Positions 1 through 64,000 of a stretch of 64,000 bases of DNA are shown here, one piece after another. The translations under genes were made by a program, and so were the position numbers. The notes under the pieces were generated by a model, which worked only from the letters and a program-made list of their open reading frames with translations, had not been told where the DNA came from and made no database searches. Every line of letters starts with the position of its first letter. The stretch's first letter is position 1. Source of the DNA: Tetrahymena thermophila SB210 (taxonomy: Eukaryota; Ciliophora; Oligohymenophorea; Hymenostomatida; Tetrahymenidae); assembly GCF_000189635.1 (NCBI RefSeq), contig NW_002476426.1:1488001-1552000 (forward strand), read 5' to 3'.

Positions 1-3000
1 CTGCTTGTGTCAGAAATTTATTGCTATATTACTTAGAATTATTCATTTCTCTCATTTAAGATGCCATTTTTTTAATCAATTTGTTATTGCAACTTATGAA
101 TTGCTTCGTTTTTTGCAGTATAATTCACTCTTTACTGCTAATATATTTCTTAATTTTTTGCTTTGATTTATTCTTTCAGTTTTTTCTTTTTCTATTTTAG
201 CTCTTCTTTTTCTTCAAAAAGTTTATTTATTTGCATGTCTTTGTTTTCTATTTACTATTACTTTGACTTTACCTCATCTTTGTAATAAATTAACTTTTCT
301 TCAAGTCGAAGGATATTAGCTTGTTGTTGGTCAATAATTTCTTAATACTTATAATTTTATATATCAATGTTCTTTAAATCTTTATTTAATTTGATAACTT
401 CTCTCTTCAGATACTCTATTTCTTTTATGTAATTGATTTCTTAATTGCTGCTTTCATTAGATACTTGCGAATTCCTGTTTTACATTTATATTTAGTTTGT
501 TTCATTTTGCTAATTTAAATGAAGCAAAGAATTTTTGCTATTTTAGTTATCTAAGCAAATTTTATTGATTTGTTGCTGTTAAGCTTTAGACAAGGCTTAG
601 CATGGAATTTAGTTTTCATTTTAGCAATTCTTTTTTACTTTATTTAATTAAGATGTTCCATTTTATAATTATTAATTGTAGGAATTTTCATGAATGTTTA
701 TAAAATGAGATTTCCTTTCTTTTTAATGAGATTTAAAACCTCTCTTTTCAGAAGATTAATTTATAAAATATAAATGACTTGTGTTACAGCTACTATAAAT
801 AGTATCTGCTAGTAGTACTTTACTATCAAAATTGATTGAAGAATTCTATCCACCCATGTTTTCTTTGTTATTAGCAAAAAAGCTATTGTCAATCTATTCT
901 AATCTTTCAATTTCCTTAGAATTAAATATAAAATCTTCTCCTGTTTCTTCTAAAATATAAGTTTGATTTGTGATTGGATTTATCTTCTTGTATTATTAAG
1001 TTATTTGGGGTTAAATTTAATTTTATGAATTATCTATTTCTGAATGTTACTAAGAGACGCCATGCCCATGCGAGAGTTGTAATTTCTTGATAAGATAAAA
1101 ATCACTCTCACTATTCATGTCAAGAGTTTCTTCTAACTTTTTTAAGATTACACTATATTGTCCACTCCTGAATGGCTACTGTTAACTATCTTATTCTTCT
1201 AAATTATCTTGTAAAACTTTATTTTCGTTTATTTTATTTGAATTACTAACTGAAGTGCCTTTCATGTGATTTATTGATTGAGACACTTCAATCTATGGAT
1301 TACTGTTAGTATTATAATTACTATTTTTACTTGTGTTGTGACTATTACTTAACTAAGGAAAGCTAGAGTTTCTTTTTTTGTAATTCGTTATCAAATTTTA
1401 AAAGTTCTGCTTCAATATTATAGAATCATTGTTAAGGTCATCTCTGGAGCTTTAAGATCCTTCACTGCTTTAGCATTAATCAAAGTTTAGTTTCTGAATA
1501 GGGCCATTAATCTAATTTTCTTTGATTTCATTATCTTGCTAATAGTTGTTGTAGCATTCTTCTAAAGAAGATTAATTGCATTTAGATGAATTAGGATAGA
1601 AAAGTTTGTCTGACCCTGCCTCTTTCTTATATTCTTCATCTAATTCACTTTAATTTTATTTTAAATTCTAGTTTTATGAAGTAATTTGTATCAAATCTGA
1701 GTTAAAATTATCATTCTAAATTTGATTTTCTTGCAATTACACCTCCTCAATATCTATGTTCTGCTATTATTTATAGACATCTTAGCAATCTTTTATATTA
1801 TCTTTCTTACCAGCTCCGAAAAACTCATAAATAATTTCATTATTTTACTAAAAGCTTGAAAAAGGCTTTTAATTGAAATCTTAATTTTAAAAATTAGTAT
1901 CGATATTAGTAATACACAAATGCTATTTATTAGCCTAAAAAAAGCTATTTTTCAATTACTCTTTAGATTACTAATAGCTCTACTTCGTCTGCTAATTCTA
2001 ATTCTATTAAGAATCAAAAGTAACAAATTTAATGTTATTTTAATTTTTTTATTCGATTTATTGCTCTACTTGATATATCAGTTATTCTGATAAATTAGGA
2101 AGATTGATATCTTGCATTTGCTGAGAATTTTCTTAACTTTTTATTTGATTCTATTAAAATAATATTTGTTATTATTATTGTTTAGACCCACTATTTTCTT
2201 CTTCAATATTGAAAGCTTAAACACTTTGATTGAATGATGCCTAGCTATTTTTAGATGTGTTGTGAAGATTTTTATTGGAGCAATTTTTCTACTGACTTTC
2301 GTTTCTTGCTGAAGATTGACACCTTGGCATAGAATTTATCTAACCTAATATTTAATTTGAAATACTTCTATTTAGTTTGTAATATTATCTATCAGTGCTT
2401 TTAGAGTTTTCACTATCCTCTTCTTCATATATTATACTCTCTTAAAAATTGTTATCCTGCACATAAATCTTGCTTTTTTCTTTGCCACTTTAAGCTGTTT
2501 TAATAACCTACTCTTATTATTATTACTCTGGCTGTTGTTGTAGTTCTATAATTTGCATTCTATTTTTTGGTTTTTCTTAAGTTAAGATAATCTAGTTAAT
2601 ATTATCCATATGATTTTCTTATTGATTATTTTATAATAAAATATTATTGCTAGATAAATCATCGTGTCTAAATCCTAACAACTTATTTTCATCTTAAATA
2701 TTTTAGATGTTTTCTATCAAATCTAATTTTTAAAGGCTTTTATTTACAAATTGTAACTCTGAATCCAACTTAACATTTTATATCCAAAAATCATTAGATT
2801 GAAGATTATTGCGCTAGTTTTCTGTAAAATTTTAAGAATCAAGCAGCTATTAAGAAGAAGAAATTGATTATTATTATTACTTGAGTTTGAAATCAAACTG
2901 TAAATTCTATTCTTGGTTTCTTTCTTCACTATCTGCATGACTAAGTGTTCCTTCAGCTATAAGTTTGCCACTGCGCCCAGTGCTAACATCTACTATTAAA

Positions 3001-3302
3001 TTATTATGGTGATTATTTTACTCTTGAGAATATTAAATTTAAGATGAGTTGCTTTTTTCGAATTCTTCATATTCTATCATCCTAATATTTTTGTTTTCTC
3101 CCTATGTTGAGTTCGTTTCTTGGCGAAGTGTGCTTTCTTTTGAGCTTTTTAGTGCATATGTCACTGATCTTACATCAGAATCCAACATTAGCGAACAGCT
3201 TTCATTTGTTGTAGTTGAGTGACCAATAAGAGTTTTTGGTGTGAAATGCTAAGGAAACTAGAAATTTTTAGGAGTAAAAAACCCTCCTCCGTGATTGAAC
3301 AT
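1..3302 (-). CDS. Gln/Asn-rich coiled-coil protein, 3' end cut off by the window
   Basis: Read with TAA/TAG as Gln, one frame stays open from the ATG at 3300-3302 to the window edge (about 1,100 codons) with no in-frame TGA and no intron needed. The N-terminus (MFNHGGGFFTPKNFQFP) leads into a long low-complexity region rich in Gln, Asn and Ser, including Gln runs. The part nearest the window edge, below about 500, changes to Glu/Lys/Gln-rich heptad-like sequence (for example EIEYLKREVIKLNKDL and ILRLEEKLIYYKDEVK), so a coiled coil is likely. I do not recognise the family and see no catalytic motif, signal peptide or membrane segment. The stop lies outside the window, so total length is unknown. 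Gene reality is near certain from the open frame; function is unknown. Confidence 0.85.
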
Positions 3303-5435
3303 TATAGTTTTTAAATTAATTTTATTCTGCTTGGATATGCTATAAATAATATGCTAAAATATAAATGTGGTTGATGTTATTTATGTAAACTATTTGAAAA
3401 TTAAAGGTTCAAACAATCAAATGCTTTGTTTTTGGTTTGAATTTTAATTATTCGAATGTACAATTAGATAATATTGAAAAATACATCAACTCAATAATTT
3501 TGCAGATCAAAGTAAAAAGAATCAATCAATCAATGAATAACAATAATTAATTATGCATATTTAATTTTCAATATAAATTACAAATTCAAATGATTTTTAT
3601 AATCAAAAATTAAACGTTCAAATCAAATCATATTAATTTTTGATTTTAAGTTCAAAGATCTTTTTAAAATAAAGCATAAAGATATTTATCATTAATCAAT
3701 ATATATTTTTAAATCTTATGAATGAATAGTTATAATCTATTCATGTTTTTTTAGTATTATAAATTCAATTTTCATAAATCAATCTATTTGTTATATGAAG
3801 CTAATTATAATTTATTTAAATTTTATTAAAAAAAGTAAACAAATTAATAGATGAATTATAAAAATTCATTTTCAATTTCTGCTTACATTAATTGATATGA
3901 TACTATTCAATAAATTATAATTTTTTATTTTTTTAATGCATAAGCAAATTATTATCTAATTCATCAAATATAATTAAAATGAACTTGTTATTTAAAGTAT
4001 TTAAAATATTTTTTTATTAATAAATGCAGAAAATAATTTAATAGGCAACATTTAAAAAGAAAGTCAATTTTATTTCTAACTACTAAAAAATAAATAATGA
4101 AGTTTTACAAATTTTTTATTAATTTTTTAGTCTTTCACAATTCAAATATATTTGATAAAAAATAAAATAAAAAAATCTATTTAATGTTGAAAAAATAAAG
4201 AGTAAAAGAGTAAATAAAAATAATAATTTTGATAGATAGTTTGATTTATTCATTTATCTATTTATCTAGAAACTTTTTGATTGAAATTTTTCTTTCTATA
4301 AAGAAGTTTAAATTTAAATATATATATATATATATTTATTTTTTAATGATCAAGAATTATGCCAATATTAGTTTCTCATTAATAATTGAGTTAAAATCTT
4401 GAATTTAAGTATAAAAAATAGTATTTAGGATAACTATTAAGATGGAACTATAACTTTGAGCTTTAAAAACAATGGCTGCAATGTTTGATTAAATTTATTT
4501 ATTTATAAAGTAATTGGATTTCTTAACATCAGTAAATAAAATAATAACTTCTTCGTTATATAAATAAATAAAATTAAGTATGTTATTGAGTGTTGTCTAA
4601 ATACGTATTTGTTTTCCTTGAAATTAACTAATCATATCATATATTTAATTGAATTTCCTTTTTTAGTACTATTTAATTAATATATGATATTAAAAATTAT
4701 TTATTAAAATATATGTTTTAAATAATATTTCTTATTTCATTTCAGTGATTATTAAATAATTTGCAATTTTTAAGAAATCAATCAATTTTATTTAGGTGTA
4801 ACAAATTGATTCTTATTTATTTACTCTCTTTGCAATAATTTTTATGAATATTCTATTCTATAAAAACTAAAAAAATATATGAATAATTTAACTATTTAAT
4901 TGTATAAGATAATAGTAAAATGTATTTTTCGACTTTTTCATGTATTCACAACAAAGGATCATATTTAAAAATTATAATTTAATTATCTTTAAATATACTT
5001 GCCATAAAATAATTGTGAGATCTTTTTATATTGTTTTTAATTACGGAATTTTTAATGAACAAAATTTAAATTGAAATAGTAATAAGTAAAGAATCACATT
5101 AAAAAAGCAATCATGCTTACACTCAGTTTTGAGTGTAAATTTAAATTTAATTTTTTTAGGCAAATCTGTAGAAACAAATGAAAAATTAATTTAAATATTT
5201 AAAAAATCTATTCGATGCTAACAAAAAATGTACTTTTATCAATTATTATGAAAAAATTATAATATCTAAATTGTCTTTTTGTTGAAAACTGATATGCATA
5301 GAGCTTTCATTAATTTGGTTATAAATATTAATTGTATTTTCATTGTAAATTATAAAATATATATGATAAAAATAATTTACACAAACAAATAAATATACCT
5401 ATAAGAGGTTAATATATAATTTTTTTTTTATACTT
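3303..5435. other. Gene-free A+T-rich stretch
   Basis: About 2.1 kb of extremely A+T-rich DNA with frequent TGA in all frames. It must hold the 5' flank of the minus-strand gene starting at 3302. I see no RNA gene or other element beyond the TA run at 4318-4335. Confidence 0.5.
4318..4335. repeat. TA dinucleotide run
   Basis: About nine uninterrupted TA units in the gene-free stretch upstream of the first gene. Simple-sequence DNA with no visible function. Confidence 0.8.
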
Positions 5436-5615
5436 TCATATTTAGTCTTTTTAGGAAAAAGATTCTTATTTCTTCTGGTGTGTGAGTCCTGCAGTAGCAT
5501 TCATTTTTAACCTAGAGCAGATTTTGCACTCATAAAAGTCTCCTTCTATTAAAATTTCATCAAATTAGATTTAGAAAATCCTACCCGATTTTCTTTAACG
5601 AATTAATATTTCTTT
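5436..5615 (-). pseudogene. Zinc-finger-like ORF remnant, possibly from a non-LTR retrotransposon
   Basis: A 60-codon minus-strand frame between two TGA codons with no ATG at its start. It reads, near its end, GDFYECKICSRL followed by NATAGLTHQKKQ, a C-x2-C ... G-L-x2-H layout. Several non-LTR retrotransposon proteins (R2-like) carry an N-terminal finger with the pattern C-x2-C, GL, x2-H. Base composition is less A+T-rich than the surrounding DNA, which suggests former coding sequence. No second His is clearly placed and no further element sequence is joined to it. It could also be the last exon of an unrecognised small gene. Confidence 0.3.
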
Positions 5616-5905
5616 TCAAAGTTATTAATTTCTGAAAGTAACTCCTTTATTTTTAATGAAAAAATTTTAGTTTAAATATATTTTACAAAAAATAGATAGA
5701 TTTGCATTTAAGTGCTTGCTTATTTAGCTTACAATGAATTTTTTTTTCTCACAAAAATTATAATTAATGTGATGGAAATAATAAAATATATGCATTAAAT
5801 CCTATAATTATAAACTAGAGGACATTAATTCATAAATTTCCCAGAAATTAAAATAATACCACTATTTTTTATTCAAGAATATAATCTAATATAATAGAGA
5901 GAACA

Positions 5906-8035
5906 TCAAGTAAGTTAATATTTATTTTTTTTTAAAATGTTAATTACATTTTTTTGGTCAATAAGAAGGGTGGATTCGGCATTCATTTTGTGGATATCTT
6001 TTGTAGAATGAATTTTGTTACTTGTGCTGTTTACACAGCTATTATAGGGAACACTTGAAGAAGCAAAATAAAAATCATTAGCTTGTAGATTAGATGTGGA
6101 AATATTTTAAGGGTTTTTATAAATTATTGATCTGGTGCCACTAGCTGTTGTAGATGGACGCACAAATGAGAACGTATTTGTGTTTGTTTAAGTAATTCGA
6201 GATATTTTGCTTTAGCGAGTGGATGGTCTTTATGAGTTATTGATATGACTATTAACGATTTAACTATTTAGCATCATCATTCTAGCGAATTCAGTATCTG
6301 AATTAACGTTTACATTATTTAATTCAGTTGTAAGCAATCCTTTATATTCTGATCTATCTAAAAATTCTTTAGGAGCGAATTCCACTTTAGGTTATGCCAA
6401 TTCATCTATTCTTCTTGTTTTGTAATTGTTTGCAGGTTGTTAGATATCATCAAGATTTTTTTAAGCAAAAACAACATTATTATGAGTTTCTCTTTGGTTA
6501 TCTATCTAAACAACTTAATTTACATTTGCTTAGAAATTTACTTATTTTTTATTATGGGATTCTGCACTTGTCAAAAATTCTCTATCAGTGGCAAATTAAT
6601 CGATTTAATTACCTACATTTTTATTATTATTTAACTGTTTTTGTTCTTAGTAAAATGATCCTGCACGTTACGATTTAGCATTTACTGCCATATTCTGCAC
6701 ATTCATTTTTAATATTGAGTGAATCTCAGATTAATCGCTCTCCTTCGCCATTGAAGATTTTCTTCTATTTTTTAATGCAATTTATTCTTTTTCATCACCA
6801 AAATTTATTTGATCTACTTACTGTTTTGTTTATTGATTATTTTTATCATTATATTAGATAATTATACTGTCGTTTTACCTGTTTTCTGTTTCTTCTTAAT
6901 ACGGTAAAGTTGAGTATTATAGATTTTTATGTATATCATTTGTATTTTAGTTGAGCATAATTTGGATGGGTTGAGACTTGTTTGGAGATTTCTATTGAAC
7001 ATAAACATTTTTTCTTGCACTATTTTAAGCATCTTCTCTAAGAGTTTCAGGAGTTGCAATATTTTATCTTTAATTTTAATTTTCTTTAATCAAATCTTAT
7101 TCTGAAGAAAATGCTTATTATTAATTAACTTTTTCTATTTAATATTCTTAGTTGTAACCCTCATTTAAATTAGGTGACCTGACAACCAGTTATTTTGCAC
7201 TCATGCTGCTAACCAATTTTTTAGCCAAAGGGGCAAGTGTTTGTTTGTTAATCTTAGATTGAATTATTACTATAGGTTTTTCTTGTGGAATTAAGCCACA
7301 TTTCTTTTCAAAATCTACATTTTTTTAGTGTTGTTAGAGAAACATTTAGCGGGTTTGTAAATGAATTTTGGAGAAGCTTTACTATTTTAGTATATCCACT
7401 TCGTTATCTTATTAAATACGATTAGCTATGCTGTGAACGGCTTCTTCATCTTTTTAAATAATTTTAGGATTTATAGCTTATTTGATATACTTTTCTGACG
7501 TTTAATTCAGCTTATTCCACTGATAAGGAGCTCTTCCTAATAAAGGATTCTAATTCTACTATGCACTACTTTTCACATAAACCATGTTATTAATGCTCAT
7601 AGAATTTATATTTGAAGGATGAGTTGTAAGCTCTAAAAAAGAATTTATCTCTTTCCCATCTTTATTAACAATATCTTGCATACTTTCTAATTGAAGAGCT
7701 AACCTCTCTTATTTACGAGATTAAAGTCTTTGTCTATCTATCTATTTTTAAGTGATAATAAAATCCTTTCTGCACTCTTCTTGAATCAAGCGATCCACAA
7801 CTTCTTTATCCTTCATTTTTTAAATTATGGGTTTTCCTTGATCTATCTACTAATGGTAAAATGCATAGTTTTTATTTGCAGTTTGTGCTCTATTATTCCA
7901 AATATTTGTGTTATCATTGTAATACTGATGATTCTTAATTTATTTAGGGTGTTAAGGGATAGAAGAGAATTCAGGTAGTTTTTTCTAAATGTAATACTAC
8001 TACATTTAGGAATAGTTACTTAGATCTAAAGACAT
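5906..8035 (-). CDS. Gln-rich hypothetical protein, 709 aa
   Basis: A single exon. The ATG at 8033-8035 is preceded directly by an in-frame TGA (TTGA-ATG), which fixes the start; the frame ends at TGA 5906-5908. The protein begins MSLDLSNYSQMQQYYIQKKL. Around residues 75-125 a charged helical stretch (KDKEVVDRLIQEECRKDF, RQRLQSRKQERLALQLESMQ) could form a short coiled coil; the rest is Gln/Asn/Ser-rich and probably disordered. Many Gln codons are TAA or TAG. No membrane segment, signal peptide or recognised domain. Isolated, with gene-poor DNA on both sides. The gene call is strong; function unknown. Confidence 0.85.
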
Positions 8036-10145
8036 TCAACAAACTCTGCTTTATATTTTATAATTTTTAGCTTTAAGTTCAAATTTGTATACCTATGTAT
8101 ATGTCAATTTATTATTTATGTATTCTCTATATTTTATAAAGCTTGGCAGAGTTATATTAATAAGTATTTATTCATATCTAAATCAAATAAATATAAGGAA
8201 GCTCATAAGCATACTTTAAAAAAGATCAAAAATTTATTCTAAAAAACCAATTGAATTAAATTAAATTAAATTGATTCATTCATTTATATTTAAAATTTAT
8301 ATTTATTTATAACATATTTTATCTATTCTATTGACCAAGGTTATTGATAGATTATCCATCTCCATAATAAATTAGCCTATGCTTCAATAAAACTTTTTGA
8401 TTATTAATATAAAATTATCTTGCCAGTAATAAAATAACATTAATATTTTTCTTAAAATTTAGTAAATGCTTATTTTAATAAGCCATATAGATTATTTTTA
8501 AAGTAATGAATGAGAAAATACTTAATTATAATTTTTTAATTCATCATTTTAGTTCTAATTTCCAAATAGGATTTTTATTAGAATTAATTCAGTTAAAATC
8601 TATGCATTCATGAATGTTTGTGTTCAAATAAGCTATTTTAAAATTTATTTTGTTAAGAAAAACAGTTTTATCATCTGATAATTTGATAATTGAATGATAA
8701 ATATATTTCTTCTCTTTAATTTTCAAATTTTAAATATTCTGACTGATAAATGATAGATAAAAATATATAATAATCATAATTTTGTATTGCTTTTTTTAAA
8801 TTTAAAAATCACTACTTTTTACTCAAACAAAATTTAAGCAGAAATGCAAATTAAAAAATTTGTTAAATATTCATTTTTAATCATAAATGAATAAATAAAT
8901 TCTTTTTTATTAATTAAACTAAAAATTAATAGTTCATAATCAATCAACTTAAAAAATTAATTTTTAAGAAAGTATTTTAAATTTATCAAATCTAACTTAG
9001 AAAAATACTAGATAAAAATAAAAAATGCCTATTATTACTTCTAAATTTAATAAAATAATAACCAAAAAAATAAATAAAATGATCATTTGTCCTTTAATTC
9101 ATAACAGAAATTCAATATATAATTGCATTATTTGTCAAATTACGCATTGCTATAAATAAATTAAATACTTTATTTTTAATTTGAAAATAATTGTTTTGAT
9201 TTGATAATAATGCTTTTCATATATAATTATATGGCATATTCTTTAAATAATTATTGAAATATATTTTTAATTAACATTTTTTATGTACAAATATTATTTA
9301 TTAATTAGAAGAAATCAATTAATAGCATTTGTTATCAAAAGAAACCTTTTTAGCTTATCGAAAGAATAATAAATTATATGTCAAAAAAGTTAAAATTTAT
9401 TATTCACTTTTAAATTAATATTGTAATTAAGTGAAAGGGCAGTTCTTTTAATTTTAATTAAATTTGTTATTTTTATATGCGCATTTAATAAATAAATGAT
9501 ATGTAGTTATTTATTTTTTGAATAAAAAGAATTAATTTTATCATAATTAATGATGCGAAATTACAAATAAAAAGCGTTATTAATTGATTTACATTGTTTG
9601 TTTAAAGTATATTTGTTATCTGCCAAAAAACTACTTTAAATGATGAATTTTTTATTTATTAATTAACTTCGTAATATTAATTAAATTCATAGATTAAAAA
9701 AACAAGTTCTATTTTTGGCTCTAAAGCATATCTAAAAAATTAGGCGAACAAAAATTAATAGCTATAAAAGGTTAAATTAAATTTATTAAGTATTTTAAAG
9801 AAGGCATATAAATTATTATTTTAGATTAGGAAATAGAATGCTACTTATTCACAAAATTACGTTAATTAAAGTGAAATAAATTATATTTTTTTTAATTTTA
9901 GAAGCTATATATTAGTAAATTCTCTATAAAGGCGATTTCTATGAAGATTTATTTTCGAAAAGGGGGAAAATTTTTTAAAGATTGGAGATGATGTTTTGTT
10001 CTTTTTTTTAAATATGATAGTATTTGCTCCCTAATATTTTCTTAATAAATTCATTTTATAAATTAATTCTTATGATTATCCCTACAAAAACAAAATGCTA
10101 AAATTTAAAAAATACTTGAGAAGTATTCACCTAGTATTTTATTTA
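8036..10145. other. Gene-free A+T-rich stretch
   Basis: About 2.1 kb upstream of the minus-strand gene starting at 8035. Very A+T-rich with scattered TGA in all frames. I found no coding frame, RNA gene or repeat array. Confidence 0.5.
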
Positions 10146-10977
10146 TCAAGAATAATTAATTTTTGATGTACATTTTTCTTCATTCTTGAATTTTTTTGTT
10201 TAGATCTTTTTGAAAAAGTTGATAACTTAATGATGAATGTAATCTCTTAAATTAGGTGAATTTAACTTTTTGCAATACTTACAATTAATACCTACAGTTT
10301 TTGTCATAAATGGACAAAATAAGTTAATATTTTTAAATGATAAATTCTCTATATTTATTTTAGCTAGCATATTAAGCCTAAAAGGCTTTTTAGATGCATT
10401 TATTTGTAAATAATTAGATCTTTTTAATGAAAATTTAAAACATGCAATTTTTTGATATTTTTAAAAATTATGTTTTGTTTCAATAAGCATTTAGTTTCTC
10501 AATAACCATTACGTCTTGCCAAATCACCTTTAGAATGTACAGGACATACAAGGTGAGAATTTGTAACTATAGAAATAACCAAATAAACTTGCCATATCTC
10601 TAAGGTAAGATCCTCCACTTCTTGTATATTTTTTCTTTAGTTTATTAAATTTTACTGCCAGCCTTGATAATAAGAAACTAATAAAAAAAATTCAAAGAAA
10701 TCAACTCCTTATAAATATCAGTAATTTATTTTAATTCATTCAAAAACTTATACCCTGCCCCATTAGATATTAGAGTTTGATTGAATAATTGGGATGAATC
10801 TTAAATTACTATTTCTGTATTTACTTGAACAAGATAAAAAAAATTTTTTGAGTGAAAAATTAAAAGGAATTGATCTATAAGGATATAATATAAATAGAAA
10901 TAGAAGATAAAGTGACGTTTTAATTGAAGAAAATAATTGTGTATTTCAAAATGTATATCTCTCTAACTATTAGCCAT
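10146..10977 (-). mobile_element. Decayed non-LTR (LINE-type) reverse-transcriptase-like remnant
   Basis: Three overlapping minus-strand frames each carry protein-like sequence. The frame 10717-10499 reads IQEVEDLTLEIWQVYLV and then SHLVCPVHSKGDLARRNGY before TGA. This resembles the block 'IW-x-P-x-W-x-S-x-VCPIHKKGD-x-NYRG' at the start of LINE-type reverse transcriptase domains. A second frame (10523-10146) contains NLFCPFMTKTVGINC and KYCKKLNSPNLRDYIHH, a Cys/His cluster like the C-terminal fingers of such elements. A third frame (10977-10480) opens with ATG (MANSQRDIHFEI) and runs 165 codons. The RT core between these blocks, including the catalytic YxDD box, is absent, so the copy would be non-functional. 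An alternative is a small intron-containing gene: a 46-nt GTATAAG...TTATAAG intron would join two of the frames. Confidence 0.4.
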
Positions 10978-13794
10978 TCTTTGCTTTTTTGTTTTTTTGT
11001 TATTTTTCAGTCATTAAAATAAATATTGTGCAAATCAAATAAATTAGAAAAATTCATTTAAATTTTTAGCTGAAATTAACAAGATTTCCATCTATCTGTT
11101 GATCATTCAATCAATCAATCAGGGGAACTTTTTTTTAGTTTTAAAAATTCGAAAAAGTTTAGAAATAATTTTGAATTAATTTAGCTACTTGTTTAAAATT
11201 GAAGACAGAGTCATAACATTTTAAACTGAGTTAGTTAGGTTTTAATTATCAGTCTTATTAAAATAGCATTTTCAGTACATTTAAATAGATAGATTTTTTT
11301 ATTTATTTAGAATGCTTCTTTAGATGTTTTATGAAGTTTGAGATAAATCCTGTTTAAAATTTTGGAACAGCCAAAGGCGAATTTAATCAAAGAACAGGTA
11401 TGAGCTTAAATAAAGCTATCTCACTAGTTAATTTTTAATTTATTTTGCTATTTTTTTATCAAGCTTGAGACTTATAGGGCCCTTTAACATTTAATGAATG
11501 CTTTAAATTTGCTATGGAAAATTTTTTAAGAACCCAAAAATTGTAAAAATAAGGAAAAATGAATTTTAGTATTGTATTTTAATTATCCATCTACCTATAT
11601 ATAGATAGAATATATTACTTTTGTTCTTTTTGATATTTTTTGCAATTTTATATAAGCTAGTTAATAAGAACGTTAAAATAATATCAAAATACTGTTCTTG
11701 ATTTATTGGGAAAAAAAATTTTTTTTTCTTTAAATATGTTAATAATTTGACATCAAATTTTTCAATAAAATATGTAGTAAGCAATCTATCATTACATCGA
11801 ATAAATTAAAACAATTACCCACATAAAATGCATTTTTACAATATCATAAGCAGCTAATAAAAGAAAGCGCTTGCTTGAATTAAGAAACAAAGTGGTATAC
11901 CTATTTAAGAAAGTGTCATTTTTACTTAAGTAGAGAAGAAAAAGCAAAAAAAATATTTGAGCGGATAAAAAATGTAAATTAAGATTAAATTCAATGTTCT
12001 CAACAATTTATTTATAAAAGAAGTAAAAATAAATTTGGCTAGCGAAATAATTAGTTTTTTTACTGTTTTTAAAATAAATATTTTTTTAAAATATATGCTT
12101 AGAAGCTAATATAAATAGCTATATCGCTTGGTAGTCGAATTGTGTAGAACATACAGATAAGCTTAACTCTTTAAAAATAATAAATAATATTCTTTTCATA
12201 GTATCTAATATCTTTACTCTATGTCATTAGAACTAATTAATTATTCTTTAGATTAAAAAGTATTTCTTACTACCTTTTATGTATAAAGATTCAAAATATG
12301 TGCTATTAACATAATAAAATATATATAATAAAGTTAAATAAATTTATTATTTGTTTATATTTTTGGAAGGCTCTTTAACGTTAATTCTATCTAATCAAGG
12401 TTATTGATTTAGAGAAAATAACAAATTTTTAAAATATTGTAATCAATAATCGTTTGCGCTCTGAAATTTTAATAAGCACCTTCATATATATAACAATCAT
12501 AGTGAGAGATTTTACTACTTTTTCTAAGTTTGTGTTGGAATGTGATAGCTTTTTTCTTTTATTGAAAGATTTAATTTGAAATTTTTGTATAAAGTTGCTC
12601 TTTTTTAAGCCAAATAGTACAAAATATATTGTTAATATATCTTTTTTGCTACCAAATAATTTAACAGACGTCTTTTGTATATATTAAATAAATTTGTTTT
12701 AAATATTTGCAGGTAAAGGACAACTTTTAGAAAGTTACTTCATTTAAATTATTTCTCGTTGCAATAAAAAAATTAACTTAAAAAGTTTCGTTAATTAATG
12801 ATAGGTATGTGCTGTTTGAAAATGCATATATATAAAATGAAAAATGAGGTGAAAATTTAATTTTTCAAATAATACTAACCAATCTAATTGATGCACGAAT
12901 AGTTTCAAATAGAAATTAAAATTTAAACTTTCTAAGAAGAGTTGAAATAGACTTCGAAGAGTAAATTATAAAATTTAACTCTTTGAACTATTAAAATAGT
13001 GTAAGCACACAATCAGGCTTTCAGATAAATAAATTGGGGATATGCAGACCATTTGGTCCTAAATATTCAAAAATACATGTGTAATTTATTTCCTACTTTA
13101 TTTACTACCTTAAATTTAAAATTAAATGTATGTTATTTATTAAAGCAGGCATATTTATATATTTTACTCCTTATACAAGTTATTTATTTATTGATTTATC
13201 CGGTCTTTCTGTCAAATCTACAATTCATCTATATCTCTATCAATCTAATTATCTTTCAATCAATCAAAGAATTTATGAATTAATTAATTAATTAATCAAT
13301 CAATATATCACCGAAATTAAAATTATGGGGTAGGAGAATTTAATCCGTTGTTATCTAATTTAAGGAAAGCTTTAAAAGAGATTCTGTAAAAAAAAGAAAA
13401 AAATTAATGAATTTAAATACTTATTAAAAATATTTTTGAAACTAAGTAAAAAGATAAGAAGAATTAAAAGAAAAAAGTAAGACTAAGTCAGTATAAAAAA
13501 ATTTCTTTTTCTTCGCTCATTTTTTGATTCCTTAATTCTTTGACCCTATATACATCCATATTTTAAATACTTACTTAAGGAATAGACTTACGTTGTTAAA
13601 AATAATCAAAATCAAATAAAAATTTTGATAATCCTAAATATCAAAAGTATTTTCATTCTCCCAAATTAAAGAACTCTTTTGATTGATAAATTTAAAATAA
13701 ATCATTCTGGAGCATAATTTTCCTGGTTCAAAATTCAAAAAAAGTAAGAAGACCTTAGGATCAAAAAAAAGAAGCACTTTTGCTTGCAACTAAA
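10978..13794. other. Gene-poor stretch with possible exon fragments near 11.1-11.6 kb
   Basis: About 2.8 kb with no long frame. On the plus strand near 11200-11250 and 11311-11440 there are short protein-like frames (IEDRVITFQTELVR, and NPVQNFGTAKGEFNQRTG after an acceptor-like ...TTATTTAG at 11310), and another (YRALQHLMNALNLLW) near 11470. They could be exons of an eroded or unrecognised gene, but no start, stop or consistent splicing could be built. The remainder, including the 5' flank of the gene at 13795, shows nothing I can call. Confidence 0.35.
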
Positions 13795-16700
13795 ATGAAT
13801 TAGAAAGGCTAGCAATCAGTGCAAAGTAATGAAATAAATGAGCAATTGCAAACACAGCATCGTACTTAAGACAAGGAAGAAATAGAAAGCACCCAGTAAA
13901 ACGAATAAACGCTAAATGAATAATTCCACTAGTTATAGGCTTAGAAAACACAAAAGGTCTAAAATAATAACTAAGAATTTTAAAGATAATTCATAAACCA
14001 ATAATAATAACAGACTTTTTAAGAATCTATGCCATAAGTCCATTAGCAGTACAAAAATATAAATGAAAACTAAAATTATAAATAGGGAGGAGGAGTCCTC
14101 CCTATGGGATCCTAAGTCTAATTTATTGGTGATCAGGAAAAATAAATAAGTGTTTCGTTAATATCTACAGGATAAATTTAGGAGGATCATAATAGATTTT
14201 CATTAAGTACTAAATCAGTGGCTGATGCTAACTACCAAAGCACACATAATACGAGCTAAATGAACACTCTTCCTATCATTTAATCTTTGAAAAATATCCC
14301 TAGTTTAACAGAAAAAATGGATAACGTTTCACAATAATTAGATGTGTAAAATAAAATTTAATCTAAAATTTTATCAGACCAAACAATGGGCTAATCATCG
14401 AACAATTTAAATTAAATATTTACGTAGAATAATATAAATAATAGCAACAATATTAATAATGTGGCAAATAACATTCGCTTTAATAGTAATTCGTTAATTG
14501 GGACAGCTAATCCACCAATAAGTGTAAATAACAGCAATATCCCAGCCTAGTCTATAAATTACAATTTACCTCTAAACCCGCCTGTTTAATTTCAAAGCAA
14601 TTAATAAGCTGGGCTGAACCCAGTTGCGCTACAATAAACTCCAATTTATCCATAAATTAGTTACTTAGGCTAGTAATAAATTCCTTCTATAATTAGCTCT
14701 TAATATCCTTAAATATCTGCCAACATGCAGTTCGTATACCCACATTTAATACAATCATAAGGATCATTTTTATTAAGTTAGCCTAACTACAATTTTGTAT
14801 AAATTCCTAATTAAAATTAAGTTATTTAGTAATAACCCTCACAATAACATCTTTCTCAACAGCAGCAACAGCTTTAATAAGGAATCGTTCAAAATTAGAA
14901 TTAAAATGTAATGCACACAGAAAGCGCTATTAAATAATCCTTTAATTAGCAAATAGCTAGCAATCTGAAAGCCAACTCATAACAGCATTACATGCAATAG
15001 GTAACATAACAGTAATAGCTATAACACTAATAATATAATAATTTAAATCCTTCTTTCTCCAACAAAATCTAAGAAAGGCCTCCAAATAATTATTAGTATT
15101 AGGAATAACAATCTATTGGTACAGTCTCTAAGAATCATCCATCTGGCCTCCCTGGTCGTTAGTAGATGATGAGTTTTCCAAATAACATCCATTACAGTTA
15201 TTAATAAAATAACGCAGCAGTTTTGAGTAACGTATTAGGTTTTCCTTAATAAAATTCTGGCTTCTAAGCTGGAATTCCTCAAAAATGCGCTTAAAATACA
15301 ATAGAAAAGAAAAATCTTCAAGAGTCGTTTTCTAGCTCATCAAATTTTCCTACTTTTTAACAAAATACAGCTTTTTCCGAAAAATTGCGGTCTATAAGCG
15401 AGTAAATAAATGAAAATGAAAACATGCCCAGTAATCTAAATTAGACTGTAAAAAGTGTTCTTTAATCCAACGAAGTATACAACCTTCAAAAAAATTTCAA
15501 TTAAAGTGATTCTTAACAAATAAATCAGAAAATTAAACAAGAAGAAGATAATTACCAATCGTCATCTATTCATAACAAATTTATAAATTAAGGAAATAAT
15601 TAATTACAGAAATTCTCAGATCCGCAAGCAACTTATCTCTAATCTTTCTAAGAAGAATAAAATCCTCTAACAAGATAATCTATGAAGTAACTCCTAAATA
15701 CAGGAAAGTATGATTCTCTACAGATGGTTGAAGACCCAATTTTAGAAAATAATTAAGACTAAAAGGATACATCTTATGAATAAATAAAACCAAATGATAG
15801 AAAAAATTTAATTTCTAGTGAAAAAGTATCTAGCTAAAATGCTTAGATGTTTCACACTAATGCCAAGAAAAAGAGGAAAGCTAGAGAATTCGAGGGAACG
15901 ATAATTTCAGAGGTTAATATTGCAGAGAGAAAATTAGAGTAAATTTCAGATGATAAATCTTAGGGGTTATCTCAAAACAGTGTTTTGAGTGTAAAGCCGA
16001 CTGAGGCATAAATAAAAATTTAGTAATAGATGATATAAGGTGTAAATTCACCTGCAAATCAAAATATAACGTCCTTAGATAAAAAAATAGAATAAAAGTA
16101 CAAAATGCAAACACAGATAACAATAGAAGGACACATATAATCCTCTCAAAAAGCTAATCAAAGTGATATTGAGTCAGCAAAGAAAGAAGAAACTTAAGGG
16201 TAGATAGGATATAAAAAAATTAAGGCTCAACAACATTTAGATATGAGGGTAAATTAAGCAATTGTTTAAACACTGAATCCTCATCAAGCAGAAATAGCCA
16301 ACCAAATCGAAATATCTAATGAGAAATATTAGGAAATTCATAAATAAGATTAGTAGGAGATACCTTAAAAATCATATAATTAATAATGTAATTACGCAAA
16401 TATAACGTAAGTTGGAGAAATGAGAAGTTATTAATAACAGTAAATGAATAAAGATGTTATAAGCTAAAATTAGGATTAAAGCAAAAATCTTAGTGGAATA
16501 TTTAGTTAAAGTGAAAAAGCACCAAAACAATTTTTCCAGAGTAACTTTTATTAAAAAATTCCTAATGATAAGCAGCTAATTGCTGCAGAAAACGAAAATC
16601 TAACTTATGATTCGGAAATAGAATATTAAGGAAAGCAATCTCTTTAAAAGTAAAACTAATTATTTAAAGTGTAAACTGAATCACCTTCAAGAATCGAAAT

Positions 16701-18111
16701 AGCCGCTGATTTCACTATCCAAAATAATACTACAAAAAAATTACATTAATAAGTCTATTAAAATAGAAAATTTAACATTTCTTAGAACATTGGGGATTCT
16801 CAAGTATCATAAAATAGTCAATAAATTAATATTTCTAACCAAGCATTCTAATTTATGTAACCAAACTAATTTATTACTCATGATTAAAACGAGTAATATA
16901 TAAATGAGTAAAATTTTTAAGAACTTCAAGGTAATGTGTAAGTATAGCGCTAACAGAGCTAAATATAAGAAGAGACTGCGCTAACAACTTAGCAAGATAG
17001 ATAATAAAACTACCAAAATTTATTGAATGGCTAAGTCTCACTAATTAGCTTTTTACTAGACTCGGTACAATTAAATGTTAATATTAATAAATAGTAATAT
17101 TAATCTTTGAATCAAACGTTTGATTTACAAAGTTAACTATTAGTTGATACTGTATAGTCAGTTAGAAGTATCAGGTAGGATGTAGATGATATGATCCTTC
17201 ATTCACAAGATATTTAAGGTTAGTCAGGCTTGCTAGACTTCATGCGTGGTAGACTTAAAGAATATGTAAGAAGTCGCCCTGATATGCTTTAAGATTATGA
17301 TGGTTCTAAATTAGATTCTTAAACATCCTTTTATTCTAAATATGAAATTGTTCTGAAAGAAGGAGATTTCAAAGAACCTCTTATTAAAGATAAAAATTTT
17401 GTAATAGATGTTTCTTTAATTGATTCTATGAGCAAAAGAGAAGTTTGTAATTTACAGCCTATACCCATCCGTCTTCGTATGTATAATTACAACAATCCTC
17501 CTGCTATTTTTGAATCAGATTATATTAAAGGGATTTTAGGCTAAGATTTGCTTAAAGGATCTTGCACTTTCAAAAAAATTCATATCAAGTAAGTAACTTC
17601 CCATCAAAAATAGAAATCTATGTTTATTGTTGTTGAGCCTGACATAGAAAGGATATTTGGCTTGCCTCCTTTAAAGTTGAATAAATAGCCCCAAACTCGC
17701 TCAGACCCAACAGATCTGAGAGGAACTAATTAGCTTAGATAATTTAATGAAAATGATAATGATGGTGGCAATAAATTAGAATTATCTGCAGAAGAACATT
17801 TAAAAGTTAAATAAGAGTTGATTGAGAAAGAGGATTTTATCAAGGAAGATTAGGAAATGAATGTAATCAAAGGTTAAAAAAGTTAATAACTTTCGAAGCA
17901 ATAGTCGATGAGTAGCCAAATATAGGATTCCAAAAAATAGCCTCCTAAAAAGAAAACATCTCGCTCTAAAAAGAGTAACAGCTAAGATATTGAAGTAAAT
18001 AACCAAGATTGTGACATCATTTAGTACTTTATTAATCCTTTATTAATTAAACCTCTCATCCTGGAATAAATAATTGTAAAGTCCAAGAATAACGTATCTT
18101 CGAAGGTTTGA
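13795..18111 (+). CDS. Large Gln/Asn-rich protein with a compact C-terminal domain, 1,438 aa
   Basis: A single open frame from ATG 13795 to TGA 18109-18111, without introns; an in-frame TGA lies upstream with no ATG between. Residues 1 to about 1110 are strongly Gln/Asn/Ser-rich with Gln runs written mostly as TAA/TAG/CAA/CAG, and are probably disordered. From about residue 1140 composition becomes normal: a leucine-containing segment (GLLDFMRGRLKEYVRSRPDM), then KYEIVLKEGDFKEPL, PIPIRLRMYNYNNPPAIF, GILGQDLLKGSCTFKKIHIK and KSMFIVVEPDIERIF. The alternating pattern suggests a beta-rich fold. A Lys/Ser-rich tail (PPKKKTSRSKKSNS) could be a nuclear-localisation signal. The layout, a disordered activator-like region plus a globular domain plus a basic tail, would suit a transcription or chromatin factor, but that is inference; I do not recognise the domain. 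Confidence 0.88.
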
Positions 18112-19280
18112 ATATATACATTCAACCATACACACATACATCAAATTATTCTTATTTTTGTAATCTCCAAAATTATTATTTTAATTTAAAAAAACAAAAT
18201 ATTTATTAACCAGTTAAAAATTAAAATCTTATGGAGATAAGGATAATTCAATTAAAAAAAAAAAACTAATCGTATTATTAAATAAATAATCGTCAACTTT
18301 ACTTCAAATAAGAGTAAAAGGTTATACCAAATTAAAAAAATTAGTGAGTGAATAATTGGTTAGCTGGTTACTGCATAAAAATATTTAATATCATATTAAA
18401 ATAAAAAGATTAATAAAGAATCGTAAATAACCATAGAACCAAATAATTCATTTGTCATTCACTTAGACTCACACAATTAAATATGCCAATAAACTCTTCA
18501 AAAAAGAATAAAGATCTCCATAACTCTTTCTTAATTTGTTATTCATTAATAAAACTTGTTTAATTAACTAATCAACTAGCTCATTTCTTCCATCCATCCT
18601 TGTAAGTAAAGACTCGAATATTATTTATTTATATTATTAATCCAAAACAAAAAAAACTGCTGTTATAAAAAAATGTTAATTGAAAAAGCTATGAAATAAA
18701 TCTTTGATATATTTCATACTTATATTTAATACACTAAATAATTAATTACTTTTTCTCAGGTAGAAAATAAATTACAATAATCTTAAAAAAAAAACAATTC
18801 TTTAATTTCAATTTTTTATAATTTATTTTATTTATATAAACTTATCTTTTTTTGCTAACTCTTTATAAAAATAATTATATTAATTCTTTCACTATTTAGT
18901 ATTTTAAATTCTTTATTTTATATCAAATCTTGTAGATCTAATTTTAAATCACACACTACATTTTAAAAATTCCTCATTTTGCTTCCTTAATCATTTATTA
19001 AATTTATTTTAAACTATTTTTGAATTATTATCAATTTATTTAGCCTTAATCAAATCAAAGAATTTATTTGCTTCTCAAACTTCTAATAAGTTTATCATTA
19101 GATGTATAAAAATCTTAATTATTTGATAAAGATACTATTTAAATACTCCTCACTGTTTATTTTTATTAAATACAACTTTTGAAACAAATAAACAAGTTAA
19201 TTAATCAATTGCTTTTGTATTGTTATACTTTTCTTGAAAATTATAATTTAAATTTTATATATCCAATAAATAATCCGTTC

Positions 19281-19313
<33 letters not shown>

Positions 19314-19388
19314 TAGTAGTTTTCACATATACCAAAGAAAAAAAAATACTGAAAATCAAATTTTATTATTAAAATCTGATTTTTTAAA
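18112..19388. other. Intergenic, between two plus-strand genes
   Basis: About 1.3 kb of A+T-rich DNA holding the 3' flank of the upstream gene and the promoter region of the gene at 19389. Apart from the TTAT repeat at 19283-19314 nothing specific is seen. Confidence 0.5.
19283..19314. repeat. TTAT tetranucleotide microsatellite
   Basis: Eight perfect TTAT units about 75 bases upstream of the start codon at 19389, so within the likely promoter or 5' leader of that gene. Confidence 0.85.
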
Positions 19389-22300
19389 ATGATACAATAA
19401 ACTAAAGGGGAATCTAATTCCCCGATTTCATAGGTAGAAAAAGAAATAGATAAACATAGAGAAAAGATGAAAGAACTTGAATACCTTTACTATAAAAAGA
19501 AACTCACTTCAGAGGCATCTTCAAACATTATTAGAAGCCAACCATTGTATTTAGAAGATGAAACTTTAGTGAGTTTAGCTGATGGGAAAGAGTTAATAAA
19601 TTTAAAAAAATAAAATAATACTCTAGGTGACAAAAAGAATTAGATTACTAGCCTAAAAGCAGATATATATGATTATGAAAGTTATAGCAACAAGAGAGTT
19701 AAAAAGAATTTAAATCAATAAAGAGATAATATTGATAATGAAGATGCTTTCGAAATAGCAATTCCTAAAAAATCAAAATAAAAAGAAAATTATGAATAAT
19801 ATACAAAGATGAACTAGCATAAAGATTAAAGCCCTTCTGTTGGAATAGGATTCTTATCTGATACCACTTAAAGTATTAACTTTTTAAAGTATGATCAGTA
19901 AAAAGATACTCCAAAAGAAAAACAATTTCATTATAAACAAGAGTAGTAAAAAATGTAAGCTCCTAAAATTCCTATTAAATAAGAAAAGCAAATCGAAAGC
20001 CCTATAAAGTAGTATGGGCAAAAAGATATGAGTAATAGTATTGAAATAAAAAAATAATAAACTTTAATGAATGAGCGAAATAGGAAATTATAGATTTTAC
20101 GTGAAGAAATGCAACAAATCGACAAGCTAATGCAAGAAAAAGGTGTTGAAAGAAAGAAAGTTTATATTGAACCTTCAGATAAAGCTATTGAAAATGCAAC
20201 TCATATTCCTATTGAGAAAAAAATATATTAACACAAATATGAAGAATTTCTTGTTGATAAAAAAGTTAAATAGCAAGCTGACAATTACTTTTAAAAGTTA
20301 TAAAGACCTGAGTTTGAAAGAATGAAGAGTGCCAAATCTTTTGATAAATATAAAAAACTTCATCCCGAATCTGACCAAGAATTTGGAATCACAGATCGCC
20401 CAATAGAGATTAAAAAAACTTATGAGGAAATCATAAAAGATGAAGACGAAGCCAAAATTTGTAAGAAAATTAAATCTTGATTGTATGTAGGTTTCATTTT
20501 TTATTATAATTAATAGAATAGTACTCATAGCAAATTGAATAGGGCAAGAGAAGTACAGAAGAAAAACGTATGAAAAATTTGTACACAAGGATAATTAGTG
20601 ATAGCAAGCAAAGTATATAAAAAAGAAAACAAAAAGATGATGATTTCATTCTAAAGTTTTTATTTATGCAAATTGACACTCAAAAAAGTGGTTTAGTTTC
20701 TTCATAAGAAATTTTTGATTCTTTGAAGGAAAATAAAGATGCAATTGTATATTTTGATCTTTGTGTTAAGACTTTATATTCGGATTTAGATAAATTTAAG
20801 ACTCAGAGAAAAGGTCTCTTCAACATTGAAGAATTTTCAGCATTTGTTAACCAATAAAATTAAATGAGCAAGAAAACTTTACAAACAGAAAAAGAGGCTC
20901 TTAAATCTCAAATTATGCAGGAAGAAAACCTTTTACATAAAATTGATAAATTAAAAGATAAAAATGAGCTATTTTTATTGTATGAGAAAGATCCTAAGAA
21001 TACTTATGGTACATGCGTTTTAAATGAAGCTAAGTTGGATGTGCTTAGAGAAGTATTTAGTGAATTGGATACTTTCAATGATTTTATTGTAAAAAGATTA
21101 GATTTAGTTAAGGAATTGCTCAATAATAATAAAATTTAAAAAATACTTACTTATCCAGCTGTAAAAATACCTATCGTTAATAGAAAAGTATCTCTTCAAA
21201 ATATCCTAGAGCAAGTCGAGAAAGAGTACACTTTAGCAGATGAGCAATAATAGAAACCTAGAGAGTATATAAGTTGGAATCAATTTTTTGAGTATTTTAA
21301 AAATTATTAAAAACCCAGCTTTATTCTTGATCATGAAATAAGTGTAATTTGTTTTTTTATATTAATTCAAATGTATAAAATAATTTTTGTTAAAATTAGA
21401 GTTCTCAAGAGGCTAAAATTTTTGATATCAGCGAAGATTATCTTTTATTAATTTAAGATGTATTTGATATGATCCCAAGAGTTTCCACAACCTTAGATTA
21501 TGTTAGCACAACTGATTTTGTAATTGCAGCTAAAAAAGATCCATAAATAAGATCAATAGAGAGTGAAGTAGTTCGCACTAAATCAGAAGAAACTGGACTA
21601 CCATAGGAAATTTTAAGCGAAGTTTTAGATAGAATTATTGCAGAGGGAGGAGAGTATATTTAATGGCATGAAGTAAAACTCTTTTTCTCTAAAAGAGGAA
21701 GACCGATAGGGGAAGAATTTGGAAACTAAGATGAAAATTAAAATGTAGATTAAGGTTAAAAATCTTAAGTTTAGATTGAAGAAATGAAATCTGGAGTATA
21801 ATTCAAAATTGAAAAAAGTTCTCCACAAAAGTAGTCTTCTCCAATCAAAAAAAGTAATGGATTTAATGATGATAATGATGATGATGATAACTAATATTAT
21901 GATGAGCAAACTATAAATTCAAAAAAATATGATATGTATCAACAACATGTACCAGTAAGGAAACCTACTGTCTAAGAAGAAATAGCAAATCTTAGACTTT
22001 AAGGTTAATATGATTCTGGTGAAGAGATGAGCGATGACTATATGAAGGAAATATAGCAAAACTCTGATGAAGATGATTTCGAAGGTGAGCAATACAATTA
22101 ACTGAAATAATTAGACTATATGATGAAAGGAGATGCACCTTAAAAAAATAAATTAACAGCTGAAGAAGCAATTTAAGAGCATTATACTAAAAAAAGAGTG
22201 GTTTAAGCTTAAAAATAAGATACAGAGCTAAAAGAAGAAATTAATGACTTTGATAAATATTATAAGGAATTATTGCAAAGATAAAAGGAAGCCTAATTAG

Positions 22301-24241
22301 GGCCACTTGAATCTTTGAAGCAAAAAGAATAATTAGAGGATCCCGTTAAATATGGAATATTAAAGCATACTGCTGTTGATTATGATAAGTATTTTGGTAA
22401 AATGATTAAAAACAAAGCCTTAAACGAGTAAGAAAAAGTAGATATAACTGTACCTAAGCCTTTTTCATTCGAAAAAAGAGAAACTTCAAAATAGAAAAGC
22501 ATTTATTAACAAAAAAAAGAGCAATATTTAAATGAAGTATTAAACAGAGATGAAGAAGAAATGAAAAAAAGATTTAAAGTATTTATTGTTATTTATTGAA
22601 ATTTAAATTAATATGTTTTATTTAATTATTAGGCCAATCCTATACCAACTACAACAAAAATCCCTATGTTCAATAACATTATTGAAAAAAATAAAGAGAA
22701 AAGAGAAAAAATTAGACAAGAGTCTGTGAAAATTACTCTTGAGACTCAGAATCCCTTCTCATTTTATGAAAAAGATATTTAAAAAAGAGAGGAAAAGAAA
22801 TAAAAAATAGTTGAGACAGTTAATACGGAAGTATCAGGATTCAAATAAAAAGCTTTTAAAGCCAAAGAAGTGCCTGCTTCTAGTAAGGTTGACATGTTAA
22901 AACAAATGGAATAAGAAAGAGAAGAGAATAGAAAAAAGAGAGTTGAAGAAAGAAAACAAGAGTAGATAAAAAGTGTTTAAGAGTTTACAAGACTCGCAGG
23001 CGCTTCTGAAAAATGGAAAGAAACTCTAAAAAAAAGGGAAACAGCAAAAACTTCTGAAGAAGAGAAGTAATTTAAGCTATTTTATTTAAATTCATTTTAA
23101 AAATTTTTATGGTTTAATTATTAATAGATGCACATTTGCACCAAAGATAAACAAGGAAATTCCAGATACAAGTAAAAAATCAGAAACTTAAATTTCAGCT
23201 CCTGCTACATAAGCAAAATTAAAGGCTGTTTCAGCTTTTACAGGTTTACTAAAAGATAAAATTCCACCAACAGAGTAAAAGCCATTTAATTTTTAGCCTC
23301 CTGTTCCGAAATAAGCTAGTAGAGAGTATATGGATTCTTATAATGAAAGTATCAAAGCAGATAAGTTAGAACACAAAAATCTATTGTCTCGTTTGGTTCC
23401 TTTATCTAAGAAAAAATTATCAGAAAAAGCTGTCAAAGAACCTGAAGAATAAGAAGAAAATACAGAGTAATAGTTAGATGAATTAGATAATTTGTAATAA
23501 CAGTAAGAAGAGGCAGAGCAATAAAAAAAAAATGAAGATTAAGCTGAAGATTAAGTATTTGATATGCCTAAAAAGACTAAATCTAAGATTGAAGGTAGTG
23601 CTAATAAGATTTAAAGCTAAACCTCTAACGCTAATCTCGATAATGATGGAAAACCAAAGGGTACAACTAAAGCTGAATAACTGCTAATTAAGAAGAGAGA
23701 AGATGAGAGAAAGAAAAAAGAAGAAGAGGAAAACTAAAGAAAGAAAGAGAAAGAGGAACGTGATAAAAAACTAAAAGAACGAGCTAGTGAAGTTAAAGAT
23801 AAATTTGGAGATCCTCGTAGTGCCAAGTAAGCTTAAGAGGAAATGGAAAAATAAAAACTAAAAGAACGCTAAGAAGTAGCTAGATAACAAAAATAAGAAT
23901 ATGAGCAATAAATAAAAGATATGGAGAGCAGAGTTAAAAATAGATAACTTCTTACAGAAGCTAAATCTCATGGCTCTAGTGCTTTGGATAAATATAGAAA
24001 AATGAAACCTCCTGTATAAGATTAAGAAAATAATTAATAACAAGAAAACTCATAAAAATAGATATAAGAATAGTTAAAATAAGATAACAAACAATCAGCT
24101 AATAATATAGATAAATCAAACAACTCAGCAGCTTAAGTATAAAAGTAATAAGATCATGCTGAAGAAAATTATGATGAAGATTTTGGTGATGAAAATGATT
24201 AACCAGTAAGAAAAGATGATTTTGATGATCTTTCTGATTGA
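19389..24241 (+). CDS. FAM161-like, EF-hand-like ciliary/basal-body protein, 1,541 aa
   Basis: Five exons: 19389-20460, 20517-21343, 21400-22578, 22633-23066, 23128-24241. All four introns are 54-61 nt GT-AG and the phases join to one frame ending at TGA 24239. The N-terminal third is charged and coiled-coil rich. Residues near 410-440 (FLFMQIDTQKSGLVSSQEIF), 590 (YISWNQFFEYF) and 700 (IAEGGEYIQWHEVKLFF) look like degenerate EF-hands. About residues 985-1170 carry the FAM161 signature: KPFSFEKRE, KKRFKANPIP, IPMFNNIIEKNKEKREKI, NPFSFYEKD, then CTFAPKIN. The tail is a Lys/Glu/Gln helix ending in an acidic DDFDDLSD. FAM161 proteins are known microtubule-associated proteins of the centriole inner scaffold and cilium base; a basal-body or ciliary role here is inferred from family. 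The N-terminal EF-hand-like part is an addition I do not know from animal FAM161A/B. Confidence 0.85.
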
Positions 24242-24589
24242 AAATAAATATCAATCAGTCAACCAACCAATAATATTGGATATATTTTATAAAAATAATT
24301 TACATTATTCATAAATTCGGTTTTTTTATTGTCAAATAAATAAATAAATATTATATATTGTCTATAAACATATTAAAATAAGATTTCCAAAAAAATTTTT
24401 TAAATTAAAAAAATATATCCAAATTATAAAAATTATTAAGATTTTTAAATTAGAATTAGTTTTTTTTATGAAGATCTAAAGTTAATTGACATTAAATTAA
24501 TTAAAATATATAATACATATACTAATTTTGATAAATTTTAAGCCAAATTTATATTCTATTATACATAATCTCATTACTTTAATTATAAT
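24242..24589. other. Convergent intergenic region
   Basis: 348 bases between the stops of the FAM161-like gene (+) and the coatomer zeta gene (-). It must hold both 3' ends; no hairpin terminator or other element is obvious. Confidence 0.5.
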
Positions 24590-25561
24590 TCATCTGTTAA
24601 ACAATGATTTTAAAAAACCTACTGTGCTACTGGCTTAGGTAGATATTGATGAACTTTAACTATTTTAACTACTGCTTGTTGTATTAGCTTGAGATTATCC
24701 AACTCCTGCACTTAATGCATCATCGCAATCTAACATAGTATATCTGGAGATTATAACACCTGGTTCAATATTGACTATAATACTATTTTTTGTAAGAATA
24801 ATTTTAATTATATTCTATGACCTTCAAATTCAAAACATACCCTTAATCAATTATTTCATCAATGATTAGTATCAACCCTTCATAGTTTTCGCATACTATT
24901 TTATTATTGATTTACTCCCTAAATTTAAATCAAATGAAGAATAATTAATTAATAGAATGCATAGGTTTATTTAAAATATTTACTTAGAAAAGTTACTCAT
25001 ACTATCAACCAAACATTTTAATGCAGCTGCAAGAAGTGCTTCATTTTCATCAGGATCAGCGATTATGTAAATTTACACATCTGATAAAATCTTGAAAAGT
25101 ATGGTAAAGCGACCATATCCAAATATTTCAGCTATTTTTAATAATTTATATCAATAAAGTAGTTTAAAAATGTACTTCTTTTGCTTGCTATTTTTATAGT
25201 ATGAATTAATGATATTATATATTGATTACTGTCTGAAGGTTTCATGGCTTTAATATTGACCAATTTTCTACTTTTTTCAAATATATTCTTTTCAAAAGCT
25301 TTTTATACATTTAAATCTTTTAAATCACCCTCTTTAACAGTGCTAAAATAATCAGGAAAGCATGAATTGTAATATTTTGAATATATTCTTGATCCATCAT
25401 TTCTTAAAACAGCTACGCTAAAAACTTTTGAAATGGAGCTTGATAAAGGTTGCTTTATTAGAATTAAAATAAAAAAATTATTTCTTTGTTTATTTATTAA
25501 TAATTTTAGCTATTAAAATCGGTATATTTAATTTGTGTAATACCTTGCTGTTAGTTGACAT
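24590..25561 (-). CDS. COPZ: Coatomer subunit zeta (COPI coat, zeta-COP), 237 aa
   Basis: Exons on the minus strand: 25561-25544, 25452-25176, 25131-24984, 24918-24841, 24782-24590. Introns are 91, 44, 65 and 58 nt GT-AG, and phases close exactly. The protein shows the longin-type zeta-COP order: FSVAVLRNDGSRIYSKYYN, then QKAFEKNIFEKSRK, then GYGRFTILFKILSDVQIYI, ADPDENEALLAAALKCLVDS, and GLILIIDEIIDQGIIVNIEP. The family forms the small subunit of the COPI F-subcomplex with gamma-COP and coats Golgi-to-ER vesicles. Exon 1 is only 18 nt (MSTNSK). The C-terminus has a Ser/Gln-rich extension ending VGFLKSLFNR. It is divergent from the gene at 26257 and shares its 5' region with it. Confidence 0.93.
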
Positions 25562-26256
25562 TTTAACTTGCTATATCCTAAAAATATTTGTTTTGAATTT
25601 TATTTGAAGTAAACAAAATTTATTTTTTTAACTTAATTTGGATAAGATATTTTTTTTATAAATAGTGAGTGTAAAGGAATGATTGAATTGAAAGAGATCT
25701 CTATATCTATCTATTAAATAATACGTGTAGGAAATTAATAGCTTTTACATTAAAAAAATGACTTAAACCATAAATAAAGCAGCAATAAAAGCAAGCAATG
25801 TTTTGTTGCAAATTGATTTTTCAAACAATATTAAAACTGAAAACATCAAAATTTAGCACTGATAAATTTTGATTTTATTATTTTAAACTCTGACATTTTA
25901 AAGTAAAGTATTTTGTTGTTGCTTTTTTATTAATAATTTTATTAAAATGATTTGCTTAAAATGTTTAAACTTAAAAAAATAATAAATTAAATAAATAAAT
26001 TATGTATTAATATTATATTAAATCTATTTGATTATTTTACAAAGAAGAATTTAAAGATATTTTATTAAAATTAGAAGCCATCTCAATATAATATATTATA
26101 TCAGGAAGACATAAGGCATTGATTGAAATATTGAGTCTTTTAAGATCTTATCAATTTTATTCTGATAATTAATTAATTTATTTATTTAAAATCAGCGAAA
26201 GATAAATATTACTATTTTAGATAAGCAATATATTTTAATAAATTAGGTTAGGTTAT
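25562..26256. promoter_or_regulatory. Divergent promoter region (coatomer zeta / F-box-like gene)
   Basis: 695 bases between two start codons pointing away from each other, so it must carry both promoters. The DNA is A+T-rich throughout; no specific motif can be assigned by eye. Confidence 0.5.
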
Positions 26257-28476
26257 ATGGATCCCAAAACAACTTAGATTACTATAGATAAAAAAGTTTT
26301 GCAAAAGACAAAGGCATTATTTAGTTTTGTCAAGTCTAAAATACCATTAATTAAAGGTAGTGCTGAAAACACACCATCTAATTAGTCATCTACAAAGAAT
26401 TAAAGTGATTTCAAATAAAGTCAGCAATAATAAATTATTCATGAAGAAGATTTTTAGCTTAAAATTGATAATGTGTGTAATGCAGATTTACTTGAAAGCA
26501 TAGAAAAGCTTATAAATAGCAATACAGAATAAAGAGAATTAGTAATATCCGATTAACTTTTTTCAGAGATTTCATTTATGATGTTAAGAGTTGCAGATTT
26601 TGTTTAGTTTACACTAAACGAAAGAGAAGAAGTAGCATAATTCAAACAAGATTACTAATCACTTAAAAAAGAAAATGAATAATTGAAAAGCGTCATTGAT
26701 GGATTTAATGATTCTATGATATAATATGAGAATTCACATAAAAAGGAATTTATTGAAATGCAAGTTCAATATTAAAACGAAATAGAAGCACTAAATAAAT
26801 AAATAGAAATACTGATTTAAGAGAAAAACTTATAAAAGAAATTATAAGATGAGCAAATTGTAGCTCTAATAAATGTAAAAGAACACGTTAATTAACTAAC
26901 ATTATAAAACAACTCCTTATAGAACACTTTAAACACTTTGAATATTGAGATGGTTAAACTTAAAGCAATTCATTAAGGAGAAGTTTCTGACACAATGCAT
27001 GAAAAAAGTTTTAAGAGCATAATGACTAGTAAAAATACAAAGCACAGAATCTTGTCTTTTCTAACATTTAAGCAAATTCTTAAACTAAGATTACTAAATA
27101 GAGAGTATAACTTGATTATTACGAGAGATTTCTAACTCTAGCGCCTCCTAATTAACAATATTGCTTTCAATTTTACACAAAAAACTAGAGAATTATATAA
27201 TAGAGCTAATTTCTTTTAGAGCCTAGCTGAAAACATACCAGATGAAGTTCTTAAAGTTTCGATACTCAAGTATCTATGCTAGCGCCATAAAGTTGGTGAT
27301 TTAATGGTACCTTCACTTAACTCTGCTTAATTAATTATTGAAGGATTGCTATTCCAATCTGAAAGTGAATCAAATGGATCTACTTCAAATTTATCTACTA
27401 GAGGTTCTATTCCATAGTCACCTTAAAGTAGTTTTATAAATAGTACAAATAATGATGCATAATAATTAAATTCTGGAAATGTCGATTTATTAAGTGAATT
27501 CTTAACTGGAGAGGAAAATGTGAATATAAATGAAAATCAATAATAGCAGCTGCAGCAAGAATAAAACAAATAATCTATTGCTAATAACAAAGTTAATGGA
27601 AGTTCTTAGCCCTAAGAAAATACTCCTTAAGCAAAGCAAAGCAAAACACAAAAGACAATCAGTTTTATGAAGAAACTATTTGATAAAAAGGAAACTCCGA
27701 CTAATGCTGATAATTCATAAAAAGCTCAAACAATAACAAACGTAAGTAGAAACACTTTAGAAAAAACTTTCTTAAGCAATGAAAATGTCACAGAGGAAAT
27801 AGCTAATAAATTAATTCAGGATATGAATATAAAGCTATTAATTGATAACAGAGTGTTGTAGCTGTTTAGAGAAGAAAAAGATATTGTATTAAAGTAATTA
27901 AAAATTGAATAGGATGAAGTCATTTAAAAAATTTAAGCACTCACTGTAAAATACTCTTAAGATCCTAAAAAAATCAGTTATTTTCTTGAAACATTAGAAA
28001 GCAGTTTTTGTAATATTTATGTTTTTAGCAAGTTCTTGTACCAAGAAAGTAAGGCCCTCTACAACTTGTAATCTTACCTTTCATATGAACTAATTTAAAA
28101 TAAGATGAAATTGCAAGATGTTTAAAACAAACTTGAAGATACCACCACTTCAAAATAAGCACTCGAGTAAATGAAAGATTACCTGAGCTAAAAGCTTAAG
28201 GAGACTGAGAAAAAAAACCTTTAAAGCGATACTATATTCTTAAAAAATAATAAACTCATTCAAGAGCTTAAAGACGATAATAACAATTTATAATAGAAAA
28301 TTCAATCCATCGAGAAAAGTAAAATTAAATCTGATAATAATCTAAAGATACTTGCTAAAGAAGTCAGAAATTTAATGAGAAAAAATACTGAATTAACTGC
28401 TAAATATGAAAAATTACTAAAAAATATGAATTATTTAAAAGAAGCTCTCTCAAACTTTAAAATATTAGAAGAATGA
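26257..28476 (+). CDS. F-box-like coiled-coil protein, 739 aa
   Basis: A single exon, ATG 26257 to TGA 28474-28476, ciliate code. Residues about 100-240 are coiled coil (KKENEQLKSVIDGF, NEIEALNKQIEILIQEKNLQ). At about 260-285, KHRILSFLTFKQILKLRLL followed by NREYNLIITRDF has the hydrophobic spacing of an F-box (I-L-x-F-L ... L-x-L-R-x-L-N-R). Residues about 380-490 are Ser/Asn/Gln-rich, followed by KTISFMKKLFDKKE and a second coiled coil to the C-terminus. If the F-box reading is right, it would be an adaptor for an SCF ubiquitin ligase; the motif is weak, so this is tentative. A run of TGAT units follows the stop and gives a second in-frame TGA four codons later. Confidence 0.85.
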
Positions 28477-30002
28477 TTGATTGATTGATTAATTAATTAA
28501 TTTGGTTTAATTTAGGATTAGTGAGTAATTCATAATTTATAAAAAATAAATTATAAAATATTTAATAAATAGCAATTAATTCTATATATTTATATTTTGT
28601 TTATTATTTATTTTTGCTATGAATATTTTGCTACTTAGATTTTTGAAAAATAAATTCAAATTTTTCTTTAAAAAACTCTTGATCACTTTTCAACAAAATT
28701 ATATTTTTTATATTAAATTTAAATTTTAATTAATAAATATTTTATTAATAATTTACACTTTGTATTTGTATTATTCACAGATAAAAAGCATAAAATACAA
28801 AATTTAAAAATATCAAAACACTTCAAGATAATTTTTTGTGATTGTAGGAAAAATAATGTATTAATAGGTAAGTCTAAATGAATTTTTTCAAATAAAATAA
28901 AAATATTTAGAATAACATATTAATCTCTATTTTGTTTTATTAACTTTATATGCTATTTCTTTATGATATACAATAAATGAAATTAGGATTTCCAATCTTA
29001 TTAATATATAAAATAAACTAAGATTATGTAAAATAAATAAAAAAATTTATTCACAAAAAAAAATTTCATTTTTTAGTTTTATTTAGCAAAAAATAACTGC
29101 TCCATTTTTCTTATTCTAAGTACAAAATCTTTTATCTTTAAAATGATTATCCAAATGTAATATTATTTAGGAGCATTAATTTCGTAATTTATTAATTGAT
29201 AAAAGGTTTATTTAATTTTTTTTTTCATTTTTATAAGTAAATTTCTAATTTATTCATCAAAGGTAGAGTTTTAATGACGCAATTTATAAAAATTAGTGAT
29301 TATTTAATACCTATATATTCTGGAGATCAAAGTAAAATATCACCATGAACTATTGTAATTAATTGATGGTATAATTGTGAAAGATTTTTTCTCTTCATCA
29401 AATTAATTTCATTTAAGTAACTAAAAAATCTTCTAATGCTTAACCAAAAATATGGTATTCCAAAAAATTTTTTGATTATTTTTGATAAGTTTAAAAGTGA
29501 TTTTATTTATAGAGAACAATTCGATATTTAATCTTAAAACAATCTAAGTATTAAATAATCAATTAATTTTGACGAATAACTAAAGTAAGTTAAAAAAAAT
29601 TACTTTAATAGTATTATTTACCTTGCTTTTAATTAATAATCAAATAAACTAATAGATTTAAGCTAGAGTCTTAATAATTTAAATTACACTTACAAAACCT
29701 GATAAAGTGATATAGTTAACATTAAAATAAAGCAAAAATTCTTAATTAAAAGATAAATGACGCTATTTAAATTCTTAAATTACATCATAAACACATTTTT
29801 TCTGGTTACAGAACTAAAACTGCTTCTAAATGATGTCATTTTATTTTGTTACTATTATAGCTTAAAAACTAACACTTTTGATATATTAAATATTCTAAAT
29901 TCTAATATTAAATTATAAAAGCTTAAAAAGATACAACATCTAAATTAATAAATCAATCACATTAATTTAACTAAATAATCTCGGCATTTTATTATAGTAA
30001 AT
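28477..30002. other. Intergenic, between two plus-strand genes
   Basis: About 1.5 kb, strongly A+T-rich. A slightly less A+T-rich patch on the minus strand near 29265-29400 contains a short frame (MVIFYFDLQNIQVLNNHQF) with no supporting signals. Otherwise nothing is seen; the promoter of the desaturase must lie here. Confidence 0.45.
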
Positions 30003-31120
30003 ATGCAAGTTTCAGTAAAAAAACACTAAAACTCTACTGAGGGCAAAATCAAGGAGTTTGCTCACAAAGAAAATACTAAAAATGATCCAATTCAAGAAAA
30101 AGAAGAAATAAGAGTTCCTGAGAGCATTTTTTTAGGAATCATGCATGTTCTTGCTTTTGCTGGTTTGATACTACTATTTACCTATGATAAATAGACAATA
30201 ATTAGATCTTTGTGCCTTATGGGTTTTCTCCATTACTTAAGTTGCTTGGGTATTGGATCTGGAGTTCACAGACTTTGGGCTCATCGTTCTTATAAAGCAA
30301 GTACTCCATACCGTGTTTTGTTGATGATTTTACAATCACTTGCATTTTAAGGGAGCATTTTCCATTGGTCTAGAGATCACAGATTGCACCACAAGTTCTC
30401 AGACACTGATTTAGATCCTCACTCTATGAATAGAGGATTCTTCTTTGCTCATATGGGGTGGCTTTTGGTTAAGAAGAGCAAAGCTTTAGTAGATGAAGGT
30501 TACAAAATTGATGTCTAGGATCTTTTAAATGACCCTGTTGTTAAATTCCAAAAGAAAAACTATTACAAGCTCTCAACATTAATTTGTTTTATTATTCCAA
30601 GTAAAATATTTTACCATTCATTTTAAATTTCTTGCACATAACCAAATATAGAAAAAAAGGAGTTAAACAAATAAAAAACAAATTAATTAAAATTCAACTT
30701 TTACTGTTTACAGATTATTACTTTTAATTACTTGAAAAATAATGTAAATATCTTTATTAACCCAAATTAAATTTATAAAAAGCCATTTTAAGCTACTTTA
30801 TTGTTGGAGGAAGCCTTATTTTTGGATTCTTAACTGCTGGTGTTTTTAGATATATTTTCATGCTCCACGTTACTTGGTGTGTAAATTCAGTTTGCCACAT
30901 GTTTGGAACAAGACCTTACAACCCTGATATTTTACCTACTGAAAACTTGTTTGTTTCTATTTTTGCTTGCGGTGAAGGATGGCATAATTGGCACCATGAA
31001 TACCCTAGAGACTGGAGAGCTTGCGAAAACAAATGGTATAAGTGGAATCCTAATGGCTGGTTTATATAAATTGCTGAATTACTTGGCTTTGCAAATACAC
31101 ATTTGGAAAAGGCATAATGA
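30003..31120 (+). CDS. Delta-9 acyl-CoA (stearoyl-CoA-type) desaturase, 321 aa
   Basis: Exons 30003-30600, 30714-30743 and 30783-31120. The first intron is 113 nt; the second is 39 nt and in frame, so retaining it would give 334 aa. The three histidine boxes of membrane desaturases are intact: HRLWAH, then HRLHHKFSDTDLDPHS, then GWHNWHHEYPRDW. Hydrophobic pairs flank them, as expected for a four-pass ER membrane enzyme. The family inserts a cis double bond at C9 of acyl-CoA using a di-iron centre, cytochrome b5 and O2. Between the second and third boxes FMLHVTWCVNSVCHMFGTRP matches the conserved 'NSxxHxxGxRP' block. No fused cytochrome b5 domain is present; the length is near the family's catalytic core. 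Removing the 39-nt segment gives a spacing closer to family members. Confidence 0.93.
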
Positions 31121-32108
31121 AAAAAAATATAAAATTTAATAAAAGTAAAGGTATAATAATAAGTATTAGCATTTATTTTATATGTTTTGTAAATAATTTA
31201 TTGAATCTCTTACTTACACACTAATCTTAATAAAATAAACATTTAATTTACAATTAAAAGTAAATAGTAAATTACAAATTTAACTAAAAATGAATGGTTG
31301 GTTGTTGCTAAAATGTACGTAATTATTTACTAACATGAATAATTTTTTACAAATGATGATTTTAATTAATAAACAAATAATAAATGATATAATTAACTAA
31401 AATTTCTTTTATATAATAAATCTTATTTCTTTTATATCATTTACGCTTATACATATTTATAATATGTTTTTAGATACTTAGTTAGTTATCTAGCTAACTA
31501 GCTAATTAAACACCATAAAAATTAAAATAAAAACTTATAATTATTAATTGATTATCTTTTTTTTTATTTAATATTTTAAATAATTAAAATTAAATTGCTA
31601 ACTAATTCTTTTTAAGAATAAAATTATTTTTTTTATTTAAAAAGAAGCTAATCTTTTATCAATAAATAAAATTATCTTTAAAATAGCTTATTTATTTATC
31701 TTAATATTTAATCATTTTAATCTTACTTCTAAAATACTTTAGAAATATAAAATTTTTTAAAATATAACTTGACCAGTTACTTTTGTATTATTTGTTTTGA
31801 TTTTGTCTAAAAATATTCTAAAACAATTATTTAAAATGGTTGTATTAAAATTTTGTTAATTCATTCCATAAAAAAAATACACTAATTGCTTGAAATTAAA
31901 TTTACATTAAATTTTAGTAATTTAGCAGTAGAATTATTACTATTTTAAGTTAAAAATAAACTAAAATATCTTTTTAATTGAATTTACATCTTCTAAAAGA
32001 ACTCTTCAGAAAAATCAATACTTTAAAATCAATTTCTAATAACGAAAAGAAAAATCGAGATTTTAATTTATATTAAAAGTAGAAAGAAATACTAATAAAT
32101 AGCTAGCA
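31121..32108. other. Intergenic, between two plus-strand genes
   Basis: About 1 kb, A+T-rich. A small imperfect hairpin lies at 31479-31500 (arms TAGTTAG / CTAACTA, 8-nt loop) about 360 bases past the desaturase stop. No other feature. Confidence 0.45.
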
Positions 32109-32982
32109 ATGAAGGGTGGAAGTATTTTGAAATAAAGCGCTGATCGTATATCTCACAATATATCATCAGGAACCATAGTTGTAAACAAATTTTAGAATAA
32201 TTATTATAAAATTTAGCTAGCAATCTATAGATAGGAGTTAAGCAGTGCATAAGAAATTAAAAATTCATAAACATTTTATAATAGATTAGCTAAAATTTCA
32301 AATAAGCTAAAATATAATTTAAAAATAATGAAAATACAAAAATTAAATATTTTAAGCTCTTGTTTATTAAAAATTTAACTAGGATTTAATCGATGTTCAT
32401 AATCCAACTTTCATGACTAATATAAAAAATGTTTTCAAAAATAAACTTGTCCTTAACACCACTGAATCAATCTTTTTAGATTTTAAGAAAAGTACATTTC
32501 ATGAAGTTGCTCGTGATAAATATTTTGACACTTTAACTGCTTATAAAAGAAAGGATAAAGTAGATTTGATGAAACACCTATCTATTCCTTTATATGATGT
32601 AAAAAGCAAAATGTTTGTTCAAATGCTAATGAAATATTTTAATAAATAAAAAGATTTTCAAGTTATCAATGAAATAAAACAGACCTCTTCCTTTCACATT
32701 ATATGAAGATGTTAAAGATATTCAATTTTACATGGGTATTTATTTATTTATTTGTTTGTTTATATTTAATTCCAAAAATAATTTTCATTTCAAATACTAA
32801 TAGCTAGAATATACTCCTAACATAAACATGCAAATAATCCAAATTAGACTTGGCATTAAGTTACATGCAAATTCGTTTATTATGACAAGCTTTTAGGTAA
32901 AGAAGTGGCTAAATTTAATGTTTTTGAAAGAAGAGAATCAGATACCAATTAAAAAGATTGGAGAATTTGCCACTTTGATTGA
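32109..32982 (+). CDS. Mitochondrial ribosomal protein mL45 / Tim44-like domain protein, 190 aa
   Basis: Exons 32109-32180, 32221-32244, 32383-32598, 32654-32735 and 32804-32982; all joins are GT-AG, and removing the 55-nt third intron restores the frame that otherwise appears shifted. Introns are 40, 138, 55 and 68 nt. The N-terminus (MKGGSILKQSADRISHNISS) is basic and Ser-rich, like a mitochondrial targeting peptide. The body reads FHEVARDKYFDTLTAYKRKD, RPLPFTLYEDVKDIQFYMAR, NQTWHQVTCKFVYYDKLLGK, FNVFERRESDTNQKDWRICH. The last two blocks match the end of mL45 ('QITVRFHTRQ... VFER... WRM'). mL45 helps anchor the mitoribosome near the inner membrane in other eukaryotes. The 5' exon set is the least certain part; the last three exons are firm. 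Confidence 0.7.
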
Positions 32983-33594
32983 ATATTTAAAATTTTTGAA
33001 AAGCTTCACATATTTAGTTATTATTAAAGCAAAATAATTATATATACTCACTAATATATATATTTATTACGTCTTTTAACTTTAATTAAATTGTTTTAAT
33101 GATTCTTTTACAGCTTAAAAATAAACAATTGAATTTAAAAATATTTTTTTTATTTTAAAAATAACTTTTTAAATAAAAATTAAGTTTGCTTTTAATTAAT
33201 TTACTTTTTTATAAAGTTCTTTAAATAGTATTTTTACAATTCCTCAACTATTTTAGTAATACTTTTGTAATTATCTATCTACAAAAAAATATTGAATTAT
33301 GTATTAGTTTAATTTAATTTAAATAATACATTCAATACTTTGTTTAATTAATTTAAATTACTAAAAAAACCTTTTTATCATGATTAGATTTGTAAATTAC
33401 ATTTTTAAAAATGCTTTTTAAATAAACTTTTTAAGCCTATTTTAATAATAATTGCTTAGAAGAGTTAAAAATTATAGCTAAATTCTACAAAATTTAAATG
33501 GATAATAACAGATTTTAGATAAAAATGTATTTAAAATTCAATAAATTTTCTCTAACAAAATTGCATAAAAAATAAACAGATTACAAATAAATGC
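32983..33594. other. Convergent intergenic region
   Basis: 612 bases between the stops of the mL45-like gene (+) and the MAPR gene (-). Very A+T-rich; nothing recognisable. Confidence 0.5.
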
Positions 33595-34220
33595 TCATAT
33601 GTGCTTTTTGTCGTTATCAGACATGGGTAAATTTTTATAAAGTGTTCCAACTTTTTTATAATTAGCCTTAAATGCAGCATATGTTGCTTCTAATTGCTTA
33701 GTTTCTTCTTCGGTTAATTCTACTTCTCCATATTTAAAGAAATATTCTGGGTCTCCTACACATTTTGCAAAATTAACAGATACTTCATTACCAACTAAAG
33801 GTTAGTAAGGGCCACCTTCTTAAAAATCAGCTAAAAATTTAATATTAATATAAAAATTAAACATCTAGTTTTAAGTGCTTTTATTTACTTGAATTAGAAA
33901 CGTCGAAAACATCGTTTTTTATTGCTATGTACAATTAGGGGTTATTAAAACCATTATATTTTGTTAAGTCTTTATAATTGAAAACACCTTTTTCATTTCT
34001 TTCTCTTCTTTAACGCTTAACTATTATTTTTTATTGATAATTTTTAAAATGTCTAAAAAAATTTAGATTTACTCTCTTCCAATCTTTAGTAGATTTCAGG
34101 TTATGCATTTGGAGTAGGTTTTTTAGGGTTAAAGAAATCATAAACCTACCAAATAATCACAACTGCTGCTATTGCATAAGCAATCCAAGTTGCATTAAAA
34201 GATTCAAATATGTGCTCCAT
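33595..34220 (-). CDS. Membrane-associated cytochrome b5-like heme-binding (MAPR/PGRMC) protein, 171 aa
   Basis: Exons on the minus strand 34220-34073, 34020-33889 and 33830-33595, with GT-AG introns of 52 and 58 nt and closed phases. Residues 10-27 (ATWIAYAIAAVVIIWQVY) form one N-terminal membrane anchor. The MAPR cytochrome b5 fold follows: FNYKDLTKYNGFNNPQLYIA, KNDVFDVSNS, then GGPYQPLVGNEVSVNFAKCV and VELTEEETKQLEATYAAF. This matches the family order 'T-x-x-EL-x-x-Y-G-x-D... VFDVT... GPGGPY-x-x-FAGRDAS'. Family members bind heme through tyrosines and support sterol-synthesis and detoxification P450s. Both a Tyr in 'GGPYQPL' and one in 'NPQLYIA' are retained. It ends NLPMSDNDKKHI, so an ER location is plausible but no classic retention signal is seen. 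Confidence 0.92.
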
Positions 34221-35077
34221 TCTATATATTTATTCTAATATTTTTAAATTCTTTTGATTAAAGTTTTTTTCTTTTAATTTTTTGATCAACTAATTAATTT
34301 GTTTATTTTTAAAGTTAGTTATATCAGCTTGAAATTATTTGATTCCTCTTTATTACAAATGTTAAAGCATTTTTAAATAATTTATTAAGTTGTTTATTCA
34401 AATTTGAGTTACAAAAGCGAGATTAAATTTGTGAGCTATTCTTTTTAAATGGTATAATATAAAAATAAATCATTTTTTTTTTAAAATAATTAAATTATAA
34501 ACTTAAAACTGTTAAATAATCTTCAGCAGTTTAAGATTAATTGTATATATATTTTAATTGTAAAAAATAATTTTTAAGCAATGAAAAAATAACTTGATTT
34601 AAAAGGGGGTATCTGTAACACTCTTTTATACAATCTTCCCTTTTATAAAAATTTTATTTTAATTTTAAATCACAAATTATATTTAATTCTTAAGTGATTA
34701 TAACCCTATTGTAAATTTAAAAAAATCTATTGGTAGTATGAAAAAATTTTTTTTCTTTTTTGCAACTCCATTTATAAAAAGTATATGTAAATACAATAAC
34801 ATCTTATATCTGTAAAATATTTATTCAATTAATAAAGTTTCATTTAAAGTTTTTTAAATTCTTTAAGGTTTTGGTAAAGTGTTATTTGTTACAACAGTAA
34901 CAAAAAATATATTTAAAAAAAGTAAATTTATATAATATTTTTAACATAAACTATTTTTCATTTTAGAATATATTTTTTTTTAATGAATGGATTTATAACA
35001 AACAAATTTTTATTCAAGTTTAAAAAAATAAAATTATGAGCACCTTCAATTTTATTAAAACAATAAGAGAAGGATAC
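34221..35077. other. Intergenic, between two minus-strand genes
   Basis: 857 bases of A+T-rich DNA containing the promoter of the MAPR gene and the 3' flank of the gene ending at 35078. Nothing specific recognised. Confidence 0.5.
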
Positions 35078-37006
35078 TCATTTAGCAGACTATCTGATAG
35101 CTTTCTTTATAGATTACTTAGGTGTAAAAGGTTTACCTATAATTAGATTAGTAGCTATATTCCCCATAGAAAGATTTTATGCCACATGACTTTTTTGGTT
35201 AATATTTTGATTTAATTAAGTTGGATAATTAAGCTACATAGAAGAATACCTAGTTAGAGATTATTAAGAGTTGGCTAAATTTATATTAATCTACCTAAAC
35301 TGAGATGAGCCAGTTGTCGAAGCCAAATGATCTTTACTGTCTGTCTACGATAGTGATTACTAAGAAAGTTAATGATTTTTTACAAAAATATTTCTTTTGT
35401 GTTAATATCTTTAAGTTTTTAATTTAAATGAGTCTACATCTTCTTCAAAGTGTTCCAAGGTAATTTAATTCTAATGTTTAGTTTAAATATTATCACTTCT
35501 GTTTGTAAAAGGCTGCTGAGTAGAAAGTGTTCGGTATGGCGAGTTTTAAGAATAAATTGATGAAGCACAGTTGTTAGGATTAACAGCAGATTTACTAGCA
35601 GAAGTAGTAGTAGCTTATTATTAATTTAACTAATTTTCTTGAGAAATATCTGGAAATTGAATATTAAGTAAATTTTATTTTGAATTAACTTGGGTAATAA
35701 AGCTATCTGCAATTTTTTAAGCATAGATTTATGTTTCAGGAGTAATTTTAGATTAATTTATAATATTCATTTTAAGCTATTCAATTTATTCATTATAGGC
35801 ATTTTTGTTAACCTTTATATTGATTACTTTTTGCATATCTTCTACAGCACTGTTAAGCATCATTTAAGTACTTTAAAATCTTTCCAGCAGCTACCTTTCA
35901 CGTTCCTCTAATTCCCTGTATTCTTAAAGTTTTTAATTGTTTATTTTTTCTTCTAATTTAATCCTATGATTATAATACATGTTAGCTAACTTTTTTTTAT
36001 CATCGTTTTAAGCATAACGAGTACTACTTGCTTAACTTCTCTAGTGTTTGATTAAACTAGAAGCCTGTACATTGTTAATTTAAATCTATTAATGATTAAG
36101 ATTTTGTTCTTCTTTCAGCTAGCTTAGTTGTTGTTTGACTAGATCTGCCTATTATCTTACAAACTATTTAGAAGCACTCATTCTATTTTAGATATTAGTC
36201 TTTGAGTAGCTTTTTTGAATATTATTCTCAATTAATTTTTATTACTGATCACTTGCTTTCTTTTATCTTATGTATTCCTTAAGTTATAATCTTTCTTCAT
36301 GATTTTTTTTTGCTAGTAATAGCTTTTGAGTTTATATTTAAGTATTCTTAAACTCTATCAGAGCTTTCTTATCTTCCTTTTAAAGTAATTATACTCTATT
36401 TTAGAGTTGCTAAAGATGCAATTATATGTCTTTGCGCTCCTTTTAAGTGTTGCTATATTAGAGATTATCTATAAGTTAATCATCATAAAAGAAAAAATTC
36501 ATTGAGTTCTGCTAGTTATGAGGAAACATTCCAACAGAACTGAAGGGAAATTTTTGCATGATCTTAGGCTTTTCAAGCTTTTATGTAAGGAGATAAGTTT
36601 TTATTTTTTTAGATTGTTAGTTTACAAAACTATCATTAAGTTGCATACTCCTTTATTGAGACGACTATATTCTCCTCTATCCTGTATTGCCCTTAACAAT
36701 CGATTAATTGTTATATTATAATTCTTACTAACTATTTAATTCTTAATTTGCTATCTGTTTAAACTAAGGATTATGTTCTGCTTATATTTGCTCGATTTGA
36801 GATTTATTTACTGAATTATTATTAAAATCTTCTCTGCTAATTGTTTTCTCGTTTTGTGTTCTAGAACTCATTTTATTCTCGTTCGATTACTCGTTGCTTC
36901 TATATGAATTGTTTTAGTAATGTTAAGAGGTTAAGAGTTCCTCATGGATTTTTTCTTAGTCACCCTCCTCTGCAACTAATTATTTTTAGGTGCTACCACT
37001 CATCAT
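35078..37006 (-). CDS. Gln-rich coiled-coil protein, 642 aa
   Basis: A single exon from the first of two tandem ATGs (37004-37006) to TGA 35078-35080. The N-terminal 150 residues are Gln/Asn-rich. Residues about 200-400 are a long coiled coil (for example KALIEFKNTQIQTQKLLLAK, RLQLKEYIRQKKASDQ and KKLANMYYNHRIKLEEKINN). The C-terminal third is Ser/Thr/Gln-rich and ends KPFTPKQSIKKAIRQSAK, a basic tail. No catalytic or membrane motifs. It is divergent from the LRR gene at 37713. Family not recognised; a cytoskeletal or basal-body role would be a guess. Confidence 0.85.
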
Positions 37007-37712
37007 TATAAAATATATAAATATTATTAATTGATTGAAGTAATTAATAATAAGTATTATTGCTTTATTAGATGAATTAGTTATTAATTTTTATAACACA
37101 ATTTAATTACTTACAGAAATTAATCTTAAACAAAATTGACTGAATGCATTTATTTCCTAAATAGTTTATTTAATTAGCAATCTAAAAAGCTAGTTTTATT
37201 CAGTTACCTTAAAAAAAACCAATTTTTTTATTATATGATTTAGTTAATGAATTAAAATTATTGATAAGATGACTAACAATTTTTGCTAAGATAATTAATA
37301 ATTTAAGTTATTTATTATCTTTTGAAATAAATTAGAATTAAAGTAAGATTTTATTTATTTATTTATTTTTGAGTTATTTTTAATTTTGAATGATTAAAAT
37401 AGCAATTAATTTACTTAATAGATTTGTGAGTGAAAAATTAATTAAAAAATCTTTGATAAAAAACGATTAGAAATTTTAATGGATTTCTGATTCTCTAATG
37501 ACTAAAAATTAAATAACTATGCTAATAGAACATTTTAATAAATTTGTCTGCATTAATTAGAGAAATTATATATAAGAATAAATAAAATTAAAAATAAATA
37601 AATTTATGAGATGGGAAAAAGGCAAAGTAAATTGATAACTCATAATCTTATCTCTGTAATATCAGAACAATGTTTGCTCAAAACATATTTAAAATATATA
37701 GTAGCATCACTT
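37007..37712. promoter_or_regulatory. Divergent promoter region (coiled-coil gene / LRR gene)
   Basis: 706 bases between two outward-facing start codons, all A+T-rich. Both promoters must lie here; no motif identified by eye. Confidence 0.5.
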
Positions 37713-39155
37713 ATGAGCTACAAAAAATATTTAAATCTCTAATACCTTGCTAATGATTCCTCTTCATTAGTTGTAGCTGCTTACAATAAGGACATAAAAC
37801 AAAAAGTAGCATTAAGAGTGTGTTTTAGCTCTCTGAACTGCATTTCTGAGTTTACCCCTGAAAAATCAAAGAGCTAATGTTTCAGTACTTTAGAAGTAGC
37901 AGAAAACAGCATACTCATTTGTAAATTTCCTCTCATAAAGTAGAGACAATTATTTAAAATTACACAAAAGACTAAATTTTACGTTGAGGAAATGATATAT
38001 GATAAATACATTGAATGTCTAAAATCTAGGTGTTTTCAAGAAACATAAACACTTCTAATGGTATAATTATTATTTTCAAAAAGATTGAAAATGCAATAAT
38101 TAATTTTTTGATTAATTAAATTAAGTTCAAAGAAAATCATCACTTAGTTCTTACTTTAGAAGGATAATTTAAGTAAATATTTTTATAATATTTGATTCTA
38201 GTAATTTTCTTTTATAGATGGAACTAAATAGGATCAAAAGAGTTTTAAGAATTGGGATTAGAAATATCTAAATGCATACATTTGCAAAAATTAAGATTAG
38301 ATCTATAGTAAATTCCCTTTTTATTTATTGATATAAGATAATGACTAGTATTTTAATAGCAACAACTCAATATCGGCTTTAGATATAAAATGTTTCTCAG
38401 AAAATCTAGCAAAATGCATCATGTTGAAATAAATAACATTACTATTAGGGTAAATATTATTTTATCTTAGTTTTTTATTAATTTAAATGGATAAATAGTG
38501 CAAATACTGTATAAAGTTAAGGAACCCATGCTTTAGCCTATTTTTTAGCTTAATTACCTAATCTGACAAAATTAAATCTTGAACTAGCGTAATTACCAAT
38601 ATATGAAATGAAATAAAACCATTATTTAGAAATAATAATATAGAGGATATTGGATTGCTGAAATTAGGCGAGTAATTACAAAAATGTAAAAATCTGGAAT
38701 ATCTAAGTTTATTTTTAGGGTAAATTTAATTTTGTATTTTTCAGCTTGTTTAATTTTATTAAAAAAAGCTGGAATAAAATAGAATAAGAAGCTTTTAGCT
38801 AATTTGGATAAAGAATATCGTAATGCAAAAACTTAATTAATTTGACAATACATATGAAGTAATCTAATTATAAATTTACTCATGCTAAATTAACATTACA
38901 CAATTAATAAAAAATAGTGCAAATTCAATTGGGGATAAGGGCATGATTTTCTTTTTGTACGCTATTTAAAAATTAAAAAAGCTTATATTTTTGGAGATTA
39001 ACATAATGCTGAAGTAAAATTTACTATTAGAAAAATAAAATTTAACAAATAAAAAAAATGATTAAGTTTATAGGTGTTTTCTCTTTTTTAATAAGCCCAA
39101 TTTATTTTGTAAAAAATGGATAGTCTTATTAAATTTTAAATCTTTTAATGAATGA
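37713..39155 (+). CDS. Leucine-rich-repeat protein with multiple introns, boundaries partly unresolved
   Basis: The start MSYKKYLNLQYLANDSS (ATG 37713) leads into an N-terminal domain (CFSSLNCISEF, VEEMIYDKYIECLKSRCF). Ribonuclease-inhibitor-type repeats follow: FKWNQIGSKEFQELGLEI, CIHLQKLRLDL; LDIKCFSENLAKC, MLKQITLLLG; LGELQKCKNLEYLSLFLG; WNKIEQEAFSQFGQRISYCK, NLINLTIHM; NSIGDKGMIFFLYAIQKL. Each matches 'N-x-I-G-x-x-G-x-x-x-L-x-x-x-L-x-x-C-x-x-L-x-x-L-x-L-x-L'. Introns of about 45-75 nt fall repeatedly at the same place, after the L-x-L-x-L strand (clear examples 38732-38768 region and 38860-38917 region). I could not close the phase of one splice near 38315-38335, so internal boundaries and the C-terminal end (TGA 39153-39155 taken here) are approximate. 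Large LRR families of this form are typical of Tetrahymena; ligand unknown. Confidence 0.65.
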
Positions 39156-39331
39156 GTGTCAAAGCTGAGAGCTGAGGAAATTACAGACATTCGCATTAAA
39201 AAAATAGGTAGTATAATCAAATTATATAAACAAATTTTAGACACCTAAATAAAATATAAAAAATTTACTAAAAAATAAAAACAAACTCTTATCTTATATA
39301 TTTATAAATATTTATTTTGTATATATTTTTT

Positions 39332-41599
39332 TCATACTTTTGTATTGTAATCATTTTCCCAAGGTACTAAATCTATGTCATTTTTCTTTTTTTACTTATT
39401 TCCCACGCTTATATATCTCTTCGCTTACTAGCACTAGTTGATGACAGAAGAACTAAATTAGCTAAAGTTTTAAAGATTATAGCTGCTTGTCATATTTTGC
39501 TGTTTTTTAGAATTCTAAGTAGATGAAGTGTTGTCGTTGTCTAAGTCTTAAATGTGTTCTTATTGCATCTATGAAAAATCATTTAAATTGCAAATATTTA
39601 GGAAATCAGTGCAAGACTAGTTTAAAAGGTTTTCTGTATAGATTTTTGAGAATTTATTTTCTTCATTTACTGTAGCTGATTAGCTGTAATATTTTTCGTA
39701 TTGATTTGTTGAATTACTCTGTGAGGTGTTGCTTATCTCGTTTGCTCTTATTATTTTAAGTTGTTTGTTTCTCTTGATAGGAGTATGAGTATTTGTGTGG
39801 AAAGAACGATTTTTACCAGTCTAATTTTCAATTTTCTCATTTTCGATTTGCTAAAGCTTAAGCCCATACTTTTTGTTGTAATATTTTTTCATATGATTGA
39901 AATCTGGGGAATCATTTTCATTGTCATCATCTGCGTCGTATATTCTTTTTTTTGGCTAAGTATTTTGCAATGAAGGATTAAATGACTTGAGCATTCCCTC
40001 AACTTCATAATTTTCAAGAAGGCTATTGTAGAGTACATTGCTAATGTTGCAAAGTTCTTTTTTCTGTTTATTTAATTTGTGAAATGCAAATTTTCCTCTC
40101 ATAAATGTATTGTAGTTTTACATTCGCTTGTACAGATTATTTCTGTTTTCATCATTTATTCTATTTCCTCTCTAGTCAAATTTTAAGCCATTTTCATTAT
40201 CTATAGATCTATTCAACTGCTTACTGTAGGATTTTCCTTTGTAAGATTTATTTGGAGTGATACATAAAGATGAAATATTTTAATTTATGCTTTTTTTATT
40301 ATTATCAACTCCGCCCATTGAAAAAGCTGGTTTTTCTACACTACCAGAAAATCCATGAGTATGTGTGTTATTCATAAACTAATTTGATGTTTTACTCATC
40401 ATATTATTTTGAGATATTGGCTTAAAAGGTAAAGAAGAATCATTCAAGATACAAGAATTCTTCTTTCTACTTAGGAAATTGCAATTAGTTTAATTAGGCT
40501 AATAAACACTTAAATTGTTAAGATAATCTTCATCCTGATAAACATGAGGTTGTGTCTTTAAAACTAACACACAATCATTTTCAGAATTAATTGCTAACTT
40601 ACTTTTAATAGATTCTATTGCTTATTTACTCTTTTGCTTAACTTCTTCTTCAGACATTTTCAATAGCTTTACAAAATTGTTATTTCCACTAGCATTTTAA
40701 ATCTAACTTCCCTTCTTAGAGCTGCTTGTATTTGTTCCTCTCATCGCGGATTAGTGGCTCCTCATTCTCAATTTTTTGATTTTTTCCTAAGTCTCAGATT
40801 GATTTTTTCCTGCTCTGAATGAATTTTAGCCCACTGTAGACTTCTAGTTTGTAGAGTAAGACATTTACTTAGAACAATCTTAAAAGCAATTATTTATGTC
40901 AATAACACTAGCAGAAAGAGTATTACTATTATTATTTAGATTATTTTAATCATCTTCAGGAATTTAAGTAACAATATTGTAATGTGGCATTTCTTATGAG
41001 TATGTTGACATATGAACTGCTGTATCATTTTTTTAGGTGTAGTTAGTAGTGTTAGTGTTACTGCTACTGCTGGTTTATGGTCTACTATCGAAATGGTGAA
41101 TCAAATTATATGAATTCATGCCTTCATTATCTTCTTGACTTGTATAATTATTAGGGACAAAAGGTGTTATGCTTATTTAATTTTCATCTTCCATACTTTT
41201 TAAAATTTAAGATTAAGTAAGAAAATTGTTTTCAGTCACAGCTAAATCTTATTATGTATTCATAATTCTTTATTCAGTATTTTAGTTGCTATTAGATTTT
41301 TGAGCGCTTTAGCTGTATATAGTTTAATTGGTAGCATTTTTATTATTTTGTAAAATCCTTTTTTATGCCAAAAATCCATGCTAATTAGGAATATTTATTC
41401 CTTGTATTAGTGTGAATGGAGATTAATTTGCTGATTTTTTTTTAGAAAAGTTGACTTTTGTCGCTATTTGAGACTGCATAGTGTTCATATAAAGTTACTA
41501 TTGCTTGCTTTTGCATAGCTAATCAATCTCACAAATCTATTGAATCAAGTTTATGTTCTCTGCATTTCTCTTTTTGTCTGCACTTTTTAATACCCTCAT
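39332..41599 (-). CDS. Asn/Ser-rich hypothetical protein, 755 aa
   Basis: A single exon, ATG 41597-41599 to TGA 39332-39334; an in-frame TGA lies upstream of the ATG with no other ATG between. The N-terminus (MRVLKSADKKRNAENINL) starts a short helical segment; most of the rest is Asn/Ser/Thr-rich and probably disordered. Two more ordered islands are seen: KLLKMSEEEVKQKSKQAIES in the middle and a basic helix (RMQNYNTFMRGKFAFHKLNK, QKKELCNISNVLYNSLLENY) at about residues 480-530. A basic C-terminal end (GNKQKKKNDIDLVPWEND) closes it. No known domain; function unknown. Confidence 0.85.
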
Positions 41600-43003
41600 T
41601 TCTACTTTTTATAATTTTAATAAAGAAATTAGTTTTTATTTGCATAGAGCTGTTATGGATTTTCACTTACATATGATTTTTGCTTATCTTATAAAAATTA
41701 AATATTGATCGTTAAAAATATTAATTAAATTTATTAATTGTAAAATTGAAGATATAATCAATCACTCTAAATATTATAAAATAAATTATTACTAATACAA
41801 AAAAAATTAGTCAGTCAGTCAATTACTTTTTATTCTGCTTTTTTATTAAATTTTATTTAATTTTTTTGATTGAGAATTAAAACGATAATAAAATTTATTT
41901 CATCAGTATTTAGATTTCAAAAATAAAATTCATTTTTTTGTGAGGTTGAATAAAATATGCAGATAATGCATCAGCTTACACAAGTATGCTTGACAATATT
42001 TCTTTGTATTTAATTTTTATTCTTTTTTTTCTTAATTGAAATTTAATCATATTTATTAATTTCAATTAATAATTTTTAAATCAATTTCAGAGTTTTATTT
42101 TTTCAAGGAAAGAGTTAAAATTTTTGGTTGTCTTTCAAGTTTTTATTAACTGATAAAATTTAGTGCTTTCTTTACAAATTTTGATAAAACAAAGTAAATT
42201 GTGTAATTAATTTCTAAGAGCATGAAAATATTAGAAATTATTTTTTCTTTTCAAGATTATTTAAAAATTAGTCAAAATATTGAATAAAATATTTTTAAAT
42301 TATTTAAACCAAATAAATAAATAAGTTTATTTTTAGTTATTGATTAATTAAAACTCCTTAAAAAAAAAGCATTTTTGTTTTTATTAACAAAATATGTTGT
42401 ATTTCAATTATCAAATATCCTCTTTTTTTCAAAAATTAAATAAGTAAAATTTATTATGATTAAAATTTATTCTAAACTAAATAAAAATTGTTTATTAAGT
42501 TTAGATATAAAACTTTATTCTAGTAAATATAAAAATTAATATTATAATTTGAATAAAATAATTAAAATGCTATTAATATAGCCAAATCAAATTTAAAATA
42601 AATAGTTTATAATTTTAAAAATGTGTGAATTAAATGGTATTTTATAAAAAATTTTATTATAAAAGTTTAGAAATTTGTAATGATTGATTTTATTTGATAA
42701 TTAAAAATTTTTTTATTAATTGAGCTGAAAAGATATTTTTGATTTGAAAAATGAATATCAGAAGAAGTTTTGGAGGGATTGGAATAGTAATTTAATAGAA
42801 AAATAGACTCTATTATATATTGGCTCTTTTAACAATTAGAAAGAAAGATTTTGCGGGAAATACCATTACTTTTAAATAATATCATAAATTAATAAAATCT
42901 TAATAAAAAAAAGAAATTTAAGAAGATCAATCAAATTTTTATATTTATCAAAAATTATTTCTAATAAGAAAATCTAAAATTTTAGTTAGAAATTTACCAA
43001 GAA
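41600..43003. promoter_or_regulatory. Divergent promoter region (Asn-rich gene / FHA-BRCT gene)
   Basis: 1.4 kb between outward-facing starts, A+T-rich. A frame 42751-43092 is open but overlaps the FHA exon in another frame and is not taken as a gene. No motif assigned. Confidence 0.45.
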
Positions 43004-46000
43004 ATGTTTAGAAAGTAAAAAGATTCTGTCAAAGTTGCAGATTTGATCATCTTCTGCAACGAAAAGGATTCTTAATAGTATTTAGTATTTGATTTAAAAT
43101 ATGGTGATAATATTATAGGAAAGAATAGCTCTCTTTGCTCAATAGTGCTTCGCTTTACAGATGAAATAGATGATGTTCACACTAAAATAAGCATTGAAGA
43201 CGACGATTATACAATCGAAGATTTAGGTTCTTAGAAGGGTACTTTTAAGATCAAGTCTGATAATAGTTTAATACGTCTGAAACCCAATAAATCTTATGAT
43301 CTTTCAAATAACCACATATTCTACATTGGAAAATACAAGTAAAAAAATATTTAATGTTTTTATTTAATCACATTTATTATAATCATCTAGATGTAAGTTT
43401 TAAATAGTTAAACCTGGCAGAGCAATGGCCTTTTCTTTAAGTCCAACTGACATATTGAATAGTTAAAAGAATAATAGCAACACTTCTGCACCTCAAAATG
43501 CAATAACTAATAGCAAAAGAGGTTCCAAAAAGATATAAAGCTATGAGGATGATATAGAAGATTATACTGATTTACCTTCTAAATAGTAGCACAAAAAAAA
43601 CTAAATCTCTTCTAAGATTATTTAAAACCGCTTAGAAGCTGAAAATATTGATGAAGAGGAAGATGAAAAACATTTTTAGAAGATTAATAATAGTAAGACT
43701 GCTTTAGCATCAAGCACTGCATAATCAAAAAAAGCTCAAAACACCTAAAAAAATTTTGTGAAATCAAAAGGATAACTTGCTAAAGGAATAAAAGGAGCCT
43801 TTAAGAATGATTAAAAAGATGAGTAAAAAATAATGATTTAAAAAACAACAAAATAATGAGTATTTTATTATAAATAGGGATTCAAATTTAAAAAAAGAAG
43901 ATATTTATGATATAACAGATACTCAGCTTTATAAAGTTTCTGATGAAGAGGAAGAGGACTGCGATTTTTAGTTTAGCTTTCCTAAATCATTTAAAAAAAG
44001 CAACAACCATGAAGAAGAATAAGCTACCAGAAAGAGAGCTGCAAGTAATAAAAAGAATAATGGAATTTAAACTTAATAAGAATAACATGATGAGGATTCG
44101 ATGAAGCTGGATTCACAGTTTTTAAAAAGAATTTAGGATAAGTTAAAGAATTCTGAAATTAATGAATAAAGAAAGGTTATTAATGATTTAGCATAAAAGT
44201 ACAGTTCACAAAAAAACACATAAAAGCAAAGTTAAGACATTCCTTTTGAAGATAAAAAAGAAAAATCAAATTCTTTAGAGAAAAAAGAAAGTGAAGATTA
44301 TTGGTCTCCTTCAACTTTAAAAAGAAAAAATACCACTAAACCCTAAGCTACTACTGATAAAACTAAATCAAAAACTCTTAATAAAATAGATAAAAATGAA
44401 AATGAGCCAATCAAAGTAGAATCTTCTAAAAAAGCCTCAAAATAAAAAGAGCAAACAATTAACTAAGAGCCAACTAATAAAAAAAATTCAAAGAAATAAG
44501 TAGAAGATTAAGAAATATAAGAGGAGCCAAAAAAAAAAGAAGTAGCTTCCAAAAGCAAAAAAGATTTGAAATTACAATAAAAAAAAGATGATAAAATGGA
44601 AAAACTAAAGCAGTAAGCAGAAAATGTCTTAAATACAATTAAAAACTCAAACTAATCTAAAAAATAAGATGATGAATAAGCTGATAAATCAAAAATTAAA
44701 TAAAAAGATTAGAGTGCAAAAAACAAAACTAAAAGCAAAACAGTTGATGATAGCACATCAATCAGCGATCAAAATTAAGAAGATGAAGAATATAGCATGG
44801 AAGAGGAAGACTTTCAATCTCAAAGTTAAAAAATAGCTAAATCCATTTCTACTAGAAAAAGAAAATATGATGATTTAATGACTTAGCCAACTAAACAAGA
44901 ACCCATAAAAAATTCAAAATCAAAGGAACAAAAAACAAAGCAGACTGTAAATGATAAAGAAAAAACAAAAGCAGCAGTTACTGCTATTAAGGAAGAAACA
45001 CCTTAAAAAGGAAAAAATTCAGATGCTAAAAAGAAGCAATCAAAGGAAACACCTAAAGCTGCAAATTCCAAAGAAACAAAAATAACTGAAGAACAAAAGA
45101 AGTCTAAATCATAAAATAATAAATAATAAAAAAAAGAATCACATGATAAATAGGTTGAAAAGATAGAAGAAGAGTAACCTGCGTCATTAAGAAGGAGTAC
45201 AAGAAAGGCTTAAGTCGAAGATGAAGAAAAACAAGAAAAAACTACTAAAAAGAGTGTTTCAAAAATTGTTTAGAAGACATCAGCAAAAAAAAGCACTTCT
45301 AAAAAATAAACTAAAAAAGAAAGCTCTGACGAAGGAGAATAAGAAGAAGAAAGCTAAATGGAAATAGAAGAAACAAAACCAACTAGAAAAAGTGCTAGAA
45401 AATCCATTTTGAAAGAATCATATAGCGATAATAAATAGTAAAATGAAGATTAAAAATCAAAAGATTAGGCTAAGAAGAGCAAACAAACTGAAAAAGCTAC
45501 TGCAAAGTCTAAAAAAGACACTCAAAAGCCTAAGAGTTTAATAAGAAGAACTTTAGGATCTAAAAAAGAAGCTTTGCTGCTTTAACAATCTGCAGGAATC
45601 ATCATGGATATACCAAGAAGAAATAAATTCAGAATAATATTTTCTAATAGTTCTATTACAGATGAAGAGAAAAAAGAAATGTCTACTTATGGAGTGAAAA
45701 TTCTTAATGACTTTCATAGTGCTAACGATTTTAATATTTTAGTTACTGACGAATTTAAAAGAAGACTAAAAACTTTAGTTGCATTAAATAAAGGTTATCC
45801 AATTATATCTCAAAATTGGATCAAAGAGTGTATTAAAGAAGACAAAATAGTTCCATATGAACCTTTTATAATAACCAAAGTAGATAAGGCTTTAGCTAAG
45901 TAGCATAATTTTGAGTTGAAAAAAAGTATTAACAATTAAAAAGACCATCCCGAAGGAATTTTACATGGACTAACTTTTGTTTGTCAAAACTCTTTTGATA

Positions 46001-46257
46001 ACCTAAACAAAGAAGAAGTGAGAAAGCTTGTAGAAAGCGCTGGTGGTAGCTTCTTGTATGAAAAACCTAAACATACCTCAGCATATTTCTTAAGTGATCC
46101 TTCAAAAACAGAGTATAACAAGTAATAGAATGAAAGTAATGAAATAGTTTTAGATATTGAGGGATTGCTATAGACATGCTTATTGTAGTATAATGTTTTA
46201 GACAATTACATAATAACAACACCAGCCAAAGAGAAAAAATCAACCAAGAAAAAATGA
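43004..46257 (+). CDS. FHA and tandem-BRCT protein, MDC1-like architecture, 1,048 aa
   Basis: Exons 43004-43338, 43391-43822 and 43878-46257; introns of 52 and 55 nt, phases close to one frame. Residues about 20-115 form an FHA domain (YLVFDLKYGDNIIGKNSSLC, DDVHTKISIEDDDYTIEDLG, SQKGTFKI), a phosphothreonine-binding fold. The usual Arg of 'GRN' is Lys and the usual 'SxxH' Ser is missing, so binding may be altered. Residues about 120-820 are Lys/Ser/Glu-rich, disordered and rich in SQ/TQ. Two BRCT repeats end the protein: about 838-925 (FRIIFSNSSITDEEKKEMST, GYPIISQNWIKECIKEDKIV) and about 948-1035 (GLTFVCQNSFDNLNKEEVRK, LVESAGGSF). FHA plus long linker plus C-terminal tandem BRCT is the layout of MDC1, the reader of phosphorylated H2A.X at DNA breaks. 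A DNA-damage scaffold role is inferred from architecture only. Confidence 0.85.
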
Positions 46258-47023
46258 TTGATTGATATATAGATAAATAATCTTTAAGGAAAAAATTGTA
46301 TTGATTAAGTACTCTAAAATTATGTGTATTAATTTGATTTAATTTAATAGTTAATTAATTTATTGTTAAATGGTTCATTCATTTATTCATTGATACTATC
46401 AATTTTTTTTTGGTTTAAAAAAATTAAATTATATTAAGATAAATTTTTAATTGCAAACTTAACTTATTTTGCTAATTATTAGTTCTTTAATTTTCAGATA
46501 ATTCGTCAAAAAGAAATTTGTAATATTGAAATAAAATTTTTCATGTAACTTTATTTGACTGCTGTCAAGCCAAACCTTGAAATAAATTTTAGAAATATAA
46601 ATAAAATTATTTGATAAAACATTTTTTACTTATTAACTTTCAAATAAAGTAAAAATATGAAAATTCTTGAATCTTTCATGAATAAATCTGAAATTTTCAA
46701 AAAATTAATCTCATAAATTAAATAAATAAGTCAACTTGATCAAATCTAAATTAAGTAAAATTAGAGCTTTTAGTGATTGTGAATATTTAAATTCTTCTGG
46801 TATATTTAGGATTTTCTGTGAGATAAAGGATATTTTAAGATCACGATTATTGTCTTAGTAAAATAGGTAAAAATAATATTTTAAACATTACTATGATGTA
46901 TTTATAATTATATATATACTTATAAACTCTATTTTATGAATATTCTTTTAAATATATTTTATATATTATACAAAAAATAAAATTATGATTGATTATCTTA
47001 TGGTCATTTAATGAAAAGATATT
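46258..47023. other. Convergent intergenic region
   Basis: 766 bases between the stops of the FHA-BRCT gene (+) and a coiled-coil gene (-). A+T-rich; nothing else seen. Confidence 0.5.
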
Positions 47024-48214
47024 TCAATGCTAAATTACTGAAACAGTAGTTAACTTGTTTAGAGCCTCCCCTTCAATTTTAATGTTAACATCTCCGTCAT
47101 GCAGTATTCTGATGGTATTAGTATTTGATTAATAGTTTCTTTCAATATTTGCTGTAGACTGCTTCTACACTTATTCTTAAGAATTATTTTTTTATTCTTG
47201 CTCATTCTTAAGCTTTCTAAGTTAATATTCTAGATTTGTTACTAAACTTTCAAGCTTTAATATCTTTTGCTGATAGTCAGTCTCACTAGCTTCTTTTTAA
47301 AATGCTAAAGTTTTAAGCTTTTTATTTAGCTCCCTATTATTATCTTCAAGCTAATCATATTCTTTTTTTAGAATCTAGACATATGACTCTAATTTGAGGA
47401 GCTTTGATTCAACATTCTAATCGATACTTTCCTATTCTTGTTTATAAGATTAAGATGTAAATGAATAAGGCTTATTTACCAAAATCTATTTATCATCAAT
47501 TATTTCAATTTCATCATCTTTACTGCAATTTACTGATACTTAAATGAAAGGTTTCTTAGTTGGAGAACTTTTAAGAGAATTAGGATAATTTTATTTGCTA
47601 TAGATTTAAAGTTAACTTTAGAGGTTTTCATTGCTTAAAGCAAGTTGCTTATTCTTCACAGTTAATCTCAAGTTTTCAAGTTCTAGCTTCTTTAGGTAAT
47701 CTTATGAACAAAGTCTTTTTTCATTTTCTATTTATTCATATAGCTTTTAATTTTCGGCATTCAATTCAAGTATTTTCTTTTCAGCTGATGGTAATTTTAT
47801 CATATATTCAGTTGCTACACTTCTGTTAATTCTTTGTTCTTGTTATAGTTACATTTCAAGCTATAAAATTTATCTTTGCAAATTGCTTAAATTATCAATG
47901 AGACTCTCTTTGTCTTAAAGAAGTTACTAAATCTGTTGTTAGGTAGCTTCTAAGTTATTATTTAGGACTCTCTCATCTTAATCTAAGATTTAAGGACTAC
48001 CAAAGCTTAAGTTAGTAGTAGCTGTTTACTAAAGATAAGAAGGTGATTAGAATATTTGTGGCTTGGTTCTGAATTTTTATGGTGAAGAATATGATTATTG
48101 AATCATATTTTGACTATTTTATAATGGCTAATAGTTAACTCTATCATCGTCAAACCTAACTGGTGAAATACTTCTTTAAGGATAGTTTCCTGCTTGACTG
48201 TACTTTAAATCCAT
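47024..48214 (-). CDS. Coiled-coil protein, 396 aa
   Basis: A single exon, ATG 48212-48214 to TGA 47024-47026. Residues 1-75 are Gln/Ser-rich (MDLKYSQAGNYPQRSISPVR); several SP dipeptides could be kinase sites. From about 80 to 370 the protein is nearly all coiled coil in two segments (LQDKESLIDNLSNLQRQILQ, KKLELENLRLTVKNKQLALS; then ESKLLKLESYVQILKKEYDQ and KILKLESLVTNLEYQLRKLK). A short C-terminal piece (IRILHDGDVNIKIEGEALNK) looks globular. Family not recognised; a structural or cytoskeletal role is likely from composition alone. Confidence 0.85.
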
Positions 48215-49686
48215 AACTGAGAACAACTACTATTACTGAATATATTTTAATACACAAAAAAATGCTAATTCTAACAAATATCTGAAGATTTGAAAACTAG
48301 TGCTTCTATTGAAAAACTTTTTTTTTCTACTTTGTTAATTTTTATTATTTGTAATGATTCGCGATTTTTATGGATATAAATAAGTTTGAGAAGCAATAAT
48401 TAAAAATTATAAAAAGCCTTTTGTATCTTATAAAATACTAATAAATTTCTTAAAAGGTATTCAGTGTTAATTTTATTTATACAAAAAATAAAGTATTTAT
48501 AAAAATATTATAATTCTAATATAATAAAACAACCTCATATTAATTAATTAAATTAATTCTTATTATTTTTTAAATCACTCATTAAAATAATAATATTTAT
48601 TTGGTTTATTAATTTTTAATTCATTATTTAAAAAAAAAGTACATCTTTTAAATTTATTATGCTAAAATTTTTTAAAATTTATAACTGAATTATTGTAACT
48701 AAAATAGACTTTATAGCTTAAATAAAACAATTTTTGTCCATTAAATATTTCCCTATTTAAATTTCTAATTAATTATTTGAGTAAAAAAATAATTTTACAA
48801 ATTTATTTTGCAAGTATTTTTTTGGTTTTATAACAGAATTATTCAAATAAAAATAATTTTATGGTTTTGTTAAAATAAGAAATTTTGTTCTTATCTTAAA
48901 TTTTTAGTTTTGATTATTAACAACAAAAAAAAATAATTATTATGAAATAAATTCCATTCAGCATATAAAAATAAATACTAAATATTTTAATTTAGCAATT
49001 AAATAAATATAATAAAAAATGATAAATTTTATCAGTTGATATAAAGAATTAGAATAAATAGCTTTTATGAGAAAAGATATTAAAAAAAATTATGTAATCA
49101 TTCTTGAAGGAGTTTTTTACTTGTTTAGTTTAACAATGAATAAATTAAAATATAAATAACCATTTTATTAGAAATAATAATCTATTTTTATAATTAAATA
49201 ATATAACTAAAATCTACTTTTTTTTAATCAGTTAAGTAAACAAAAGTAGTTCTAATTTATTGTCTGTAGTTACTAATAACGTTAAATACATTAATTCAAT
49301 TTTAGGTATTAAGAATAAAAGGAGAAAGCCAATTATTGTATTTTATAAAGAATTTCTTGTGTGTGCTTGAGAGTTGGTAGGACTAGGAAACAAAAGCTTT
49401 AGGCAAATTTTTAATCTAATAAAAAATTGATGCAAAAGGAATTTTGAACTGTAATAATTTAATAAAATAAAGTAATTAAAATCAAGAGATATTATAAATA
49501 TATTTTTTTTAAGAAGTAATAACAAGATTAGTACTAATCAACAATAGTGAAGTCAAAATTTTGCTTCATTCAGACACAAGTAGCTTCAGTCAGGTATTTT
49601 ATTATGCGAATCCATTATGGCAATTGTTTTTATCAAAATTTGTTGGCTTAAATTTTAATAAATAGTAAATTTATATATTTATAGAG
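48215..49686. promoter_or_regulatory. Divergent promoter region (coiled-coil gene / PAS membrane gene)
   Basis: 1.47 kb between outward-facing start codons. A+T-rich throughout with no other feature recognised. Confidence 0.5.
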
Positions 49687-52600
49687 ATGATTAGTAAAGT
49701 ATCAGACAGGTTGTAACAAAGTGGTATCAAGTCAGGTAAAAGCGCGAACAAGCTTAACCTTTAAAGAAAGCAAACAAATCAAAGTAGCTTGAATGGTAAA
49801 CATAGTAAATTAGGTACACAAAACCCTGTCATTATCTCAAAAAACATTGATATAAGTAAAATTGAAGAAAAAAAATACAAAGACGAAGAGTAGAAGAAGC
49901 TTGAAATAAAAAAAAATAGGTCTCTTTTAACAAGAAATTTTGAGATTTTTATAGACTTGCTTAAATTCAAAAAAACTTCGATCGAAAAGTCATATATATT
50001 AATTTCGATAGCCTTCATTTAGATTTACATTTCAAATGTTTCCAACTACAAGAACCTTATGAATAAGCATTACACAATAGCTTCAGATAATTTATCTACT
50101 GTAATAAATGTTATTTCTTATGTTGATATTACTACAGTATTACAGTTCAACTCAACAATGTACATGGTGATGCTCTTTGTAAGTAGTGCTTATATGGTTT
50201 TCACGCTTGCATTATATGTAACTTGTTACTTTATTAGAGCCAGTAATGAGAATATAAAAGTTAGAAAATTCTTTTATGGGAGATGGTTCCTTTATTTATG
50301 TGAATACTTATAGTGGATCTTACTTTAACCTATCTACATAACTCTTATATCCTATATAACATGTTACTAGCCTGTGTAGAGTAATTTAAACATCTAATGC
50401 AATACAAGTGATAGCCTTTTTTTTATAAAAATTGCTGTGATATGCTTGGGATTGCTTGCTGGTAGTTTTACAGTGTGGTACACAACAATGTTTTTGTTTA
50501 ATGGTAGCTTTTCAAGTAAAAAGGATACTCTCGCTTGTGATAATACTATTTATATTCTTCAATTTAATATATATAGAATACTATTTTCCTTGGTAATATG
50601 TCTTAGGTCGGATTCTTATTTTTACTTTATAGGATATCTGCTTTACAATTTTCTTTTTTCTGCCTATCTCTCATATTAATTCTATCTAAATTAAGGATTA
50701 ATGACTTTTAAAAATAAATATGTCAGAAATCTTTTCAAACTTTTGATGGTGCTTTTATTTAGTTAGAATATAGCACTTTTGTTAGATGAGCTCCAGAGGT
50801 AAATTAATTAATTGACTTATGTTTACAGCTTGTTATTAAATATAAAAATATTTATAAATAAATTAGGAGCTTGAGTATCTTAAAATCATAAACTTCAGAA
50901 AATAACATTTAGTTTACAATAATATTCTTTGTTTTCGTTTTTTATTTTTATAGGAAAATAGCTAGGTATTAATAGTAAAAAATGATCATTGGAAATGATT
51001 TGAGAAATCTTAGTTATAAAGATTTTGCAAAAAGAGTTTACTATTTATAAACACTGCTTGAAAATTCATCTGATTCTTTATTTTAAGAAGTTTATTTTAA
51101 AGGTATTATCTCTTAGCATTTGAACAACCCATGTAATCATATTGATAGCAACTTTTAAAAGTGCTTTTGCTAAACCAAGATTTTGCATGACTCTAAAAAA
51201 GTAAAAGATGTCAACATAGATAAATGCTACATCTAGATCAACAAAAGTATAGTCAGTAAATTTATTGTCAAAAGTTGGTACGAATAGTTCATTTCTTTAA
51301 ACCAAAATAATTTCACTGTTTTAATTGACTATTCGGAATTTATCTTTAACAAATTCAGAAACCCTTGTCTTTCTCTGACAGTTATACAATTCCTCAAAAA
51401 AAAATACTTATACCCTATTGACTAATACAGACTCTTTAGATTAATCCACTTTATACATAAATACAATAGAAAGAAAAATGTAACTTCATATAAAGGTATC
51501 TTTTCTATATTTTTTTGTAGGATAAAAATTTAACATTCTTAAAAAATAAACAAGGTATTTTAAATGTGGAAAACGTTATACCTATAGAATTAAAGATAGA
51601 CAGAATTAAATATAAGATCAAGTAAATCCTTTTATAGAACATAAGTTTTTGGAATATGTTATTGAAAAATGTAATTGTTTTGGAAGAGCTTAACCAAGCA
51701 ATCAAGAAAGTGTTTGAAGATATCGATGAAATAAAAAAAATGTGGATCCGTGTGATTGTTTATTTAAATTACAGAAAAAAATGGAGATTTTATTATGCAT
51801 GGTATTATTTGTATATTCTTAACCAAAAAGTTCTTCTCTCGTTGCTTGAAAAGTTTACTGGAACCTTCGTCAATGAAAATGAAGTATTCATTGAAGAATA
51901 TCAAACTGATCAGGTTGAAGATGACTTAGGTTCTGTTGTTTCTAATTCCAAAGAAGAACAAGACAAAATTAAAATTAAAAAAGTGGAAATGGCCTTCGAT
52001 CGTAGATCTTGCGTATTTAGAGTTGCCAGTGACAATTTGGGAAAAATAATAAAAGTTAATAAACCTGTTTTGACTACTTTCGGCTTCAACCGTTATGAGT
52101 TAGAGAATCATGTATTTGTAACAGATTTAATGCCTAAATCTTTTGCTATTTTACACCCTAAATATACGTCCAACTATATTTCAACAGGAAAATCAAAGGT
52201 AAATTAAATTTTTTAATTAATTAATTATTAAAGACTTTAAGAGATTACTAAAAAATTAAAACTTTATTAAAATAACTAGATTTTATACTCTCAAAAAAAA
52301 GTCTATTGTGTACAGAAAAAGGGAAATGTCTTTTCTGGTTGGAAATTTTTAAAATTATTTGTAAATCTACATGGAATAGCAGAATTTGTTTGCCTAATAA
52401 GGCCAATCTTAAATCCAGCAGGTTCAAAACTAAATTATATTATATTTAATGATGACTGGGAAGTTGATTCGATGTCTCAATTATTATATGAATATTTTAT
52501 GATAGATTCTGAGCTTTATAGGTAATAAATGATTTAATTGGCGAATTTAAAGCTAAAAAAGGAAATTTAAAATGCTGGTGGTAAACCTCCTTAGTTTGAT

Positions 52601-55600
52601 AATAAAGTCTCAACAGCAAGTGTTTTATAAAATGGGATGGTGTTGAATCTACTCCTTGTTATTCCTAAACTTATGAAATTCTCTAGGTTGTTTTAGTTTT
52701 TAACAATAGAGGATCAACAAAATTTTGGAATTATCCCTAAAAAGGCATAACTTGGAGATATAGCCAACATATTTAAGAATAGATTCAATTAAGAAGGTAA
52801 ATAAAATATCTTTGCATTTGATAAGCTAAAAAGTATGGCTAAATAAAAAAAATCTCTTGCCCAGTAATCATTAGCTGCTAAAAAAGCAGCACTTTTTGCT
52901 TAAGAAAACGGTGAAAAAAATGAAAATCAAGATAACGAGTAGAACGGAGATGTAAATAATGCTAAGCTTATTCAATAAAATACTAAAAATGAAAATTAAT
53001 ACAAAATACAGCATTACTTGCCTGACTAAAATGACTCAAAAAGTAATGGACAAAATCCTCAATTTAAAATTAATGATACTACTCCTTAAAAACCTTCAAA
53101 AATAAATTTAACACTAACTTAAGATGACTCTGCAGCTTAACTGCTTGATTTAAAGAGCAAAAATAAAGAAACATTTGAAGATTAAATTATTCCCTCTCCT
53201 AAACAGTTAGATGCTTTTAGAAAATAATTTACTCACTAAGCATCAAATGTGAGTTCTTCAGTTCAATAGAACTCCCTATTGGAAATTTAAGAATAGTTAG
53301 ATGAAAAATAATAAGATTTAATCAAAAAATAGATGGAAAAAGCTACTTATGCGATAAGAAGAAAAACTCTTCATCAAATGGTAAATTTATTTATTTTTAT
53401 TGAGTAAATAAATAATTTTTTCCATATTTTTTTCTGTTTTGAAATATTTTACAATATTTTTAAATATTAAATGAATTCAAATAAATATGAATTAATGAGC
53501 TAAATTTCACAATTTCCTCCTTCAAAATATAGAAATAAAAATTAATTTAAAAAAAAAGAAATTATTTTAAGTTTTTTTTAAAAAAATAACTCTCAATTTA
53601 AATTAATGCAAACGCAAATAATTTTTCTTCTTTTAATGAAAACAAACTATATCAATAAGTCTACATTAATTAAAGAGAATTAGAAATGTTCTATTTTAGG
53701 CTACTAAAAAAGCCTCAATACAGAATTTTGCTATTTATTTTAGAAAATTTTATGCCAACATTTGTGATTTCTTTTGCATTATAAATGAAAAAACAAGAAT
53801 TAATTAACTGAAAATGATATTTTGACCTTATAAAATATTTACAGGATTAAAATGACGAAGATGAAGAGAAAGCAAAATCTGATAAAGATGACAGTACTGA
53901 TGATGATGACATAGAAACAGAATTTGGGCTAGAAAATTTAGATGAGAATGGTAATAAATAAAAAGATGAAAGATTAGAAAAAGGTGAATAAGTAAGACTA
54001 GTTGCTAGAATTCCCCATAATATAGCATAAGTTATGTAAAGTTATTATACTATGTCATAGAGTCGCTTAAAAAAATATGATGAAAAAACAGAAAAACGTA
54101 AAAACACTGAAGTCGCATCAAGTAAGCAAGATATGACTAATAAAATAAAAACATACACAAATAATAGTAATTTTACAATTAAGGAGAGCTAGACAAATAT
54201 AAATTCTTACAAGAAGCATGAGACTTAAACTGAAAGGGTTTCTGGATAGAAAGATGATACAGACCTTTAATATCAGAGGGATAAAGCTTTTTATTAGTTA
54301 ATAAAAGATGCATTTACTCTTCATATTAAAAGAAAAAAATCTCGCTAATTAAAACTTGTTTGCACAACTAAATTTAAAAAAATGGGCTAAAAAAAAATAG
54401 GCATAATGAAAATTCTTAATTTAGAGGAAATAAAAATTCACAAACTAAACGCTCTTTAGCAAGTTCAATAAAAAAATAAAGAATTTGAAGTATCTTTGTC
54501 AAAGTAATTTTCTGATATTAAAGACGGTATTGATTTAAATGGGTTGACTTTTAATAATGGCAAAGGTTCATCTACAAAAAATCTTGATATTCCTAATAAT
54601 AATTAGTCTAGATTTTCCATAAATAAAAATGCTCTATTAAATAATATAAAAAATACTCTAGCACCTCTAAACTCTCATGTCTCAGCAGGAAATAACAGCT
54701 TTTAAGATTTAACTCTAGAAGTTCAAGATTCAAAAGTTTAAAGCAATTAATTTTAATCTAAAGAAAACGGAATGGGTTATTAGCTTGATAATTTTGATTC
54801 AGACAAGTAAGATGAAAACTTAAAAGATATACAAAAAGACTTTGAAAAAAAGCAAGGAAGTGTCACTTTTAATTTGAGTTACACTGATAATATTTTTATT
54901 AAAGAAGATATTCACTAACCTAGAGAATAGCTAAACAGTATCTTCTAGCTGCAGTTGTTTACAAGACTTTTCTTTTTCTTTATACTACTGTTTAATGTAT
55001 TAAGCTATTTTGTTGGAGTCAACAATTTTTTTAACACAGTTTAAAATTATGTAATTTTTTTTCTAAATATTTTTGAAACTAAATATTATTTTAATAAATG
55101 AAAAGACTTCAATTGTCCAACTTGTTAAAGTCTGGAATTTAAATGTTTTAGCAGGCTATGATGTTGTATTGAACTAAGTAATTTTAAATAGCGGAAACTT
55201 TACCAATTCTATACTTAAAAATACTTACTATTAAAATTAAGCAGGATTTTAAAATGAAATAAACCAAGTATTTTATAACATTACTGGATACTTTCAAAAT
55301 GTTACTATGCAAAATAACTTTCAAGAAACACTTTTTGGACTTAGTTAGAAAAATGTCACAACATCCATAGTATCTTACTCGTAAGGTTACGGTAATTACA
55401 CTTATGATGTTTTTGATATGTTCTAGTAATATGTTTATCACATCAATGAATTAAACAATACTATGTATTCATCTTAAACAGCTTCAATTACAACATAATC
55501 AGATTATGTTAATTTTATAAGGTACAATTTTCTTTTTTTTCTTTTTTATAAATTATTAAATTTAATAATTTATTTATTTAAATCTTGTTTTTAGTTTTAA

Positions 55601-57158
55601 TCTAAAATATTATTTTTCAGAAATTAACAAAAATTCAATTAAGGAAATAAATTGAAATCAAAAAACTATTTATTTATCTAATTATCTTAAATCTTTTTTT
55701 CAATAACTAACTAGGTAAAATGCTATTCCTTATTTAAATAACGATATTTATGATTTAGGTCAAAGCTCTATGTAGGTAGTTTCTGATACAATATCATAAA
55801 TAACATAGTTTGTTGTAATTATAACTATTGTTTTAAGTAGCCTTGTTGGTATCTCTTTTTTATTTATGTGGAAGCTGACAAAGTAAATTTGTGACAGCTT
55901 TTCTTCTATTTTTGACAGCTTTGAGAAAATAGATTTGGTGGATGTGAAAAAAATCACTGATTATTATGGAATTATACTCAATCAGTTTAGCTATGCTGTT
56001 GATAAAGATGAATATTATAGTCGTGCTTACATGCCAATTACAAACTAATTACTTGTAGAATCAGAATATCAAGAAAAAGAAGAGGATGTATTAAGTAACA
56101 ATCAACCAATTTAGTAAGGAAGTAACTTGCAAAATAATGCTCAAACTCCCTAAATTAAATCAGAGCATACAAGAGCAACTATGGATGTAACAAGAATGTC
56201 TAATTAAAATCCTAAAATAGCAGCAGCTCTTCTTAAGGTATCTGATTTATAACTTGAGGCTTCTGATGATAATGCTATGGTAAAAAAAAATAAATAAATA
56301 GAAGAGGGTGATTTTTTAAAGGACCTTAAGATTAAGATTATAGTTTACTACTTAATTTTTATGATTTGCCTCATTTGCTTTAGTTGTGTTTATGTCTTAT
56401 AAGTTTATTTGAATCAGAATACTCTTCAAATGATGAAAGAAGATGGCTTAACAATTATTAATCCAATCACACTAGATCTTATTATGATTATCAGCGTCAA
56501 AGAAAATTTTATAGATCCTGGATTTTACTAAGACTATCTTTATTAATACGCTTCACCTTATGTATCTATGTTCTTTGATATAAAATAGGATGTCGTCTTA
56601 AATAGTTTATCAAGCTACTCTTACAACTATATGTACAATTAAGTTTACAAAACGACTGCATGTAATTCAGATATTGCGCCTTCAATTCTCTCTTAGAATT
56701 AAATTGTTGATTGCTAAACTATACTTTAAAATGCTTTGAATAATGGCTTGAATATATTTGGAACTAAATTTACTGAATTCGTAAGTAATTATTAAAGCTT
56801 ACCGTCACTTAAATCTGCTACAATAAGTTCAACTATTTTAAGTGATATGATTTCATATTCTAGAGGTGTTTACTATGCAGATATCTTTAATAACCAAATT
56901 ATGAATACCTGGTAATCAAACATATCATCTAATATATCTTCAATTGTAATGTTCTGCACAATTTTAGTTATCGTAGCAGGTGCTTTTATGCTTATTATTT
57001 ACATTGTTATCAATGAATATCTCATACTAGGAAGACTTAAAAGAGAATATGTATATTTCCGTACTGTATATAAAATGTATTTTCCGGAAGCTATTGTAAC
57101 AAAAAAGAAAAGTATAAAATATTGGCTAATTAAGCAAGGCATACTAAAGAGAAAGTGA
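49687..57158 (+). CDS. Large multi-pass membrane protein with PAS domain (TmcB/TmcC-like), 2,177 aa
   Basis: Seven exons: 49687-50798, 50867-51479, 51521-52198, 52316-53380, 53845-55050, 55106-55521, 55715-57158; all GT-AG, phases close exactly. A basic N-terminus precedes several membrane spans within residues 105-400 (YILISIAFIQIYISN, MVMLFVSSAYMVFTLALYVT, IKIAVICLGLLAGSFTVWYT, FTIIFFVFVFYFY). Residues about 410-720 are helical and repeat-like, as in the TPR region of this family. A PAS domain spans about 730-880 (FRVASDNLGKIIKVN, LMPKSFAILHPKYTSNYIST, then GNVFSGWKFLKLFVNLHG, AEFVCLIRP). A long Gln/Asp-rich loop follows, then C-terminal spans (LFTRLFFFFILLFNVLSYFV, FVVIITIVLSSLVGISFLFM, IIVYYLIFMICLICFSCVYV, SIVMFCTILVIVAGAFMLII). 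This order resembles the 'tiny macrocysts B/C' family of Dictyostelium, which is expanded in ciliates; a sensory or signalling role at the membrane is inferred. The 464-nt fourth intron is unusually long. Confidence 0.88.
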
Positions 57159-57561
57159 AATTCACAATATATTCTCGAATGTTTATAAACTAACAAATTT
57201 GTTTATGTATGTATCTAAATACCTATATATTTTATTATCTACTATCTTTACGTTTTTACAAATAAGTTAATCTCTAAACAAAATTCTCCTTATTAATTCA
57301 TTATATTATGAATTTATTTTATTAATTATATTTAATAATAAATATTCTAGTATTGTAACTACTGTAAACTCTCTCCATTAAGATTTTTCTAAAATAAATT
57401 ATATTTTGAAAAGTCGTATTTAAACTAAATGAATCATTCATTTATTCTTAATTGTTTCTATAAATGTACAAAAGGAATTAATGAAGTATAAATTAAATTA
57501 ACTATGATATATTTTTTTAAAATATAAAGAATTTAATACTCCAATTTTCCTAATTTTGAAT

Positions 57562-57837
57562 ATGGACGTTTTAAAAAAGAAGGAGATCTTAAATATCAAA
57601 GGATCTTAAACTAAAGAGTTTGTAGTAATAAAAAATATGAATATGATTATTTAGATTTACAAACATGAAAAAAATCAAAAATATTAAAAATTATTTTTTA
57701 TAATTTTATTTATTTATACTATTTTTCAGCTTAAGATTTTATTTCTATTGTAATCGCAGGATAAGTTTTTTTAATTAAATTTTTATTTTTGTTATTTGAA
57801 AAATTTTTTAATTCTAAAATTTGAATTTGCAAAATGA
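57562..57837 (+). pseudogene. Short ORF of doubtful reality, 91 codons
   Basis: ATG 57562 to TGA 57835. The first 45 residues (starting MDVLKKKEILNIKGSQTKEF) look protein-like, the rest is Phe/Leu/Ile-rich as expected from A+T-rich noncoding DNA. Could be a decayed gene start or chance. Confidence 0.2.
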
Positions 57838-57866
57838 ATAATTAATTTCATATACAATATCTATTC
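57781..57866. repeat. Inexact direct repeat, copy 1
   Basis: Shares with 58131-58214 the ordered blocks TTTTTGTTATTTGAAAA, AATTTGCAAAA/AATTGCAAAA, TTCATATA and TCTAT at nearly the same spacing. The second copy overlaps the stop codon of the acyl-CoA synthetase-like gene. Confidence 0.45.
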
Positions 57867-58130
57867 TACTAATATAATTTTAATTAATTACTTCTACTAT
57901 GTAAGTTTGAATTTATATTATTTAATCTTTTTGTACTGATTATGATTTTTTAGATATATATACATACATAAAAACTATCAAAAATATTCAAACTTTGAAA
58001 TATAAAAATTTAAATATATTTATTTATTCATTTATTATTTACAATCATTTACAAAATAAGTTTTTTTATTCATTTATTTATTTAATCATTTATTATAGAG
58101 TGAGATTTTTTTTTTCCGTTAATTAGTTTT

Positions 58131-58214
58131 TTATTAATTTTTGTTATTTGAAAATTTTTTTTTTAGTTTATAATTGCAAAATCAACTGTCAAATTCATAT
58201 AGACTGTCTATCCC
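58131..58214. repeat. Inexact direct repeat, copy 2
   Basis: Partner of 57781-57866. It covers the last codons and the TGA (58182-58184) of the minus-strand acyl-CoA synthetase-like gene, so copy 1 may be a duplicated 3' end. Confidence 0.45.
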
Positions 58215-60942
58215 TTATTTAAATAATTTATATGCTTGTTATCTTTTAAGTTGATTACTAGGAGTAACTAAGCCAAGAATTGAGAAGGGTGTAGTTTCAA
58301 TATGAATCTTTTGAACGATTTCATACGAAAAGAGCTTTTGCTTTTGAGCTAATTTTTGTATATCTGAAATAATATCTACTTTTACTTAAGGGTGCCTACA
58401 GTTTTAAATATAAGAAGATGTTGGAAGACCATATTCTTTAGCTATCAAATCCACAAGATCTTTTTTAGGAACTACCACTGCTACTAAATATTTCTAAATT
58501 GGTGAACCATATATACAGATATCTGTTATGGAATTCACTTGCTAATATATTCTCTCCAATTTTTCTGGACTTACATATTCTCCTTGAGGCATCTTAAAAA
58601 TATTCTTCCTATTGTCTATTTTTTATTTTATGTGTTATGTTAAATATGAAGGCTTGATAAATAGTTTTTACCTATTATCTTTATTGATCCGTTAGGTAAA
58701 AGCTGAACAATATCCCCAGTATGGAGCCAACCATTTTTATCGATTTCTTTTGATGTTTATTCTTATTCTCTAAAATAACCTTCAAATATACCAGGTCCTC
58801 TAAGGCAAAGCTCACCACGTATTATTTTTTAACCTGTTTCATCTATGTCGTCATTTGTATATCCCAATTCAATAACATCAATTATTTTGAATTCTTTTAT
58901 TTTATGATATTCTAATTTATTTAAATTTTTGAAAAATAAATGTAAAACCTGTGTTCAGAGTTGGACCTCCAACATGACCTTCTGATGAATCTAAGGCATT
59001 TGTTATAAAAGCTAAACCAGTAGATTAAGTGCATCCATATCTAATTTAGTAAAGAAATTTGATTTTTTAATTTTTTATGAATTTAATTTTACGCTTATAT
59101 TATAGGAACTCCATAAACAAGTTTCAGTGTTTGGTGGACATGCGAAAACAAAGGGGCAGAAGATGAAAATGCTAACCTAAGGCGTCCTCCAAGGGAATTT
59201 CTAAAACTCTTAAAAATGATATTATCATAAAATGTATGCTTGACATCAGCTGTTGGAGATTATCTATGAGCTTACAGCTTTTATTCTAAGGCTTTTTCGT
59301 TTATCCATCTTTCAACACCCTCCGTCTTCTTAAAGTATTTATCCTATATAGTCTGGTAGAGTTTATTATAAAATGAAGGAACAGAGCAAAATATAGTGGG
59401 ACGAAGTATAAACATGTCATCAATTAATGTAGAAATTTCTCCGCTATAAAATCCTATTGATGCTCCTGCATATAGAGCAGCATAAATTGATACTTTTTCA
59501 TATATATGGCTTAGGGGAAGATAACTTAAATAAACATCATCTTATTAAGGTTTTAAATGAGAAATATTCCAAACACTTGCTAAAAAGCTAACAAAATTCC
59601 TATGGCTAAGCATTGCTGCTATAGGCTTACCATTATCTTGTCTTGTTGTATAGCAAAATGATTAAATGTTATCAGGTGATATCTTAGGAAATGGAATAGT
59701 TGGTAATTGAGCTCCTTTATCTATAACAAATTTAAGTGTAATTACATTAATTCCAATTTAATCTGTGAAAAATTTTTGCAAAATTGATGGTATAAACTCA
59801 TCAAAGCAAATTATATTTTAAAGATTTCCAAGTGACATTACAACTTATGCTTTCTAAGAGCTTCTAATCATTCTATACAGTCTTTCAAGTTCATTTCTAC
59901 CACAAAAAATTGAAGATAGCTGTGTATCCTCGAGGATAAATGATAAATCTGATGCATGTATCTACTCAGGTATAGGAACAGTGACATTATTGTACAACAC
60001 ATTGGCACAATCAACAATAACCCATTCTTCTCTGCTTCTAGACCAAATACCAACTAAGTCTAGAGTTTATTTTTCTTGCTCGTCGTTTTATTCAGTAAGC
60101 TAAAGTGACCTTATTCCTGTTGCTAAATTTTTGACTGTATTGAAAAGGTCTTTGTATGTTTTCCAACAATATTCTCCTCCTTTTGCCATTTATTTAGCTC
60201 CCATCAAACTACTCTTTCCATTAGTTAATATAGAAGCTTTTTGCAGCTCAAATTTCTTATTTTCAATATCAATTAAAGTTTATTTCTCTGTAAAAGATAA
60301 ATTTGTAGACAATTATATTTATTGTATTCTTTTTTGTCTTTCATATTCTGTTTTAGCACCACCAAAATCTTACTGGTAAACAATATTTTAGAAGCTAAGA
60401 TTAGCGTTACTTTCATTATTACTCTAATCATTATATTAGCCTTATGTTTAAGTCTTTAAAAGACCGTTATTTCTAGAAACACTAAAATATTATTAATTAG
60501 CTTGAGTAGGATTAGTCTTTTGTTAGTTATTAGATGGATTAGCTATATTTAATTCAATATTTGTTTGATTAGTTACCATGTAACCTCCTCCACCACAACA
60601 ATTTAAATCATCTATCGATTGTTAATACATAGAATTGACTTGATTCTGTTTAAGTACAGCTTGCGAAGAGTTTCTAATGATCTCCTATCCATTTGCATTT
60701 GAATTAAATCCTTAAGTTGATAATAATCCTGAAGGATTAGGTAATAATCTCGTACCTAGACATTGCCTATGTTCAAATCGTGTGAATGTTTTCAAAATAG
60801 CATCTTGCATAGTTTATATTTCATAATGTGGTGTAATAACTAAACTATCTGTGCACAAAGGATGCCTGTAAATGCAAGATTCCCCAGGAACTTTATCACT
60901 GATAGGAACAGAATAAACTATCTCGCTTTTTGTGTTTCCCAT
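58182..60942 (-). CDS. Long-chain acyl-CoA synthetase-like protein with altered active-site motifs, 865 aa
   Basis: Exons on the minus strand 60942-59093, 59040-58949, 58893-58672 and 58615-58182; introns 52, 55 and 56 nt GT-AG, phases close. The start MGNTKSEIVYSVP fits the N-myristoylation consensus (Gly2, Ser6). Residues 60-200 are Asn/Gln/Ser-rich. The AMP-binding enzyme body follows: WKTYKDLFNTVKNLATGIRS, GIWSRSREEWVIVDCA, DDVYLSYLPLSHIYEK, GGRLRLAFSSSAPL, RGELCLRGPGIFEGYFRE, GWLHTGDIVQLLPNGSIKII, DNRKNIFKMPQGEYVSPEKL. This order and the IIDNRKNIFK block mark long-chain acyl-CoA synthetases. Two key motifs differ: the phosphate loop 'YTSGTTGxPKG' is CYTTRQDNGKPIAAML, and the Glu of 'YGxTE' is Gln (AYGCTQSTG). 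ATP use may therefore be changed or lost. The N-myristoyl site suggests membrane tethering instead of a transmembrane anchor. Confidence 0.9.
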
Positions 60943-62136
60943 TTAACTTCTAATTAATTTTTATGATTTATCTAAAACACTTAAGATAGTAATCTCTTTA
61001 AAAGTGCTACTTATTTAATTTTATTGAATGAATTATTTTAACGAATTAGTTTTTATTTTCTACTTAATGAAAAAGTTCTATTAATTTTTGAATTCTTTAT
61101 TAATAATTTATTTGATTTGATGAATTAAAAAATTGATCTTCTATGTTTGTTGTAAACATAAAAACATATCTTTTGCTAAATTCTAATATTCATAAAAATA
61201 ATTAATTTTTTTTAAATTTTAAGTGTTTTCTTTTTTCACAATTATATGCAACAAACACTAAATTAAAAATTTTATGTTTAAAATCCTTTTCTTAAATTTC
61301 TTAAATTTAATTAAAAATAATTATTTGTAAATTTTTCTAATTCTATCTAATAAATAATTTAAATATTTAAAAAAACAATCAAATTTTTAAAAAATCTTCA
61401 CATTATTTTTTTAAATTTAACTAAAATATTTTTTGAAAATATTAGATTGGCAATAAATAAATAAATCATTTTTAAATCCTAAATTTAATAAAAAAAATAT
61501 AATTTAAAAATATTTAAATAGTTATTTTAACAATAATATTGAACACTAAATTTAAAATTTATATTAAAAACCCATTTCCTAAATTCCTTAAATTAAATTA
61601 AAATAATTATTTATAAACTTTTACAATCCTATTCTATAATAGACTTAGATATTTATAAATAAGATTACGAATACATTTTAAATTTTTTAGAAAACAATAA
61701 TTTATTAATTTTCTTATAAAAAATTAATTCTATTTAACATTATTAGATGAACTAATTAATAACTGTAAAATTTTTATATTTTACAAGTATTTTAAGTTGT
61801 AATTTTATTTTAGTGTTTTAGACAAGATAGCTAAATTTAAAATTTTATAAAAATAATAAGAAATAATGTTAGCTTAAACTATGAAAATAATTGATTAAAA
61901 CTACATTTTTATAAACAATATAAAAATTTTGTTAAGATTATAAATTTATTTAATAGTAAAAAATTTTTTGAAAATATTTGTCAGAGATAGCTTATTTAAA
62001 TTAAAAACAATTTTCATTTGCGAAATTTGAATACTCAGCAAGTAATAAATTATAAATTTATTACATATTTGCTTACTCACTTATTTAGTTTTATTTGAAA
62101 TATTTTTGGTGAAAAATTTCAAAATTTTCTTCACAA
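60943..62136. other. Intergenic, between two minus-strand genes
   Basis: 1.2 kb, very A+T-rich, containing the promoter of the acyl-CoA synthetase-like gene and the 3' flank of the gene ending at 62137. Short A/T-rich phrases (for example around 61260-61330 and 61545-61620: 'CACTAAATTAAAAATTT' and 'CACTAAATTTAAAATTT') recur, an inexact local duplication. No gene seen. Confidence 0.5.
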
Positions 62137-64000
62137 TCATTTCTTGGAAGGAGAATTTTATTTTCTACTTTGTTAAGAGGTAACTCTCTTAAATTACAAA
62201 TTTTAATTTCCATTCATGTGTACTGTACTGCTTAGTCCTTTTTTTACTTTTGGTTATTAGGTTGCTTTAATGTTACTCTAATTTGCATTTTTATCCATAA
62301 ATTATTGTAACAAAACATCAGGTATAGGCTCAGTATGGTAGTTTATTAGAGCTTTTAATGAAGTGTTATCTATTTAGTATTATTATACTTTTTAAATAGG
62401 AGGCTTGAAGAATCTTTGTTTGGTATTTATTAAAAGGTACTTTTCCTTATCTTCCAAGCTGTGCATTTGCTAAAATTCTTATGTTTGCTAAATTTCTAAT
62501 CCACTTGTTTATGATATTTAGTTTGGGCTCTTTAAATCTATATCATTTAGTTATAAATAGAAATCTTTACTTTTTTGAAATTAGCTATCTTTTGAGCCTT
62601 AGCTTTTTTAATTTTATTCATACTTAGTTTAATAAAATGTGCTGGGATTTTAATAGCTCGCTTCAAGTGTTTCTCTTGTTTTTAAGGTATTATCTTCTTC
62701 ACTTATATTTTCCTTATTCTTTTTTTTATTTTAAACATTTGGATTGGTAGAGCTAGCTTATTTTGCTTCTGATTTATTGCTATTAGAATTATTCATTAAA
62801 ACTCTGCTTTTTTAAGACATGGGAGTCACTTATTATTTCCAGTTCTCTTTAGTTAAGAAATTTTAGTTTAAAATTTGTAACTATTTATTCTCTATTTATT
62901 TTTTTTATTCATGTGCTCTCTTTAAATTGCTAAACTCAACCTCATTGTAGGACTCTAGTTTCTCTTCGTACTCTGATTCTATTAAAGAAAGAGATTTCTG
63001 ATTCATAAAACTGTTATCTATTAATGTGTTGTCTTTATTTAATTATTAATTATTATCTATCTGGGAAAGAGGTCTTTTTATGTGCAAATTATGAGATCTA
63101 AACTTATAACCCTGAGGAGACAGTATTCTACAATTCCTAAAATTAGATATTGGTGATATTTGATTCTGAATGAAAATATTTTCTTTTTAGATTTAGTTAT
63201 TTGAATTAACAGACACTGATCTAGGGGGTTTTATCTTAAATAAATTTTAGTTTCTTTTAAAGGTTTATTCTTTAAATTTGCTCTAGATTTATTTATATTA
63301 GTCCTTGGTTGTTGTTTATTAGCTGCTTTTTGTTGATATTGGCTTTTACATTTAATCATCCTGTTATTATTATATTTTAGATTGAATGACAGGAGTAGTA
63401 AAACAAATGTTCCCTCCTATTCTTAATGAATGAGATCTTTTCTTGCTTTTATAATTAAAATCGTTAATTGATTAAGTCTTGAAATCCTTTTATAAATTAA
63501 ATTTATCTTGCTCATCTGGCTCTGTCCTTGCTAAAATATTTTTTTAAGTATAATGAGAATTTTTGCTATTAGAATCAGATTGGTTAAATTCAGAAGTAAC
63601 AAGCTGATCATTTTAGTTTTCTGGTTTGAGAATTTTGATTTAGATTAATTCATTTTTAAATTATGGGCATATACTCTCATCTTAACTTTAGTTATACTAA
63701 TTTGCTAGAGGGGATAAATGATACGATGAATTGTTTGTGTAATTAGTTTTTTTTTTACCTTTTTATAACTCTACTCCAAAGCTATTTGAACGTAGAATCT
63801 TAGTGTCCAAGTAATTATTCAAGAATTAAGCTCTAGATTTTGAGTATTTTCTGACATTTTTCTTATATTTCTAGGTTTAACGAAAATCTTTTTCAAATTC
63901 TTTGTGGTTAATATTAGATTGAGCATTAACGATCTTATTGATTAAATTAATATTTTATTATGCTATTTAACGTTATTCTTCCTTTCTAAATTCACTATTC
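62137..64000 (-). CDS. Gln/Asn/Ser-rich protein, 5' end cut off by the window
   Basis: One minus-strand frame is open from the window edge to TGA 62137-62139 (about 620 codons) with no intron needed and no in-frame TGA. The visible part starts inside the gene. It is Gln/Asn/Lys/Ser-rich, with Arg/Ser-Pro phrases (KIKPPRSVSVNSNN, ISPISNFRNCRILSPQGYKF), a short Glu-rich helix (LSLIESEYEEKLESYNEVEF, NLKRAHEQKKQIENKQ) and an ending TSQQSRKQNSPSKK. I do not recognise the family. Because the 5' part is missing, a domain could lie outside the window. Confidence 0.82.

Follow-up and report, generated by a model that had tools for sequence, protein, structure and literature searches.

A Tetrahymena protein of MDC1-like FHA/tandem-BRCT layout and its three paralogues, a probable family of gamma-H2A.X readers

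Scaffold proteins combining an FHA domain with tandem BRCT repeats have so far been reported from animals, from fungi, in which the FHA is divergent, and from amoebozoa; the MDC1 family itself has been placed in animals and fungi, and FHA plus tandem-BRCT proteins have been noted in two amoebozoans (PMC4013092). The N-terminal FHA was reported in all 119 metazoan MDC1 proteins analysed (PMC11014961). The phosphate of the histone tail is described as being held by T1898 and K1936 of MDC1 and by S392 and K434 of Mdb1, and the C-terminal carboxylate by R1933 and R431, respectively (PMC4013092; PMC8651625), with MDC1 E2063 reported to pair with R1933 (PMC11014961). In Mdb1 the divergent FHA reportedly mediates dimerization (Luo 2015). 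In Tetrahymena, gamma-H2A.X has been reported at breaks in meiosis and in early anlagen (PMC4437310). No ciliate MDC1-type reader was described among the open-access matches listed, subscription papers falling mostly outside this scope.

The gene reported here lies in a stretch of 64,000 nucleotides of the Tetrahymena thermophila genome (the window), on the plus strand at positions 43004..46257. The telomerase p65 reading frame of this genome is identical over 542 residues to chain H of PDB 6D6V, a T. thermophila protein. The gene is real: read with genetic code 6, the coding frame runs from an ATG at 43004 to a TGA ending at 46257 and, rather than forming a single ORF, is divided into three exons in three frames with two short introns, together encoding 1048 amino acids. 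The splice sites of both introns are predicted from sequence and reading frame, not from transcripts. One N-terminal FHA (PF00498, E = 5.8e-6, 27.1 bits, cut-off 20.7) and two C-terminal BRCTs were recognized by Pfam, the latter by BRCT_2 (PF16589, E = 2.8e-12, 47.2 bits, cut-off 27.3) and BRCT (PF00533, E = 2.4e-11, 44.1 bits, cut-off 21.3), with RTT107_BRCT_5 also matched (36.1 bits, cut-off 27.0). About 700 residues lie between the FHA and the BRCTs, and the MDC1-like layout proposed in the initial annotation, with an N-terminal FHA, a long linker and a C-terminal tandem BRCT in one gene, is borne out. Lys makes up 145 of the 720 residues (20%) of the linker segment, and an RKRK run at residue 582 is a possible nuclear signal. 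Elsewhere in the window, Pfam matched a fatty acid desaturase (29757-31769, plus strand) and an AMP-binding enzyme (58324-61740, minus strand); the other eight of the ten long ORFs scanned in the window gave no Pfam match at E <= 0.001.

Table 1. Features of the window gene and related loci elsewhere in the genome
Feature	Position	Strand	Description
Exon 1	43004..43338	+	Start codon and nearly all of the FHA domain
Intron 1	43339..43390	+	52 nt, GTAAAA...TAG; GT..AG; predicted from sequence and frame
Exon 2	43391..43822	+	Remainder of the FHA region, then the first part of the linker
Intron 2	43823..43877	+	55 nt, GTAAAA...TAG; GT..AG; predicted from sequence and frame
Exon 3	43878..46257	+	Lys/Ser/Glu/Gln-rich linker, tandem BRCT, TGA stop
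FHA	about 43112-43330	+	aa 37-109; Pfam
BRCT 1	45628..45873	+	about aa 840-921; Pfam; model pLDDT mostly 70-89
Ser845	45643..45645	+	Phosphoserine pocket; MDC1 T1898, Mdb1 S392
Arg884	45760..45762	+	C-terminal carboxylate contact; MDC1 R1933, Mdb1 R431
Lys887	45769..45771	+	Phosphate contact; MDC1 K1936, Mdb1 K434
BRCT 2	45946..46206	+	Pfam aa 946-1012, drawn to about aa 1032; model confidence low
Glu1017	46159..46161	+	Partner of Arg; MDC1 E2063
Paralogue C97	746179-746634	-	BRCT match, 34% identity, E = 1e-20
Paralogue C140	269064-269519	-	BRCT match, 29% identity, E = 8e-15
Paralogue C188	139516-139941 (locus 138000-146000)	-	BRCT match, 29%, E = 1e-10
H2A with SQ tail	C391:165634-165924	-	H2A.X type

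A search of the 101-Mb assembly (445 contigs) with the BRCT pair returned the window gene and three paralogues (Table 1; named after their contigs). Queried in turn, the BRCTs of C140 returned all four members and those of C188 three of the four (not C97); the queries being the window, C140 and C188 BRCTs, a relative visible only from C97 would be missed. Pairwise BRCT identity over aligned columns ranges from 21% to 34%, and is 24-31% to the window protein. An FHA-like stretch lies upstream on the same strand in each of the three paralogues, with Pfam FHA scores of 40.6 bits in C188, 21.8 in C140 and 20.2 in C97, the last just below the cut-off of 20.7. The FHA and BRCTs of C140 share a single open frame; in C97 and in C188 they are found in different open frames, and each of these two loci is taken as probably one gene. 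The linkers of the paralogues range from about 120 residues (C140) to over 900 residues (C188). These three paralogues of the same FHA and tandem-BRCT layout are new here. Outside this genome, no relatives were confirmed in viral and prokaryotic contig collections, which, being viral and prokaryotic, are silent on the distribution of the family among eukaryotes.

Ser845, Arg884 and Lys887 of the window protein were placed on S392, R431 and K434 by alignment with Mdb1, and Glu1017 was placed on MDC1 E2063 by aligning C188 with MDC1 T2067D. At the sequence level the phospho-pocket is thus present, with its Ser, Lys, Arg and Glu contacts in place; the structural model of the BRCTs is too weak to judge it. 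The alignment of the four paralogous BRCT pairs has 194 gap-free columns, 16 of which are invariant, and the columns of all four contacts are invariant in 4/4 members; the chance of four given columns all being invariant would be 3e-5 if columns were independent, which they are not, so that this is a guide value only. The lesser contacts vary: at the position of MDC1 R1932, for which contact with the pSer+2 residue has been stated, the window protein has Lys and the four paralogues together K/T/R/K, and at that of G1899 3/4 have Asn, and our confidence in the main explanation is slightly lowered since these two are not conserved. A candidate ligand exists, since the genome encodes an H2A of the H2A.X type with the tail ...KTESRGQASQDL, ending ...RGQASQDL, as the initial annotation had anticipated for a ciliate. 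A second H2A, on contig C212, is without the SQ tail and ends ...KKSTEPEH. Contig C214 contains two FAT-domain matches, consistent with PI3K-like kinase genes.

Compared with metazoan MDC1 (MU2 in Drosophila), the ciliate protein shares the N-terminal FHA, the long linker and the C-terminal tandem BRCT, and by sequence retains the gamma-H2AX contact positions T/S1898, R1933, K1936 and E2063, whereas its linker is without TQxF, SDT and SQ/TQ enrichment, P[ST]xxP has no match, and its FHA is without the usual Arg, Ser and Asn. Mdb1 of Schizosaccharomyces pombe likewise has a C-terminal gamma-H2A-binding BRCT pair with the equivalents S392, R431 and K434, behind what has been reported to be a divergent N-terminal FHA (Luo 2015), but the ciliate FHA is still recognized by Pfam, the ciliate protein has 1048 residues against 624 in Mdb1, and it has three paralogues. 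The Dictyostelium and Polysphondylium proteins EAL70982 and EFA74881 (PMC4013092), compared here by description, show the same order of FHA and tandem BRCT. Plant BCP4 is also described as carrying a gamma-H2A.X-binding C-terminal tandem BRCT behind a disordered N-terminal part but, in the same description, differs in having no FHA, in having TQx-phi motifs and in having Asn at the K1936 position (PMC11014961).

Taken together, the MDC1-like layout, the BRCT contacts invariant in the four paralogues and the SQDL tail in the genome support the proposal of the initial annotation, and we consider it likely that the product of the gene is a nuclear scaffold resembling MDC1, with a BRCT pair that reads gamma-H2A.X; as judged from their sequences, all four members are probably gamma-H2A.X readers, as yet uncharacterized. 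In the proposed mechanism, a PI3K-like kinase would phosphorylate the H2A.X tail at DNA breaks and the C-terminal BRCT pair would bind the free C-terminal tail ...pSQDL. The phosphate would be held by Ser845 and Lys887 and the terminal carboxylate by Arg884, with Glu1017 steadying this Arg. Partners would be tethered by the long charged linker, and the window protein would act beside its three paralogues of the same layout. We infer such binding, dimerization, a nuclear location and use at meiotic or developmental breaks.

The part that the FHA would play is suggested by its altered contacts. Phosphothreonine binding by a canonical FHA involves the GR Arg, the SxxH Ser and the NG Asn. In the window FHA these are replaced by Lys, Asp and Lys; the change of GR to GK and the missing SxxH Ser noted initially are real, and the NG Asn is changed too. 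Across the four paralogues the Arg is kept in none (K/S/T/S), the SxxH Ser in one and the NG Asn in none, with the His kept in all four. For comparison, the best eight of the 41 FHA matches in the genome, none of them in the family, have GR in four, GK in two and the SxxH Ser in seven. A missing Arg is thus not special here, the combined loss is, and departures from the canonical FHA may be frequent in Tetrahymena. The initial view that recognition may have shifted is better restated as saying that the contacts normally made with phosphothreonine have been lost throughout the family, with the reservation that the Arg is also missing in half of the comparison FHAs. Because the Arg that usually binds phosphothreonine is absent from all four FHAs, the window FHA most likely serves for dimerization or for a different, non-canonical contact with a partner, which we favour by analogy with Mdb1.

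A doubtful alternative, which concerns the FHA only and is compatible with the reading of gamma-H2A.X, is that this domain still binds a phosphorylated partner, via a site that is shifted or built on Lys, and brings in MRN in the manner of Drosophila MU2, the FHA of which is reported to interact with MRN (PMC2672170). The Lys at the usual Arg position, with GK recurring in two of the comparison FHAs, would suit such a site, but the variation of this position among the paralogues and the loss of the Ser and Asn, the former kept in nearly all of the comparison FHAs, argue against it. In similarity searches, phmmer found no convincing match to the window FHA alone, an antibody chain at E = 0.015, attributed to chance, preceding an MDC1 FHA at 0.056, and with a profile of the four FHAs the FHA of an 'adenylate cyclase-like protein' came first (2e-8), followed by four MDC1 FHA rows (2.2e-4 to 4.3e-4).

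It is rather unlikely that the BRCT pair instead reads internal pS-x-x-hydrophobic motifs in another protein, in the style of BRCA1, BARD1 or PTIP, which would make the protein nuclear but not a reader of gamma-H2A.X. BRCA1 is reported to hold internal pSxxF ligands via the equivalent Ser, Lys and Arg (PMC3380633; PMC8651625), so that these residues are shared by both kinds of reader. The four-member BRCT profile matched BRCA1 (3.3e-12), Mdb1 (3.5e-12), BARD1 (4e-11) and PTIP (4e-10) all above MDC1 (3.6e-6), and BARD1 was the sole match of the C140 BRCTs at E <= 0.01. The best phmmer matches of the window BRCT pair itself, on the other hand, were MDC1 (four distinct sequences, best E = 1.6e-6) and Mdb1 (1e-5), followed by BRCA1 and Crb2. 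The position of MDC1 T2067 and BRCA1 D1840 is the neutral Gln in the window protein, Asn in C97, Leu in C140 and Asp in C188. According to a view attributed to Campbell 2010, an Asp at this position is said to be unfavourable for a free carboxylate, which would make the window protein MDC1-like and C188 BRCA1-like. The SQDL tail available in the genome to be read also speaks against a BRCA1-style reader, and we know of no N-terminal FHA in BRCA1. Likeness to PTIP is no argument against gamma-H2A.X reading, since PTIP itself is reported to bind gamma-H2AX (PMC8651625). The best solved-structure relative is MDC1 or Mdb1 for three of the four members, fold scores are nearly tied, and orthology to MDC1 is unproven from these comparisons.

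Identity with a diverged form of NBS1, the subunit that brings FHA and BRCT domains to the MRE11 complex, is highly improbable and is rejected on layout: an FHA and two BRCTs are present, and no FHA match other than those of the window gene and of C188 lies within 20 kb of a BRCT match, nor was a separate NBS1 seen among the matches listed, but NBS1 is described as having a concatenated N-terminal FHA-BRCT1/2 (PMC8079451), and in the window protein the long linker intervenes and the BRCTs are C-terminal. The FHA and BRCT match lists are themselves incomplete, since the FHAs of C97 and C140 were also missed. Searches of the genome for NIBRIN_BRCT_II and for Mre11_DNA_bind gave no match, but as none was obtained in any control genome either they are uninformative, and the absence of NBS1 among the 50 fold matches listed is no evidence of a difference. 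Asf1 of Tetrahymena is reported to have a BRCT protein as a partner (Garg 2013, in PMC5482572), which is unnamed in the available part of that source, and no link between this protein and the four genes could be made; in the available part of a review (PMC6562869), no domain is given for the third Asf1-interacting protein.

The linker of the window protein had been described as rich in SQ/TQ sites. Its 720-residue segment contains 14, against 13.6 expected (sd 3.2) from composition-preserving shuffles, half of which reach 14, and shifting the segment by ten residues gives an expectation of 13.4. The count being what composition predicts, the argument drawn from it fails; of the initial description it stands that Gln coded by TAA or TAG is common, occurring at 11 of the 17 SQ/TQ sites of the whole protein. 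Q-rich motifs are reported to be expanded proteome-wide in ciliates that read TAA and TAG as Gln (PMC10942620). The paralogous linkers are not significantly enriched either, with 1 against 5.3 expected in C97, 3 against 1.9 in C140 and 21 against 19.6 in C188, the counts for C97 and C188 covering part of each linker. An SQ/TQ-rich linker is thus rejected as a signal. The motif count of the window linker gave no TQxF, no SDT and one TQx-hydrophobic, and the P[ST]xxP pattern had no match in the window protein. The TQxF repeats (animals) and SDTD repeats (vertebrates) of MDC1 are, as reported, not counted as ancestral (PMC11014961).

The linker of C188 carries repeats of another kind: [DE]KTL[EQ][LI] occurs eight times, in six cases with SD after it. 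Under patterns chosen after inspection of the sequence, this linker has eight [DE]KTL against 0.06 expected, a broader TL-motif pattern matches 13 times against 0.33 expected, and TL(I/L/V)D motifs form a further, distinct set. SDx[DE] occurs seven times in C188 (1.4 expected), four times in C97 (0.6 expected) and once in the window linker (1.0 expected), which has no [DE]KTL[EQ][LI]-type repeats. The repeats of C188 are candidate phospho-Thr/CK2 docking sites, a possible counterpart in idea of the SDTD array of MDC1.

If the reading of gamma-H2A.X by this family is confirmed, the FHA plus tandem-BRCT scaffold would extend to ciliates and would then likely date far back in eukaryotic history, its recruitment motifs having been remodelled lineage by lineage. 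Speculatively, Tetrahymena might have divided the job of MDC1 among four such scaffolds, all reading gamma-H2A.X, for different breaks or nuclei (vegetative damage, germline meiotic breaks and the programmed excision events of somatic-nucleus development), which would dimerize or pair via FHAs that no longer bind phosphothreonine, with C188 as a signalling platform via its eight-fold KTL[EQ][LI] array. The four genes with intact histone-tail contacts are candidates for DNA-damage reading in ciliates and direct targets in a model organism, and are worth testing because gamma-H2A.X work is established in Tetrahymena and all four can be tagged. Among the other BRCT genes of the genome, named by eye from their translations, are one RFC1-like gene, two FCP1-like phosphatases with a C-terminal BRCT and one multi-BRCT protein.
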